Part shown: piece by piece, positions 1-54,780 of the stretch
How the letters are laid out: every line of letters begins with the position of its first letter
How positions within the stretch are numbered: position 1 is the first letter of the stretch
From: Butyrivibrio sp.
GTDB lineage: Bacteria; Bacillota; Clostridia; Lachnospirales; Lachnospiraceae
Direction: 5' to 3'
DNA length: 54,780 nt
NCBI GenBank assembly: GCA_017446685.1
Contig: JAFSQI010000045.1
Span: forward strand, 1 to 54,780
Made by a program: the position numbers and the translations under genes
The notes under the pieces: generated by a model
The model's database searches: none
Seen by the model: only the letters and a program-made list of their open reading frames with translations
What the model was told of the DNA's origin: nothing

Positions 1-37
1 AAATACAAAAACGCTTTCATCTAAATACAAAAAGTTG

Positions 38-66
38 TTGACAAGAAATAAAATATATGTTAATTT
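38..66 (+). promoter_or_regulatory. Promoter of the rplJ-rplL operon
   Basis: A consensus -35 TTGACA (38-43) is followed after 17 bp by TAATTT (61-66). It lies just upstream of the L10 leader, so transcription would start near 73. Confidence 0.6.
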
Positions 67-97
67 ACTAAAGGTTGTCCAATATATGTATGACAAC

Positions 98-208
98 ATG
101 CCGAAGACAGCAGGTGTTCAATTTATGAACGTAATGATTTATTCGCCTGCCGAGGAAAAGTTTAAACAGACTTTTTACCTCTCGGATTGTCTTCGAGAGG
201 TTTTTTTT
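98..208 (+). ncRNA. L10 leader (ribosomal autoregulatory leader with attenuator)
   Basis: The 5' untranslated region carries the hallmark blocks of the Firmicutes L10 leader: CCGAAGACAGCAGGTG near 101, and GCCTGCCGAGGAAAAG near 145, which pairs with it. Downstream, a hairpin with CCTCTCG (178-184) and CGAGAGG (194-200) is followed by eight T residues. The L10(L12)4 complex binds this leader and favours termination. The weak open frame over this region is not a gene. Confidence 0.9.
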
Positions 209-238
209 CGGCGGTAAATTCTATAAGGAGGTAAAAAG

Positions 239-781
239 ATGGCAAAGGTTGAACTTAAGAAGCCTGTAGTAGAAGAGATTTCTGCTAAGATTAAAAACGC
301 ACAGGCTGTCGTACTTGTAGATCACCGCGGACTTACTGTTGCACAGGATACTGAGCTTCGTAAGAAACTTCGTCAAGAAGGTGTTTCATATAAGATTTAC
401 AAGAATACGATGATGAATTTCGCATTCAAGGGAACAGATTATGAGCAGTTAGGAGATCTTCTTAATGGTCCTAGCGCTATGGCAGTTTCTGAGACAGATC
501 CTGCAGCTCCAGCTCGTGTTCTTTATGAGTTTGCAAAGACTGCTAAGGCTCTCGAAATTAAGGGTGGTGTTATAGAAGGTAAATTCTATGATGCAGCTGC
601 AATGACAGATATTGCTACTATTCCTTCAAGAGATGTACTTCTTTCAAGATTGCTTGGTTCTATGCAGTCACCTATCACAAACTTCGCACGCGTTATCAAG
701 CAGATCGCTGAGAAGGATGGAGAGGCAGCTCCTGCTGAGGCAGAGGCACCTGCAGCTGAAGAAACACCTGCAGCAGAGTAA
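239..781 (+). CDS. rplJ: 50S ribosomal protein L10
   Basis: This 180-residue protein forms the base of the ribosomal L7/L12 stalk, binding 23S rRNA and anchoring L7/L12 dimers through its C-terminal helix. The N-terminal half has the family pattern KNAQAVVLVDHRGLTVAQ and YKIYKNTMM. The C-terminus ends in an Ala/Glu-rich tail (about residues 160-180) that is common in Clostridia. A strong TAAGGAGG site lies 7 bp before the ATG. It is cotranscribed with rplL and controlled by the leader upstream. Confidence 0.97.
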   Translation: MAKVELKKPVVEEISAKIKNAQAVVLVDHRGLTVAQDTELRKKLRQEGVSYKIYKNTMMNFAFKGTDYEQLGDLLNGPSAMAVSETDPAAPARVLYEFAKTAKALEIKGGVIEGKFYDAAAMTDIATIPSRDVLLSRLLGSMQSPITNFARVIKQIAEKDGEAAPAEAEAPAAEETPAAE

Positions 782-871
782 TATCGTGTTTACTAATGTA
801 GTATTACTACATAATCCGCATAACGGATTGTTACAAAAAAATCTAATTATACTTAATGGAGGTATATTATA

Positions 872-1246
872 ATGGCAAAGTTATCTACAGCAGAAATTAT
901 TGATGCTATCAAAGAGCTTACAGTGCTCGAGTTAAATGATCTTGTAAAGGCTTGTGAGGAAGAGTTCGGCGTATCTGCAGCAGCAGGCGTTGTAGTTGCA
1001 GCAGCTCCTGGAGCAGCAGCAGCTGGCGAAGAGAAGACTGAGTTCAACGTAGAGCTTACAGAAGTTGGTCCTAACAAGGTTAAGGTTATCAAGGTTGTTC
1101 GTGAGATCACAGGCCTTGGACTTAAGGAAGCAAAGGATCTCGTAGACGGCGCTCCTAAGATGATCAAGGAGAACGCTTCTAAGGCTGAAGCTGATGATAT
1201 CAAGGCTAAGGTTGAGGCTGAAGGCGCTAAGGTTACTCTTAAGTAA
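872..1246 (+). CDS. rplL: 50S ribosomal protein L7/L12
   Basis: This 124-residue stalk protein has the usual three parts: an N-terminal dimerisation domain ([18 protein letters not shown]), an Ala/Gly-rich hinge at about residues 35-55, and the C-terminal factor-binding domain with [15 protein letters not shown]. The stalk recruits translation GTPases. It sits 90 bp after rplJ with its own TGGAGG site and is followed by a terminator. Confidence 0.97.
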
Positions 1247-1276
1247 TTTTTGTTTCTTTGATATTAGAATTATAAT

Positions 1277-1319
1277 AAAAGAGGGAAAATTCAAATCTTT
1301 GGGTTTTTCCTCTTTTTTT
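1277..1319 (+). terminator. Terminator after rplL
   Basis: AAAGAGGGAAAA pairs with TTTTTCCTCTTT and is followed by a T run. It closes the ribosomal operon before a new promoter begins at 1321. Confidence 0.85.
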
Positions 1320-1320
1320 G

Positions 1321-1349
1321 TTGACATATTCGTACTCTCAAAATAAAAT
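1321..1349 (+). promoter_or_regulatory. Promoter of the lasso-peptide cluster
   Basis: TTGACA (1321-1326), a 17-bp spacer and TAAAAT (1344-1349) form a near-consensus sigma-A promoter 48 bp ahead of the first gene of the cluster. Confidence 0.7.
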
Positions 1350-1396
1350 AGTCTACGTGTTGCGGTAAATAGTTTTTTACAGTGTAGTGGAAGATA

Positions 1397-2635
1397 ATGA
1401 AGACTGTTGAGAGAGATTTTTTAGAACTAACCAAGAAAGCGATAAGATGCGATTATAGTAGAGATGATTCTTTTAAAGAGACAGATTGGAATGAAGTTTT
1501 TAATCTGGCAAATGAAAATTCTATTGTTGCAATTCTTTTTGACGTAGTTAAAAATCAGGAAACGCTTCCTGAAGATTTGAAAAAAATCTGGGATTTATAT
1601 AAATTTAAGACATATGTTTGGCAACGTAGGCATTTTATTGCATTAGTTGACCTGCTAAAAGAGTTAAACGATCAGGAAATTGATTATGCGTCATTTAAAG
1701 GAGTTGTGATATCTCAGGGATATCCTAATCCTTCTTATAGAATTTCTGCAGATTCAGATATTCTCGTAGATGTTTCTGACAGACCTAAGGTATCCAAGCT
1801 TATTGAAAAGAGGGGATATGTTTTAAATCCACTCAAGACCAAAGAAAAAGTTTTTGTATATTATAATAAAGAAATTGATCATGTAATCGAATTACATACC
1901 AGCGTTTTCGAAGACTATGAAGGTGGCAAAATCGATATTTTGAAGGAAGCCGGCATAGAAAGAGCTGATCATAGAATAAATTGTGAAATTGAAGACAATA
2001 TTATCAGAACACTTAATCCTACTGATCATTTGATTTATCAGATATTTCATATTGTCAAACATTTCATTTTGGAAGGTGCCGGAATACGTTTCTTTACAGA
2101 TATAGTACTATTTATAAAAAAGTATGGTGAAGAAATAGACTATGAAATTTTCTGGAAATGGATGGATAAATGTGGTTACACGCAATTTGCTGAGAATTTT
2201 CTAACTGTATGTGTCAACTATTTTGGGATGGATGATAAAGTTTTATATAGACACGAAAACAATACGGACCCTGCAGTTATAGAAGCGCTTCTTATTGATT
2301 TTGTTTATAGAGGCGATGAAGAAAAACTTCGTAGCAAAAAGTGGATGATTGCAGATGAAATGGAGCAATTTCTTGTAGGAAAACCACATCAGGCAGAAAA
2401 AAAATCCCTTGGTGATATTGTTGAATTTCTATTTCCAATGCCGGGAATGTTAGATGATGCATATGGTTATGCCAAGGAAAAACATTTTTTGCTTCCGATT
2501 GCATGGATACACAGAGGATTTAAGAAAATCATATGGCTTATATTTGACAGGGCCAGCGATCAGAAAAAGTGCGCTATCAGACTTGAAAACAGAGTTGACC
2601 TGCTTGGCAGAGTTGGATTAATTGATGAGGATTGA
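1397..2635 (+). CDS. Nucleotidyltransferase-family protein of the lasso cluster
   Basis: A 412-residue protein of the uncharacterised nucleotidyltransferase family (NTP_transf_5-like). The family core is visible at about residues 100-125: KGVVISQGYPNP followed by Arg and the ADSDILV motif, whose Asp119 and Asp121 would be the metal ligands of a polymerase-beta-type fold. Such genes recur in Firmicutes lasso clusters next to a kinase, and a role in modifying the peptide or its phosphate is proposed in the field. The exact reaction cannot be read here. It is the first gene after the cluster promoter. The start follows a TGGAAG site. Its few cysteines and the lack of a signal peptide indicate a cytoplasmic enzyme. 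Confidence 0.8.
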   Translation: MKTVERDFLELTKKAIRCDYSRDDSFKETDWNEVFNLANENSIVAILFDVVKNQETLPEDLKKIWDLYKFKTYVWQRRHFIALVDLLKELNDQEIDYASFKGVVISQGYPNPSYRISADSDILVDVSDRPKVSKLIEKRGYVLNPLKTKEKVFVYYNKEIDHVIELHTSVFEDYEGGKIDILKEAGIERADHRINCEIEDNIIRTLNPTDHLIYQIFHIVKHFILEGAGIRFFTDIVLFIKKYGEEIDYEIFWKWMDKCGYTQFAENFLTVCVNYFGMDDKVLYRHENNTDPAVIEALLIDFVYRGDEEKLRSKKWMIADEMEQFLVGKPHQAEKKSLGDIVEFLFPMPGMLDDAYGYAKEKHFLLPIAWIHRGFKKIIWLIFDRASDQKKCAIRLENRVDLLGRVGLIDED

Positions 2636-2701
2636 TTTGGCTTGTGTTATTTACGAGGAAATATAAATGTTTGAACAGGGTAAAAAGATTATAGAGTTGG
2701 T

Positions 2702-3136
2702 ATGAGTGTTTCGTTATATAGATTTATAAAGCTTAATAAATTTAAGAAAATGACATTGGCTATTTGGTGGCTTACTGCGTTTTACAGAATGCAAATGCTT
2801 ATTGTTCCATCAAAAAAGTTGGAGCATAGATGGGGGCAAAAAGGTGTGGAATCTCCTGAAAAAGATACAATGGAGCATTACAGATATGCCTATGTGGTAT
2901 CAATGGAAGTAAATAGAATCGCAGATAAGACACCGTGGGAGAGCAAGTGTCTTGTAAGAGCCTTAACTGCCAGATTTTTGCTTCATCGTAAGGGAATAGA
3001 AACGACATTGTATCTTGGAGTAGGAAAAGATGAAAAAGGTAAGATGATTGCTCATTCCTGGATTAGATGTGGTGAAATGTACGTTACTGGTGGAAATGGC
3101 AAAAGCTATGCTACAGTTGCCAGGTTTTGTATGTAG
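2702..3136 (+). CDS. Lasso peptide biosynthesis B2 protein (leader peptidase)
   Basis: A 144-residue transglutaminase-fold cysteine protease of the lasso B2 family, which removes the leader from the precursor in an ATP-dependent reaction together with B1 and C. Residues 79-92 (WESKCLVRALTARF) hold the catalytic Cys83, and AHSW holds His118, followed by the usual GxMYVTGG strand. The N-terminal 35 residues are the hydrophobic helix typical of B2. The length is normal for a stand-alone B2, so no B1 is fused to it. Upstream, a 12-codon ORF (2668-2706) ends across this start, which may couple translation. Confidence 0.85.
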   Translation: MSVSLYRFIKLNKFKKMTLAIWWLTAFYRMQMLIVPSKKLEHRWGQKGVESPEKDTMEHYRYAYVVSMEVNRIADKTPWESKCLVRALTARFLLHRKGIETTLYLGVGKDEKGKMIAHSWIRCGEMYVTGGNGKSYATVARFCM

Positions 3137-3146
3137 GAATTTGAGC

Positions 3147-3280
3147 AGTTACTGTTCAGTTCCTGACCAGTAACTAAGCAATTTTGCAATTAAATCGCTT
3201 CGCGATGGGCAAAATTGCCACTTGAATCACTTTCTTACGCAGCCAGCAGCGTAGTGCTGGCTGCTGACTGAATAGTAACT
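3147..3280. repeat. MITE-like palindromic element, 134 bp
   Basis: Terminal inverted repeats AGTTACTGTTCAGT (3147-3160) and ACTGAATAGTAACT (3267-3280) match in 13 of 14 positions. Inside are three separate hairpins: 3147-3175 (arms AGTTACTG/CAGTAACT), 3178-3218 (GCAATTTTGC/GCAAAATTGC with inner ATCGC/GCGAT) and 3239-3264 (GCAGCCAGCA/TGCTGGCTGC). There is no coding potential. It fills the 265-bp gap between the B2 and kinase genes. Confidence 0.65.
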
Positions 3281-3401
3281 TTGAGCATCTATAGTAAGTG
3301 ACAATGCTCCAAAAGGATGTGCACAGATTTGGCTTCAAAAAAATCAGTTGAGTGCAAGATAAAATAGTAGATATGAATATGCGAATAATCGGAGAAAATT
3401 T

Positions 3402-4316
3402 ATGATCTATAAGTATTATTTATATGGAATTAATGTACAGTCTGAAATAGAAATCGAAGAAGCATATGCGAGGGATTTTGATACTGAGGCTGATGTAAAA
3501 GTGGTTTTAGGACAGATGCCTGATGATGTGAAAAAAATGTATGCAGATAAGAGCCTGGATGATTGGTATTTTGCTACTTCTGCACGTGAGCTTGCCTTTC
3601 GAGTTCCCAATGTGGCTGATTATTGGGTGACAAGCGATACTATAACAGTCAATCCTTTCAAAAATGCAAAAAAATCCGATGTTAAATGTTTTATTTTAGG
3701 AAGCTGCTTTGGATATTGCATGTTTCTAAGAAAAAAAGTAGTTATGCATGGCGGTGGTATTTCAAAAAATGGCAAAGGAGTAATAATTACAGGTGAATCC
3801 GGCGCCGGTAAGTCAACAGTTACCGACAGCCTTTTGAATAACGGCTTTTCTTTTATTGCAGATGATGTATGTGCATTGTCTGAAAACGTAGATAAGGTTC
3901 ATATAAATATGGCTTATCCACAACAGAAACTATGTAGAGATGCGGCAATTAATAAAGGATACGATCTTTCTGAGTTAATTTATATTAATGAAGATAGAGA
4001 TAAATTTGCTATCAGGTTAAAAGATGGTTATTTGCCTGACGGAGCAGATTTTGATTATTTATTTGAATTGGTTATTTCTGAAAATGATGACCTTTCTTTT
4101 AGAAGAGTTTCAGGTCATGAGAAACTCATGCTTATTTTGAGGAATATATACAGAGGTGATGATGGTTTTAGAACTTGGGGACTTCCTCCAGAATATATGC
4201 AGAAATGTTTAAAAATTGCTTCTACTATAGAAATTTATCAGATAGCAAGACCTAAGAACCTGAATACTCTACCTGATATCGTCAAATTTATTGAAGATAC
4301 GGTAAAAAATGATTGA
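3402..4316 (+). CDS. HPr kinase-like lasso peptide kinase
   Basis: A 304-residue protein with an HPr-kinase/phosphorylase-like C-terminal domain. The P-loop GESGAGKST is at residues 131-139, and a paired acidic motif IADDVCAL is near 152-159. The N-terminal 100 residues are a poorly conserved module, as in lasso-cluster kinases. Known relatives such as the paeninodin kinase phosphorylate the C-terminal serine of the precursor peptide. Both precursors of this cluster end in Ser, which fits. The start follows GGAGAAAATTT. The gene lies 23 bp before the C-protein start, so the two are probably cotranslated. It is not the catabolite-repression HprK: the sequence is divergent and the context is RiPP. 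Confidence 0.8.
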   Translation: MIYKYYLYGINVQSEIEIEEAYARDFDTEADVKVVLGQMPDDVKKMYADKSLDDWYFATSARELAFRVPNVADYWVTSDTITVNPFKNAKKSDVKCFILGSCFGYCMFLRKKVVMHGGGISKNGKGVIITGESGAGKSTVTDSLLNNGFSFIADDVCALSENVDKVHINMAYPQQKLCRDAAINKGYDLSELIYINEDRDKFAIRLKDGYLPDGADFDYLFELVISENDDLSFRRVSGHEKLMLILRNIYRGDDGFRTWGLPPEYMQKCLKIASTIEIYQIARPKNLNTLPDIVKFIEDTVKND

Positions 4317-4339
4317 ATAATTTGAGAGGCTTTATTTAT

Positions 4340-6292
4340 ATGTCAGCAATTTATGGAGCAATTGATTTAAAAGGTGATAGAGTTGATTCAAAACTGTTTA
4401 CTAATTTTGTGGATGAATATAAAAATTGCGTAATAGACAGAAATGAGCACATATTGGATGATAATGTGCTTATGGGGTGTGGAATACAATATTTTTACAA
4501 AAGGGCTGAAAAAGAGAAACTTCCGTTTAAAGACGAGGGCAGTGATATTTTTATAACTGCAGATTGTGTGCTTGATAATTATATTGAATTAAAAGAAGAA
4601 CTCGGCCTAAACGAAAATGCTGCTGATGGCGATATTATTTTAGCTGGTTACAGAAAATGGGGAAGAGATTGTGTATCTCATTTCAGAGGTCTCTTTGCTT
4701 TTGTGATTTATTCCAAAGAAAAAAATGAGATTTATGCTGCGGTGGATCAGTTTTCTCAGAGATGCCTTTTTTATCATATTAGAAATGGCATTTTTTATTT
4801 TTCTACGCTGTTTTTTCCGCTTCTGCAGGCTTCAGGTCTTAAATTTGAAGAAAATGAGAGGTGGCTGGTAGATACTGTTTCATTAAGGTCGCCGGTTATG
4901 CTTACTGAGCCGAAAGAAACGGCTCTAAAAGATGTTGTAAAAGTTGTTTCGGGAACATATATAGTAGTAAATTTTCTGGACAATGACCAGGTTAATATAT
5001 CAGAGAAAAGATATTATGATCCTAAAAAAACGATTCCTACTGAATGGACAATGACCTTAGAGGAAAGTGAAAAACTGGTCAGAAAAACTATGACTGATGT
5101 TCTTGAGAAAATTCTTAGAGAACAGGATAATGTCGCAGCTCAGTTAAGCTCAGGACTGGATTCATCTACTGTAGCATGTAATGCTGCAATAATATTAAAA
5201 AAACGTGGTGGTAAAGTTTTTAGTTATACTTCTGTTCCAAATAGTGATGCAGGTATGAAGAATACACGTGGGACACTTTATGATGAATCTGATATTGTAA
5301 AGCTTATTTGTTCCCAATATGATAATATCATACCTTCTTTTGTAGAATGTAAAGATAGAGACTTCTTGGAGAAAGTGCCTGATTACATTAATTTTTGGGA
5401 GCTTCCATGCAAATCACAGCAAAATGCAGTTTGGATTGAGGAAATATCTAAACAGGCACATTCATGTGGAAATCGGATTATTTTATCCGGAAGTACAGGC
5501 AATTGTACACTTTCGGCAGGGAATAGCACTGATCTTGCATATTATTATTTTAAACATTTTCATTTTATTAAAGCATATCATATGTTTGATATTTATAAAA
5601 AATATGGAATATCAAGGAAAGAAGTTTTTTCATATTTGTTGCAGGATATAATCAAATATTATAAATGGTATTTTGATTCGGATGATAAAGACTGCTACAA
5701 AAATAATGTTACACGAAGAGATATTGGTGAAAAATACAATTTAACAAAAAGATTTAGAAAGCATTTTATGCACTACTATCCATTTGCTAGTATGGAAAAA
5801 ATGCGTAAAGATATGTATATTCTTAATGCAAATGCCCAAATTGGCGAAATTGAGGTAAAGGACAGCTTGAAAAATGGTATTCTTTCAAGAGATCCAATGA
5901 GGACAGTTGAATTTAATGAAATGTGTTTTAGAATTCCTATTTATTGCTATGCTGAAAGAGACTATGATAGAAGACTTGTAAGAGTTGGAATGAAAGGAAT
6001 TGTTCCTGAAGAAGTTAGATGTAATGTTTTCCAGAGAGGTAGACAGTCTGGAGATAATTTATTTAGAGTTTCAAGATGCTGGAATAAAATCAGATCTAAG
6101 TGGACTGATAGTGTATATTCGAAAGAGGTATTACATTATTTAGATAAGAATAAGATAGACAATCTGGTAAAAGTTTTTGATAAAGGAATTGAAAAAGCAG
6201 ATTACATAGATGTACTTTTGATCGGAGATTTATATGCTTTTTCATTGTTTTTGTCTAAAGTAAGTAAATATTCTAATTCAGATTTGCAATAA
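4340..6292 (+). CDS. Lasso peptide macrolactam synthetase (C protein, asparagine synthetase-like)
   Basis: A 650-residue asparagine-synthetase B homologue that would adenylate the ring Asp/Glu of the precursor and close the isopeptide bond with the new N-terminus. The N-terminal glutaminase-like domain starts MSAIYGAID, lacking the Cys2 nucleophile of true glutamine amidotransferases, as usual for C proteins. The ATP pyrophosphatase motif SSGLDSS is at residues 270-276. I chose the ATG at 4340 rather than an in-frame TTG at 4313 because GAGAGG lies 10 bp upstream and the family begins at this Met. Precursor genes follow directly. Confidence 0.88.
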   Translation: MSAIYGAIDLKGDRVDSKLFTNFVDEYKNCVIDRNEHILDDNVLMGCGIQYFYKRAEKEKLPFKDEGSDIFITADCVLDNYIELKEELGLNENAADGDIILAGYRKWGRDCVSHFRGLFAFVIYSKEKNEIYAAVDQFSQRCLFYHIRNGIFYFSTLFFPLLQASGLKFEENERWLVDTVSLRSPVMLTEPKETALKDVVKVVSGTYIVVNFLDNDQVNISEKRYYDPKKTIPTEWTMTLEESEKLVRKTMTDVLEKILREQDNVAAQLSSGLDSSTVACNAAIILKKRGGKVFSYTSVPNSDAGMKNTRGTLYDESDIVKLICSQYDNIIPSFVECKDRDFLEKVPDYINFWELPCKSQQNAVWIEEISKQAHSCGNRIILSGSTGNCTLSAGNSTDLAYYYFKHFHFIKAYHMFDIYKKYGISRKEVFSYLLQDIIKYYKWYFDSDDKDCYKNNVTRRDIGEKYNLTKRFRKHFMHYYPFASMEKMRKDMYILNANAQIGEIEVKDSLKNGILSRDPMRTVEFNEMCFRIPIYCYAERDYDRRLVRVGMKGIVPEEVRCNVFQRGRQSGDNLFRVSRCWNKIRSKWTDSVYSKEVLHYLDKNKIDNLVKVFDKGIEKADYIDVLLIGDLYAFSLFLSKVSKYSNSDLQ

Positions 6293-6314
6293 TGTTACAA
6301 TTTTGATAGAAATA

Positions 6315-6343
6315 TTGTAATGGATTATCTGACAGATTATAAT
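6315..6343 (+). promoter_or_regulatory. Promoter of the precursor-peptide genes
   Basis: TTGTAA (6315-6320), a 17-bp spacer and perfect TATAAT (6338-6343). Transcription would start about 30 bp before the first precursor ATG, allowing the peptides to be made in excess over the enzymes. Confidence 0.7.
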
Positions 6344-6378
6344 AAGGCTATCTTTTTTGGGAAAGGAAGTGGAGAGGT

Positions 6379-6519
6379 ATGAAGAATTGGAATACACCAG
6401 AAATTGAAGAAGTAGTTTTCTCTGAAACAGCTCATGGTGGAGATTCATGGACAATCATTGATAATACATGGACTGATAAAGATGGTCAGATTGTGGATGA
6501 ATTTGGTACTCAGAGTTGA
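6379..6519 (+). CDS. Lasso peptide precursor A1 (46 residues)
   Basis: A short gene in an otherwise empty gap, preceded by GGAGAGG. The leader begins MKNWNTPEIEEVVF, with the Trp4-x-x-Pro7 pattern of Firmicutes precursors, and reaches the conserved E-T-A-H-G-G at residues 16-21. If the core starts at Gly20, Asp28 would close a 9-residue ring; if at Gly21, an 8-residue ring. The tail is long and ends EFGTQS with a C-terminal Ser, the residue phosphorylated by lasso kinases. It is paralogous to the next gene: Trp4, Glu8-Ile9-Glu10, Phe14, Glu16-Thr17, His19-Gly-Gly and Asp28 are shared. Confidence 0.82.
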   Translation: MKNWNTPEIEEVVFSETAHGGDSWTIIDNTWTDKDGQIVDEFGTQS

Positions 6520-6541
6520 TTAGTGGATAGGAGAAAGCAAT

Positions 6542-6691
6542 ATGAAAAAATGGGTTGATGCTGAAATAGAGGCAATTAGTTTTGAAGAAACAATGCATGG
6601 TGGAACTAGTGAATTAGAGCATGACAGTTATTGGACAGATGATGGACGTCACCTTGGTTCAAGAGGATCACAGGCGCCTATTCCTTCATAA
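6542..6691 (+). CDS. Lasso peptide precursor A2 (49 residues)
   Basis: The second precursor starts 22 bp after the first, with TAGGAGA upstream. The leader MKKWVDAEIEAISF and the junction E-T-M-H-G-G (residues 16-21) match precursor A1, but Pro7 is replaced. Candidate ring acceptors are Asp28 (position 9 from Gly20 or 8 from Gly21, the only acceptor shared with A1) and Glu26 (position 7 from Gly20). The tail ends APIPS, again with a terminal Ser. The core sequence otherwise differs fully from A1, so the cluster should make two distinct products. Confidence 0.82.
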   Translation: MKKWVDAEIEAISFEETMHGGTSELEHDSYWTDDGRHLGSRGSQAPIPS

Positions 6692-6721
6692 CTAATTACT
6701 AATAAGCTATTGTTATGATTT

Positions 6722-6755
6722 GAAAGAACAGTCATTTGGGCTGTTCTTTTTATTT
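6722..6755 (+). terminator. Terminator after the precursor genes
   Basis: AAAGAACAG (6723-6731) pairs with CTGTTCTTT (6741-6749), followed by a T-rich stretch. It closes the lasso cluster. Confidence 0.85.
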
Positions 6756-6839
6756 TGTGGGTTTGCCAAAAAAATAAGTTGGTTGTATAGTATTGAAGGT
6801 AATGTATTCTTATAAATTTTTTTTAAGAGGGAGAATGAA

Positions 6840-8072
6840 ATGAAAATAGCAGTAGCTGGAACCGGATATGTTGGTTTGTCGATTGCGACATTATTATCTC
6901 AAAACCATGAGGTCCATGCAGTAGATGTAATACCAGAGAAAGTTGAAAAAATAAATAAGAGAATATCACCTATTCAGGATGAATATATAGAAAAGTATCT
7001 TTCTGAAAAGAAACTTAATCTTGTCGCAACTCTTGATGCGAAGGAAGCTTATACTGATGCAGAATTTGTAGTTATTGCTGCTCCAACCAATTATGATGCA
7101 AAGACACAATACTTTGATACATCTGCAGTGGAAAATGTAATAGAGCTTGTGCTCAAATACAATCCTGATGCAATTATGGTAATCAAGTCTACAATTCCTG
7201 TTGGTTATACACGTTCAGTAAGGAAAAAATTTGGAACCAAAAATATTATTTTCAGTCCTGAGTTTTTGAGAGAGAGTAAAGCTCTTTATGATAATCTATA
7301 TCCATCAAGAATCATTGTTGGAACTGATTTGGATGATGAGAGATTAGTTAATGCTGCACATACTTTTGCAGGACTTTTGCAGGAGGGGGCTATAAAAGAA
7401 AATATTGATACTTTGTTTATGGGATTTACAGAGGCTGAGGCAGTTAAGCTTTTTGCCAATACTTATCTTGCTCTTAGAGTATCATATTTTAACGAATTGG
7501 ATACTTATGCTGAGATGAAGGGGCTGGATGCACGGCAAATCATCAATGGTGTATGTCTTGATCCCAGAATAGGATCTCATTACAATAATCCTTCATTTGG
7601 ATATGGTGGATATTGTCTGCCAAAAGATACCAAACAGCTTCTTGCCAATTATAAGGATGTACCTCAGAATATGATGTCTGCGATTGTGGAAAGTAACAGA
7701 ACACGAAAGGACTTTATTGCTGACAGAGTACTTGAAAAGGCTGATTATTATCATGAAAATGGTGAATATTCCAGCGGCAAGGAAAAAGAGGTAATTGTAG
7801 GCGTTTACAGACTTACAATGAAATCTAATTCCGATAACTTCCGCCAGAGTTCTATTCAGGGTGTAATGAAACGAATCAAGGCAAAGGGTGCAACAGTAAT
7901 TATCTATGAGCCAACTCTTAAGGATGGAGAGACATTCTTTGGCAGTAAAGTAGTAAATAATCTTGAGGAATTCAAGAAAAAGAGCCATAGTATTATTGCA
8001 AACAGATATGATTCTTGCCTTGATGATGTGGCAGATAAGGTTTATACAAGAGATATATTTAAGAGAGATTAA
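6840..8072 (+). CDS. ugd: UDP-glucose 6-dehydrogenase
   Basis: A 410-residue NAD-dependent enzyme that oxidises UDP-glucose to UDP-glucuronate for capsule or exopolysaccharide. The Rossmann motif GTGYVG is at residues 7-12. The catalytic loop [13 protein letters not shown] carries Cys259, and [14 protein letters not shown] and [20 protein letters not shown] are close to the short E. coli-type Ugd. The protein is about 20 residues longer through an insert near 300 ([13 protein letters not shown]). It is followed 27 bp later by a glycosyltransferase, which suggests a surface-glycan role. Confidence 0.93.
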
Positions 8073-8099
8073 GATATATAGATTTGGAGACAGTTGGTA

Positions 8100-9299
8100 A
8101 TGAGAGTTCTTATGGTAAATAAATTCCTCTATCCAAATGGAGGATCTGAGACATACATTTTTAAACTTGGTGAAGCGCTTATTAGTCGTGGACATGAAGT
8201 GCAGTATTTTGGAATGGAACATGAAGGAAGATGTGTTGGAAATGCTGTGAATGCCTATACATCAGATATGGATTTTCATAATGCTGGTAAACTGGAAAAG
8301 ATGACATATCCGCTAAAAACAATTTATTCAAAAGAGGCTCGTGAAAAAATAAGACTCGTGCTTGATAATTTTAAGCCTGATGTTGTTCATCTCAACAATT
8401 TTAATTATCAATTGACTCCTTCAATTATTCTTGAAATTGTGAAGTGGAGAAAACAGACCGGAAACCATTGCAAAATAGTATTTACAGCTCATGATTATCA
8501 GCTTGTTTGCCCAAATCATATGTGTAATAATCCAAACACTCATGAAAATTGTGAGAAATGTTTAGGTGGTCATTTTTTGAACTGTACAAAAGGAAAGTGT
8601 ATTCATGGAAGTACTGCAAAGAGTTTTATTGGTACGTTGGAAGCTTCTTTTTGGAAAATGAAAGGTACATACAAATATATTGATACCTTTATTTGCTGTA
8701 GTGAGTTTATGAAGACCAAGCTTGATTCCAATCCTCTTTTTGCTTCTAAAACAGTTGCAATACATAATTTCCTTGATGCAATTGAGTGGAAAGATGTCGA
8801 GAAGGAAGACTATATCCTTTACTTTGGCAGATATTCAGAGGAAAAAGGAATTAGAACTCTTATAGAAGCAGCGAGAAGACTCCCGGAAGTGAATTTTGTT
8901 TTTGCAGGAAAAGGACCTCTTGAAAATCTGTTAAGCGATGTATATAACATAAAAAATGTTGGATTCAAGAGCGGAAAAGAATTGGAGGATCTAATCAGAA
9001 AAGCGAAGGCATCTGTATATCCTTCTGAATGGTACGAGAATTGTCCTTTTTCAGTTATGGAATCACAATTGTACGGAACTCCTGTGATTGGAGCTGATAT
9101 TGGTGGCATTCCTGAACTTATAAAAAATGGAAAGACAGGACTCCTATACAAAAGCGGTGACGCAGATGCATTATGTGATGCGATACATACTCTATGGCAG
9201 GATGATTCAAAGGCAAACAAAATGCATGAAGAGTGTAAGACACTTAGCTTTGATACAATAGATGAGTATCTTGATAAGATAATGAAGATATATGCATAA
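8100..9299 (+). CDS. Family 4 glycosyltransferase
   Basis: A 399-residue GT-B fold glycosyltransferase. The N-terminal domain begins MRVLMVNKFLYPNGGSETY (acceptor side). The C-terminal nucleotide-sugar domain has LYFGRYSEEKGIRTLI and the retaining-GT motif PSEWYENCPFSVMESQLYG with its paired Glu residues. A Cys-rich insert (residues about 139-162, with CPNHMCNN and CEKC) resembles a small metal site. I use the ATG at 8100, 9 bp after GGAGA, instead of an in-frame TTG at 8094. With ugd upstream it probably builds a uronic-acid-containing glycan; donor and acceptor are unknown. Confidence 0.88.
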   Translation: MRVLMVNKFLYPNGGSETYIFKLGEALISRGHEVQYFGMEHEGRCVGNAVNAYTSDMDFHNAGKLEKMTYPLKTIYSKEAREKIRLVLDNFKPDVVHLNNFNYQLTPSIILEIVKWRKQTGNHCKIVFTAHDYQLVCPNHMCNNPNTHENCEKCLGGHFLNCTKGKCIHGSTAKSFIGTLEASFWKMKGTYKYIDTFICCSEFMKTKLDSNPLFASKTVAIHNFLDAIEWKDVEKEDYILYFGRYSEEKGIRTLIEAARRLPEVNFVFAGKGPLENLLSDVYNIKNVGFKSGKELEDLIRKAKASVYPSEWYENCPFSVMESQLYGTPVIGADIGGIPELIKNGKTGLLYKSGDADALCDAIHTLWQDDSKANKMHEECKTLSFDTIDEYLDKIMKIYA

Positions 9300-9344
9300 A
9301 AAAATCAGTTGTCTGTTAATTTAATAGGCAACTGATTTTTTTTC
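9299..9344 (+). terminator. Terminator after the glycosyltransferase
   Basis: AAATCAGTTG and CAACTGATTT form the stem, followed by T8. It ends the ugd-glycosyltransferase transcript. Confidence 0.85.
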
Positions 9345-9473
9345 ATAGGAAATTGCTCCGCATTCTTATTTAGAAATATGCTTGCCAAATAATATTTTAT
9401 GCAATATAATAGTTTCAAATTTATAGATTGTGACTTTAATATAGTTTGAAAAAATATTAAGAGGTATATAATA

Positions 9474-10298
9474 ATGAGTGATAAGATTAGCTTTTATGAA
9501 ATGGCAAAATCCAGAAGAAGTGTCAGAACATTTGATGGAAAAGGCTTAGAGCAAAGTGTACTTGATAATTTACATGAGTATGCTAAAACTATTGAAAATC
9601 CTTTTAGCATCCCTGTTGAATTTCTTTTTCTTAACGCTAAGGAACATAAGTTGTCCAGTCCTGTAATTGTTGGCGAGGAATATTATATCAGCGCAAAGGT
9701 TAAAATGCAGGAAAATGCTGAAGCTGCATATGGATACAGCTTTGAAAATCTTTTGATGAAAGCTCATGAAATGGGACTTGGCACTGTCTGGATAGGCGGA
9801 ACAATGCCAAGGGAGAAGTTTGAGAACGCTTCAAATCTGCAGGATGGTGAAGTGATGCCATGTGTCAGCCCGATTGGTGTAACAGCGTCTAAAATGGGTG
9901 TCAAAGAAGTACTTATGAGAAAGGGTGTTAAGGCTGATACCAGACTTGATTTTGAAAAACTGTTCTTTGATGGCAGCTTTGATAAGCCACTTAATAAGCA
10001 GAGTGCTATGGAAAGAGGACTTGTTAATTCACTTGAAGCAGTCAGAATAGCTCCTTCCGCTGTAAATAAGCAGCCCTGGAGAGTTGTTATAAAAGGCAAT
10101 ACTGCTCATTTTTATGAGAAAAAGGATAAGGGGTTTGACGCAGGGGATTATGATCTTCAGAAGATTGATGTTGGAATAGCTCTTTATAATTTTGAACAGC
10201 AGATGCTCTGTGAGGGTAGAAAGCCTGTATTTGAGCAGAAAGATCCTGGAATTTCCCATGCTCAGGATATCGAGTATATTGCTTCATACAGGTGGTAA
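9474..10298 (+). CDS. Nitroreductase family protein (FMN)
   Basis: A 274-residue protein of the TM-nitroreductase branch, which combines the two halves of the FMN-binding fold in one chain. The N-terminus FYEMAKSRRSVRTFDGKG is the usual FMN phosphate-binding start, and the C-terminal half has RIAPSAVNKQPWRVVI. Members reduce nitro or quinone compounds with NAD(P)H, but the substrate is unknown. GAGGTATATA precedes the ATG. It is followed 57 bp later by a PNPOx-like gene, and the pair may work in flavin-linked detoxification. Confidence 0.85.
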   Translation: MSDKISFYEMAKSRRSVRTFDGKGLEQSVLDNLHEYAKTIENPFSIPVEFLFLNAKEHKLSSPVIVGEEYYISAKVKMQENAEAAYGYSFENLLMKAHEMGLGTVWIGGTMPREKFENASNLQDGEVMPCVSPIGVTASKMGVKEVLMRKGVKADTRLDFEKLFFDGSFDKPLNKQSAMERGLVNSLEAVRIAPSAVNKQPWRVVIKGNTAHFYEKKDKGFDAGDYDLQKIDVGIALYNFEQQMLCEGRKPVFEQKDPGISHAQDIEYIASYRW

Positions 10299-10355
10299 TT
10301 TATTTTTTATACGTTGATAAAATTAAAAAAAAATAAAATATGAAGGAGAATGATA

Positions 10356-10748
10356 ATGGAGAGAACAGCACAGTTTTTAAAAGAGGCAGGTACATATTAT
10401 CTTGCCACAGTTGAAGGTGACCAGCCTAGAGTAAGACCTTTTGGTACAGCACATATTTTTGAAGGAAAGCTTTACATTCAGACAGGAAAAGTTAAGGATG
10501 TTTCAAAGCAGATTCATGCTAATCCAAAGGTTGAGATTTGTGCGTTTAAGGGCGGCGAATGGCTTAGAGTAGCAGCTACACTTGTTGAGGATGACAGAGT
10601 TGAGGCTCGCAGGTCAATGCTTGAAGCTTATCCTTCACTTCAGAATATGTACAAAGAGGATGATGGAAATACGGAAGTATTTTATTTAAAAGATGCAACT
10701 GCAACCTTCAGTTCTTTTACCAGAGAACCTGAAGTAGTTAAGTTTTAA
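10356..10748 (+). CDS. Pyridoxamine 5'-phosphate oxidase-fold protein
   Basis: A 130-residue split-barrel flavin-binding protein. The pattern TYYLATVEGDQPRVRPFG followed by LYIQTGKVKDVSKQI and KVEICAFKGGEWLRV is typical of small PNPOx-like proteins of anaerobes. It likely binds FMN or F420-like cofactors; true PNPOx activity is not implied. I start at 10356 because AAGGAGA (10343-10349) is 6 bp upstream, and the ATG at 10350 abuts it. Confidence 0.85.
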   Translation: MERTAQFLKEAGTYYLATVEGDQPRVRPFGTAHIFEGKLYIQTGKVKDVSKQIHANPKVEICAFKGGEWLRVAATLVEDDRVEARRSMLEAYPSLQNMYKEDDGNTEVFYLKDATATFSSFTREPEVVKF

Positions 10749-10777
10749 TTCATTTTCTTTTTGTTAGTACCGGAAAT

Positions 10778-10823
10778 AATAAGCGCATTCCAATTTGAAC
10801 TTTTATCGTGGAATGCGCTTATT
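10778..10823. terminator. Bidirectional terminator between convergent genes
   Basis: A perfect 15-bp stem, AATAAGCGCATTCCA and TGGAATGCGCTTATT, lies between the PNPOx-like gene and the convergent PH-domain gene. It serves both strands. Confidence 0.85.
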
Positions 10824-10824
10824 C

Positions 10825-11265
10825 TTAGTTATTATCAATGTCATCAAGGTCGTGAATATCCCCGGCACCAAAACCTATATCCTGCATATTGACTGTTCTT
10901 CTGCGAATTTTGGCAGATTCTGAAGCTTCCAAAAGGAAATCCTTTATTTCCCTGCCGTGTTTAATGTTCTTTAATACGATTGTTTTGTCTGTGACATCTG
11001 ATGTGAACAGTATTATTGTGGACAGACCAAATATTCTTTGACCAAGGGATCTTGTGATTTCTACGTCACTAATCTTGTACATGTAGCAGTCATTTTCTGT
11101 TACGGTTAAAAATCCCTTTATTTCAGTAAGGACGTTTTCTCTAAGTTCATACTTTGTGAAAGTCCATGGAAGTCCGAAAAAAAGCAGTCTCTTTGGTTCG
11201 TTATAGCAAAGCTTTCCCTTTGCTCCGGTGGACTGGGAATATTGCTCTGGATTGACTATCTTCAT
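10825..11265 (-). CDS. PH domain-like protein
   Basis: A 146-residue protein on the minus strand without signal or membrane segment. The central region (ITRSLGQRIFGLSTIILFTSDV and VLKNIKHGREIKDFLLEA) follows the bacterial PH-domain pattern of the bPH_2/YdbT type, in which a helix after a beta-barrel ends in a basic-to-acidic tail. It could also be a stand-alone adaptor. AAGGAGCG lies upstream of its ATG (reverse strand). Its function is unknown. Confidence 0.6.
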   Translation of the reverse strand: MKIVNPEQYSQSTGAKGKLCYNEPKRLLFFGLPWTFTKYELRENVLTEIKGFLTVTENDCYMYKISDVEITRSLGQRIFGLSTIILFTSDVTDKTIVLKNIKHGREIKDFLLEASESAKIRRRTVNMQDIGFGAGDIHDLDDIDNN

Positions 11266-11369
11266 GGCATTACGCTCCTTTTTTGCATAAATACAGTGCT
11301 TATTTTTTAGTTTATCATATATAAGATTTTATGAAAATATTAAAAATATGTGAAATGTAAGGAATAAGG

Positions 11370-11424
11370 TTGACAATATGTAGCAGGCTACTTATTATTG
11401 TAATGTACTATGCTACATATTGTC
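11370..11424 (+). promoter_or_regulatory. Promoter and probable MarR operator
   Basis: TTGACA (11370-11375), a 17-bp spacer and TATTAT (11393-11398) form the promoter. A perfect 14-bp inverted repeat GACAATATGTAGCA (11372-11385) and TGCTACATATTGTC (11411-11424) flanks the -10 box, with a second internal palindrome GTAGC/GCTAC (11380-11391). Binding by the MarR protein encoded downstream would block RNA polymerase. Confidence 0.75.
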
Positions 11425-11495
11425 TTGGTATTAAAAAGAGTTTCCCGGCAAAAGCTAAGTCGGGGAACTTTGAATGTTTGTAAAGTGAGGTGCAA

Positions 11496-11990
11496 ATGGA
11501 TTGTAAAAAGGAAGGAAGAGAATTCTTTCGGGACAGGGAACATGAACCCCTTAGTTTCAAGTTCAAATTGATTCATGAATCATTTGCCGCTATGCTTAAC
11601 AGAACTCTCAGAGAAGAGGATATGACTTTTTCACAGCTCATACTCATTTACTTTCTTTGGGAGCATCGTGATGGAAAGGTTACTCAAAAGGATATTTCTG
11701 ATGCGCTTCATATCAAGCATCCGACAACCATTGGACTTTTGAAACGCCTTGAAGACAAAGATATGCTAAAGGTTGTAGTTGATCCGGACAACAGGAAGTA
11801 CAGAAATATAGCGCTGACAGAAAAAGGCATCGCTTTTATAGAAAATGACAAGAGAAGAAAGCGCCATACCGATGAGTACATGGTGGAAGGAATGACAGAG
11901 CAGGAAATAGCAAGCTTAAGAAAACTGCTTGACCAGGTTTATGACAATATGAAAAAGCATGAGGCAAATGCGGAAGAATCAACAAATTAA
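11496..11990 (+). CDS. MarR family transcriptional regulator
   Basis: A 164-residue winged-helix regulator. The core has FSQLILIYFLWEHRDGKVTQKDISDALHI, then the recognition helix region HPTTIGLLKRLEDKDML and the wing VDPDNRKYRNIALTEKG. MarR proteins usually repress their own operon until a ligand binds. The operator-like repeats directly upstream and the ABC exporter genes downstream make autorepression of a drug or peptide efflux operon likely. The ATG at 11496, 5 bp after GAGG, is preferred over a GTG at 11490 that overlaps the ribosome site. Confidence 0.92.
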   Translation: MDCKKEGREFFRDREHEPLSFKFKLIHESFAAMLNRTLREEDMTFSQLILIYFLWEHRDGKVTQKDISDALHIKHPTTIGLLKRLEDKDMLKVVVDPDNRKYRNIALTEKGIAFIENDKRRKRHTDEYMVEGMTEQEIASLRKLLDQVYDNMKKHEANAEESTN

Positions 11991-12047
11991 AGATGTTACT
12001 GCTAAAAAGTGCAGTGACGCAAAACATTACATAAAGGGAGAATATTT

Positions 12048-13802
12048 ATGGTAAAGACACTATTAAAAGAACTCAAGGAGTTTAAACTCCCATCAATATT
12101 GACTCCGTTATGCATGATTGGCGAAGTTATTGCCGAGATGATAATTCCTATTCTAATGGCAAAAATTGTCGATGATGGTATTAACGGTCAGGACATGGGA
12201 CTGATTTTCCAAACAGGCGGCATGATGATTGTAATTGCTCTGTTTGGACTTATAGCAGGTCTTGGAGGCGCTTATTTTGGTTCGAAGGCTTCTGCAGGAT
12301 TTGCAAGAAATTTGAGAAAGGCTATGTTTGATAATATACAGACTTTTTCTTTTTCAAATATTGACAAGTTTTCAACTTCAGGTCTTGTAACAAGACTTAC
12401 TACAGACGTTACCAACATTCAGAATGCTTATATGATGCTTCTTAGAATGGCTATGAGAGCACCTTCTTCAATGATTGTTGCCATGGTCATGTCATTCATT
12501 ATAAGCCCAAGACTTGCAAGCATTTATCTGATTGCTGTAATTTTCCTTGGGATTATCATTATTTTTGTAATGCAGAAAGCTACAAAATATTTCAAAGAAG
12601 TATTTGAAAAATATGACAAGCTTAATGAGAGTGTTCAGGAAAATGTTTCAGCTATAAGAGTCGTAAAGGCATATGTTCGTGAAGATTATGAAAATGACAA
12701 GTTCAAAAAGGCAGCACTTAATATCTACAATATGTTTGTAAAAGCCGAAATGAATGTGGTATATATGAGCCCTATCATGACAGGTACTGTCTATGCCTGC
12801 ATTCTTCTTATAAGCTGGATCGGTGCGCATATGATAGTGGGCGGAAGTCTTACAACAGGTGCGCTTATGAGTCTTTTGACTTACTGCATGAATATTCTTA
12901 TGTCTCTTATGATGCTGGCAATGATATTTGTTATGATCACTATGGCATCAGCAAGCGGAAAGCGTATTGCAGAAGTAATTGAGGAAAAAACAGATATTAC
13001 AAACGGAAGTAATCCCATTAAAGAAGTTAAGGATGGAAGTATTTCTTTTGAACATGTTAATTTTGCTTACAATAAGACTTCAGAAGAACCTGTGTTAAAA
13101 GATATTAATATTACAATAAATTCCGGCGAAACAATAGGTATTATCGGAGGAACGGGTTCTGCCAAGTCTTCGCTCGTTAACCTTATCAGCAGATTGTATG
13201 ATGTTACTGCCGGATCAGTCAAGGTTGGAGGTGTAGATGTAAAAGAGTATGATCTTGAAACACTTCGAGACCAGGTATCTGTTGTTCTTCAAAAAAATGT
13301 TCTGTTTTCAGGAACTATTCTTGATAACTTAAGGTGGGGTGACAAGAATGCCACAGAGGAAGAGTGCAAAAGAGCCTGTGAAATGGCATGTGCAGACGAA
13401 TTTATTTCAAGAATGCCACTTGGCTACAATACGCAGATAGAGCAGGGCGGTGCCAACGTATCCGGTGGTCAGAGACAAAGACTATGTATAGCAAGAGCAC
13501 TTTTGAAAAAGCCAAAGATCCTTATTCTCGATGACTCAACAAGTGCAGTTGATACAGCAACAGATGCAAAGATCAGAAAAGCATTTGCAGAGGAAATTCC
13601 CGGAACCACAAAGCTTATCATTGCGCAGAGAATCAGTTCAGTTCAGAACTGTGACAGAATTATTGTTATGGATGACGGAAAGATTGATGGCTTTGGAACA
13701 CACGATGAACTGATAAAGAGCAATGACATTTACAGAGAAGTTTATGAATCCCAGACAGGTGCTGCCGGAGATGCTGATTTTGATCAGGCTTCAAATGCAT
13801 GA
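12048..13802 (+). CDS. ABC exporter, degenerate-site subunit (BmrC-like)
   Basis: A 584-residue half-transporter with six membrane helices followed by an ATPase domain. Its Walker A reads GGTGSAKSS (Ala before Lys), the signature VSGGQ is intact, and after Walker B the catalytic Glu is replaced by Asp (ILILDDSTSAVD). This is the usual non-catalytic-site partner of heterodimeric exporters such as BmrCD or LmrCD. A GGGAG site precedes the ATG. The next gene encodes the partner. It is controlled by the MarR upstream and probably exports drugs, bile or peptides. Confidence 0.92.
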   Translation: MVKTLLKELKEFKLPSILTPLCMIGEVIAEMIIPILMAKIVDDGINGQDMGLIFQTGGMMIVIALFGLIAGLGGAYFGSKASAGFARNLRKAMFDNIQTFSFSNIDKFSTSGLVTRLTTDVTNIQNAYMMLLRMAMRAPSSMIVAMVMSFIISPRLASIYLIAVIFLGIIIIFVMQKATKYFKEVFEKYDKLNESVQENVSAIRVVKAYVREDYENDKFKKAALNIYNMFVKAEMNVVYMSPIMTGTVYACILLISWIGAHMIVGGSLTTGALMSLLTYCMNILMSLMMLAMIFVMITMASASGKRIAEVIEEKTDITNGSNPIKEVKDGSISFEHVNFAYNKTSEEPVLKDINITINSGETIGIIGGTGSAKSSLVNLISRLYDVTAGSVKVGGVDVKEYDLETLRDQVSVVLQKNVLFSGTILDNLRWGDKNATEEECKRACEMACADEFISRMPLGYNTQIEQGGANVSGGQRQRLCIARALLKKPKILILDDSTSAVDTATDAKIRKAFAEEIPGTTKLIIAQRISSVQNCDRIIVMDDGKIDGFGTHDELIKSNDIYREVYESQTGAAGDADFDQASNA

Positions 13803-13884
13803 TTACGGATTCGCAAATAAATCTCATTGTTTTGGCAGATTTAAGTCAGATATAAACTTTTGTTTATACAGGAGGAATAGTTAA

Positions 13885-15822
13885 ATGGCAGATAATAAAG
13901 TAATAAAAGGTGGTCCGGGTGGCGGAAACAGACGCGGAATGCCAAGACCAAAGGTTCAGAACCCCGGTGCTCTTTTCAAAAGAATAATGGGATATGTCTT
14001 TAAATACTATCCTGTTCATATGGTAACAGTACTTGTTTGTATTTTGCTTACAGTTTTTTCAAGCGTACAGGGTACTCTTTTTACAAAAACTCTTATAGAT
14101 TCCTATATTCAGCCGATGCTTGATACGGGAAGCAATGATTACGGCCCGCTTCTTGTTGCAATGGGAAAAGTTGCAATCTTTTATGCAATCGGTGTAATAG
14201 CAGCCTTTGTACAGGCGAAGGTAATGGTTTATATCAACCAGGGTACACTAAAAAGACTTCGTGAAGAACTCTTTGAGCATATGGAGAGCCTTCCAATCAA
14301 GTACTTTGATACAAATGCCCACGGCGATATCATGTCAATTTACACCAACGATATTGATACCTTGAGACAGATGATAAGCCAGAGTATTCCACAGCTTTTA
14401 AGCAGTGCGATCACAATTGTGAGCGTTTTGATTTCTATGGTTGTACTGAGCATTCCGCTTACACTTATTACTCTTTTGATGGTTGGAGTTATGATGTTTT
14501 GTTCAGCCAAGGCTACGGCAGCTTCAGGAAAAAACTTTGTGGCTCAGCAGAAAAATATCGGTGCTCTTAATGGATACATTGAAGAGATGATGTCCGGACA
14601 AAAGGTCATAAAGGTCTTTAACCATGAAGAAGAGTCAATCGAAAAATTTGATGAGTTAAATGAAATGCTCTATCAAAGTGCATTTAAGGCAAACGGATTT
14701 TCCGGAGCACTTGGACCTATCAATACACAGCTTGGTAATACAAGTTACGTACTTTGCGCAATGATCGGTGGTGCAATAGCTCTTTCAGACAGCGTTGCAG
14801 TCGGATTTACAGTAGGTGCGCTGGCAAGCTTCCTTTCCTTTAATAAGAGCTTTAGTATGCCAATCAACCAGGTAAGTATGCAGTTCAATTCAATTATCAT
14901 GGCACTTGCGGGAGCAGAGCGTATATTCAGACTTCTTGATGAAAAGCCGGAGACAGATGACGGATATGTCATGCTTGTTGATGCCGAGGAGAAAAACGGA
15001 GAAGTTGTTGAGGCAGATCATCATACAGGACACTGGGCTTGGAAACACTATCACAAGGCTACTGATACAACAACCTATCAGCCAATGGAAGGTGATGTTA
15101 CCTTCAATGGAGTTGATTTTGGATATACTGATGAAAAGATGGTGCTTCATGATATCGTATTGCATGCACTTCCGGGTCAGAAGATTGCATTTGTAGGTTC
15201 TACCGGAGCAGGTAAAACTACAATTACCAACCTCATCAACAGATTCTATGATATTCAGGATGGTAAGATCAGATATGACAATATCAATATTAATAAGATA
15301 AAGAAAGCAGACCTTCGCCGTTCTCTTGGAATTGTGCTTCAGGATACGCATCTTTTTACTGGTACGGTAAAAGAAAATATCCGATATGGAAAACTTGATG
15401 CAACGGATGAAGAGGTAATTGCAGCAGCTAAGCTTGCAAATGCCCACAGCTTTATAAAACGTCTTCCTGATGGATACGACACAATGCTCACAGGAGACGG
15501 AGCTAATCTTTCTCAGGGACAAAGACAGCTTCTTGCGATTGCCAGAGCAGCTATCGCAGATCCGCCTGTTCTTATTCTTGATGAAGCAACTTCTTCTATT
15601 GATACCAGAACTGAGAAAATTGTTCAGGATGGTATGGACAGACTGATGAAGGGTAGAACTACATTTGTTATTGCGCACAGACTTTCAACTGTAAGAAACA
15701 GTGATTGCATCATTGTTCTTGAGCAGGGCAGAATTGTAGAGCAGGGTACACATGATGAGCTTATCGCCAAGAAACAGCGTTATTATCAGCTCTACACAGG
15801 TATGAAGTCTGAAACAGCCTGA
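13885..15822 (+). CDS. ABC exporter, catalytic-site subunit (BmrD-like)
   Basis: A 645-residue half-transporter. A Gly/Arg-rich N-terminus is followed by six helices, a roughly 40-residue insert rich in His and Trp (TGHWAWKHYHKAT, near residues 380-400) and an ATPase domain with canonical Walker A STGAGKTT and Walker B VLILDEATSSID. Its signature is altered to LSQGQ. The pairing of a good Glu with an altered signature here, and the reverse in the partner, yields one active ATP site. AGGAGG precedes the ATG. This exporter could also serve the lasso cluster, but nothing links them directly. Confidence 0.92.
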   Translation: MADNKVIKGGPGGGNRRGMPRPKVQNPGALFKRIMGYVFKYYPVHMVTVLVCILLTVFSSVQGTLFTKTLIDSYIQPMLDTGSNDYGPLLVAMGKVAIFYAIGVIAAFVQAKVMVYINQGTLKRLREELFEHMESLPIKYFDTNAHGDIMSIYTNDIDTLRQMISQSIPQLLSSAITIVSVLISMVVLSIPLTLITLLMVGVMMFCSAKATAASGKNFVAQQKNIGALNGYIEEMMSGQKVIKVFNHEEESIEKFDELNEMLYQSAFKANGFSGALGPINTQLGNTSYVLCAMIGGAIALSDSVAVGFTVGALASFLSFNKSFSMPINQVSMQFNSIIMALAGAERIFRLLDEKPETDDGYVMLVDAEEKNGEVVEADHHTGHWAWKHYHKATDTTTYQPMEGDVTFNGVDFGYTDEKMVLHDIVLHALPGQKIAFVGSTGAGKTTITNLINRFYDIQDGKIRYDNININKIKKADLRRSLGIVLQDTHLFTGTVKENIRYGKLDATDEEVIAAAKLANAHSFIKRLPDGYDTMLTGDGANLSQGQRQLLAIARAAIADPPVLILDEATSSIDTRTEKIVQDGMDRLMKGRTTFVIAHRLSTVRNSDCIIVLEQGRIVEQGTHDELIAKKQRYYQLYTGMKSETA

Positions 15823-15852
15823 ATTACTGAATAAAAATACAATATAATACAT

Positions 15853-15887
15853 AAAACGCAGTGGATAGACTCCCCGCTGCGTTTTTT
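15853..15887 (+). terminator. Terminator after the ABC exporter genes
   Basis: AAAACGCAG and CTGCGTTTT form the stem, followed by T residues. Confidence 0.8.
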
Positions 15888-15896
15888 CGTTTTTAT

Positions 15897-15924
15897 TTGA
15901 CATGAGGCTCTCATGTGGTAAAAT
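15897..15924 (+). promoter_or_regulatory. Promoter of leuS
   Basis: TTGACA (15897-15902), a 16-bp spacer and TAAAAT (15919-15924). The roughly 65-nt leader that follows is too short for a T-box, and none is seen. Confidence 0.65.
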
Positions 15925-15996
15925 TCTAAAGTATATAATTTTGATAAAATACAAAAAATGTATTTATTTGTTAATAATATATAGAAGGAGCATAGT

Positions 15997-18417
15997 ATGT
16001 CAGAAGTATACAACCACCATACAGTAGAACAAAAGTGGCAGAAAGTCTGGGATGATAACAAGGCTTTTGCTGCAACCAATGATTTTAGTAAGCCTAAGTT
16101 TTATGCGCTTGTCGAGTTCCCTTATCCTTCAGGACAGGGACTTCATGTAGGACATCCTCGTCCATATACAGCTCTTGATATAGTAGCCAGAAAGCGCAGA
16201 ATGCAGGGATACAATGTTCTTTATCCTATGGGATGGGATGCATTTGGTCTTCCTACTGAGAACTATGCTATCAAGAATCACATACATCCTAAGATCGTAA
16301 CAGCCAACAATGTAAAGAGATTCAAGGAACAGCTTCATTCACTTGGCTATTCATTTGACTGGGACAGAGAGATCAATACTACAGATCCCGGATATTATCA
16401 TTGGACACAGTGGATATTCAGAAAGCTCTTTGAGGAAGGTCTTGCCTACAAGAAGGAAATGCCTATCAACTGGTGTACTTCCTGTAAAGTTGGTCTTGCC
16501 AACGAAGAGGTTGTAAACGGAGTCTGCGAGAGATGCGGTTCTCCTGTTGTTCGTAAGGTTAAGAGCGAGTGGATGCTCAAGATTACAGAATATGCAGACA
16601 AGCTGATCGATGGACTTGATACAGTTGATTATATAGAAAGAGTCAAGGTTTCACAGAAGAACTGGATTGGACGTTCCACAGGTGCAGAGGTTGATTTCGT
16701 GATCGCAGGAACAGATGACAAGCTCACTGTATATACCACAAGATGCGATACACTCTTTGGTGCAACTTATATGGTAGTTTCACCTGAACATCCTTACCTT
16801 GACAAGTACAAGGATAAGATCAATAACTTTGATGCAATTCTTGCATATCGTGAAGAGGCAGCCAAGAAGTCTGACTTTGAGCGTGCTGAGCTTGCAAAGG
16901 ACAAGACCGGTGTACAGGTTGACGGTCTTGTAGCAATAAATCCTGTTACCGGAAAAGAAATCCCTATCTGGGTTTCAGATTATGTTCTTATGAGCTATGG
17001 TACAGGTGCAATTATGGCTGTTCCAGCACATGATGACAGAGACTGGGAATTTGCCAAGAAGTTTGGTCTTCCTATCATCCAGGTTGTAGCCAAGGATGGA
17101 GAGGAAGTAGATGTAAATGCAGCAGCATTTACGGATGTTGCTACAGGTGTGCTTGTTAATTCAGGTTTTCTTGACGGTCTTTCAGTAGAAGATGCCAAGA
17201 AAAAGATGATAGAGTTTCTTGAGGAAAAGAAGATCGGTCATGCGAAAGTTAATTACAAGCTTCGTGACTGGGTATTCTCACGTCAGAGATATTGGGGAGA
17301 GCCTATCCCGATTGTTCACTGTGACAAGTGCGGATATGTTTCATTACCTGAATCAGAGCTTCCACTTCTTCTTCCTGAGGTTGAGAGCTATGAGCCTACA
17401 GATAACGGTGAGTCACCTCTTGCAACAATGACAGATTGGGTTAATACTACATGCCCATGTTGTGGTGGTCCTGCAAAGAGAGAAACAGATACAATGCCTC
17501 AGTGGGCAGGTTCTTCATGGTATTTCTTAAGATACTGTGATCCTACCAATGACAAAGAACTTGCAAGCAAGGAAGCACTTAAATACTGGATGCCCGTAGA
17601 CTGGTACAACGGAGGAATGGAACATACAACACTTCATCTTCTGTATTCAAGATTCTGGCATAAATTCCTGTATGATCAGGGTGTTGTAAATACTCCTGAG
17701 CCATACCAGAAGAGAACTTCTCACGGAATGATCCTTGGTGAGAACGGTGAGAAGATGAGTAAGTCAAGGGGCAATGTTGTCAACCCTGATGATATTGTAA
17801 GAGATTACGGTGCTGATACACTTAGAACTTATGAGATGTTCATTGGAGCATTTGATCTTGCAGCGAGCTGGTCTGAGGACGGAGTAAAGGGATGCCGCAG
17901 ATTCCTTGAAAGAGTTTGGAAGCTTCAGGATATCATGACTTCTGAGGAAGGCTATTCCAAGGATCTTGAGACAAAGATGCACCAGACAATTCAGAAAGTT
18001 TCTAATGACTTTGAGAACCTTAAGTACAATACCGGTATTGCAGCTATGATGGCGCTTATCAATGACTTCTACAAGAAGAACAGTGTTACAAAGGGCGAGT
18101 ACAAGACTCTTATTACACTTCTCAATCCTGTAGCTCCTCATATCACTGAGGAAATTTGGCAGGCTATTGGCGGTGAGGGATATCTTTATCAGCAGAAGTG
18201 GCCTGAATTTGATGCTGCCAAGACTGTTGAGAGCACTGTAGAAATTGCAGTTCAGATCAATGGTAAGGTCAAAGCAACACTTTCAATCGGAAAAGAGGAT
18301 CCTAAGGATGAGGTTATAGCAAAGGGCAAAGAGCTCATCAAGGATAAGCTTGAAGGCAAGACAATTGTAAAAGAAATCTATGTGCCTGGACGTATAGTAA
18401 ATATCGTAGTTAAATAA
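15997..18417 (+). CDS. leuS: Leucyl-tRNA synthetase
   Basis: An 806-residue class I synthetase charging tRNA-Leu. The ATP motif is HVGH (within [12 protein letters not shown], near residue 50). The second motif is KMSKS ([10 protein letters not shown], near residue 590). Between them lie the editing domain, with [14 protein letters not shown] and [15 protein letters not shown], and a Cys-x2-Cys zinc site ([21 protein letters not shown]). The length matches the bacterial family. AGAAGGAG lies upstream. It is a single-gene transcript with its own promoter and terminator. Confidence 0.98.
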
Positions 18418-18425
18418 AAATTTTT

Positions 18426-18505
18426 AAGGCCCCGGCCTGTCGGACTGATGTGTTCGTTAGTGTTTTGTGGATGAACATCCAGCCCGGCAGTGTCGGGGCC
18501 TTTTA
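18426..18505 (+). terminator. Large terminator hairpin after leuS
   Basis: AAGGCCCCG (18426-18434) pairs with CGGGGCCTT (18494-18502), followed by TTTT. The roughly 60-nt interior itself folds (GATGT/ACATC, CTGTCGG/CCGGCAG), which is unusually long for a simple terminator. Confidence 0.75.
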
Positions 18506-18698
18506 ATTAAGATTTTATTTATTATTCATTTTAATTTTGTTTCATAAATGAATTGTAAGAATGTGTTATACTTATTGTGTATGGCACAAAATTTGTCTTA
18601 ATAACGTACTAAAGAAACCATCAAATCTTATCCGGTATATAACTGACAATATATTTTTGGTGTATTCCGGTCATGTGATAACACGATTAGAGAGTGAA

Positions 18699-20036
18699 AT
18701 GACAAAGAAGAGAAATGTTACTTTAGGATTAGCTACATTTGCTGTTACACTGGCGCTTACAACAATTATTGCGGCCTTGGCAATTTCAACTATTTCGTCA
18801 AGCCGAAAGGAAAGAGCTCTCTTTATTGCAACTTCCATTGCCAACAGGCTGGAGGCTGAAATTACTGCGCGAGAATATATTACCAGGATTTTTGAAATTA
18901 TAATCATGGGTAATAACGGCAAGATGTCTGAGAAGGAATTTAATACTATCTCAGAGGCTCTTTATGACGATTATCTTGATGTGGCGGGAATAGCCTTTGC
19001 TCCGGACGGCATTGTTAATTTTTCATATCCTGAGGATGCATTGATTGGAATTGATACGAATCTTTTTGCAAAAACTGACCTTGGTATTTACTCTGACTAC
19101 AGTAAGATGTCGCGTCTTCCTGTAATTATTGTTCCTACAGAGATTGCAGAGGGAAAAGACGGAATAGTAATTAGAAGACCGGTTTTTTTAGATGAGGATA
19201 CCTTCTGGGGGTTTGTATCAATCAGCTTTGATATGTCATACTTTTTAGCTGAGGTCAATATTTCGGAGCTTGCCAATCAGGGATACGAATACAAACTTAT
19301 CAGCAATAACAGTATTTTGGATGAAAAAACGGTCATTCTTGAATATTCAGAAAAAGAACTGACTTCTCCGGCTTCAGCACTTATTAGTACAGTCGGTGGA
19401 AATTTTTGGACACTGTCTATTGAACCGATTGATGGTTGGATATATCTGTATGAGGTTATTGCAGTTTTATTTATAGCTTTTATAATCAGCGCACTGGCTG
19501 CTTCATTTATGTATGCTTACATGACAATGAAGGCAAATGCCAAAGAACTTGAAATCCTGTCCTATAGAGATGCGCTTACGAACCTTAATAATCCAAGAAG
19601 CTACCAGGAGCACATGGAGGATCTTTCAAAAAAGAAGCTTCCATATGGTCTTATCTTTATGGATCTTAATGATTTTAAGAAGGTCAATGATACGTATGGT
19701 CATGAGGCAGGAGATGCGCTTTTAAATATCGTGGCAAAGAGACTTCAGAACAGTATCAGGGAAAAAGATAAGGCTTTTAGAATAGGCGGTGATGAGTTTG
19801 TTGTTGTCATACACGGTACTCATGACAAGAAGTTTTTTGAAGGCGTAATTGCCAGAATGAGGCAGAATGTTGCAAGAGAAGTAACTATTGGGGAAATATC
19901 TCTCACAGTTTCGATAAGTGCAGGATATGCAAGATGTCCTGAGGATGGTACGAAGTATGAAGATGTTGTTAAAAAGGCAGATGATGCAATGTACTACAAC
20001 AAGAGACTTATGAAAGCAAGACGAGAACAGAAGTGA
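18699..20036 (+). CDS. Membrane diguanylate cyclase with CHASE-like sensor
   Basis: A 445-residue protein. One membrane helix at the N-terminus is followed by an extracellular CHASE-like domain of about 230 residues (VAGIAFAPDGIVNFSYPEDALIG, then DTFWGFVSISFDMSYFL), a second helix near residue 255, and a GGDEF domain. The GGDEF motif is intact (RIGGDEFVV, residues 363-367), and DLNDFKKVNDTYGHEAGD is canonical, so c-di-GMP synthesis is likely. I start at 18699 because a TATACT -10 box at 18567-18572 lies after the earlier ATG at 18561. It is followed 26 bp later by a GGDEF-EAL protein. Confidence 0.88.
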   Translation: MTKKRNVTLGLATFAVTLALTTIIAALAISTISSSRKERALFIATSIANRLEAEITAREYITRIFEIIIMGNNGKMSEKEFNTISEALYDDYLDVAGIAFAPDGIVNFSYPEDALIGIDTNLFAKTDLGIYSDYSKMSRLPVIIVPTEIAEGKDGIVIRRPVFLDEDTFWGFVSISFDMSYFLAEVNISELANQGYEYKLISNNSILDEKTVILEYSEKELTSPASALISTVGGNFWTLSIEPIDGWIYLYEVIAVLFIAFIISALAASFMYAYMTMKANAKELEILSYRDALTNLNNPRSYQEHMEDLSKKKLPYGLIFMDLNDFKKVNDTYGHEAGDALLNIVAKRLQNSIREKDKAFRIGGDEFVVVIHGTHDKKFFEGVIARMRQNVAREVTIGEISLTVSISAGYARCPEDGTKYEDVVKKADDAMYYNKRLMKARREQK

Positions 20037-20062
20037 TTCATTATAGGAGGAGCTGACAGCAT

Positions 20063-21718
20063 ATGGCCGGAGGGACCTACGACACCATTAACAGAATATT
20101 TGAAACCTTCGCTGTGACATCTAGGAGCCGTTATGTTTACGTTTTTGATATGGATAAAAACATTTCAAGATGGTCACCAAATGCAGTTGATTATTTCGGT
20201 CTGACGGGAGAGTATGTGTATAACGCATCTTCTGTTTGGGGAAACAGAATTCATCCTGATGACAAAGAAAAATATAACGAGTATCTGAACATAGTATTTT
20301 CCGGTAAAAAGGCAAATCCTAATTTTGAATACCGTGCAAAGAATAAAAACGGTGAATATGTTGTATGTTCATCACGCGGAGTTGTAATAAAGGACTATTC
20401 GGGTAAACCTGTTTTTTACGCATGTTCAATCATCAACAAAGGTATAGTTGATAATAATGATCCGATAACTCTTTTGCCGAATCAGTTTGAAATGTTCAAC
20501 TATATGCGACAGCTGAAAGCCCGGAAAAGAGATTACTCTGTTCTCATGATTAATTTCATGGATTTTGGGGATATAAACAGAAGATATGGCTATGCGATAG
20601 GTAATAATATTTTGAGAGCCACTGCCAAAAAACTGATGCAGGAAGCTGTCAACAGCGGTAAGGTTTACAGAGGCGACGGCACGGTTTTAGTGTTTATAAG
20701 TGACAACATGACTATTGATGACATGAAAAAGTTCTATGGCAGAATGAGAGCTTTCACCAGAGAATCACTTGCAATCAGTGGTAAAAAAGTTGGCGCAGAA
20801 ATAGGTGGCGGTTTGATAATTGCCACTGATTTTACGGTTGATGAGCATTCAATTTATACAAGTGCAAAATATGCGCTTGATTTTTCAAAGAATCAAAGAC
20901 ATGGAAACCTTATTATTTTTCACAATGATGAGCTTGATAACAAAAAGAGTAATATTGAGCTTGTAGATGCTGTGAGAAATAGCGTTATTAACGGAATGGA
21001 AGGCTTTTACCTTGAGTATCAGCCTATTATTTCCGCGGTTGATTCAAGGCTTGTTGGAATGGAAGTATTCCTTAGATGGCATAGAGAGCCTTTTGGTTCA
21101 ATTTTGCCTTCTGAATTTGTGCCGTGGCTTGAGCAGGATCAGGTATTTTACACTCTGGGAAACTGGATACTTGAGCAGGCGCTTAAGGACGCTCTGGTAA
21201 TCAGACAACAGATAAGGGATTTTTATCTGAGTGTAAATCTTGCTTATATGCAGCTTGAAAGATCAGAATTCAGGACAACGCTTATAGATATTTTAAGAAG
21301 GACGGGATATCCGGCTACCAGTTTGTGCCTGCAGCTCACACAAAGCAGCAGACAGATGAGTATAGAACACTTGAAGAGCCAGGTGGAATTTTTGAAATCC
21401 TGCGGAATCAAGGTTGGACTGGATGTGACTGATTTTGGAGCGCTTGATCTTGCAAGACACATGCCAATTGATCTTGTGACGATAGTTCCTTCGCTTACTA
21501 AGGGAATTGACCGCAATAATACAAATAAATATGTGGTTGAAGCTATGACTTCTTTTACACACAGACTCAGCATCAGGACTTGTTTTACCGGAATTGAGGA
21601 TGAGGAAACATCCGCAATTGCAAAACAATATCCTGTTTCTGACCTCATGGGATTCTTCTATGGAAGACCATGCCCTATAGAAAAATTTAAAGAAAAATAT
21701 GTGCAGTCAATAAAATAA
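20063..21718 (+). CDS. PAS-GGDEF-EAL protein with degenerate active sites
   Basis: A 551-residue cytoplasmic protein: a PAS domain (residues about 20-130, WSPNAVDYFGLTGEYVYNAS), a GGDEF-like domain whose motif reads RGDGT instead of GGDEF, and an EAL-like domain from about 300. In the EAL part, the signature is EVF (GMEVFLRW), the usual ELTES is QLTQS, DDFGTGYS is DVTDFGALD, and the KID Lys is lost (IVPSL). Enzyme activity is therefore unlikely. Families like this act as c-di-GMP or protein-binding receptors. It pairs with the active cyclase upstream and is probably in the same operon. Confidence 0.82.
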   Translation: MAGGTYDTINRIFETFAVTSRSRYVYVFDMDKNISRWSPNAVDYFGLTGEYVYNASSVWGNRIHPDDKEKYNEYLNIVFSGKKANPNFEYRAKNKNGEYVVCSSRGVVIKDYSGKPVFYACSIINKGIVDNNDPITLLPNQFEMFNYMRQLKARKRDYSVLMINFMDFGDINRRYGYAIGNNILRATAKKLMQEAVNSGKVYRGDGTVLVFISDNMTIDDMKKFYGRMRAFTRESLAISGKKVGAEIGGGLIIATDFTVDEHSIYTSAKYALDFSKNQRHGNLIIFHNDELDNKKSNIELVDAVRNSVINGMEGFYLEYQPIISAVDSRLVGMEVFLRWHREPFGSILPSEFVPWLEQDQVFYTLGNWILEQALKDALVIRQQIRDFYLSVNLAYMQLERSEFRTTLIDILRRTGYPATSLCLQLTQSSRQMSIEHLKSQVEFLKSCGIKVGLDVTDFGALDLARHMPIDLVTIVPSLTKGIDRNNTNKYVVEAMTSFTHRLSIRTCFTGIEDEETSAIAKQYPVSDLMGFFYGRPCPIEKFKEKYVQSIK

Positions 21719-21754
21719 TATTGCTGCATTGAGTAATAAAAGGAAGAATAAGAA

Positions 21755-22492
21755 ATGAGTAAAATCTTTAGATATGTTCAAAACGATGATGTGGTGAAAA
21801 CTTTTAATAATCTCAAGGGAACAGTACTTACCAAGAGACCGGTTGTTATTGCTCGTCACGGTGACTATTCTCTTTTGCTGGAGGCTGCAGATGAGAACAT
21901 ACTGAAGATAAGTATTGTTAATGATGAAAAGAAAAAAATCTATTCAGAGCGCACTTTTGATATTACCGAAACATCAAATGAGCTTGTTTCAAGAGGTGTA
22001 AGACACGCAACTCAGAAGCTTTCAGAGCTCTGTGATGCAGAGGTTAATAAGCGCAGATTTCAGATCTGGAAATGGTATATGATAGATTGGCAGAAAGAAC
22101 ATGCAAAAGAAACTGAGGAGTTCATTGATCACGAGATTGCCTGGAATGAAGATGAAGTAGGCAATGAAACAGAAGTTATGGATATGGAATCCTTTTTGCA
22201 TGGTGAATATCTGAATCTTGGAAATACGCTTTCACTCATAGAAAGATATGTGGTTGACGAAAACCATAAAGAAATGTTCAAAAAATTTGTTATTGCCGAT
22301 ATTATGGAGATGACTACCGAGGATACCAAGGAAAAATCCATAGAAGAGACAGAAAAAAGGCTGCAAAATGATGAACTCAAGCGCCATTCCTATCGATTTA
22401 CCGTATGTGTGGAAGCTACTGACAAAGAACACGCAAGACAGGCTTTACTTAATCATTTAGCAGGTGATGAACGTATTACAGTACAGAAATAA
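21755..22492 (+). CDS. Conserved protein of unknown function
   Basis: A 245-residue soluble protein without signal or membrane segments. It has a mixed N-terminal half (VLTKRPVVIARHGDYSLLLEA), a helical, highly charged middle (EETEEFIDHEIAWNEDEVG) and a basic C-terminal end. I do not recognise a family. An AAAGGAAG site precedes the ATG. It lies 36 bp after the GGDEF-EAL gene, so it may belong to that operon. Confidence 0.7.
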   Translation: MSKIFRYVQNDDVVKTFNNLKGTVLTKRPVVIARHGDYSLLLEAADENILKISIVNDEKKKIYSERTFDITETSNELVSRGVRHATQKLSELCDAEVNKRRFQIWKWYMIDWQKEHAKETEEFIDHEIAWNEDEVGNETEVMDMESFLHGEYLNLGNTLSLIERYVVDENHKEMFKKFVIADIMEMTTEDTKEKSIEETEKRLQNDELKRHSYRFTVCVEATDKEHARQALLNHLAGDERITVQK

Positions 22493-22694
22493 AATTCAGT
22501 TTATACTTTTAATAAAATTTTAATGTTTTAATTCGAAAAAGTGCCGCATTTTCTCTATCTTTTGTTGAAATTTTAGTTTATAATGTACCCATTAAATGAA
22601 ATTTTGTTGTGGACGTGTAGAGGTTGAGGGGCCTTAAAACCTTCCACAAGTCAATTCGTTTAATAATTTTCTTATGAGATGGAGGAATTGAATA

Positions 22695-22946
22695 ATGAGA
22701 ACTTCTGCAAAGGCAAAAAAAGGCATGAGCCATGGCTGCATCGCAATCATGTCGGACGCAATTAAAGCAAAGGAGCAGAACTTATCATATGGTAAGTATA
22801 AGGCTCTTGATATGCTTGGAGCAGGCAGCATGTTGGATGAAGATTACGAATCTGAATATCAGGTTTATTCAAACAACATTGTTCGCAAAACAGAGCATAC
22901 AGAGAATAAGAAGGCAGTTGCCTTCGTAAAGGTCAGGAGCCTTTGA
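22695..22946 (+). CDS. Small basic protein, unknown
   Basis: An 83-residue protein with the start MRTSAKAKKGMSHGCIAI, rich in Lys and Ala, ending in a charged tail. It has a good ATGGAGG site (TGAGATGGAGGAATTGAATA) and is followed by a clear terminator, which supports it as a real gene. No domain is recognised. The upstream 200 bp (22493-22694) have a possible TATAAT at 22579-22584 without a good -35. Confidence 0.55.
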   Translation: MRTSAKAKKGMSHGCIAIMSDAIKAKEQNLSYGKYKALDMLGAGSMLDEDYESEYQVYSNNIVRKTEHTENKKAVAFVKVRSL

Positions 22947-22995
22947 CTTACAACTAAATAGAGGGTTATTTTTTTAGGGATTAGCAAATTTAGAT

Positions 22996-23026
22996 AAAAG
23001 GCCGGTGCAAACGCATCGGTCTTTTC
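22996..23026 (+). terminator. Terminator after the small basic protein gene
   Basis: AAAAGGCCGGTGC pairs, with G-T wobbles, with GCATCGGTCTTTT around an AAAC loop. Confidence 0.8.
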
Positions 23027-23132
23027 GTGTGTATATGAATAAATAAATTTTAGTGTATTTACATGTGCGAAGTGTAAGCTATTATGTTATACTTGGAAAC
23101 TGTACTGAAATTTTATTTTGAGGTTAAATGTT

Positions 23133-23327
23133 ATGAACATACATCTTTGTAAGGGTGATGAGACTCTTGAACAGGCACTTGAATATATCAATGAGCACGA
23201 CAGCGAGGGGAGAAAATATACTTTTGATAAAGAAGCTGATAGATGCTACATAGGTGATGAGGCTTTTATTAATGCACCGGTACTTATAAATTACAAAAAT
23301 CAGTACTGGGCGCTGCATATAAAGTAG
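23133..23327 (+). CDS. Small hypothetical protein
   Basis: A 64-residue soluble acidic protein beginning MNIHLCKGDETLEQALEYI and ending YWALHIK. I chose the ATG at 23133, 7 bp after GAGGTT, over an upstream TTG. It is followed by a hairpin. There is no recognised domain. Confidence 0.6.
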   Translation: MNIHLCKGDETLEQALEYINEHDSEGRKYTFDKEADRCYIGDEAFINAPVLINYKNQYWALHIK

Positions 23328-23328
23328 T

Positions 23329-23371
23329 CCGTAAAAACAGCTACACTAAGATGTGCTAATAGTTTTACGGA
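23329..23371 (+). terminator. Terminator-like hairpin
   Basis: TCCGTAAAA and TTTTACGGA form the stem around a loop of about 25 nt. It lacks a clean T run, so it may be an attenuator or a processing structure for the next gene. Confidence 0.45.
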
Positions 23372-23395
23372 AAAAATATTTTGGGAGCGATTATT

Positions 23396-24043
23396 ATGAA
23401 AGAGTTTTTGGAGAATTATTTTTCACAGAAGGATTTTAAGAAAAGAATGATCCTGATGTGCGTCGGCGTTTTTTTTATGGGATTTTTCCTTTCATTTCTT
23501 ATCAAAGTTGATCTGGGAACCGACCCCTGCACCTTTATGAATCTTACATTGTCAAGAGCTATTGGTATCAGCTTTGGAACCTGGCAGCTTATACTTAATG
23601 CCATTCTTTTTATTTTTGTTATATTATTCGGAAGAAAATTTATTGGATTTGGAACTATTGCCAACATGGTGTTTATCGGCTATATAGCAGATTTTTTTGT
23701 ATGGCTTTGGGAAAAATGTATTCCTGAGAATTATTTTACAGATATGCCATATAGAGCAGTAATATTTTTACTTGCTTTGTTCATGTTTATTGTAGCGGTG
23801 TCTTTTTATATTAATGCGAATATGGGTGTTTCACCATATGACGCCATTCCGCAGATCATATCTGAGAGAGTATTTAAAAAGGTTCCTTTTGCAGTAGTAA
23901 GGATATGCTTTGATTTTCTGGTTATCATAATCGGAGTAATTTTCAAGGGAACACCCAACATAGGAATTGTTTTGATGGCGCTTTTCCTTGGACCAATTAT
24001 TTCAGTAGTTGGAAAATTTATAAATAAATTCTTATTTAACTGA
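23396..24043 (+). CDS. YczE/YitT-like membrane protein
   Basis: A 215-residue integral membrane protein with about five hydrophobic helices (e.g. MILMCVGVFFMGFFLSFLI, VIFLLALFMFIVAVSFYIN). The pattern LGTDPCTFMNLTLSR...GTWQL and the second copy MGVSPYDAIPQIISER...PFAVVRI show the internal duplication of the YczE/YyaS/YitT family. The function of the family is unknown. The ATG at 23396 follows GGGAG. A hairpin upstream may be a terminator or attenuator. Confidence 0.75.
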   Translation: MKEFLENYFSQKDFKKRMILMCVGVFFMGFFLSFLIKVDLGTDPCTFMNLTLSRAIGISFGTWQLILNAILFIFVILFGRKFIGFGTIANMVFIGYIADFFVWLWEKCIPENYFTDMPYRAVIFLLALFMFIVAVSFYINANMGVSPYDAIPQIISERVFKKVPFAVVRICFDFLVIIIGVIFKGTPNIGIVLMALFLGPIISVVGKFINKFLFN

Positions 24044-24074
24044 ATTTGGTTAGTAAAGAGACTGTATTTTTGTT

Positions 24075-24117
24075 ATACTGAAAATGGTGTAATAATCCTT
24101 TTTCAGTATATTTTTAT
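24075..24117 (+). terminator. Terminator after the YczE-like gene
   Basis: A perfect 10-bp stem ATACTGAAAA/TTTTCAGTAT, followed by TATTTTTATG. The stem also overlaps TATACT, a possible -10 for larB, so it may have a double role. Confidence 0.65.
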
Positions 24118-24149
24118 GTTATTAAAAAAGTAAAAGGTGATATTGGAAA

Positions 24150-24917
24150 ATGGAAGAAAAAGATATTATACAGCTTTTGAAAGATGTAAAAAACGGAAAC
24201 ACACAGGTGGAGGATGCAGTCCTTAAGTTAAAAGAGGCACCTTTTGAGGATTTGGGTTACGCTAAGCCTGATTTTCACAGAGGATTAAGGCAGGGAATAC
24301 CTGAAGTTATCTATGGCCAGGGGAAAACTCCAATGCAGATTCTTGGGATTTCTGAAAAGCTTCTTGAAAAGGGTCAGGAAACAGTTCTTATTACAAGGAT
24401 GAGCAGGGAGGCTGCAGATTTTTATACCTCTAATAAATCAGACAGTGGCAAGTTCATTTATTATGAGCTGCCCAAAATCGGAATAGTGGGAAAGCAGCCG
24501 GATAAGGGAAATGGTGTTGGAAAGATAGTTGTTGCCACCGGTGGTACAAGTGATATGCCGGTTGCAGAAGAGGCTGCACTTACAGCCGAGACTTATGGTA
24601 ATAAAGTAGTGCGTCTGTATGACGTGGGAGTTGCCGGAATCCACAGACTTCTTGACAGACAGAGTATGGAACAGATTATGAGTGCTAATGTTATCATTGC
24701 GATTGCCGGAATGGAAGGCGCACTGGCAAGCGTGGTGGGAGGACTGGCAGATTGTCCGGTTATAGCTGTGCCTACAAGTGTCGGATATGGAGCTTCTTTC
24801 GGAGGTCTTTCAGCTCTTTTGTCAATGCTCAATTCCTGTGCAAGTGGGGTGAGCGTTGTGAATATAGATAACGGTTTTGGGGCCGGTTATCTTGCAAGTA
24901 TGATAAATAAAAAATAG
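24150..24917 (+). CDS. larB: Nickel-pincer cofactor synthesis protein LarB
   Basis: A 255-residue LarB. It carboxylates nicotinic acid adenine dinucleotide to P2CMN, the first step to the nickel-pincer nucleotide of lactate racemase and related enzymes. Visible motifs are VVATGGTSDMPVAEEAA, RLYDVGVAGIHRLL and AVPTSVGYGASFGGLSALL, all typical of the PurE-like fold. No larC, larE or racemase gene lies in the window, so the pathway partners must be elsewhere. AAAAGGTGATATTGGAAA precedes the start. It is followed closely by a tiny ORF and an ABC ATPase. Confidence 0.9.
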   Translation: MEEKDIIQLLKDVKNGNTQVEDAVLKLKEAPFEDLGYAKPDFHRGLRQGIPEVIYGQGKTPMQILGISEKLLEKGQETVLITRMSREAADFYTSNKSDSGKFIYYELPKIGIVGKQPDKGNGVGKIVVATGGTSDMPVAEEAALTAETYGNKVVRLYDVGVAGIHRLLDRQSMEQIMSANVIIAIAGMEGALASVVGGLADCPVIAVPTSVGYGASFGGLSALLSMLNSCASGVSVVNIDNGFGAGYLASMINKK

Positions 24918-24925
24918 GGGTAGTC

Positions 24926-25057
24926 ATGGTTGATCGTAAATTGCTTGAAATGGCAAAGGTATATAGAATGCCGACGGATAGCGTCATAAGGTATATCTAT
25001 ATTCCGGAGATAATATCATTCTTTAGAAAGAAGTTGGGGAAAAGAAGTGATAATTGA
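24926..25057 (+). CDS. 43-residue peptide resembling the EAA loop of an ABC permease
   Basis: A short ORF, 9 bp after larB with AGGGG before its ATG, and overlapping the next gene by 11 bp. It reads LLEMAKVYRMPTDS then VIRYIYIPEIISFF. The spacing Glu8-x-Ala10 to IYIP (residues 24-27) equals the EAA-loop pattern of TauC/SsuC-type permeases, where Glu to Pro is 19 residues apart. The rest of a permease is absent. It may be a relic, or a micro-protein retaining the loop that contacts the ATPase encoded next. Confidence 0.5.
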   Translation: MVDRKLLEMAKVYRMPTDSVIRYIYIPEIISFFRKKLGKRSDN

Positions 25058-25625
25058 AGTTAAAGATGTGTCCAAATCTTACAATGGGAAAAAAGTTTTG
25101 GATAATTTCAGTTTAAACATAGAAGATGAACATTCCTATGTTATCACGGGGGATAGAGGCTGTGGAAAAACAACTCTGATGAGGCTGATTCTTGGGCTTG
25201 AAAAACCGGATGAAGGACATGTGGGACTTCTTGGTGATTATAAATATCCTTATATCAACGCAGGAGTTGTTTTTCAGGAAGACAGGCTCGTGGACGGACT
25301 TGATGCCGTGACCAATGTGGCAATGGTCAGCAAAAAGATATTCAGAGAAACAGTTGCTGAGGAATTGATTAAATTTCTTCCGAAGGAGCTTATAAATGTT
25401 CCTGTCAGGAAACTATCCGTGGCTCAGCGCAAAATAGTGGCTATTGTAAGAGCCTGCTGCATTCCAAGCGATGTTCTTATAATGGATGAGCCATTTACCT
25501 GCGTCGATAGTGACACAAAGAAAAAACTGATATCTTTTATAAGGGAAAAACAAGGAAAAGGCCCGCTGGTTATTATGGCAGATAATGTTGAAGGCTTTGA
25601 CTTTGCCAGAATTATAAAAATGTAG
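25047..25625 (+). CDS. Short ABC transporter ATPase, degenerate signature
   Basis: A 192-residue ATP-binding protein of the nitrate/sulfonate transporter type. Walker A is GDRGCGKTT and Walker B VLIMDEPF. The signature LSGGQ has become LSVAQ, and the H-loop His is not seen (MADNVEGF). The start is GTG, overlapping the upstream 43-codon ORF. There is no full permease or binding protein nearby. It may be a regulatory or decayed ATPase. The next gene encodes an [FeFe] hydrogenase 38 bp downstream. Confidence 0.75.
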   Translation: MIIEVKDVSKSYNGKKVLDNFSLNIEDEHSYVITGDRGCGKTTLMRLILGLEKPDEGHVGLLGDYKYPYINAGVVFQEDRLVDGLDAVTNVAMVSKKIFRETVAEELIKFLPKELINVPVRKLSVAQRKIVAIVRACCIPSDVLIMDEPFTCVDSDTKKKLISFIREKQGKGPLVIMADNVEGFDFARIIKM

Positions 25626-25663
25626 TGACAATATGTTTTTAATGGGGAAGAGGAGATTAACTT

Positions 25664-27139
25664 ATGGTAACAAATGACGAAAGTATGAACAGTTTTAAAC
25701 ATAAAATAATGGAAGAAGTCTGCAGACTTGAGTGGGAGGGCAAAAATGACCAGGAACACATTGAGCAGCTTGTCCTTAAGACTATTCCCGGACCTAAGCC
25801 GGAATACAGATGCTGTATTTACAAGGAAAGAGAGATTGTAAGGCAGAGAATCAATCTGGCTATGGCAAAGAATCCAACCTACAATCCGGATTCAACCAAT
25901 ATCGTTCAGGTTATTGATCCGGCATGTGATGAGTGTCCGATCTCTGCATATTCAGTTACAGATAACTGCAGATTTTGTATGGGAAAGGCATGTCTTAATT
26001 CCTGTAGCTTTGGCGCTATTTCACCCGGTGATACTCATATGCACATTGATCCTGCAAAATGTAAGGAGTGCGGAAAGTGCGCAGCAGCTTGTCCTTATAA
26101 TGCGATAGTTCATCTTGAGAGACCTTGTAAAAAGGCATGTCCAGTTGGCGCAATCACTTATGATGAGTATGGATTTTGCAAGATTGATGAAGATAAGTGT
26201 ATTCAGTGTGGTCATTGTATCCATAGTTGTCCATTCGCTGCTATCGGTTCGAAGACTTTTCTTGTTGATATAATCAAAGAAATAAAGGCCGGAAAAGAAG
26301 TTATTGCAATGTGTGCTCCTGCCACTGAAGGCCAGTTTGGTGAAGATATTTCGATGGCATCAATAAGAGAAGGCCTTAAGAAGATAGGTTTTGCAGATAT
26401 GATTGAAGTAGGTCTTGGCGGTGATATGACAGCTGCCTATGAATCAGAGGAGTGGACAGAGGCTTTCAAAGAAGGAAAGAAAATGACAACTTCCTGCTGC
26501 CCTGCTTTCATCAATATGTTAAAGAAGCATTTCCCTGAACAGTATGAGAACAATATGTCGTCAGTTGTTTCACCTATGTGCGCAATTTCAAGATATATGA
26601 AGGTAACTCATCCTGGCTGCGTTACTGTATTTATCGGACCGTGCATTGCCAAAAAGGCAGAGGCTCAGGATAAATCTGTAAAAGATAATGCGGATTATGT
26701 TGTAACCTATGGTGAACTCAGAGCTCTTATGAGATCAAAGGGAGTTAAGTTTGAGCCTGTAGCAGAAGAATATCAGGAGTCATCTCTTTGGGGAAAGAGA
26801 TTTGCAGGAAGCGGCGGTGTTGCCAAGGCAGTTATCGAATGTATGCAGGAAAGAGGAGTAGAAACCAAGGACATCAAGCTTTTGGCAGCTCATGGAGGAA
26901 TTGAATGTAAAAAGGCCCTTACCCTTCTTAAATTTGGCAAACTGCCGGAGGACTTCATTGAAGGAATGGTTTGCCCGGGTGGCTGTGTAGGAGGTCCTTC
27001 AAAGCACAGAGCTATTAGTGAGATCACTAAGGCGAGGGAAACTCTTTTGTCTAAAGCTGATGACAGAAAAGTTTTGGAGAATATAAAGAATTATCCTATG
27101 GATAAATTTTCTATGCATAGAGATGGACATATTGAATAA
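25664..27139 (+). CDS. [FeFe] hydrogenase (group B-like)
   Basis: A 491-residue cytoplasmic iron-only hydrogenase. The N-terminal half contains Cys-rich 4Fe-4S clusters (CRFCMGKAC, CKECGKCAAACP, CIQCGHCIHSCP). The H-cluster motifs are TSCCPAF (Cys278-279), GPCIAKK (Cys327) and MVCPGGCVGGP (Cys437, Cys441). TSCCPAF and the last motif, with its GGP, resemble group B rather than the TSCSPGW of classic HydA. It would evolve or oxidise H2 with ferredoxin. A sensor kinase and a response regulator follow. Maturases HydE/F/G are not in the window. Confidence 0.9.
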   Translation: MVTNDESMNSFKHKIMEEVCRLEWEGKNDQEHIEQLVLKTIPGPKPEYRCCIYKEREIVRQRINLAMAKNPTYNPDSTNIVQVIDPACDECPISAYSVTDNCRFCMGKACLNSCSFGAISPGDTHMHIDPAKCKECGKCAAACPYNAIVHLERPCKKACPVGAITYDEYGFCKIDEDKCIQCGHCIHSCPFAAIGSKTFLVDIIKEIKAGKEVIAMCAPATEGQFGEDISMASIREGLKKIGFADMIEVGLGGDMTAAYESEEWTEAFKEGKKMTTSCCPAFINMLKKHFPEQYENNMSSVVSPMCAISRYMKVTHPGCVTVFIGPCIAKKAEAQDKSVKDNADYVVTYGELRALMRSKGVKFEPVAEEYQESSLWGKRFAGSGGVAKAVIECMQERGVETKDIKLLAAHGGIECKKALTLLKFGKLPEDFIEGMVCPGGCVGGPSKHRAISEITKARETLLSKADDRKVLENIKNYPMDKFSMHRDGHIE

Positions 27140-27192
27140 ATGATTTAATCTTTACCGGAACTTAACAATGAGCAGTCATAGTGGTTTGAGGC

Positions 27193-30100
27193 ATGATTAT
27201 GGAAAAAAAGAAACAATTTGTCGGTAACATAATTCTGATAATAGCAACTATTCTTACAATCGCTTACAATGACCATGTGATGTTTGTTGATGTTTCAAAT
27301 TATTACTTATCAGGACTTGTATATGCTTTCAAGTACGTACCAATCATGCTTGTGGCAGCCTTTTGCGGCTCTGTCCCAAGCATGGTGTGTGTGCTTGTTC
27401 TTTTTTTCTACAGATGTATTATCTACAGTAGTTTTTCCTATCTGACATTTATATATCTTATGGTGTCAATAATTATAAATGAGTTGACCAAAAAAAGAAT
27501 GTTTAACAGGATTGGAAAGACTTTCATAGCTTCATTTTTGATCCAGCTTGCAACAGGACCTTTTTGGGGAGTGGTGTTGTGGCTTTTGTCAGGACGCGGT
27601 ATTTCCACATTAACAGTGACTCATTTAGCCATGTACTACATGAATGAGACATTGGGCACCTGGACAGGATGCCTTATTATTTATTGTGTGTTCAGATTCC
27701 TTCCTGTGGGAAAAAAGCTCCTTCTTGAAAATGGAAAATATTACGTTGATCCCAGAATCCTTGATGATGATGACAGATATGAGGCTGAAGGAAGGTCAAG
27801 ACTAAGCCGCGTTGTGATGAGAGTTATTGTTTTTGAAGCAATTATTTTGGGAGTTTCTGCAGAAATTGCTTCCAATACTCTTGTGCCTACAATGAAATAT
27901 GTAAGTGAATCGGAAGAATATGAAAAATCCATTGAGGAAAACTGGGAAGAAATTTATAGTACTGAGCTGCTGGAAAGCAAAGTCAGTAGCAGCCTCGAAA
28001 CCGAAGCAAAACTCTATGCTCAGACTGTAGAGGATCAATATGTTCTAAGCACAGGACTTAGAGATGCGCAGTTTAGTGTTAAACTTGCCATGCTTATTTC
28101 CATAATAGTTATTCCCCTTTCTATTTTTGTCAATCAATATGCTCAGCGGCGCATTGCCATACCAATCAAGAATCTTTCCAAGGCGGTAACAGATATCTAT
28201 AATTCTGAAGAACTTGAGATAAGTCGCAAAGTATCTGAGGTTCATAATCTTGATATACATACGAAGGATGAAATCGAGGAGCTGTATCACGCTGTGGATC
28301 TCACTTTTTACAGACTTATGGAGTATATTGAGCTTGTAAAAACCAGGCAGACGATTGAAGATCAGCTTCAGAGTGAAAAAACTGCGAATGAAGCAAAATC
28401 AAGATTCTTGTCAAATATTTCACACGAGATAAGAACTCCTATAAATGCAGTTCTTGGTTTTGATGAGATGATACTTCGTGAAACCGAGGATGAGACAATA
28501 CTTGGCTATGCCAGAGACATTCAGGGCTCCGGAAGAACTCTTTTGGCTCTGATAAATGATATCCTTGACTTTTCCAAGATAGAAGCAGGAAAAATGGAGA
28601 TAATCCCGGTAGAATATGAGCTGGGTTCATTAATAAATGACCTTGTCAGCATGGCGACAGTAAAAGCCAACGAGAAGAAGCTTGATTTTAATGTGAGTAT
28701 CAATAAGGATCTTCCACATGCGCTTTATGGCGATGAAATACGCGTAAAACAGTGTATACTTAATATAGTAAATAACGCAATCAAGTACACTGAATCCGGA
28801 AGCGTCAATCTTGAAATAGACTTTGAGAAGATCGAAAAAGACAGTATTGAACTGGGAAATCTTTATGAAGATGATAGTATTTTTCTCAAGATAAAAGTCA
28901 CAGATACCGGAATTGGAATAAAAGAAGAGGATATGGATAAGCTCTCTGCAGCTTTTGAACGTATCGATGAAAAGAGAAATCGAACCATTGAAGGAACCGG
29001 CCTTGGAATAAATATTGTAAATTCGCTTCTTGGTATGATGGGTTCAAAGCTTAATGTAAAGAGTGAATACGGAAAAGGGTCCGTCTTTTATTTTGACATT
29101 GAACAGATGGTTATAGACAATGAGCCAATAGGAAATCTTGCCGATAATTATAAACAGTCTATTAAGAATGCCAAATCTTATGTGGAAAGTTTCCATGCTC
29201 CTTCAGGAAGAATACTGGTTGTGGATGACACAAAGACAAATCTTACAGTCATAAAGGGCCTTTTAAAGCAAACTCAGCTTCAGGTAGATACAGCAACCGG
29301 CGGTATGGAAGCAATTGAGATGGTAAAAGAAAATGTTTATGACATGATATTTCTTGATCATAGAATGCCTGAAATGGATGGAATACAGACCTTTCATGCA
29401 ATGCAGGAAACAGAAGGCAATTTGAATATTGATAAACCGGTTATCGCACTTACCGCAAATGCGATATCAGGCTCCCGTGAGATGTATTATAAAGAAGGCT
29501 TTACCAACTATATGTCAAAGCCTGTAGATCCTGCCAAACTGGAAGAAATGATACTTATGTATCTTCCGCCTGAAAAAGTTTCAAGACCGGGTGACAGCGA
29601 TTTTGTTTCAAATGCAGAGGAGGACAATGAGCAGGAACTTTCTGCTATGCAGGAGCTTTTGAAGGTCTCCGGAGTAGATATAGAATATGCCATAGAAAGA
29701 TGCGGTTCACCTGTTGCTGCAAGGGATGTTATGAAAGACTTCAGGATGTCTATAGATGAGAGGTCCGGACTTATAGAAAAGTATGAGCGTGAAGATGACA
29801 TAGCCAATTATACTATTTATGTTCACGGCCTTAAAAGTTCTGCCAGGGCAATAGGTGCTATAGAGCTTTCTGAGAAGGCAGAATATCTGGAAAAATGTGG
29901 AAATGAAAAAAATATTGATGAAATACGTGAACTTACACCGCAGCTTCTGGAATTATACAGAAGTTATCTGACCAAACTTGAATTGTTTGAGGATGATGAA
30001 GATGAAAATAAACCTGAAATTGGCGTGACAGAGCTGGAAGGCGCCTATGCTTCAATAAAAGAATTTGTATCTGCTTCATATTTTGACAGTGCCGATGACA

Positions 30101-30213
30101 TTCTCAAAATGCTTGAAGATTACAGAATTCCTGATGAATGTAAAAAGAAACATAATGAAGTAAAAAGACTTATGTCAGCAGTTGACAGAGATGCACTTTT
30201 AAATATACTGTAA
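27193..30213 (+). CDS. Hybrid sensor histidine kinase (HAMP-HisKA-ATPase-REC-HPt)
   Basis: A 1006-residue membrane phosphorelay protein. The first 175 residues have five or so helices like a 5TMR sensor. A further helix is near 213, then an extracytoplasmic stretch, a helix near 300 and a HAMP linker. The HisKA phospho-acceptor is His411 (SHEIRTPINA), followed by the ATPase with IVNNAIKYT, DTGIGIKEED and GTGLGI. The receiver has phospho-acceptor Asp722 (FLDHRMPEMDG), and the HPt has His878 (YVHGLKSSARAIGA). Start could be 27193 or 27199. The ligand is unknown. A response regulator gene follows. Confidence 0.9.
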   Translation: MIMEKKKQFVGNIILIIATILTIAYNDHVMFVDVSNYYLSGLVYAFKYVPIMLVAAFCGSVPSMVCVLVLFFYRCIIYSSFSYLTFIYLMVSIIINELTKKRMFNRIGKTFIASFLIQLATGPFWGVVLWLLSGRGISTLTVTHLAMYYMNETLGTWTGCLIIYCVFRFLPVGKKLLLENGKYYVDPRILDDDDRYEAEGRSRLSRVVMRVIVFEAIILGVSAEIASNTLVPTMKYVSESEEYEKSIEENWEEIYSTELLESKVSSSLETEAKLYAQTVEDQYVLSTGLRDAQFSVKLAMLISIIVIPLSIFVNQYAQRRIAIPIKNLSKAVTDIYNSEELEISRKVSEVHNLDIHTKDEIEELYHAVDLTFYRLMEYIELVKTRQTIEDQLQSEKTANEAKSRFLSNISHEIRTPINAVLGFDEMILRETEDETILGYARDIQGSGRTLLALINDILDFSKIEAGKMEIIPVEYELGSLINDLVSMATVKANEKKLDFNVSINKDLPHALYGDEIRVKQCILNIVNNAIKYTESGSVNLEIDFEKIEKDSIELGNLYEDDSIFLKIKVTDTGIGIKEEDMDKLSAAFERIDEKRNRTIEGTGLGINIVNSLLGMMGSKLNVKSEYGKGSVFYFDIEQMVIDNEPIGNLADNYKQSIKNAKSYVESFHAPSGRILVVDDTKTNLTVIKGLLKQTQLQVDTATGGMEAIEMVKENVYDMIFLDHRMPEMDGIQTFHAMQETEGNLNIDKPVIALTANAISGSREMYYKEGFTNYMSKPVDPAKLEEMILMYLPPEKVSRPGDSDFVSNAEEDNEQELSAMQELLKVSGVDIEYAIERCGSPVAARDVMKDFRMSIDERSGLIEKYEREDDIANYTIYVHGLKSSARAIGAIELSEKAEYLEKCGNEKNIDEIRELTPQLLELYRSYLTKLELFEDDEDENKPEIGVTELEGAYASIKEFVSASYFDSADDILKMLEDYRIPDECKKKHNEVKRLMSAVDRDALLNIL

Positions 30214-30243
30214 ATAGTAGCTAAAAAATGTGGAAGGTGAGTA

Positions 30244-31011
30244 ATGGATAAGCGAGTATTATTAATTGGCAAGGAAAAAAGTTTTATGGTCAATGCCATT
30301 GAAAAAGGCCTTGAGAAAGAAAACTATGAAGTTTGTTGTATTGAACCATCATCAGATAAGATAAAACAGCTTGCGAACAAACCTGAAATATATGTTCTGT
30401 ATCTTGGCGACCTGACACCTGAAGATGTTGAAGTTTTCAAATATCTTGACGAAGCTATAGATTCAGAGAGATTTTTACTGTATCTTATAGGTAATAAAGA
30501 AGAACTTGAACTTGCCCTTATGTATATCGCAAAAGAGAAGGTTCAGGAGACCTACTTAAGACCTCTTGACGTGAAGCTTCTTGCTGAACAGCTTGACACA
30601 GTGGTTGATTTTAGCGGAGTTGATGAGAATCTTAAGAAAAAGATTCTTATTATTGATGATGATGGTGCCATGCTCAGAATGATGAAAACCTGGTTTTCAG
30701 TCAAATACAGAGTGTATATGGCAAGTTCCGGAAAAATTGCACTTTCTTTTCTTGCTCAGAATAAGGTCGATCTTGTCCTTTTGGACTACGAGATGCCCGT
30801 TATGAGTGGTCCGGATGTTTTAAAAGATATGAGAAATAATTCAAAGCTAAAAGATATTCCGGTTATCTTCCTTACAGCCAAGGACGACAAGGAAAGTGTA
30901 ATGAAGGTTGTCGGCTTAAAGCCGGAGAAGTATCTTCTAAAGTCAATGCCTAAGGAAAAGCTTATTGGCGCAATAGATGATTTCTTTCTTTCAAAATCAA
31001 CGAGGAAATAA
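30244..31011 (+). CDS. Response regulator with two receiver-like domains
   Basis: A 255-residue protein. The C-terminal receiver (about 133-255) has IIDDD, phospho-acceptor Asp181 (LLDYEMPVMSG) and the Thr/Lys motifs FLTAKDD and LLKSMP. The N-terminal 125 residues have a receiver-like layout but no phospho-Asp. There is no DNA-binding output, so it may pass phosphate or act by binding. It is probably the partner of the hybrid kinase 30 bp upstream. Confidence 0.85.
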   Translation: MDKRVLLIGKEKSFMVNAIEKGLEKENYEVCCIEPSSDKIKQLANKPEIYVLYLGDLTPEDVEVFKYLDEAIDSERFLLYLIGNKEELELALMYIAKEKVQETYLRPLDVKLLAEQLDTVVDFSGVDENLKKKILIIDDDGAMLRMMKTWFSVKYRVYMASSGKIALSFLAQNKVDLVLLDYEMPVMSGPDVLKDMRNNSKLKDIPVIFLTAKDDKESVMKVVGLKPEKYLLKSMPKEKLIGAIDDFFLSKSTRK

Positions 31012-31073
31012 ATAGTAATTATGTATTTTAAATAGGCACATTTTTGTGCAAAATAAATTAGGAAGGTATGAAA

Positions 31074-32000
31074 ATGGTATCCAGGTTAGTAGACAAAATA
31101 GTGGACACAGGGGCACCTATTGTAGTGGGGCTTGATCCAAAGCTTGATTTTATTCCCGACTCCATCAAAAAGAGATGTTTTGAAGAAAAAGGTGAGACCC
31201 TTGAGGGGGCAGCAGAAGCCTTTTGGCAGTACAATAAAGAGATAATTGACAATATTTACGATATTGTACCGGCAGTAAAACCTCAGATTGCAATGTATGA
31301 GGAGCTTGGAATTCCGGGACTTATAACATTTAAAAAGACAGTTGATTACTGTAAAGAAAAAGGACTTATAGTAATAGGAGATATCAAGAGAGGCGATATT
31401 GGCTCAACATCCGAATCTTATGCGGTTGGTCATCTTGGCTCAACTAAGATAGGTGACAACATTTTTAAGGGATTTGATGAAGACTTCGCTACAGTTAATC
31501 CGTATCTTGGCTCCGACGGCGTTAAGCCCTTTATTAATGTCTGCAATAGAGAAAACAAGGGCATATTTGTTCTGGTAAAGACATCTAATCCTTCCAGCGG
31601 AGAATTTCAGGACAGACTTGTAGACGGAAGACCGCTTTATGAGCTTGTAGGTGAACAGGTTGAAAAGTGGGGCCTTGATTCTATGGATGGTGCATACAGT
31701 AATGTAGGCGCGGTTGTAGGTGCTACTTATCCTGAGATGGGTAAAATACTCAGAGATATCATGCCGCATGCATATATCCTTGTTCCCGGTTACGGAGCAC
31801 AGGGCGGAAAAGGTAAGGATCTTGTTCATTTCTTTAATAAAGACGGACTTGGTGCAATCGTTAATTCTTCAAGAGGAATAATTGCAGCCTGGAAGAGCGA
31901 AAACTACAAAGAGTTTAATGACGGCAGAGTAGGAGAAGCCGCAAGAGCTGCAGTATTTGATATGAAAAAAGACATTTCCGATGCACTTAAAAGTTTATGA
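31074..32000 (+). CDS. pyrF: Orotidine 5'-phosphate decarboxylase
   Basis: A 308-residue group 2 OMP decarboxylase that makes UMP. The substrate motif IVVGLDPKLDFIP and the catalytic VIGDIKRGDIGSTS (Lys/Asp dyad) are intact, and the C-terminus has AIVNSSRGII. I start at 31074, 7 bp after AGGAAGG; the ATG at 31068 abuts it. It forms a unit with pyrE downstream. Confidence 0.96.
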   Translation: MVSRLVDKIVDTGAPIVVGLDPKLDFIPDSIKKRCFEEKGETLEGAAEAFWQYNKEIIDNIYDIVPAVKPQIAMYEELGIPGLITFKKTVDYCKEKGLIVIGDIKRGDIGSTSESYAVGHLGSTKIGDNIFKGFDEDFATVNPYLGSDGVKPFINVCNRENKGIFVLVKTSNPSSGEFQDRLVDGRPLYELVGEQVEKWGLDSMDGAYSNVGAVVGATYPEMGKILRDIMPHAYILVPGYGAQGGKGKDLVHFFNKDGLGAIVNSSRGIIAAWKSENYKEFNDGRVGEAARAAVFDMKKDISDALKSL

Positions 32001-32060
32001 TTTTTTTAACTAAAACAATATAAAAAATATTGGATTATATTATAAAGGAGTTAAAGGGTT

Positions 32061-32747
32061 ATGGAGAGATATAAAGAAGAGTTCATTGAGTTTATGGTGG
32101 ACAGCAATGTACTTAAATTTGGAGAGTTTACACTTAAAAGTGGACGTAAATCACCTTTTTTTATGAATGCCGGAGCTTATGTTACAGGCTCACAGCTTAG
32201 AAAGCTTGGTAACTACTATGCCAGAGCTATCCATGATACCTTTGGCCTTGAGTTCGATGTTCTTTTTGGACCTGCATATAAGGGAATTCCGCTTGCAGTT
32301 GTTACATCAGTTGCTATAAGCGAGCTTTACGGAAGAGAAATCAGATATTGTTCCAACAGAAAAGAAATCAAGGATCACGGAGATAAGGGAATTCTTCTTG
32401 GATCAAAGCTTAGAGACGGCGACAGAGTCCTTATTATCGAGGATGTTACAACTTCCGGCAAATCTATAGAGGAGACAGTTCCAATAATTCAGGAACAGGC
32501 CGACTGTGATATTGTTGGACTTATGGTTTCACTTAACAGACAGGAAAAAGGTCAGGATTCTGACATGAGCGCTCTTGATGAGATAAGAGAAAGATATGGT
32601 TTTTCAGCTCATGCAATTGTTACAATGGACGATGTTGTAAGTTATCTGTACAATAAGCCTATTGACGGAGAAGTTCTTCTTACAAAGGATATCAAAAAGG
32701 CAATAGATGAGTATTACAGCCAGTATGGCGCAAAGAAGGAGGCATAA
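32061..32747 (+). CDS. pyrE: Orotate phosphoribosyltransferase
   Basis: A 228-residue enzyme joining orotate and PRPP to give OMP, the substrate of the upstream gene product. The PRPP-binding motif VLIIEDVTTSGKS is at about residues 125-140, and the start FTLKSGRKSPFFMNAGAY is typical. GGAG precedes the ATG. Its 3' end holds the ribosome site of the next small gene. Confidence 0.96.
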   Translation: MERYKEEFIEFMVDSNVLKFGEFTLKSGRKSPFFMNAGAYVTGSQLRKLGNYYARAIHDTFGLEFDVLFGPAYKGIPLAVVTSVAISELYGREIRYCSNRKEIKDHGDKGILLGSKLRDGDRVLIIEDVTTSGKSIEETVPIIQEQADCDIVGLMVSLNRQEKGQDSDMSALDEIRERYGFSAHAIVTMDDVVSYLYNKPIDGEVLLTKDIKKAIDEYYSQYGAKKEA

Positions 32748-32748
32748 C

Positions 32749-32901
32749 ATGGACGAGCATACATACAAGGTTCTTGGCAGCACAGGTGCTGTAAACATTG
32801 CATTTGGAGTAATAGCAATAGTTATGGGAATTGCTTCCGGAGTGCTTCTTATCATAAGTGGAGCAAAGCTTTTGGGAAGTCGTAAGAAAGTGATAATCTG
32901 A
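32749..32901 (+). CDS. Small membrane protein downstream of pyrE
   Basis: A 50-residue protein beginning MDEHTYKVLG with one hydrophobic helix (IAFGVIAIVMGIASGVLLII) and a basic end. AAGGAGG is 6 bp ahead of the ATG, inside the pyrE end. The spacing suggests translation coupled to pyrE. Function unknown. Confidence 0.65.
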   Translation: MDEHTYKVLGSTGAVNIAFGVIAIVMGIASGVLLIISGAKLLGSRKKVII

Positions 32902-32902
32902 T

Positions 32903-33271
32903 ATGCCATCAATCGGAAAAAAGTTTAAACTTCATATTAAGAAGATGGAACCGGTCAGAGACCGTTATATGTTTACTGATAACAGGCATCCCGAAAAAGG
33001 TGTAATGTCAGCCATTTTGGGGTGCATATCGGTAACTGCAATGACACTTGCAGTTGTATTTACCTACAATGACGGGGGACAGGCCAAGTTACAATACGCC
33101 GCGGCGGTTTTGCTTGCGGCGATATTTTCTGTTGTGGGACTGGTGCTTGGGATAATGTCCAGATTTGAAAAAGATATTTTCAAGATATTTCCCAATATAG
33201 GAATAATACTCAATTCCATGGCAGTTATATTTACAGTTTTTTTATTGATTTTAGGAATAGGGATAGGTTAA
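32903..33271 (+). CDS. Membrane protein, unknown
   Basis: A 122-residue protein with three predicted helices (GVMSAILGCISVTAMTLAVV; LQYAAAVLLAAIFSVVGLVL; LNSMAVIFTVFLLILGIG) and a basic cytoplasmic N-terminus. It starts one base after the stop of the small gene before it. This pattern resembles a Lachnospiraceae-conserved unknown family (possibly DUF6142; unverified). Confidence 0.65.
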   Translation: MPSIGKKFKLHIKKMEPVRDRYMFTDNRHPEKGVMSAILGCISVTAMTLAVVFTYNDGGQAKLQYAAAVLLAAIFSVVGLVLGIMSRFEKDIFKIFPNIGIILNSMAVIFTVFLLILGIGIG

Positions 33272-33277
33272 AAAATT

Positions 33278-35392
33278 ATGGTTAGTTCAGAAAAAAATGA
33301 AGCAGTATTTGAGTTTGAGGTTGGAAAAGGTGTTGAGAAGGAAAGATATGAACTTGCAATTGCCAGAATAAGACAGATGCAGGAAGAACATCTATCCGAT
33401 GAACAATTTGATGCATATTTTCACGCAGTTTCAAAATATATTCTGTTGGCAGATGAGGAACTTGAGTTTGTAACATCAGGCAAGATTAAGGAAGCCTCCA
33501 TTGAGCAGCTTAAGGAGCATAATTACAGAATATATGAGGACATACTTCCCGAAAATTATGAATCAAGCTTCGCAAATCCTACTTTTGCGGTATCAAAGCT
33601 TGGTGATGATTTCGGAAAATTATTGTCCTCTATTTATTTTGAAGTAAGAAATGTTATTCCCTATGCTTATGAGGGAAATATTTTTGCAATGTTGATAAGA
33701 ATAGAAGCATTCCTTGAAGTATACGGAGCTTTTATGTCAGCAGATGCAAATAGAAATCTTCCTCCATATGAAGAAGTAAGGAAAATAATGTACTGGTTTT
33801 ACTCTGATTATGCAGAGGATGTACAGACAGAAAGATTTGGCCAGATGGTTGATGCCTCTAAATGCTATGTAAGAGACATTATCCTTGGAAGTGACCTTGA
33901 TGATGTAAGATACCTTTATATGTTTGGAGAATATGTCACTGACAATGAGATTGCTACAGCGCGTCATCTTTCTTCTCTTTCTGAGGAGGAGATAGACAAG
34001 CTTGCTACTACTTTTACCGAAGGATACCGTATCGGCTTTGCAATGACAGGCAAGGATATAACAATAAAGGACAGCGCTACTATTTACTATCAGCTTGGAT
34101 TTGAGCGTATTATCAAAAAAGCTATTTCCAATTTTGAAGATATAAATCTTAAGTCAACTATCTTAAGGGATTTCAGAACTGTTTTCACCAATAACGGAAG
34201 TGCCAGAAGAAACGGCTTTTACGGTGCAATCCCGAATAAACAGTATGACTATGATCACAAGGATGACGTAGCTCTTTATCTGGATGCGGCTCTTGTAAAC
34301 AGAAAGCTTGAAGCAGGCAGAGCTGGCGGAGAAAAATTCAAAAAGCAGGCAAAGGGCTTTGGTGGTCCCGCTGTTATAGAGACCTTTGGTGAGAAGCCAT
34401 TTTCACCTGTTCCAAATAAGAATGCCTTACATCTCGATAAAGAGGGTCAGAAGATGCTCTCCGATTATAAGACACAGGCAAGTCTTATCCAGAATGAATA
34501 TATAATCGGTAAGGAGAGAAGCTTTACGATTATAGCCTTCCCTGTACCTGAGATCGGTGACAGATTTAAAGAGATATTTGACGAAGTAGTAAAGATAAAT
34601 ACCCTTGATTACAAGCTTTATCAGAATATTCAGCAGAAGATAATCGATGCTCTGGATGAGGCTGAGTACGTAACCGTCAAGGGAATGGGCGACAATCATA
34701 CTGACATGAAGGTTATGCTTCATGAACTTTCAGACAAAGAGCATGAGACTAACTTTGAAAACTGCGTTGCAGATGTAAATATTCCGGTGGGAGAAGTATT
34801 TACTTCACCGGTTCTTAAAGGAACAGAAGGCACACTTCATGTAACCGGAGTTTATCTTGAAGGTCTTTTCTTTAAAAATCTTGAGATTAAATTCGAGGAT
34901 GGCTGTATAAAGGATTACAACTGCTCCAATTTTGAGTCAGAAGATGAAAACAAGAAATATATAAATGACAATATTCTCTTTAGCCATGAAACTCTTCCAA
35001 TCGGTGAATTTGCTATCGGAACAAACACAACAGCATATGTTGTGGCAAGAAAATATGATATTGCTGATAAGCTTCCGATTCTGATTGCCGAGAAGACAGG
35101 ACCACATTTTGCTGTTGGTGATACCTGCTATTCACATGAAGAGGACAACGTGACATATAATCCTGACGGAAAGAGCATTATCGCCAGAGACAATGAAATT
35201 TCAATCAAGAGAAAAACAGATCCTGATAAGGCATATTTCAGTTGCCACACAGATATTACTATTCCATATGATGAGCTTGGAGAAATCAGAGCAGTAAGAA
35301 AAGATGGAAGCAGTGTGGTGATCATTGAGAAAGGAAGATTTGTTCTTCCCGGCACAGAGGAATTAAATTCGCCTCTTGATGAGAATAACTGA
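33278..35392 (+). CDS. Large protein of unknown function next to pyrE
   Basis: A 704-residue soluble protein without signal peptide. It has an acidic, helical N-terminal half (RYELAIARIRQMQEEHLSDEQF) and a mixed C-terminal half with many beta-like stretches. I do not recognise catalytic motifs; it may match the DUF5716 family, unverified. It follows the membrane gene by 6 bp with GGATAGG before the ATG, so the three genes probably work together. Confidence 0.65.
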   Translation: MVSSEKNEAVFEFEVGKGVEKERYELAIARIRQMQEEHLSDEQFDAYFHAVSKYILLADEELEFVTSGKIKEASIEQLKEHNYRIYEDILPENYESSFANPTFAVSKLGDDFGKLLSSIYFEVRNVIPYAYEGNIFAMLIRIEAFLEVYGAFMSADANRNLPPYEEVRKIMYWFYSDYAEDVQTERFGQMVDASKCYVRDIILGSDLDDVRYLYMFGEYVTDNEIATARHLSSLSEEEIDKLATTFTEGYRIGFAMTGKDITIKDSATIYYQLGFERIIKKAISNFEDINLKSTILRDFRTVFTNNGSARRNGFYGAIPNKQYDYDHKDDVALYLDAALVNRKLEAGRAGGEKFKKQAKGFGGPAVIETFGEKPFSPVPNKNALHLDKEGQKMLSDYKTQASLIQNEYIIGKERSFTIIAFPVPEIGDRFKEIFDEVVKINTLDYKLYQNIQQKIIDALDEAEYVTVKGMGDNHTDMKVMLHELSDKEHETNFENCVADVNIPVGEVFTSPVLKGTEGTLHVTGVYLEGLFFKNLEIKFEDGCIKDYNCSNFESEDENKKYINDNILFSHETLPIGEFAIGTNTTAYVVARKYDIADKLPILIAEKTGPHFAVGDTCYSHEEDNVTYNPDGKSIIARDNEISIKRKTDPDKAYFSCHTDITIPYDELGEIRAVRKDGSSVVIIEKGRFVLPGTEELNSPLDENN

Positions 35393-35500
35393 AAAAAACG
35401 TGGCACAATATCTAGTGGTGTGATATGATAACAAAGATTTAAAAGTACAATATGTAATGATTTTTACGTTATATGGTTTATTTTTGAATGGAGGATGAGC

Positions 35501-36001
35501 ATGGCACAGGTAGGCATTGTTATGGGGAGCGATTCAGATATGCCAGTTATGGCTAAGGCAGCAGATATTCTGGATCAGCTTGGTATTTCTTATGAGATGA
35601 GAATTATTTCAGCACACAGAGAACCGGATGAGTTCTTTGAGTATGCTAAGACAGCAGAAGAGAAAGGCTTTAAGGTTATAATTGCCGGAGCAGGCATGGC
35701 AGCACATCTGCCCGGTATGTGCGCAGCTATTTTCCCTATGCCTGTCATAGGTATTCCTATGCATACCACATCACTTGGCGGCCGTGATTCTTTATATAGT
35801 ATTGTCCAGATGCCTACAGGTATCCCTGTAGCAACAGTTGCTATAAACGGTGGAGCAAATGCAGGAATCCTTGCAGCTAAGATTCTTGCAACCTCTGATT
35901 CCGAACTTCTTAAAAAGCTCAAAGATTACACAGCTTCATTAAAGGACAGTGTTGTTAAGAAGGACGAACATCTTCAGGAAGTTGGATACAAGAATTATTG
36001 A
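35501..36001 (+). CDS. purE: N5-CAIR mutase
   Basis: A 166-residue PurE class I enzyme converting N5-CAIR to CAIR in purine synthesis. The N-terminus has MGSDSDMPVM, followed by ISAHREPDEFFEYA and AGAGMAAHLPGMCAA. Ligand residues Ser and Asp of GSDSD are present. I start at 35501, 6 bp after GGAGG; the ATG at 35495 abuts the site. It is the first gene of a purine run. No purine riboswitch is seen in the 108 bp before it. Confidence 0.95.
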   Translation: MAQVGIVMGSDSDMPVMAKAADILDQLGISYEMRIISAHREPDEFFEYAKTAEEKGFKVIIAGAGMAAHLPGMCAAIFPMPVIGIPMHTTSLGGRDSLYSIVQMPTGIPVATVAINGGANAGILAAKILATSDSELLKKLKDYTASLKDSVVKKDEHLQEVGYKNY

Positions 36002-36075
36002 TAAGACACCGGATAATACAATGTCCGGAATAAAAAATAAATGTTACATAATTTTTTTGAAAAAGAGGAGAAATC

Positions 36076-37107
36076 ATGGCATTAGATTACAAGAAGGCCG
36101 GTGTTGACATTGAAGCCGGATACAAATCCGTAGAACTTATGAAGCAGTATGTAAAGGAAACCATGCGCCCCGAGGTTTTAGGCGGTCTTGGAGGATTTTC
36201 AGGAGCTTTTTCACTTAAAGCTATAAAGGATATGGAAGACCCGGTTCTTTTGTCCGGAACAGACGGTGTAGGAACCAAGATTAAACTGGCGTTTCTTCTT
36301 GATAAGCACGATACAATCGGTATTGATGCAGTTGCGATGTGTGTAAATGATGTAGCTTGTGCCGGTGGTGAACCACTCTTTTTCCTTGACTATATCGCCT
36401 GTGGAAAAAATATTCCGGAGAAGATTGCAGCTATAGTTAAAGGTGTTGCTGAGGGCTGCAAACAGTCAGATGCAGCACTTATCGGTGGTGAGACAGCAGA
36501 GCATCCTGATCTTATGCCTGAAGATGAATATGATGTAGCAGGTTTTGCTGTAGGCCTTGTAGACAGAAAAGATATGATAGACGGCAGCAGCATCAAGGAT
36601 GGAGATGTACTTATAGGTGTTGCTTCAACCGGAGTTCACAGCAACGGTTTTTCACTTGTACGTAAGGTCTTTGAAATGACAAAGGAAAGCCTTGAGACAT
36701 ATTATGATGAACTTGGCATGACTCTTGGAGAGGCACTTCTTACTCCTACAAGAATATACGTAAAGATGATGAAATCCATCAAGAATGCAGGCGTTAAGGT
36801 TAAGGGCTGCAGTCATATTACAGGCGGTGGTTTTTATGAAAATATTCCGAGAATGCTTCCTGATGGAATAAAGGCAGTAGTTGAGAAAAACAGCTACGAT
36901 ATTCCTCCTATTTTCACTCTTATGCAGAAGAAGGGCGAAATAGAAGAACACATGATGTACAATACCTATAATATGGGACTTGGTATGGTCCTTGCAGTTG
37001 ATCCTGCAGATGTTGATGCTACACTTAAGGCTATTGCTGCAAGTGGAGACAAGGCATGGGTTGTAGGTAAATGTGCTTCCGGCGACAAGGGCGTTGAGCT
37101 GGTTTAA
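36076..37107 (+). CDS. purM: Phosphoribosylformylglycinamidine cyclo-ligase (AIR synthetase)
   Basis: A 343-residue enzyme cyclising FGAM to AIR with ATP. Motifs include LSGTDGVGTKIKLAF, CVNDVACAGGEPLFFLDY and GGETAEHPDLMPEDEYDVAGF. AAAGAGGAG precedes the ATG. It sits in the purE-purM-purN-purD order. Confidence 0.96.
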   Translation: MALDYKKAGVDIEAGYKSVELMKQYVKETMRPEVLGGLGGFSGAFSLKAIKDMEDPVLLSGTDGVGTKIKLAFLLDKHDTIGIDAVAMCVNDVACAGGEPLFFLDYIACGKNIPEKIAAIVKGVAEGCKQSDAALIGGETAEHPDLMPEDEYDVAGFAVGLVDRKDMIDGSSIKDGDVLIGVASTGVHSNGFSLVRKVFEMTKESLETYYDELGMTLGEALLTPTRIYVKMMKSIKNAGVKVKGCSHITGGGFYENIPRMLPDGIKAVVEKNSYDIPPIFTLMQKKGEIEEHMMYNTYNMGLGMVLAVDPADVDATLKAIAASGDKAWVVGKCASGDKGVELV

Positions 37108-37134
37108 TGATACTGTTTTAAGGGTGCGAAGCAG

Positions 37135-37779
37135 ATGAGAATATGTGTAATGGTGTCAGGAGGCGGTACCAATCTCCAGGCAATTATTGATAGTATAAAT
37201 GATGGCAGAATTACCGGAACGGAAATCTGCCTTGTGTATAGTAATAATCCTAATGCCTATGCTATCGAAAGAGCAAAAAAGGCAGGGATTCCTTATGTTG
37301 TGAAAAGTCCGAAAGAATTTGAAAACAGAGAAGATTTCAATAAAGCTCTTTTACAGATTCTTTTGGATGCGGCACCTGATCTTGTTGTTTTGGCAGGTTG
37401 CCTTGTTGTGATTCCAAAAGAGGTTGTGAGAGCTTTCCCAAACAGAATCATAAATATACATCCTTCACTTATTCCGGCTTTTTGCGGAACTGGGTATTAT
37501 GGACTTAAGGTCCATGAAAAAGTTCTGGAGCGTGGAGCCAGAGTGTCCGGTGCGACAGTACATTTTGTTGATGAAGGAACTGACACAGGACCTATCATTT
37601 TGCAGAAGCCTGTTATGGTAAGAGATGACGATACTCCGGAGGTTCTTCAAAAGAGAATTATGGAGCAGGCTGAGTGGAAGATTATGCCGATGGCAATTGA
37701 TCTTATTGCAAACGGCAAGGTAAAAGTGAAAGACCACAAAGTAATAATTGACGGATATAATGAGCTTAATTTGAGTTAA
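37135..37779 (+). CDS. purN: Phosphoribosylglycinamide formyltransferase
   Basis: A 214-residue PurN using 10-formyl-THF to formylate GAR. It begins MRICVMVSGGGTNLQAIID. The catalytic region is NIHPSLIPAFCGTGYYGLKVHE with its Asn/His pair, and VSGATVHFVDEGTDTGPII is present. It follows purM by 27 bp. Confidence 0.96.
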   Translation: MRICVMVSGGGTNLQAIIDSINDGRITGTEICLVYSNNPNAYAIERAKKAGIPYVVKSPKEFENREDFNKALLQILLDAAPDLVVLAGCLVVIPKEVVRAFPNRIINIHPSLIPAFCGTGYYGLKVHEKVLERGARVSGATVHFVDEGTDTGPIILQKPVMVRDDDTPEVLQKRIMEQAEWKIMPMAIDLIANGKVKVKDHKVIIDGYNELNLS

Positions 37780-37808
37780 GCTTTTTTACAGGAAAGGGAA
37801 GAGAGTCT

Positions 37809-39080
37809 ATGAAGGTACTTATTGTTGGCGGGGGTGGCCGTGAACATGCAATAGCTGAGGCGGTATCCAGAAGTAAACAGGTTGATAAAATTTATTGCGC
37901 TCCGGGAAATGGTGGAATCGCTGAACTTGCTGAATGTGTTCCGATTGCGCCAATGGAATTTGATAAACTGGTTTCTTTTGCAAAAGAAAAAGAAATTGAT
38001 CTTACTGTAGTTGGAATGGATGATCCGCTTGTGGGCGGAATTGTAGATAAATTCGAGGCTGAGGGACTGCGTGTTTTCGGACCTAGAAAGAATGCGGCTA
38101 TTCTTGAAGGAAGTAAAGCTTTTTCTAAGGATCTTATGAAAAAGTATGGAATTCCTACTGCTGCATATGAGATTTTTGATAATGCAGAAGCAGCTTTAAA
38201 ATATCTTGAGACTGCGAAGTTCCCAATCGTACTTAAGGCTGACGGTCTTGCTTTGGGAAAAGGGGTCCTTATTTGCCAGAACCTGGATGAAGCAAGAAGC
38301 GGAGTAAAAGAGATAATGGAGGATAAGAAGTTCGGAGATGCCGGCAATCACATGGTAATTGAAGAATTTATGACAGGACGAGAGGTTTCTGTTTTGTCCT
38401 TTGTAGACGGAAAGACATATAAGCTCATGTCTTCAGCTCAGGATCACAAGAGAGCAGGAGATGGAGATACAGGACTTAATACAGGCGGAATGGGCAATTT
38501 TTCACCAAGTCCTTTCTATACAGAAGAAGTTGATAAATTCTGCAGAGAAAATATCTATGGAAAAACAGTTGAGGCTATGGCAAAGGAAGGCAGAGAGTTT
38601 AAGGGAGTTATTTTCTTTGGACTTATGCTTACACCGGATGGACCAAGAGTTCTTGAGTATAATGCAAGATTTGGAGATCCTGAAGCTCAGGTAGTGCTTC
38701 CAAGACTTAAAACTGATATAATTGATGTGTTTAATGCATGTATAGACGGTAAACTTGCAGAAACAGATCTTGAGTTTGAGGACAAGGCAGCAGTATGCGT
38801 TGTTCTTGCAAGTGAAGGTTACCCTGTAAGCTATGAAAAAGGAAAGCTTATTACAGGGCTTGATAATTTCAAGGGCAAGGATGGTTATTACTGTTTTCAT
38901 GCAGGCACCAAGGCTACACCTGAAGGAATTGTAACAAATGGCGGAAGAGTGTTGGGCGTGACTGCCAAGGGCGATACTTTGGCAGAGGCACGTGCAAAAG
39001 CTTATGAAGCCACTGAGTGGGTAAGCTTTGAGAATAAGTACATGCGTCATGATATTGGAAAGGCAATAGATGAAGCATGA
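37809..39080 (+). CDS. purD: Phosphoribosylamine-glycine ligase
   Basis: A 423-residue ATP-grasp enzyme making GAR from phosphoribosylamine and glycine. It begins MKVLIVGGGGREHAIAEAV. ATP-grasp features include VLKADGLALGKGVLIC, MVIEEFMTGREVSVLSF, GGMGNFSPSPFY and EYNARFGDPEAQVVLPRL. Its stop overlaps the ribosome site of the SH3-domain gene. Confidence 0.96.
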   Translation: MKVLIVGGGGREHAIAEAVSRSKQVDKIYCAPGNGGIAELAECVPIAPMEFDKLVSFAKEKEIDLTVVGMDDPLVGGIVDKFEAEGLRVFGPRKNAAILEGSKAFSKDLMKKYGIPTAAYEIFDNAEAALKYLETAKFPIVLKADGLALGKGVLICQNLDEARSGVKEIMEDKKFGDAGNHMVIEEFMTGREVSVLSFVDGKTYKLMSSAQDHKRAGDGDTGLNTGGMGNFSPSPFYTEEVDKFCRENIYGKTVEAMAKEGREFKGVIFFGLMLTPDGPRVLEYNARFGDPEAQVVLPRLKTDIIDVFNACIDGKLAETDLEFEDKAAVCVVLASEGYPVSYEKGKLITGLDNFKGKDGYYCFHAGTKATPEGIVTNGGRVLGVTAKGDTLAEARAKAYEATEWVSFENKYMRHDIGKAIDEA

Positions 39081-39090
39081 AGGAGGTAAT

Positions 39091-40632
39091 ATGAGAAAAA
39101 CGGCGGGAAAGAGATTGGCAGGTATTGCATTTGCATTAGCACTTGCGACATCGGTGTTTTCAGGAAGTGGAATAACTTCACTTGCTTATACGCAGACTAC
39201 AGGAACCGTAACTTCTGATAATGTAAAGGTTAGATCTACAGCAAGTACAACAGCATCACAGGTTTCAAGTCTAAAAAACGGTGATTCGGTTGATATAGTA
39301 GATGAAGCAACAGATTCATCAGGATATGTTTGGTACAAGATATATGTTAACAAAAATGAATTTGGCTATGTCAGAAGTGACCTTGTTAGCAAGGCAGGTG
39401 GATCTTCAAGTACTACAACAGCAACCAATACAAGTACAACTACGACAACTTCTTTACCTGAAACAGCAGCTACAGCAGTTGAACAGAAAAGTGCAACGGT
39501 TATATCTGACAGTGTTAATGTCAGAAAAGGTGCAGGAACAGGTTATGATTCAGTTGGAAAAGTAAAAAATGGTGATACCGTTACAATTACCGGCGAAGCA
39601 AACGGTACAGACGGTAAGACATGGTATCAGGTAACATTTGGAGCTGATTCCACAACAGGTTATATCAGAAGTGACCTTGTACAAATTTCTGAAGTAACAC
39701 AGGAACAGACAGAGAACACTGAAGTTACTGAAAATACTGAAGGCGGTGAAGAACAGGCTGAAGGAGAAAATACCGAAGGTCAGACAGAAAGCCAGGATAA
39801 TTCAGTAAGTGCCGATTCTACAACGGGAGATGGCACATACTCTTTGTACTATACAACAGATGAATCAGGAAACGGCATTTGGTATCTTTATGATAATGTG
39901 GGCGGATACAGAGTAAAAGTAAATGAACTTATTGAAGCAGCCCAGAGTGCAGATGCTGTTAACGGACTTAGAAAGACTGCAAATAATTATAAGACTATAG
40001 CTATTATTTTGGGAATTGGTGTTATTCTTTTAGTTGCAGCGGTTATTGTGCTTGCACTTAAACTCAGAGATTCTTTATATTATGAGGATGAAGAGGAAGA
40101 AGAATACGACCGTTATTCAGCTTCTTCAAGAAAGAAAAACAATGAAGAAGCAGTTGTTACTCCTAGAAGAAACACAAGAGAAAACAGCAGAAATGCAGAA
40201 AATACTGATTCTGACAGGCCATCCAGAAGAGTTCAGGAGAACAGACCAACCAGAAGAGATTCTGATGAAGAGCGCACAATAAGACCTAACAGAAGAAACT
40301 CTGAGGACGAGTATGAAAATCGTTCTTCAAGAAGAAATTCAGATGCTGCACCATCAAGAGAATTTGAGGAACGTGCTCCAAAGAGAAATGCTGATAGAGA
40401 TTATGATGAACGTCCTGTGAGAAGAAGAGACGTTTCAGATGATGAATATGAGGAAGAGAGCAACTTGAGAAGAAGTGTGAGAGGATCTGAAGAAAGACCT
40501 TCACGCAGAACTTCCTCAGCAAGAGATGAGGAGCCGGTTAGAAATTCAGCTCCTAAGCGCAAGACAAGAAACTTCATCGGTGATGATGATGATTTTGAAT
40601 TTGAATTTCTTGATCTTGACGATGATAAATAA
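39091..40632 (+). CDS. SH3-domain surface protein with charged tail
   Basis: A 513-residue secreted or anchored protein. A signal peptide spans residues 1-33 (RLAGIAFALALATSVFSGSG). Two bacterial SH3 domains follow (TSDNVKVRSTASTTASQVS, and ISDSVNVRKGAGTGYDSVG), then a Glu/Thr linker. A single membrane helix lies at 301-324 (IILGIGVILLVAAVIVLAL). The C-terminal 180 residues are Arg/Glu/Asp-rich and would be cytoplasmic. SH3 domains of this sort bind cell-wall peptides. The start follows AGGAGG 5 bp away. Confidence 0.8.
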   Translation: MRKTAGKRLAGIAFALALATSVFSGSGITSLAYTQTTGTVTSDNVKVRSTASTTASQVSSLKNGDSVDIVDEATDSSGYVWYKIYVNKNEFGYVRSDLVSKAGGSSSTTTATNTSTTTTTSLPETAATAVEQKSATVISDSVNVRKGAGTGYDSVGKVKNGDTVTITGEANGTDGKTWYQVTFGADSTTGYIRSDLVQISEVTQEQTENTEVTENTEGGEEQAEGENTEGQTESQDNSVSADSTTGDGTYSLYYTTDESGNGIWYLYDNVGGYRVKVNELIEAAQSADAVNGLRKTANNYKTIAIILGIGVILLVAAVIVLALKLRDSLYYEDEEEEEYDRYSASSRKKNNEEAVVTPRRNTRENSRNAENTDSDRPSRRVQENRPTRRDSDEERTIRPNRRNSEDEYENRSSRRNSDAAPSREFEERAPKRNADRDYDERPVRRRDVSDDEYEEESNLRRSVRGSEERPSRRTSSARDEEPVRNSAPKRKTRNFIGDDDDFEFEFLDLDDDK

Positions 40633-40633
40633 A

Positions 40634-40673
40634 GAAAAGGCATATACCTATAGATTTGGTATATGCCTTTTTT
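40634..40673 (+). terminator. Terminator after the SH3 gene
   Basis: AAAAGGCATATACC pairs with GGTATATGCCTTTTTT around a 9-nt loop. Confidence 0.9.
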
Positions 40674-40674
40674 C

Positions 40675-40702
40675 TTGAAAATGTTGTAATATCTGTTATA
40701 CT
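40675..40702 (+). promoter_or_regulatory. Promoter of the GntR-clpC operon
   Basis: TTGAAA (40675-40680), a 16-bp spacer and TATACT (40697-40702). No CtsR-box direct repeat is seen nearby. Confidence 0.65.
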
Positions 40703-40730
40703 AAACTTATCACAGAAAAGGAGGCGAAGT

Positions 40731-41111
40731 ATGATCATAGAAATAGATTTTAACAGTGACGAAGCAATCTATTCACAGTTGTGTAATCAGATCATATTGG
40801 GTATTGCTACGTCTCAGTTTCGTGAGGGAGAACAGCTCCCCAGCGTAAGACAGTTGGCAGAAACAATAGGCATTAACATGCACACTGTCAACAAGGCGTA
40901 TTCTATTTTACAGCAGGATGGCTTTGTGAAAATAGACAGAAGGCGCGGTGCAATCATAGCAATTGATTTTGATAAGCTGCAGGCTTTGAAGGAAGCAAAG
41001 GGAGAACTTGCAGTAGTTCTTGCAAGAGCAATATGCAAAGGCATAGGCAGAGATGAGATTCATTCTCTGATAGATCAGTTATATGATAATTACGAGCGTA
41101 ATTCTCAGTAA
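40731..41111 (+). CDS. GntR family regulator (YtrA-like)
   Basis: A 126-residue regulator: an N-terminal winged helix (LPSVRQLAETIGINMHTVNKAYSILQQDGFV) with a short helical C-terminal part, as in the YtrA subfamily. AAGGAGG precedes the ATG. It is 14 bp before clpC, so it may regulate it. Confidence 0.88.
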   Translation: MIIEIDFNSDEAIYSQLCNQIILGIATSQFREGEQLPSVRQLAETIGINMHTVNKAYSILQQDGFVKIDRRRGAIIAIDFDKLQALKEAKGELAVVLARAICKGIGRDEIHSLIDQLYDNYERNSQ

Positions 41112-41125
41112 GAAAGGAGCAATTG

Positions 41126-43702
41126 ATGGATTCAAAATATACGGTAATGGCTGCAGATGCATTGAAACTTGCCAAAAAAACAGCCAGAAGTCTTAAACTT
41201 AATTACATCGGAACAGAGCATATCCTTATGGGATTGATTTTGGAAGATGGAAGCGTTGCATCCAGAATATTGATTGATAACGGTATAGATGAGAATCGTA
41301 TGATGGATATGATAAGAGACCTCATCGTACCGGATAGTACAGTAAGTACTCTTGATAAAGACGGCTTTTCTCCTAGAGCTGAAAAGGTTCTGGAAGAAGC
41401 TCACAGGATGGCAGAGCGCTTTCGTGCAACCAAGACAGGAACAGAGCACATACTTCTTGCTCTTATTAAAGAGGGTGAAAATGTTGCAGTCAGGCTGATC
41501 AGCACTTTAAATGTACCTGTTCAGAAAATATATGCTGAAACTCTTGCAGCCATGGGTGAAGATCCGAACCTTGTAAAAGAGGATCTTGGCAAAAAGATGG
41601 CAGCAAAAGCAGGTAAAAAAGCTTCTATGCTTGCCCAGTACAGTCGTGATCTTACAGCTCTTGCAGTTGAGGGTAAGCTTGATCCTGTTGTTGGAAGAGA
41701 GCGTGAGATCAAGAGAGTAATTCAAATTCTAAGTCGCAGAACCAAAAACAATCCATGCCTTATTGGTGAACCAGGTGTGGGTAAAACTGCAGTAGTAGAG
41801 GGATTGGCACAGAGAATCGCAGCGGGAGAAGTACCACTTACAGTTCAGAATAAGAGACTTGTTACACTTGACCTTTCAGGAATGATCGCAGGTTCCAAGT
41901 ACAGAGGTGAATTTGAGGAAAGAATCAAAAAGGTTATAAAAGAGGTTTCTGAGGATGGAAACATAATTCTTTTTGTTGATGAAATGCATACTCTTATTGG
42001 TGCCGGTGGTGCTGAAGGCGCGATTGATGCATCAAATATCCTTAAGCCATCTCTTGCAAGAGGCGAAATACAGATGATAGGTGCTACAACTATCACAGAA
42101 TATCGCAAATATGTAGAAAAGGACGCTGCTCTTGAAAGAAGATTCCAGCCTGTAAATGTGGACGAGCCCACAAAAGAAGAGGCTACTGAGATTCTTAAGG
42201 GAATTGTAGGAAAATATGAGGAGCACCATAAGGTTACAATTACACCTGAGGCAATAAAGGCAGCCGTTGATCTTTCTGAGAGATATATCAATGACAGAAA
42301 TCTTCCGGACAAGGCAATTGACCTTATTGATGAGGCAGCAAGTGCTGTCAGACTCCGTACAATGGGCAGCTCACCCAAAGTAAAGGAAATTGAAGATAAT
42401 ATTAAAAATCTTGATACTGAGATTGAGAATGCTCTCAAGGAGAGTAATTTTGAGAGAGCAGGAGAGCTTAACAATGAGCAGAGTTTACTTTTAACAAAGC
42501 TTAGCCGTGTTAAGAATGCGGAAAAGAAAAAGGAATTGTCTGCTGGCTATGTGGTAAATGAAAATGACATCGCCGAGGTAGTTGCCGAGTGGACAAGAAT
42601 ACCTGTTAAAAAGATAGCAGAGAAAGAGTCTAAGAAGCTTCTTAAACTTGAATCTGTTCTTCATAAGAGAGTAATAGGTCAGGAAGAAGCGGTAAAAGCA
42701 GTTTCAAAGGCTATAAGAAGAGGACGTGTCGGGTTACAGGATCCTAACAGACCTATCGGATCATTTTTGTTCCTTGGTCCAACAGGTGTAGGTAAAACAG
42801 AACTTTCCAAGGCTCTTGCAGAAGCAATGTTTGGTGATGAAAATGCACTAATAAGAGTTGATATGTCAGAATACATGGAAGGACATTCAGTATCAAAGAT
42901 GATTGGCTCACCGCCAGGGTATGTAGGATATGATGAGGGTGGACAGCTCAGTGAAAAGGTAAGAAGACATCCTTATTCTGTAATTTTGTTTGATGAGATA
43001 GAAAAAGCACATCCTGATATTTTCAATGTTCTTTTGCAGGTGCTTGATGACGGACATATAACTGATGCAAAGGGAAGAAAAGTAAGTTTTAAGAATACTA
43101 TTCTTATTATGACTTCAAATGTCGGAGCTCAAAAGATTGTTGATCCTAAAAAGCTTGGTTTTGGAGCAGGTGATGATGCCAAGAAGGATTATGATGATAT
43201 GAAGTCCGGAGTTATGGAAGAAGTCAAGAGACTCTTTAAACCGGAATTTATAAACAGAATTGATGAGATAATGGTATTCCATACTTTGACTGAGGAAGAA
43301 ATGATGGAGATTGTTACCCTTCTTTCTTCTAATCTCAGCAAGAGATGTAAGACTCAGCTTGGCATTAATCTTACAATTACACCTGAGGTTAAGAAGTATC
43401 TTGTGGATAAGCACTCTGATGCAAAGATGGGAGCAAGACCTTTAAAGAGAGCTATACAGTCAACTATTGAAGATGCAATGGCTGAAGAACTTTTGAAGGG
43501 TACTATCAAGGCAAATTCAGATGTTACTGTAGATATCAAGGATGATAAGATTTTCTTTTCCACAGCTGAAGGAAAGACTTCTGTAAAAAAAGCTAACGTA
43601 CAGACTTCCAAGACAACTCGTACTACCAAAACAAAAGCAGCCGTAACTACCAAAAAGACGACTAAAAAAGTTGCTAAAAAAACCACAAAAAAGTCCACAT
43701 GA
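41126..43702 (+). CDS. clpC: ATP-dependent Clp protease ATP-binding subunit ClpC
   Basis: An 858-residue class I AAA+ unfoldase. It has an N domain ([18 protein letters not shown]), ATPase 1 with Walker [15 protein letters not shown] and a middle coiled-coil with a UVR-like element, then ATPase 2 with [18 protein letters not shown]. The last 40 or so residues are a Lys/Thr-rich tail ([22 protein letters not shown]), absent in most ClpC. I start at 41126, 6 bp after AAGGAG; the TTG at 41123 is less likely. The usual ctsR-mcsA-mcsB neighbours are missing. Confidence 0.93.
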
Positions 43703-43753
43703 TTGAAAAAAACAAGCCTTTTTGAGGACACCAAAAATTTAAAAAGATTTAAT

Positions 43754-43781
43754 TTGATATGCGGACAACATGACTTATAAT
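43754..43781 (+). promoter_or_regulatory. Promoter of the 136-residue protein gene
   Basis: TTGATA (43754-43759), a 16-bp spacer and perfect TATAAT (43776-43781). Confidence 0.65.
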
Positions 43782-43838
43782 AATACTAGTGTAAGTGTCA
43801 CCATTACCTATAACAACAGATTTTAGAGGAGGTATAAT

Positions 43839-44249
43839 ATGGCTGTCGTAGAACAGTTACTTCGTGCAGAGAGTGATGGAAGTATTAGCTTCGGTAATTA
43901 TGAACTTCAGGAAAAGAAGAAGGTTGAAAACTTTGAGCACAACGGAAATCTGCTAAAAGTTAAGACATTTAAGGATATTACAAAGCTTGAGAGCAATGAG
44001 AATTTTGTATATGAATCTGTTCCCGGAACTGCAGTAATGGGATTTAAGGAAACTGATAACGGCGTAGAATTTAGCGTAGAGGGCAACAGTGATGCTCAGA
44101 TTACTTTAGGGCTTCTTGAAAATACTGAGTACAGTGTTTTTGTAAATGGCAACAGTATAGGTAAAATGAGTACCAACCTTGGTGGAAAGCTCAATCTCAG
44201 TGTTGAACTTTCAGGAGAAGGCAAAGCCCAGGTTAGAGTAGAAAAGTAA
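43839..44249 (+). CDS. Conserved unknown protein (Lachnospiraceae type)
   Basis: A 136-residue soluble protein with beta-rich pattern (GSISFGNYELQEKKKVENFE, YESVPGTAVMGFKE, NTEYSVFVNGNSIGKMSTNL). Similar proteins in Lachnospiraceae are sometimes labelled endosialidase, which I cannot support here. A strong TTAGAGGAGG site and its own promoter suggest high expression. Terminator follows. Confidence 0.72.
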   Translation: MAVVEQLLRAESDGSISFGNYELQEKKKVENFEHNGNLLKVKTFKDITKLESNENFVYESVPGTAVMGFKETDNGVEFSVEGNSDAQITLGLLENTEYSVFVNGNSIGKMSTNLGGKLNLSVELSGEGKAQVRVEK

Positions 44250-44279
44250 ATTGAGAAGTTGAATTACTAAATAATGGTA

Positions 44280-44322
44280 TAAAAGGACCGGATGGGCGAT
44301 AATTTCTGTCCGGTTCTTTTTT
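44280..44322 (+). terminator. Terminator after the 136-residue protein gene
   Basis: AAAGGACCGGA and TCCGGTTCTTTTTTT form the hairpin and T run. Confidence 0.88.
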
Positions 44323-44355
44323 TGGTATTGATATTTGATTTTATTAAGGAGTATT

Positions 44356-45735
44356 ATGGCAACTAAAATAAAAAGTGTATTCTTTTGCCAGAGTTGTGGA
44401 TATGAGTCCTCTAAGTGGATGGGACAGTGCCCGGGATGCAGGGAATGGAATACTTTTGTCGAGGAAACAGTTAAGCCGGTGACAAAATCAGCCGGTAAGG
44501 CAAGTGCATCTTCCCAAGGTACGGGACAGTATGTAAAACCTATGACCTTATCAGAGATAGTCATGACAGATGAAGAAAGAGATGACACACATATAGGAGA
44601 GCTTAACAGAGTACTGGGAGGTGGTCTGGTAAGAGGGTCTCTTATTCTTGTCGGAGGAGATCCGGGAATAGGTAAGTCTACATTACTTCTTCAGGTTGCG
44701 GGCAATCTTTCATCTGATAAAAAAGAGGTCTTATATGTCTCAGGTGAGGAATCACTAAGGCAGATAAAGCTTAGAGCAAACAGAATAGGAAATTTTTCGG
44801 ACAGTCTTAAGTTTTTATGTGAGACAAATCTTTCAACTATAGAAGAGACAATCATAAGAACAAAGCCTGAAATAATGATAATTGACTCTATTCAGACTAT
44901 GTACAATGAATCGGTTTCCTCGGCTCCCGGCAGTGTATCTCAGGTAAGAGAATCTACGTCGGTACTTCTTAGAATTGCCAAGAGCATGAATATATCTGTA
45001 TTCATAGTAGGTCATGTTACCAAAGAAGGTCAGGTTGCCGGTCCCAGAGTCCTTGAGCATATGGTGGATACAGTTCTTTATTTTGAGGGAGACAGACATG
45101 CTTCCTACAGGATTTTGAGAGCTGTAAAAAACAGATTTGGTTCCACAAATGAGATTGGCGTTTTTGAAATGCAGGAGAAGGGACTTGCAGAAGTATCAAA
45201 TCCTTCTGAATTTATGCTTAATGGCCGACCTGAGAATGCAAGTGGTTCAATTGTTACATGCTCAGTCGAGGGAACAAGACCAATTCTTATTGAAGTTCAG
45301 GCTCTTGTAACTCATACAAACTTTGGATTTCCAAGAAGACAGGCAAATGGCACAGACTTTAACAGGGTTAATCTTTTGATGGCTGTTCTGGAAAAGAGAG
45401 TGGGGTTACAACTTGGCGATTTTGATGCATATATTAATCTTGCCGGTGGTATGAAAATAGCTGAACCTTCGCTTGATCTGGGCATATGCCTTGCTATTAT
45501 TTCAAGCTTTAAGAATCGTCCGATAAGCGATGATATAATTGCTTTTGGCGAGGTTGGTCTTTCCGGAGAGGTGAGAGCTGTAAATATGGCAGAAAGCAGA
45601 GTTCAGGAAGCTGCAAAGCTGGGATTTAAGACCTGCATTGTGCCAAAAGCACTTGAGAGTAAATTGAAAAATAGTTTCAAAAATATTGAGATAATCGGTG
45701 TTTCTTCGGTTGTTGATGCAATGAAAATCGTTTAA
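44356..45735 (+). CDS. radA: DNA repair protein RadA
   Basis: A 459-residue RadA (Sms), helping branch migration in recombination. It has an N-terminal zinc finger (CQSCGYESSKWMGQCPGC), a RecA-like ATPase with Walker A GGDPGIGKST, the RadA-specific KNRFG motif (AVKNRFGSTNEIGVFEM), and a Lon-protease-like C-terminal domain. I start at 44356, 4 bp after AAGGAG; an upstream ATG in frame (44335) is less likely. Confidence 0.96.
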   Translation: MATKIKSVFFCQSCGYESSKWMGQCPGCREWNTFVEETVKPVTKSAGKASASSQGTGQYVKPMTLSEIVMTDEERDDTHIGELNRVLGGGLVRGSLILVGGDPGIGKSTLLLQVAGNLSSDKKEVLYVSGEESLRQIKLRANRIGNFSDSLKFLCETNLSTIEETIIRTKPEIMIIDSIQTMYNESVSSAPGSVSQVRESTSVLLRIAKSMNISVFIVGHVTKEGQVAGPRVLEHMVDTVLYFEGDRHASYRILRAVKNRFGSTNEIGVFEMQEKGLAEVSNPSEFMLNGRPENASGSIVTCSVEGTRPILIEVQALVTHTNFGFPRRQANGTDFNRVNLLMAVLEKRVGLQLGDFDAYINLAGGMKIAEPSLDLGICLAIISSFKNRPISDDIIAFGEVGLSGEVRAVNMAESRVQEAAKLGFKTCIVPKALESKLKNSFKNIEIIGVSSVVDAMKIV

Positions 45736-45737
45736 CA

Positions 45738-45846
45738 AAAAGCGCAGCATAGTGTAGCTGTTTTATATTAACTAGACTATATACTTGCTATAATTTGAAG
45801 CTACTGCGCTGTCATCAGTTGTCGATTGTAGTGCGCTTTTTTGCTT
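45738..45846 (+). terminator. Complex terminator region after radA
   Basis: AGCGCAG near 45742 can pair with CTGCGCT near 45804, and AAAAAGCGCA near 45738 can pair with TGCGCTTTTTT near 45832. The two pairings compete, with the outer one ending in a T run. It acts as a terminator. Confidence 0.55.
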
Positions 45847-45895
45847 GATCAGTAACGAGTGAACAGAAATGTGTCAAAAAAAGTTTCAAATATGA

Positions 45896-45925
45896 TTGAA
45901 AGTGTGATTTTATTTTTGATAATAT
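45896..45925 (+). promoter_or_regulatory. Promoter of the surface protein gene
   Basis: TTGAAA (45896-45901), an 18-bp spacer and TAATAT (45920-45925) stand about 60 bp before the gene start. Confidence 0.45.
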
Positions 45926-45983
45926 AGTTAGGTACGTTAATGACAGTTTAACGTATATATTCGGGAGGAGTTGTTAGTCAGTG

Positions 45984-47825
45984 ATGTTTAATGGAATTAC
46001 CGGTAAAGTTGTGCATTTTTTGCTGTCAATGATGATTATTACTGCAATGGGGAGCAGTGCAATCGTTGCTGCAGCGGACGAAGGGGGTAATCCATTCGGG
46101 GAATTTGTTACTGATAGCCATGATGTGGCTGAACCAGACTGCACCGTATATGAAAAAGAAGGGGAAGATTCAGAAGGAAAACAGGGCTCATCAGAGGATT
46201 CAGCGACTGATTCATCTTGGGATGAAGATCAGGTTACGCTGTATGAGGAGTCTTTAGATGAGAGTGTTATGGATTCATCAGGATATGATGCATGTTTCTA
46301 TATTAAGAATAATGTAGAAAATGCAGAAATTCCTGATGAACCCCAGGCATACCCAAGTTCTGATTTTACTGAAGCTATCAGAGTTGATAACGCTCTTTCA
46401 GATAATACATTCGTCTATGACACAGAAATAACTGAAAACATCTATCAGGATGGTATTACAGCCATCAATCATGTCACAGAAAATCTTAATTCATTTCCGG
46501 GTATTGAAGATATTCAGGCGGTTTTACCGTCTTTTGACCCAAATACGCAATATGTATACTGGTACGTAATAAAAATTGCTACGACGCCAAAACCAAATGC
46601 GGATGTCAATATTCATGTAGATGGAATTGTGCTGAATAAAACTCAGAGCTCATCAAGCGAGAGCTCGTCGGAAGCAGGAAGTGAGAGTTCATCAAGTGAG
46701 AGCTCATCGGAAGCAGGAAGTGAGAGCTCTGACGATGGCGAGGAGGAACATGACCTTGAATTTGAAATATTTACGGAGAATTTCGAGCCGGAATTTGAAT
46801 ATGATGGAAATGAGCATCTTATCGGCGGATATATTATAAGAGTTATTGATTTGACTGAAGGAACTGCTACAGAATTTTGCTACAGTGCAACCGGCGAAAA
46901 AATAAATGTCATTAGTTTTTTTGCAAATTTTTTGAGAGGCAGTATTCGAAAAAACGGGACAACAATTACTTATCTTGGAAAAAATTATAATATAAGTGTA
47001 GACGGGGCTTATCTTTGGGTCAAGAATCCCGGAAGCTACGAAATTCCGCTTATGTTTAACGGCGCACCAATCTCTGCTTCTGAGATAACAATTAGAGATG
47101 AGGCTGGTAAAGTTATTCAGTCTAATGTTGCAGTAAGTGCTACAACTACTTTAAATGCGGTTCATAAAAGAAAAATTACTATTGAAGCCGGGTCGACTGT
47201 GCAAAATGATAACGGAACAACACTTACTAATAGTAATGTAAGCATTACTTCTGGTTCACTTGTCGAAGGGCATCAGCTTAAAACAACAATTTTGGGAAGT
47301 CAGACAGGTCCGGGGAGCAGCGTCAATGAAATTACATCCTGGGACATTGTAGATGAAAACGGAAATAGCTGTAAAGATATGTATGATGTTACCAAAGTTA
47401 ATGGTAAGCTTGTATTGGTTGAAACGAAGAGTGCTGATAATGGAAGTAGGACTGATATAGATACATCTTCTGTTATAGTCGGGAAAAATTCAGACAAGCT
47501 AAAAGATTTTTTGGATATAATATCATCTGTAGGCAAAATTTCCAATGATACTATTACAGCAGGAAATAATGGTGAAGCTGTAATCGGAGGTGTGAACACA
47601 GATGAAGGAGAAACATATCTGGCAGGGGCTTCTTACGGTACAGAGAAAATACAACAGGATTTTTATAATTATGAAGGTACTTTTGAAAATGGAGATATTC
47701 CTATGGTTTTAGGTGCGAGAAGATCAGCCACAGTGGATTCGTCTGTTCCTGCCGGAGTCAGAGTGACGATTGTAATTTTGTGTGCTATGTTGGCAAGTCT
47801 TATATACAAGAAAAAAGTTCATTGA
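45984..47825 (+). CDS. Ser-rich anchored surface protein
   Basis: A 613-residue secreted protein. The signal peptide is at residues 1-32 (VVHFLLSMMIITAMGSSAIVA). An acidic region is followed by a repeated SSSSESSSEAGSE stretch (residues about 220-250), which looks like a flexible stalk, then beta-rich modules. The C-terminus has a VLGARR motif, a hydrophobic helix (GVRVTIVILCAMLASLIY) and KKKVH, without LPXTG. It is probably a membrane-anchored adhesin. GTG at 45981 is an alternative start; GGGAGGAG precedes both. Confidence 0.72.
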   Translation: MFNGITGKVVHFLLSMMIITAMGSSAIVAAADEGGNPFGEFVTDSHDVAEPDCTVYEKEGEDSEGKQGSSEDSATDSSWDEDQVTLYEESLDESVMDSSGYDACFYIKNNVENAEIPDEPQAYPSSDFTEAIRVDNALSDNTFVYDTEITENIYQDGITAINHVTENLNSFPGIEDIQAVLPSFDPNTQYVYWYVIKIATTPKPNADVNIHVDGIVLNKTQSSSSESSSEAGSESSSSESSSEAGSESSDDGEEEHDLEFEIFTENFEPEFEYDGNEHLIGGYIIRVIDLTEGTATEFCYSATGEKINVISFFANFLRGSIRKNGTTITYLGKNYNISVDGAYLWVKNPGSYEIPLMFNGAPISASEITIRDEAGKVIQSNVAVSATTTLNAVHKRKITIEAGSTVQNDNGTTLTNSNVSITSGSLVEGHQLKTTILGSQTGPGSSVNEITSWDIVDENGNSCKDMYDVTKVNGKLVLVETKSADNGSRTDIDTSSVIVGKNSDKLKDFLDIISSVGKISNDTITAGNNGEAVIGGVNTDEGETYLAGASYGTEKIQQDFYNYEGTFENGDIPMVLGARRSATVDSSVPAGVRVTIVILCAMLASLIYKKKVH

Positions 47826-47846
47826 AATATTAATTTTCTTAAAATG

Positions 47847-47889
47847 ATGTCGATAAGATTAATGTATGTAATCTTATCGACATTTTTTT
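47847..47889 (+). terminator. Terminator after the surface protein
   Basis: A perfect 15-bp stem ATGTCGATAAGATTA/TAATCTTATCGACAT with a 7-nt loop, followed by T7. Confidence 0.9.
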
Positions 47890-47917
47890 GTGAAGATTAT
47901 TAATTCTAAGGGGTGAT

Positions 47918-48886
47918 ATGATGCGTTCTTGTGTAAAAAAAGTTGTTGGAACAGTTCTTGGTATAGCCATTTTTTCTTACATGGTTCTTTTCCCAATTGA
48001 TATTAAAACAGCACAAGCAACCTATACGCAGGGCGGTGGAGTAAAGCTTTCCGAGGATGCAAGAAATACGCTGCTAAAGGGAACTACTAAATATAACGGT
48101 AAAGATTATTCCGGAGCACCGTACTATTATAATCCGTTATATTATTATCTGAATTATGCGGATTTAAGAGAGGCTTACGGGGCTGATCCTGCCAAATTGA
48201 TTGAGCATTTTGTTAATTATGGTATTGCAGAAAAAAGGACTGCATCTAAACAGATTGTTAAGAGCGCGGAGACAGTAAGTGGCAGCTTTGAATATATTGT
48301 TCCATCCGGACAAAAAACAAAAACAAAAGAAGATGGAATGGTAGTTATATCCGGAAATGTACACAGTAATGGTGGAATGACAAGAGATCAGGAAGTTCAG
48401 GCAAGAGATATTGCCTATCAGATTGCAAATTATGTTGCGCTTCAGGCAAATCCTGATGGAAAATATGATGATGGTGACCAGATTAAGATGATTGCATATG
48501 CTACGGGAGTAGTAAGGGCATATTGTGATCTTGGGACTTACACTACAGAAGGTAAAATTTACAGAACAGCCTACGGCGTTTTTGTTGGAAGAGAATATTC
48601 CTGTGCAGGTGCGACAAGGGCACTTGGACTGGTGCTTGATTATCTTGATGCATATTATACCGATGATCCGCCGCTTAAATGGGTGCATGTCAATGCCAAT
48701 ACCTGGAATGATCAGTGGTGCCAGATAGTATGCGATAAACATGAAGCCTATGCTGATCCGGTTTCTGCCTGGGCAGGATATGGTAAACATCCCAATGAAG
48801 GCGGCAGTAAGAAAGATGTTCAGACATATGTAAATATGGCTTCAGAAAGCGACATCATTTCAGTTAAACCTCAGAATGTGGATTAA
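47918..48886 (+). CDS. Secreted transglutaminase-fold protein
   Basis: A 322-residue secreted protein. A signal peptide spans residues about 1-35. A short repeat-like module (NPLYYYLNYADLREAYGADP) resembles the YPDL-type modules of gut surface proteins, then a transglutaminase/protease-like domain with Cys229 (YSCAGATRALGL) and His257 (WVHVNANTWNDQW) and a following Asp-Pro. The substrate is unknown. ATGATG leaves start at 47918 or 47921. Another such gene follows, overlapping its RBS region. Confidence 0.72.
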   Translation: MMRSCVKKVVGTVLGIAIFSYMVLFPIDIKTAQATYTQGGGVKLSEDARNTLLKGTTKYNGKDYSGAPYYYNPLYYYLNYADLREAYGADPAKLIEHFVNYGIAEKRTASKQIVKSAETVSGSFEYIVPSGQKTKTKEDGMVVISGNVHSNGGMTRDQEVQARDIAYQIANYVALQANPDGKYDDGDQIKMIAYATGVVRAYCDLGTYTTEGKIYRTAYGVFVGREYSCAGATRALGLVLDYLDAYYTDDPPLKWVHVNANTWNDQWCQIVCDKHEAYADPVSAWAGYGKHPNEGGSKKDVQTYVNMASESDIISVKPQNVD

Positions 48887-48893
48887 GGGTGAT

Positions 48894-49844
48894 ATGTTAA
48901 AAAAACTGTTTTCAATAATTACGGTATTTTTTGTATTAAGTGTTTTTACAATTTCATCTAAAGCTGGAATCAGTAAGATTGATGCATATACCTTCAAGAG
49001 TAATTACGGTATAACCTCTGTTCATATAGGAAGTGAAGTTTCTGAGATATCTGTAAATGCGTTTAGAAATCTTAATAACCTGAGGTCAATTTCCGTAAGT
49101 GAAAATAATCCGTATTTTGCATCATACAGCAATTGTCTTTATGACAAAAACTTAACTGAACTTATATGTTTTCCTGCGGCTTTATCGGGAGCGCTTATTC
49201 CCGATTCTGTAGTCAGTATCCGGGAAAATGCCCTGCATGGTGTTGCGGATGGAATAAAAGAGCAGGTTAGAGATGTAGTGCAGGTGCAGGCATCCGGTAA
49301 TTTAAAAGAGTCAGAGGTTCCCGGAGCTCATTTTATCCATACAGAAAACGGAATCAAATGGAAAAATGAAGACGGAACAGTAGTATCACCTTATTCCAAT
49401 ATTATGAATCTTGCAGGAGCAGTAGTTGATGCAAGTTCAACCGGTGAGATGACACAGCCAAGACAGCTTGAGGCGGCATTTAGTTTTGTGGCATCTTCGA
49501 TAAGTTATGAACGAAGTCTTGAGATTCCTTCAGGCGATTGGGTAAAAGATTATGCACAAAAGACACTTAGCACCAGGAAAGGTAATTGTTACGGCTATGC
49601 GGCTTCATTTGCCTATGTGGCAAGGGGGCTTGGCTATGAATCAAGAGTGTGCACGGGTACTGTAAAATCAGCTCTTGGTGGACGAACAACTCATGCCTGG
49701 ACTGAGGTAAAAATCGGAAAGTATTGGTATATCTTTGACACGGAAATGCAGAATGCCAAAGGAAGCGGTTATTATAAACAGACTGATGACAGCTATCCGG
49801 CAGGACCTATAGAGAGAACGTCAATATACACTGTAAACTTTTAA
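48894..49844 (+). CDS. Secreted transglutaminase protein with LRR-like N-terminus
   Basis: A 316-residue secreted protein. After a signal peptide (LFSIITVFFVLSVFTISSKAG) a BspA-like leucine-rich segment follows (ITSVHIGSEVSEISVNAFRN and the IPDSVVSIRENALHG pattern). The transglutaminase core has Cys232 (KGNCYGYAASFAYVARGL) and His267 (TTHAWTEVKIG), with YIFDTE. Starts 7 bases beyond the upstream stop, at an ATG after AAGGGTG. It forms a pair with the gene before. Confidence 0.78.
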   Translation: MLKKLFSIITVFFVLSVFTISSKAGISKIDAYTFKSNYGITSVHIGSEVSEISVNAFRNLNNLRSISVSENNPYFASYSNCLYDKNLTELICFPAALSGALIPDSVVSIRENALHGVADGIKEQVRDVVQVQASGNLKESEVPGAHFIHTENGIKWKNEDGTVVSPYSNIMNLAGAVVDASSTGEMTQPRQLEAAFSFVASSISYERSLEIPSGDWVKDYAQKTLSTRKGNCYGYAASFAYVARGLGYESRVCTGTVKSALGGRTTHAWTEVKIGKYWYIFDTEMQNAKGSGYYKQTDDSYPAGPIERTSIYTVNF

Positions 49845-49865
49845 AGAAGAGGGGTGCAAATTTTT

Positions 49866-50255
49866 ATGAAAAGACTTGTTGGGTTCACATTGTTTTTTTC
49901 CACAGCATTTTTTTTATTATTCGTTCTTAATCTGTATATGTATGCCAATGTACCTGAATACCATAAGGCATTTGAGAGTGCTGTATCCGATGACAGTGAT
50001 ATACCTGTGGTGGTTGTAGAGAAAAAGGATGATGGCAATAAGATAATGACTGTTGAAGAACAAAAATTTTCCGATAACGTTATTAGCCTTAAGGAAAACG
50101 AGGATGTTCCGCTTTCAGCATCCGGTTCGGAAGCAGATGAGTCTAAACCTTTGGAAAAGCAGATTGTAGAGAAAAAGTATTATGAAGATTGCGGCAATGG
50201 AGAAGGGTACTGGATAATAACTTATTCTGACGGCAGCACCTCTGTTGAACAGTGA
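49866..50255 (+). CDS. Small single-pass membrane protein
   Basis: A 129-residue protein. The N-terminal helix (FTLFFSTAFFLLFVLNLYMY) is followed by an acidic extracellular region ending in a small C-terminal strand motif (GYWIITYSDGSTS). I start at 49866; GTG at 49854 is possible. It lies 21 bp after the transglutaminase gene, so may share its operon. Confidence 0.6.
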   Translation: MKRLVGFTLFFSTAFFLLFVLNLYMYANVPEYHKAFESAVSDDSDIPVVVVEKKDDGNKIMTVEEQKFSDNVISLKENEDVPLSASGSEADESKPLEKQIVEKKYYEDCGNGEGYWIITYSDGSTSVEQ

Positions 50256-50265
50256 TAAACTTATG

Positions 50266-50333
50266 AAAAAAAGCTGTGACATGCAGCACAACTGCCAAAA
50301 AAGTTGCTTGTGCCTTGTGTCACAGCTTATATT
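50266..50333. terminator. Bidirectional terminator
   Basis: AAGCTGTGAC (50271-50280) and GTCACAGCTT (50319-50328) with inner GCACA/TGTGC lie between convergent genes. A-run on the left and T-run on the right support both directions. Confidence 0.85.
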
Positions 50334-50336
50334 TTC

Positions 50337-51233
50337 TTAGTCGATTGAAATCAGTTCGTATTCTTTTACACCATAGCCCATTTCAGCAGCTGCATCAATA
50401 GTATGCTCTCCATTTCTGGTCTGTACTCTTTCGAGGAAATGGTCTTTGCCCGGGTCATTTGATTTATATACAAGATCTATACATGCTCTGTCTATTGCAA
50501 CAGGGTCAGTAGAAATTAAAATGCCTACATCAGCCATACATGGATCTTCTGCAATGGCACAGCAGTCGCAGTCTACAGATAGATTTTTCATGACATTTAT
50601 GAAGACCATGTTTCCGTGGAAATGATCAACAACAGCAGATGCTGCTTCTGCCATGGATTCAAGAAAATGGTCCTGCGCAGGAAGATCGTTCCATACAACA
50701 TCCTGTTCCTCTGCTTTAGTATATTTTCCGGCGGAGTGGATGTTAACTTTTCCGGCAGTTGAGGCACAACCAATTGATAATTGTTTTAAGGCTCCACCGT
50801 ATCCTCCCATGGGATGCCCCTTGAAGTGAGAAAGAACAAGCATGGAATCATAATTTAAAAGATTTTTTCCAACGATATCGTTCTTTAAATGATTTGGGTG
50901 AGAGATTGGAAGGGTTACATCCGGACCTTCTGCATCCATTAGATCGACAACAAAATAATCGTTCCAACCATGTTTTTTTATCAGTTTAACATGCTTATCT
51001 GTATAATTTCGCTCGCCTTCATATGCGGTGTTACATTCAACGACAGTGCCGTTTACATATTCAACCATTGGTTTCCAGAACTCAGGTTTTAGAAAGTTTT
51101 GATTGCCGTCTTCTCCGGAGTGAACTTTGACAGCGACCTTTCCTTCCAGCATTTTGCCTAAGGTTTCGTACATTTTTACTACCTGCTCTGGTGTAATGGT
51201 TTTAGTAAAATAAACTTTTGAAACAGATCCCAT
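50337..51233 (-). CDS. DUF362 protein
   Basis: A 298-residue protein on the minus strand. It matches the DUF362 pattern: VAVKVHSGEDGNQNFLKPEF, SMLVLSHFKGHPMGGYGGALKQLSIGCAS and STDPVAIDRACIDLVY. Ser/Cys- and Gly-rich loops suggest metal or Fe-S binding; relatives are often called 4Fe-4S proteins but no ferredoxin motif is seen here. GGAGG precedes its ATG on the reverse strand. Function unknown. Confidence 0.82.
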   Translation of the reverse strand: MGSVSKVYFTKTITPEQVVKMYETLGKMLEGKVAVKVHSGEDGNQNFLKPEFWKPMVEYVNGTVVECNTAYEGERNYTDKHVKLIKKHGWNDYFVVDLMDAEGPDVTLPISHPNHLKNDIVGKNLLNYDSMLVLSHFKGHPMGGYGGALKQLSIGCASTAGKVNIHSAGKYTKAEEQDVVWNDLPAQDHFLESMAEAASAVVDHFHGNMVFINVMKNLSVDCDCCAIAEDPCMADVGILISTDPVAIDRACIDLVYKSNDPGKDHFLERVQTRNGEHTIDAAAEMGYGVKEYELISID

Positions 51234-51357
51234 AATTACCTCCTGGATGTTTTGCGGTTGAAAATAATACTGATTACTAATACAGTATAAAAAATTTTTA
51301 CTATATTATTGTACCAAAAAATCATTTTTTAGAATATTTTTTTATGGAAGAGGGAAT

Positions 51358-52020
51358 ATGCACGAGGCAACACATATTTCATATGGAGATGGAATTGTGA
51401 ATATTGTTCTGGATTCTTCCAGTCAGACAGAAGTTTCTGCACCGGGATTTAGATTTGCAGATTACAACAAGCTTATTACCTCAAGCTTTACAAAGAAGGA
51501 GCTGGAAAGAATTGATGATGGTGAGATAGCAGAGATCACCTTTTATTTTGTTGTCTCTGATGATATTGATGATGCTGAGATTATGAGACAGTATGAGGTA
51601 GCTGTAGAAGAAAATGAAAACGATTATGGAAATCTTTCCGAAGGTTTTTATCTGGACATCAGGGCGGTCAAAAAGATTTCCAATGACGAACAGGAAGTGA
51701 TAAATACACTTTCCGATGAAGTTGATATACAGATGGATATCCCTCTTTATTTGGTTAAAGAAAACAGAAATTATTATTTTCTTGCAGATAAAAAGGGAAA
51801 GTATGAGTTATGGGAGAATGAAACGCCAGATGCGGAAGTTCTTACTGTCAGCACCAGAACTCTGGCGTCAGGTCTTTTTCTATATCAGGAAGAAGATGAA
51901 CGAACTCTTCCTGGGAAAGGGAAAGTTTTTAGGATATCTGAAAATGTTTTTTTGGGAAGTGCAGTTGTTGTTCTGGTGATTTTGTGGTTTGTGGTAGATT
52001 ATTTTCACAAAAGAGGATAA
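51358..52020 (+). CDS. C-terminally anchored unknown protein
   Basis: A 220-residue protein without signal peptide, with one C-terminal helix (VFLGSAVVVLVILWFVVDYF) and basic end. Its acidic body (FADYNKLITSSFTKKELERIDDGEIAEITFYFVV) resembles a secreted domain missing its signal. The start follows AGAGGGAAT. An upstream in-frame extension is not evident. Confidence 0.55.
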   Translation: MHEATHISYGDGIVNIVLDSSSQTEVSAPGFRFADYNKLITSSFTKKELERIDDGEIAEITFYFVVSDDIDDAEIMRQYEVAVEENENDYGNLSEGFYLDIRAVKKISNDEQEVINTLSDEVDIQMDIPLYLVKENRNYYFLADKKGKYELWENETPDAEVLTVSTRTLASGLFLYQEEDERTLPGKGKVFRISENVFLGSAVVVLVILWFVVDYFHKRG

Positions 52021-52142
52021 ATAATAAAAATTATTGACATTTTTAGAACAGAATATCATTAGATTTTTCAAAATAATACTGTTATAATAAATAAGTTAAA
52101 ATTAGCTATTTGTTATTAAAATAATTTGGAGGTCAGTGTTTT

Positions 52143-53228
52143 ATGCGAAAAAGTGCAGGAAGCCTGCTGGGGGTGGCGCTTCTGATGCTTTTTGTAATTA
52201 CTGGATGTTCGGGAAGCGTTAAAGAGCAGGAAACAACTGAAAATATTGTGGCAGAGGAAACAAGCATTGATTCTTATGCTACTAAGAAAATAGGTATTTG
52301 TATATATCAATCAAGTGACAATTTTATGACACTTTTTTCACAAAGTCTTGTTGAATATCTTAAAAGTCAAGGTTTTTCTGAAGATAATATCTTTGTTTAT
52401 GGAAGTTCCAATAATCAGTCAATTCAACTCACTCAGGTAAAAGAACTTGTTGAGCAGAATGTGGATGCACTAATAATCAATCCTGTCAATTCATCTATTG
52501 TCAGTGAAATGACGGATATTGGGGTGGAAAATGGCATTCCACTGGTTTATATAAATCGTGAACCGGGAGCTGAAGAAGAGTCTAGATGGGAAGAATATGA
52601 TTTTGATGTGTGCTATGTGGGCTGTGATGCCAGACAGTCCGGAATATATCAGGGAGAACTGCTGATTGATATTGGTAAGGATAAGCTTGATAGAAACGGT
52701 GATGGTGTAATTCAGTATTATATGATTGAAGGGGCTCCGGAAAACATCGATGCTGGATACAGAACAAAGTATTCAATTTCAACTGTCGATAATGCCGGTA
52801 TTAAGATGGATTGCATTCTTGATAAGGTTGCTAACTGGGACAAGGTTACTGCTAAACTTGTTATACAGAATGGCTTAAAAAAGAATCCTGCTCCTGAGGT
52901 TATTATTTGCAATAATGATGCAATGGCGCTTGGAGCTTTAGAAGCAGTTGAAGAAGCCGGGCTTGTTGCAGGAAAAGATGTTTATGTTGTGGGGGTTGAT
53001 GCACTTCCTGAGGCAATTGAAAAGGTTATTGACGGATCTTTGGCAGGAACTGTATTTAATGACTTTATCACTCAGTCAAGAAGCGCTGCTGATGCTGCAA
53101 TAAGATATATTGGCGGTGATTCCAATGAGCATTATATAGGTTGTGATTATATTAAAGTAACAGCTGATAATGCAGATACAGTCAAAGGTTGGATTGAAAA
53201 TCTTCAAACTGATATTCAGCCAAATTGA
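52143..53228 (+). CDS. Sugar-binding lipoprotein (ABC/chemotaxis type)
   Basis: A 361-residue solute-binding protein of the galactose/ribose family. A lipobox ITGC gives Cys22. The fold shows KIGICIYQSSDNFMTLF, DALIINPVNSSIVSEM, NGIPLVYINREP and AIEKVIDGSLAGTVF, close to MglB. No transport genes follow; a tRNA gene comes next, so it may act as an orphan receptor. GGAGGTC precedes the ATG. Confidence 0.88.
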   Translation: MRKSAGSLLGVALLMLFVITGCSGSVKEQETTENIVAEETSIDSYATKKIGICIYQSSDNFMTLFSQSLVEYLKSQGFSEDNIFVYGSSNNQSIQLTQVKELVEQNVDALIINPVNSSIVSEMTDIGVENGIPLVYINREPGAEEESRWEEYDFDVCYVGCDARQSGIYQGELLIDIGKDKLDRNGDGVIQYYMIEGAPENIDAGYRTKYSISTVDNAGIKMDCILDKVANWDKVTAKLVIQNGLKKNPAPEVIICNNDAMALGALEAVEEAGLVAGKDVYVVGVDALPEAIEKVIDGSLAGTVFNDFITQSRSAADAAIRYIGGDSNEHYIGCDYIKVTADNADTVKGWIENLQTDIQPN

Positions 53229-53245
53229 AAAAATAAAATTTATGC

Positions 53246-53274
53246 TTGATTTTATTTTGACGGCGTTATATAAT
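53246..53274 (+). promoter_or_regulatory. Promoter of tRNA-Pro
   Basis: TTGATT (53246-53251), a 17-bp spacer and TATAAT (53269-53274), 12 bp before the tRNA. Confidence 0.65.
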
Positions 53275-53286
53275 AACAAACGTCGT

Positions 53287-53359
53287 CGGGGTGTGGCTCA
53301 GTTGGTAGAGCACTATCTTAGGGAGGTAGGGGCCGCGTGTTCGAATCACGTCACTCCGA
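53287..53359 (+). tRNA. tRNA-Pro (anticodon AGG)
   Basis: A 73-nt tRNA. The acceptor CGGGGTG pairs with CACTCCG. D-arm GGCTCAGTTGGTAGAGC, anticodon stem CTATC/GGTAG and loop TTAGGGA give anticodon AGG with G37, reading Pro codons. The T-arm is GCGTG-TTCGAAT-CACGT. Discriminator A73; CCA is not encoded. The 3' half recurs at the end of the window. Confidence 0.92.
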
Positions 53360-53361
53360 TT
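53336..53361. repeat. att-like direct repeat, tRNA copy
   Basis: 26 bp beginning CGTGTTCGAATCACG, running from the T-arm to two bases past the tRNA, recur exactly at 54755-54780. This is the usual target for site-specific integration. Confidence 0.75.
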
Positions 53362-53366
53362 GTCAG

Positions 53367-53396
53367 AAAGCCGCTTATTTAGCGGCTTTTTTATTT
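53367..53396 (+). terminator. Terminator after tRNA-Pro
   Basis: AAAGCCGCT/AGCGGCTTT around TATTT, followed by T residues. Confidence 0.9.
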
Positions 53397-53515
53397 TCAC
53401 TTTTCAAAAAAGTGAGTGACCTAACAGGACACCTTATCCAAATATTCTGGTCTGTAACTCTTTGCTGAGAGTAATAATATCACAATTATTTAACATTTTT
53501 TGTGAAATAGTTGCA

Positions 53516-53543
53516 TTGATTTTTGATTTGTAGTCGATATAAT
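53516..53543 (+). promoter_or_regulatory. Promoter of the structured RNA candidate
   Basis: TTGATT (53516-53521), a 16-bp spacer and TATAAT (53538-53543). Confidence 0.6.
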
Positions 53544-53549
53544 GAAAGT

Positions 53550-53806
53550 AGAAACAGAAATGTTTCCGATGTAAGAGCATCGTAAAAAGTTGTGCTGCGG
53601 ATGGAGCAGGGTAATTATTCCATCTCATAAGATACCATTTGCAGGTATCGAGCCCGGCAACAGGGATAAATGTTGTAGTCCAGGCAGGGGACTTAATTAT
53701 TTCTGCACCTTTAAGGCATCTTAACTGGGCGCCGAGGCTGACAACCAGCAGAAAACTCTTAACAAAAATAGTCTGAGGAGTGTGTTTAACCGCACACTCC
53801 TCTTTA
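53550..53806 (+). ncRNA. Candidate structured non-coding RNA, about 257 nt
   Basis: Between a good promoter and a strong terminator lies a region that folds into several hairpins and has no credible protein. Visible stems: GAAACA/TGTTTC with a GAAA tetraloop (53551-53566), CGATGT/GCATCG (53567-53582), GATGGA/TCCATC (53600-53624), GATACC/GGTATC (53631-53649), and an outer AGCCCGGC pairing with GCCGAGGCT (near 53652 and 53731) that encloses CAACA/TGTTG and GTCC/GGAC. The terminator is GAGGAGTGTG/CACACTCCTC (53775-53802). It does not match 6S, tmRNA, SRP or RNase P signatures I know. A minus-strand open frame over it has no ribosome site or domain. Confidence 0.55.
53775..53805 (+). terminator. 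Terminator of the structured RNA
   Basis: Perfect 10-bp stem GAGGAGTGTG/CACACTCCTC, 8-nt loop, short T run (TTT). It could be read-through into the toxin genes. Confidence 0.75.
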
Positions 53807-53822
53807 TGTATACGGAGAATCA

Positions 53823-53942
53823 ATGCTAACTAAGGCTGAAAAGAAAAACATATATGTTGTTTATAACGCTAATAAATACCTTGCTAATAATTCCAAATAC
53901 TCATACAATAATAGAGTTATTTTGGGAGGTATTATTGTATGA
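53823..53942 (+). CDS. 39-residue ORF coupled to the MazF-like toxin
   Basis: A short gene with ACGGAGA 4-5 bp before the ATG. It begins MLTKAEKKNIYVVYNANKY and ends VILGGIIV. Its stop overlaps the toxin ATG (ATGA), and the toxin ribosome site GGGAGGT lies within it. The position is where an antitoxin gene would be, but there is no MazE-like DNA-binding motif. It may be a tiny antitoxin or a leader peptide that regulates toxin translation. Confidence 0.6.
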   Translation: MLTKAEKKNIYVVYNANKYLANNSKYSYNNRVILGGIIV

Positions 53943-54514
53943 ACATTGATCTTGGGAAGACGCAAAGGTTTATTGAATGGTTAAAAGAAAAAATATATTT
54001 AGATGCTGTTTCAGCGAATGCTGCTAAAAGGCGAGTTATACGGGGACAGGTATATAGATGTAAGTTTGGCGTGGGTATAGGGAGTGAAGAAAACAAGGAA
54101 AGACCTTGTGTTATTATCCAAAATGATAGCAGTAATATTTCATCACCAAATACTATTGTTGCACCAATAACGCATACATCATCTACACTTAATACTGTTG
54201 TTCCAATTGCAGATCAGTTTGATTCCGCAGGTAATTTGATACTTGATGGTAACGTGCTTACGGGTAATATAGTTTGTGTTAGCAAGGCTCGACTCGGAAA
54301 TCTTATCACAACTTTACCAGCTGATGAAATGAAGGCTGTTGACAAAGCTATTGCCATTTCATTGAACCTGTATCATTATTACAATACGAAAGATAATGTA
54401 TGCAAAGATCAGGAAGAACATATCAAAAAGCTGCAAGAAATCAATAAAATGTCTAAAGAAACAATAGATAATTTGAAAAAGGAATTGAGTGAAGCAAATA
54501 AAGGAAAAGTATGA
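53939..54514 (+). CDS. MazF/PemK-like toxin with coiled-coil tail
   Basis: A 191-residue member of the PemK/MazF family, mRNA endoribonucleases. The SH3-barrel core (VIRGQVYRCKFGVGIG, ENKERPCVIIQND, NTIVAPITH) is at about residues 33-80, and the C-terminal core KARLGNLITTLP follows. It has an extra N-terminal helix of 30 residues and a C-terminal coiled coil of about 45 residues (KDQEEHIKKLQEINKMSKE). GGGAGGT precedes the ATG. No classical antitoxin gene is beside it. Confidence 0.85.
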   Translation: MNIDLGKTQRFIEWLKEKIYLDAVSANAAKRRVIRGQVYRCKFGVGIGSEENKERPCVIIQNDSSNISSPNTIVAPITHTSSTLNTVVPIADQFDSAGNLILDGNVLTGNIVCVSKARLGNLITTLPADEMKAVDKAIAISLNLYHYYNTKDNVCKDQEEHIKKLQEINKMSKETIDNLKKELSEANKGKV

Positions 54515-54585
54515 TTTTTTTCTAAAATCGCATAATGGCTTATAGACACCACAAATGATTAATGGTAGTATGATTGTACAAGAAA

Positions 54586-54606
54586 AGCATTCACGAGTGG
54601 GATGCT
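54586..54606 (-). terminator. Hairpin A, minus-strand terminator-like
   Basis: The plus-strand AGCATTCACGAGTGGGATGCT forms a hairpin; on the minus strand it is followed by TTTT. It shares CACGAGTGGG with hairpin B. Confidence 0.5.
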
Positions 54607-54626
54607 ATTATGATCTATTCAATTAA

Positions 54627-54649
54627 AAGGAGCCACGAGTGGGCTCCTT
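54627..54649 (-). terminator. Hairpin B, minus-strand terminator-like
   Basis: AAGGAGCC and GGCTCCTT around ACGAGTG; on the minus strand it is followed by TTTTAATT. Same 10-base motif CACGAGTGGG (54634-54643) as hairpin A (54592-54601). Confidence 0.5.
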
Positions 54650-54676
54650 ATTACTTGCAAATTCTTAAAGAAAGTG

Positions 54677-54696
54677 TTTGACCAGTTGTTTGACCA
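54677..54696. repeat. Tandem 12-bp repeat near the right att copy
   Basis: TTTGACCA occurs at 54677-54684 and again at 54689-54696. Such repeats are often found near integrase attachment sites. A short minus-strand open frame spans the region (no start codon in the window). Confidence 0.4.
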
Positions 54697-54754
54697 AAGG
54701 CCAAGTCGGTGCCGTCAAACCTCCCTTCTATGCTAGTTTCAGAGTTTTGTAATT

Positions 54755-54780
54755 CGTGTTCGAATCACGTCACTCCGATT
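54755..54780. repeat. att-like direct repeat, distal copy
   Basis: Exact second copy of the 26 bp at the 3' end of tRNA-Pro (53336-53361), without the rest of a tRNA. The window ends with it. It is the expected attR of an element inserted in the tRNA. Confidence 0.75.

Follow-up and report, generated by a model that had tools for sequence, protein, structure and literature searches.

Candidate precursors of two lasso peptides in a Butyrivibrio gene cluster that lacks its own B1 and exporter

We analysed a stretch of 54,780 nucleotides (the window), which is the whole of one contig (C131) in the genome of a Butyrivibrio sp. (G000; 3.24 Mb in 137 contigs, 88.75% complete), and identified two small open reading frames, A1 and A2, as putative precursors of two lasso peptides and new members of a family that is already predicted in print. 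The explanation that we favour, with slightly better than even confidence, is that these are two lasso precursors cut so that the leader threonine lies at position -3, with nine-residue rings, and that they depend on a distant B1 protein and a distant exporter. The genes on the contig run in the order rplJ-rplL, N, B2, K, C, A1, A2, UDP-glucose dehydrogenase, and glycosyltransferase; the features to which we refer below, some by comparison with the related genome G251, are as follows.

1277-1316: terminator-like hairpin behind rplL, 5' of the promoter-like site of N
1321..1349, + strand: promoter-like TTGACA-17-TAAAAT before N
1397..2635, + strand: N, PF14907 nucleotidyltransferase-like protein (E = 2e-43), occupying the place of D and B1 in G251
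2702..3136, + strand: B2, leader peptidase (NF033537, 76.5 bits; cut-off 33)
3137..3401, no strand: structured non-coding stretch of 265 nt between B2 and K
3402..4316, + strand: K, HprK-like kinase (PF07475, E = 7.3e-10)
4340..6292, + strand: C, lasso cyclase of the asparagine-synthetase type (PF00733, E = 2.6e-14; PF13537, E = 3.4e-16; quick tree)
6315..6343, + strand: promoter-like TTGTAA-17-TATAAT before A1
6379..6519, + strand: A1, putative lasso precursor, 46 aa (ATG start, Shine-Dalgarno-like sequence, held-out profile, G251 orthologue)
6542..6691, + strand: A2, putative lasso precursor, 49 aa (ATG start, Shine-Dalgarno-like sequence, held-out profile, G251 orthologue)
6722..6750, + strand: terminator-like 12-pair hairpin after A2

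The original prediction described two frames of 46 and 49 codons with ribosome sites, and both are present, each with its ATG and a Shine-Dalgarno-like sequence. All residues listed there as common to the two (Trp4, Glu8-Ile9-Glu10, Phe14, Glu16-Thr17, His19-Gly20-Gly21, and Asp28) were found in both, and the leader of A2 reads W-x-x-A rather than W-x-x-P. It had also put forward a search with a hidden Markov model of lasso precursor families. Neither frame matched a family of Pfam (E up to 1) or NCBIfam (E up to 10), whereas a purpose-built profile trained on 96 other precursors, from which sequences of the window and of its own genome were excluded, picked out A1 and A2 (E of 1.7e-9 and 3.4e-6, respectively) from the 1510 six-frame segments of the window (next best, 0.55), with a best E of 0.046 on 20 shuffled windows; the independence of this held-out profile is imperfect, because its training precursors had been gathered by an iterated leader profile with A1 and A2 among its eight seeds. 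A motif fitted to A1 and A2 matched 2 of the 219 small ATG frames of the window, versus 1 of 15,245 in shuffles. It seems reasonable to expect two products, as had been proposed. The two frames had further been placed in a gap with a promoter and a terminator of its own; both sites could be located, but across positions 1200-9500 there were 44 promoter-like sites versus 37.5 in shuffles (sd 6.7) and 5 terminator-like sites versus 3.0 (sd 2.1), so that the two sites are plausible members of classes that are not, or hardly, enriched.

That the putative precursors lie beside a C-type lasso synthetase is borne out by the NF033537 match of B2, the kinase, the clade in which the cyclase falls, the held-out profile, and an orthologous two-precursor cluster. 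Cys83 and His118 of B2 are invariant in all 62 aligned B2 proteins, and K has His116, GESGAGKS at 131 (with the P-loop Lys), and Asp154-Asp155, candidates for the His-Lys-Asp-Asp set of kinases of paeninodin-like phosphorylated lasso peptides. On the B2 tree, the window protein falls inside a Lachnospiraceae clade (100/96 for 23 rows) and groups with the proteins of loci L073 and L082 (100/98), and not with the B2 proteins encoded ahead of D elsewhere in the genus. Similarly, C is a lone branch within a Lachnospiraceae clade (100 for 42 rows, SH-aLRT alone) on a tree of 58 rows from which many Bacilli were left out; its match to NF033535 has an E of 2.3e-51 but reaches 175 bits, far under the cut-off of 525. 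Searches of PDB sequences with phmmer returned no match for B2 (E up to 0.1) or C (E up to 0.001). The stretch between B2 and K (fold z, -2.65) has 48 nt that recur in locus L070 at 92% identity, and it spaces the two genes by 265 nt versus ~27 nt in G251. Rfam models matched positions 1-10000 of the window solely at 83-215 (L10 leader).

As for the chromosomal surroundings, rplL is followed by rpoB in all 11 relatives examined; in the window, rplL is followed by the lasso cluster (region 1246-1397), and lasso genes likewise follow rplL in G251. Another contig of the same genome (C99; L032, 3514-3941) keeps a stretch like that 5' of rpoB in relatives, directly preceded by a lasso precursor and a cyclase. 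This third G000 precursor is of the H-x-W type (L032, 3771-3941) and has its own cyclase (4069-6036); neither B1 nor B2 nor a kinase was found in the 11 kb that was read.

G251 is the nearest relative found, its C being 57% identical to that of the window, the best among 79 genomes of the genus besides the window's own. Its genes run rplJ-rplL-D-B1-B2-K-C-A-A-glycosyltransferase, with identities to the window of 70% for B2, 64% for K, and 88% for the glycosyltransferase. The two G251 precursors are letter for letter precursors #1 and #2 of Butyrivibrio sp. YAB3001 (PMC7533575, Table 3), so that the two-precursor layout is conserved, orthologues are already in print, and A1 and A2 would be new members of the predicted family. 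In either cluster B2, K, and C are followed by two precursors with Gly20 and Asp28, arranged in matching order. In contrast to the window, D and B1 lie inside the G251 cluster and no match to N occurs in the 19.9 kb read, and the whole precursors are just 46-47% identical. In the portion of PMC7533575 available to us, Thr at -3, Gly1, and a ring to Asp at 8-9 are predicted, and genes for an HPr kinase, a nucleotidyltransferase, PqqD, and a glycosyltransferase are reported near such clusters.

To place the junction and the ring, we compared 101 distinct precursors, two of them from G251 and 99 from the earlier gathering, which were assigned by locus to a Lachnospiraceae-type set of 56 and a set of 45 from Bacilli and others; a Clostridium locus, L085, is counted in the second set, although on the B2 tree it falls with the first. 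The second set includes the paeninodin and pseudomycoidin type of Bacilli, which resembles the window in its W-x-x-P leader, T-x-x-Gly, genes C, K, B2, and N, and C-terminal Ser, and differs in the position of the ring acid. More specifically, the second set has Gly at Thr+3 in 42 of 45 and Asp at Thr+10 in 41 (Thr+11 in 3), whereas of the 56 precursors in the Lachnospiraceae set, 36 have Gly at Thr+3 and 38 have Asp at Thr+11; an acid occupies Thr+10 in 16 (11 Asp, 5 Glu), and 3 have no acid at either position. Where Gly is at Thr+3 in the latter set, the acid is at Thr+11 in 30 precursors and at Thr+10 in 6. Lasso rings typically have 7-9 residues (PMC5067487), and, as far as the accessible part of PMC10368454 goes, all precursors reported earlier than the Ile(-2) case described there had Thr at -2, while Ile, Val, or Ala was predicted in others. 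A1 has no acid at Thr+8 to +10 and so has no Asp or Glu at core position 7-9 if Thr is at -2. The same holds for 26 of the 56 precursors, A1 included, in which Asp is at Thr+11 and no acid fits Thr(-2) with a ring of 7-9 (versus 3 of 45 in the other set); in these, therefore, either the junction has moved by one residue or the ring has ten. Either reading departs from the measured cases found in the literature. A2 has Glu26 (Thr+9) as a possible alternative acid, which is not aligned with the family Asp.

We rank first, as somewhat the likelier solution though unproven, the nine-residue ring Gly20-Asp28 with Thr17 at -3, one of the two rings of the original prediction and in print as a prediction since 2020. 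Both precursors would then have a leader of residues 1-19, ring acid Asp28, and a C-terminal Ser, the core being Gly20-Ser46 (27 aa) in A1 and Gly20-Ser49 (30 aa) in A2. This assignment keeps to known ring sizes, gives an invariant Gly1 in the T-x-x-G group, and leaves Glu solely at the shorter distance; a ring of 7-9 is feasible with Thr(-3) in 54 of the 56, versus 28 with Thr(-2). The other ring proposed, Gly21-Asp28 (8 residues), finds little support, because the conserved Gly is the one at Thr+3. The original interpretation is supported as to lasso precursors, and in part as to the ring and the junction.

Not far from this assignment in our estimation, and a substantial possibility even if the lesser of the two, is the ordinary placement of Thr17 at -2, in which B2 would cut between residue 18 and His19 and the ring would run over ten residues from His19 to Asp28. 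We computed values of 1209.504 for a paeninodin core starting with Ala at Thr+2 and 1173.985 for one starting with Gly. The measured core ion, m/z 1209.5 (PMC5067487), which is the one measured core of a family member in the literature consulted, fits the former and not the latter, so that in paeninodin Thr would be at -2 and the conserved Gly would be residue 2; the Thr(-3) cut printed for a Bacillus cereus precursor (PMC7533575) conflicts with this placement. The pattern T-[conserved]-[variable]-Gly is similar in both sets, and an H-x-W-like subfamily keeps His at Thr+2 in 11 of 13 members with N, K, E, A, D, Q, or H at Thr+3. His at Thr+2 also occurs in all three precursors found in G000, in which one B2 was found. 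Against a ten-residue ring stand the typical ring sizes, the G251 precursors, which have Glu or Asp at Thr+2 while keeping Gly, and our literature search, in which no ring of ten residues was found; a measured example of Thr(-3) was likewise absent from the literature searched.

On the favoured reading with Thr at -3, the RRE protein B1 would bind the W-x-x-P/A-x-I leader and pass it to B2, which would cut near Thr17, and the cyclase C would join the new N-terminus, most likely Gly20, to Asp28. K would then phosphorylate the C-terminal Ser, with glycosylation by N as a possible further step. These last roles are taken from paeninodin and pseudomycoidin, in which K accounts for phosphorylation of the C-terminal Ser and N for a hexose on the phosphoserine; the part of PMC9266682 that was accessible leaves open whether N itself attaches the sugar. 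Both window precursors end in Ser, as do all 45 of the Bacilli-and-other set, versus just 29 of the 56 in the Lachnospiraceae set, so that phosphorylation may not be general in the latter.

The local cluster has neither the RRE protein B1 nor the exporter D, both of which are present in the G251 cluster; the window has two further ABC exporter genes at 12048-15822, whose products share 28-30% identity with D. The sole PqqD-type protein (B1, RRE) found in G000 is encoded on contig C46 (14467-14667). Its two matches among PDB sequences are both lasso B1 proteins, 9x90 (E = 1.2e-13), labelled as a lasso PqqD family chaperone, and TbiB1 5v1u (E = 3.8e-8). It shares 51% identity with the B1 inside the G251 cluster, and on a tree with few columns it falls among Lachnospiraceae B1 proteins encoded in clusters (100/98 for 26 rows). 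Its gene lies inside an exopolysaccharide operon, flanked by the genes of a sugar transferase of the Bac_transf type and of a Wzz/AAA_31 protein and surrounded by Alg14, GT28, and GT2 genes (all by Pfam) and one gene labelled Wzy without a Pfam match; B1 sits between the same two genes in 10 of the 15 B1-bearing genomes (61 searched). C46 also carries a PF14907 gene, an exporter, a response regulator, and a histidine kinase. This exporter (C46:27162) is 77% identical to D of G014, and such a D is directly preceded by B2 in G014, G212, G019, G226, G214, G210, and G231, where G000 has a glycosyltransferase. As C46 gave no match to B2, a cyclase, or a precursor, a full lasso set once held there is suggested by the relatives.

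A single B1 and a single B2 were found in the assembly, with no further B2 scoring above the cut-off, and a second B1 may be missing, given a completeness of 88.75%. The facing ends of C46 and C131 match consecutive stretches of G251 (77% and 86% identity), except for ~210 nt at the C46 end, so that B1 probably lies ~32 kb upstream of the window B2, plus the gap; a B1 on an unlinked contig, which we had also considered, is weakened by this synteny, with C46 probably abutting C131. B1 of the exopolysaccharide operon and the C46 exporter most likely serve the cluster from a distance. The 51% identity of this B1 to that of G251 and the W-x-x-A of the A2 leader count against such help. The two incomplete lasso sets may function together as a single system. 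Separation is wider in other species: a cyclase-precursor module of G014 lies at least 136 kb from both ends of its contig, and the B1 and B2 genes of that genome are on different contigs from it.

In a survey of 61 genomes from the genus, PqqD matches occur in 15, and a B2 over the cut-off occurs in exactly these 15; B2-model matches of any strength occur in 40 of the 61, those under the cut-off lying in longer frames, and in G228 stops fall within the B2 stretch. A strong C (over 300 bits) is present in 13 of these 15 genomes, that of G210 being half length, whereas the remaining 46 have no strong C and their listed matches stay below 130 bits. The 29 leader matches are likewise confined to 13 of these 15 genomes and absent from the 46; these counts ignore kinship among the genomes, the training set of the leader profile included genus members, and the leader counts are a lower bound, because the profile missed a G020 precursor that the earlier gathering finds. 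The B2, C-profile, and leader searches covered the 61 genomes, whereas those with PqqD (matches in 24) and with the window C covered all 79. In 79 fetched loci, picked by similarity to ten cyclases with the window C among them, B1 and B2 occur together in 12 of 36 from Lachnospiraceae, in contrast to 37 of 40 from Bacilli (2 of 3 others); for loci of at least 15 kb, the counts are 10 of 25 and 33 of 35.

Several further modules were encountered along the way. A second divergent cyclase-like family, whose proteins begin MSGI (L250, 3727-5940; L251, 6059-8246; L248, 3737-5914), has lasso-type leaders adjoining and no B1 or B2 in the stretches read. Precursor-like frames with Glu at Thr+10 (L249, 5774-5974; L247, 6618-6791 and 6944-7186) have no cyclase in the stretch read, which for L247 stops at the contig end. 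Locus L037 carries three copies of one precursor (8185-8343, 9483-9641, and 9834-9992), two identical and one slightly altered.

The absence of B1 and D in comparison with G251 might instead mean that the cluster is decaying and that its two precursors are no longer processed. The structured insertion between B2 and K would agree with this, as would the precursor dN/dS values against G251 (~0.51 for A1 and ~0.22 for A2), which indicate weaker constraint than in K and C (NG86, ~0.15, with dS near saturation; dS was not computable for B2 and the glycosyltransferase). Yet the frames of N, B2, K, C, A1, and A2 are all intact, C46 carries B1, D, and two regulator genes, and the C99 module of the same genome is also without B1 and B2 nearby, and we consider decay improbable. 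Still further down the scale, and hardly to be credited, is that A1 and A2 are chance frames or encode precursors of a different RRE-dependent RiPP type, for instance the linear polyphosphorylated peptides, whose leaders resemble lasso leaders (PMC13381572, as far as available). Those systems have an RRE of their own beside the lasso one, a SipW-like peptidase, and no cyclase, whereas here a cyclase and B2 are present, one RRE was found in the genome, and the leaders have Trp, as in paeninodin-like precursors, rather than Tyr; the held-out profile matches and the G251 orthologues also speak against this reading. A bolder combination, which we offer tentatively and think rather unlikely, is that many Lachnospiraceae lasso peptides keep Thr(-2) together with ten-residue rings (His19-Asp28 here), and that a B1 in an exopolysaccharide operon without B2 works with the B2 of a B1-less cluster, two systems having been fused by reciprocal loss.

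In the literature searched we found neither a remark that a ten-residue ring leaves the Thr(-3) cut unproven nor a lasso system with B1 in an exopolysaccharide operon away from the cyclases. The nearest case comes from the accessible part of PMC13381572, where capsular polysaccharide loci of Bacilli are reported to contain lasso clusters; these are alike in having lasso genes among polysaccharide genes; here, in contrast, B1 is one gene in an exopolysaccharide operon of fixed order, apart from the cyclase and precursors. The family itself was already predicted in rumen bacteria, and the window pair would add new members. The family breaks one of two common rules for lasso precursors, either Thr at -2 or a ring of 7-9 residues. 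Because one B1 and one B2 would serve several cyclase-precursor modules in this dispersed layout, such systems would be missed or truncated by searches that look for complete local clusters. The layout also connects lasso peptides with exopolysaccharide genes in bacteria of the rumen type.
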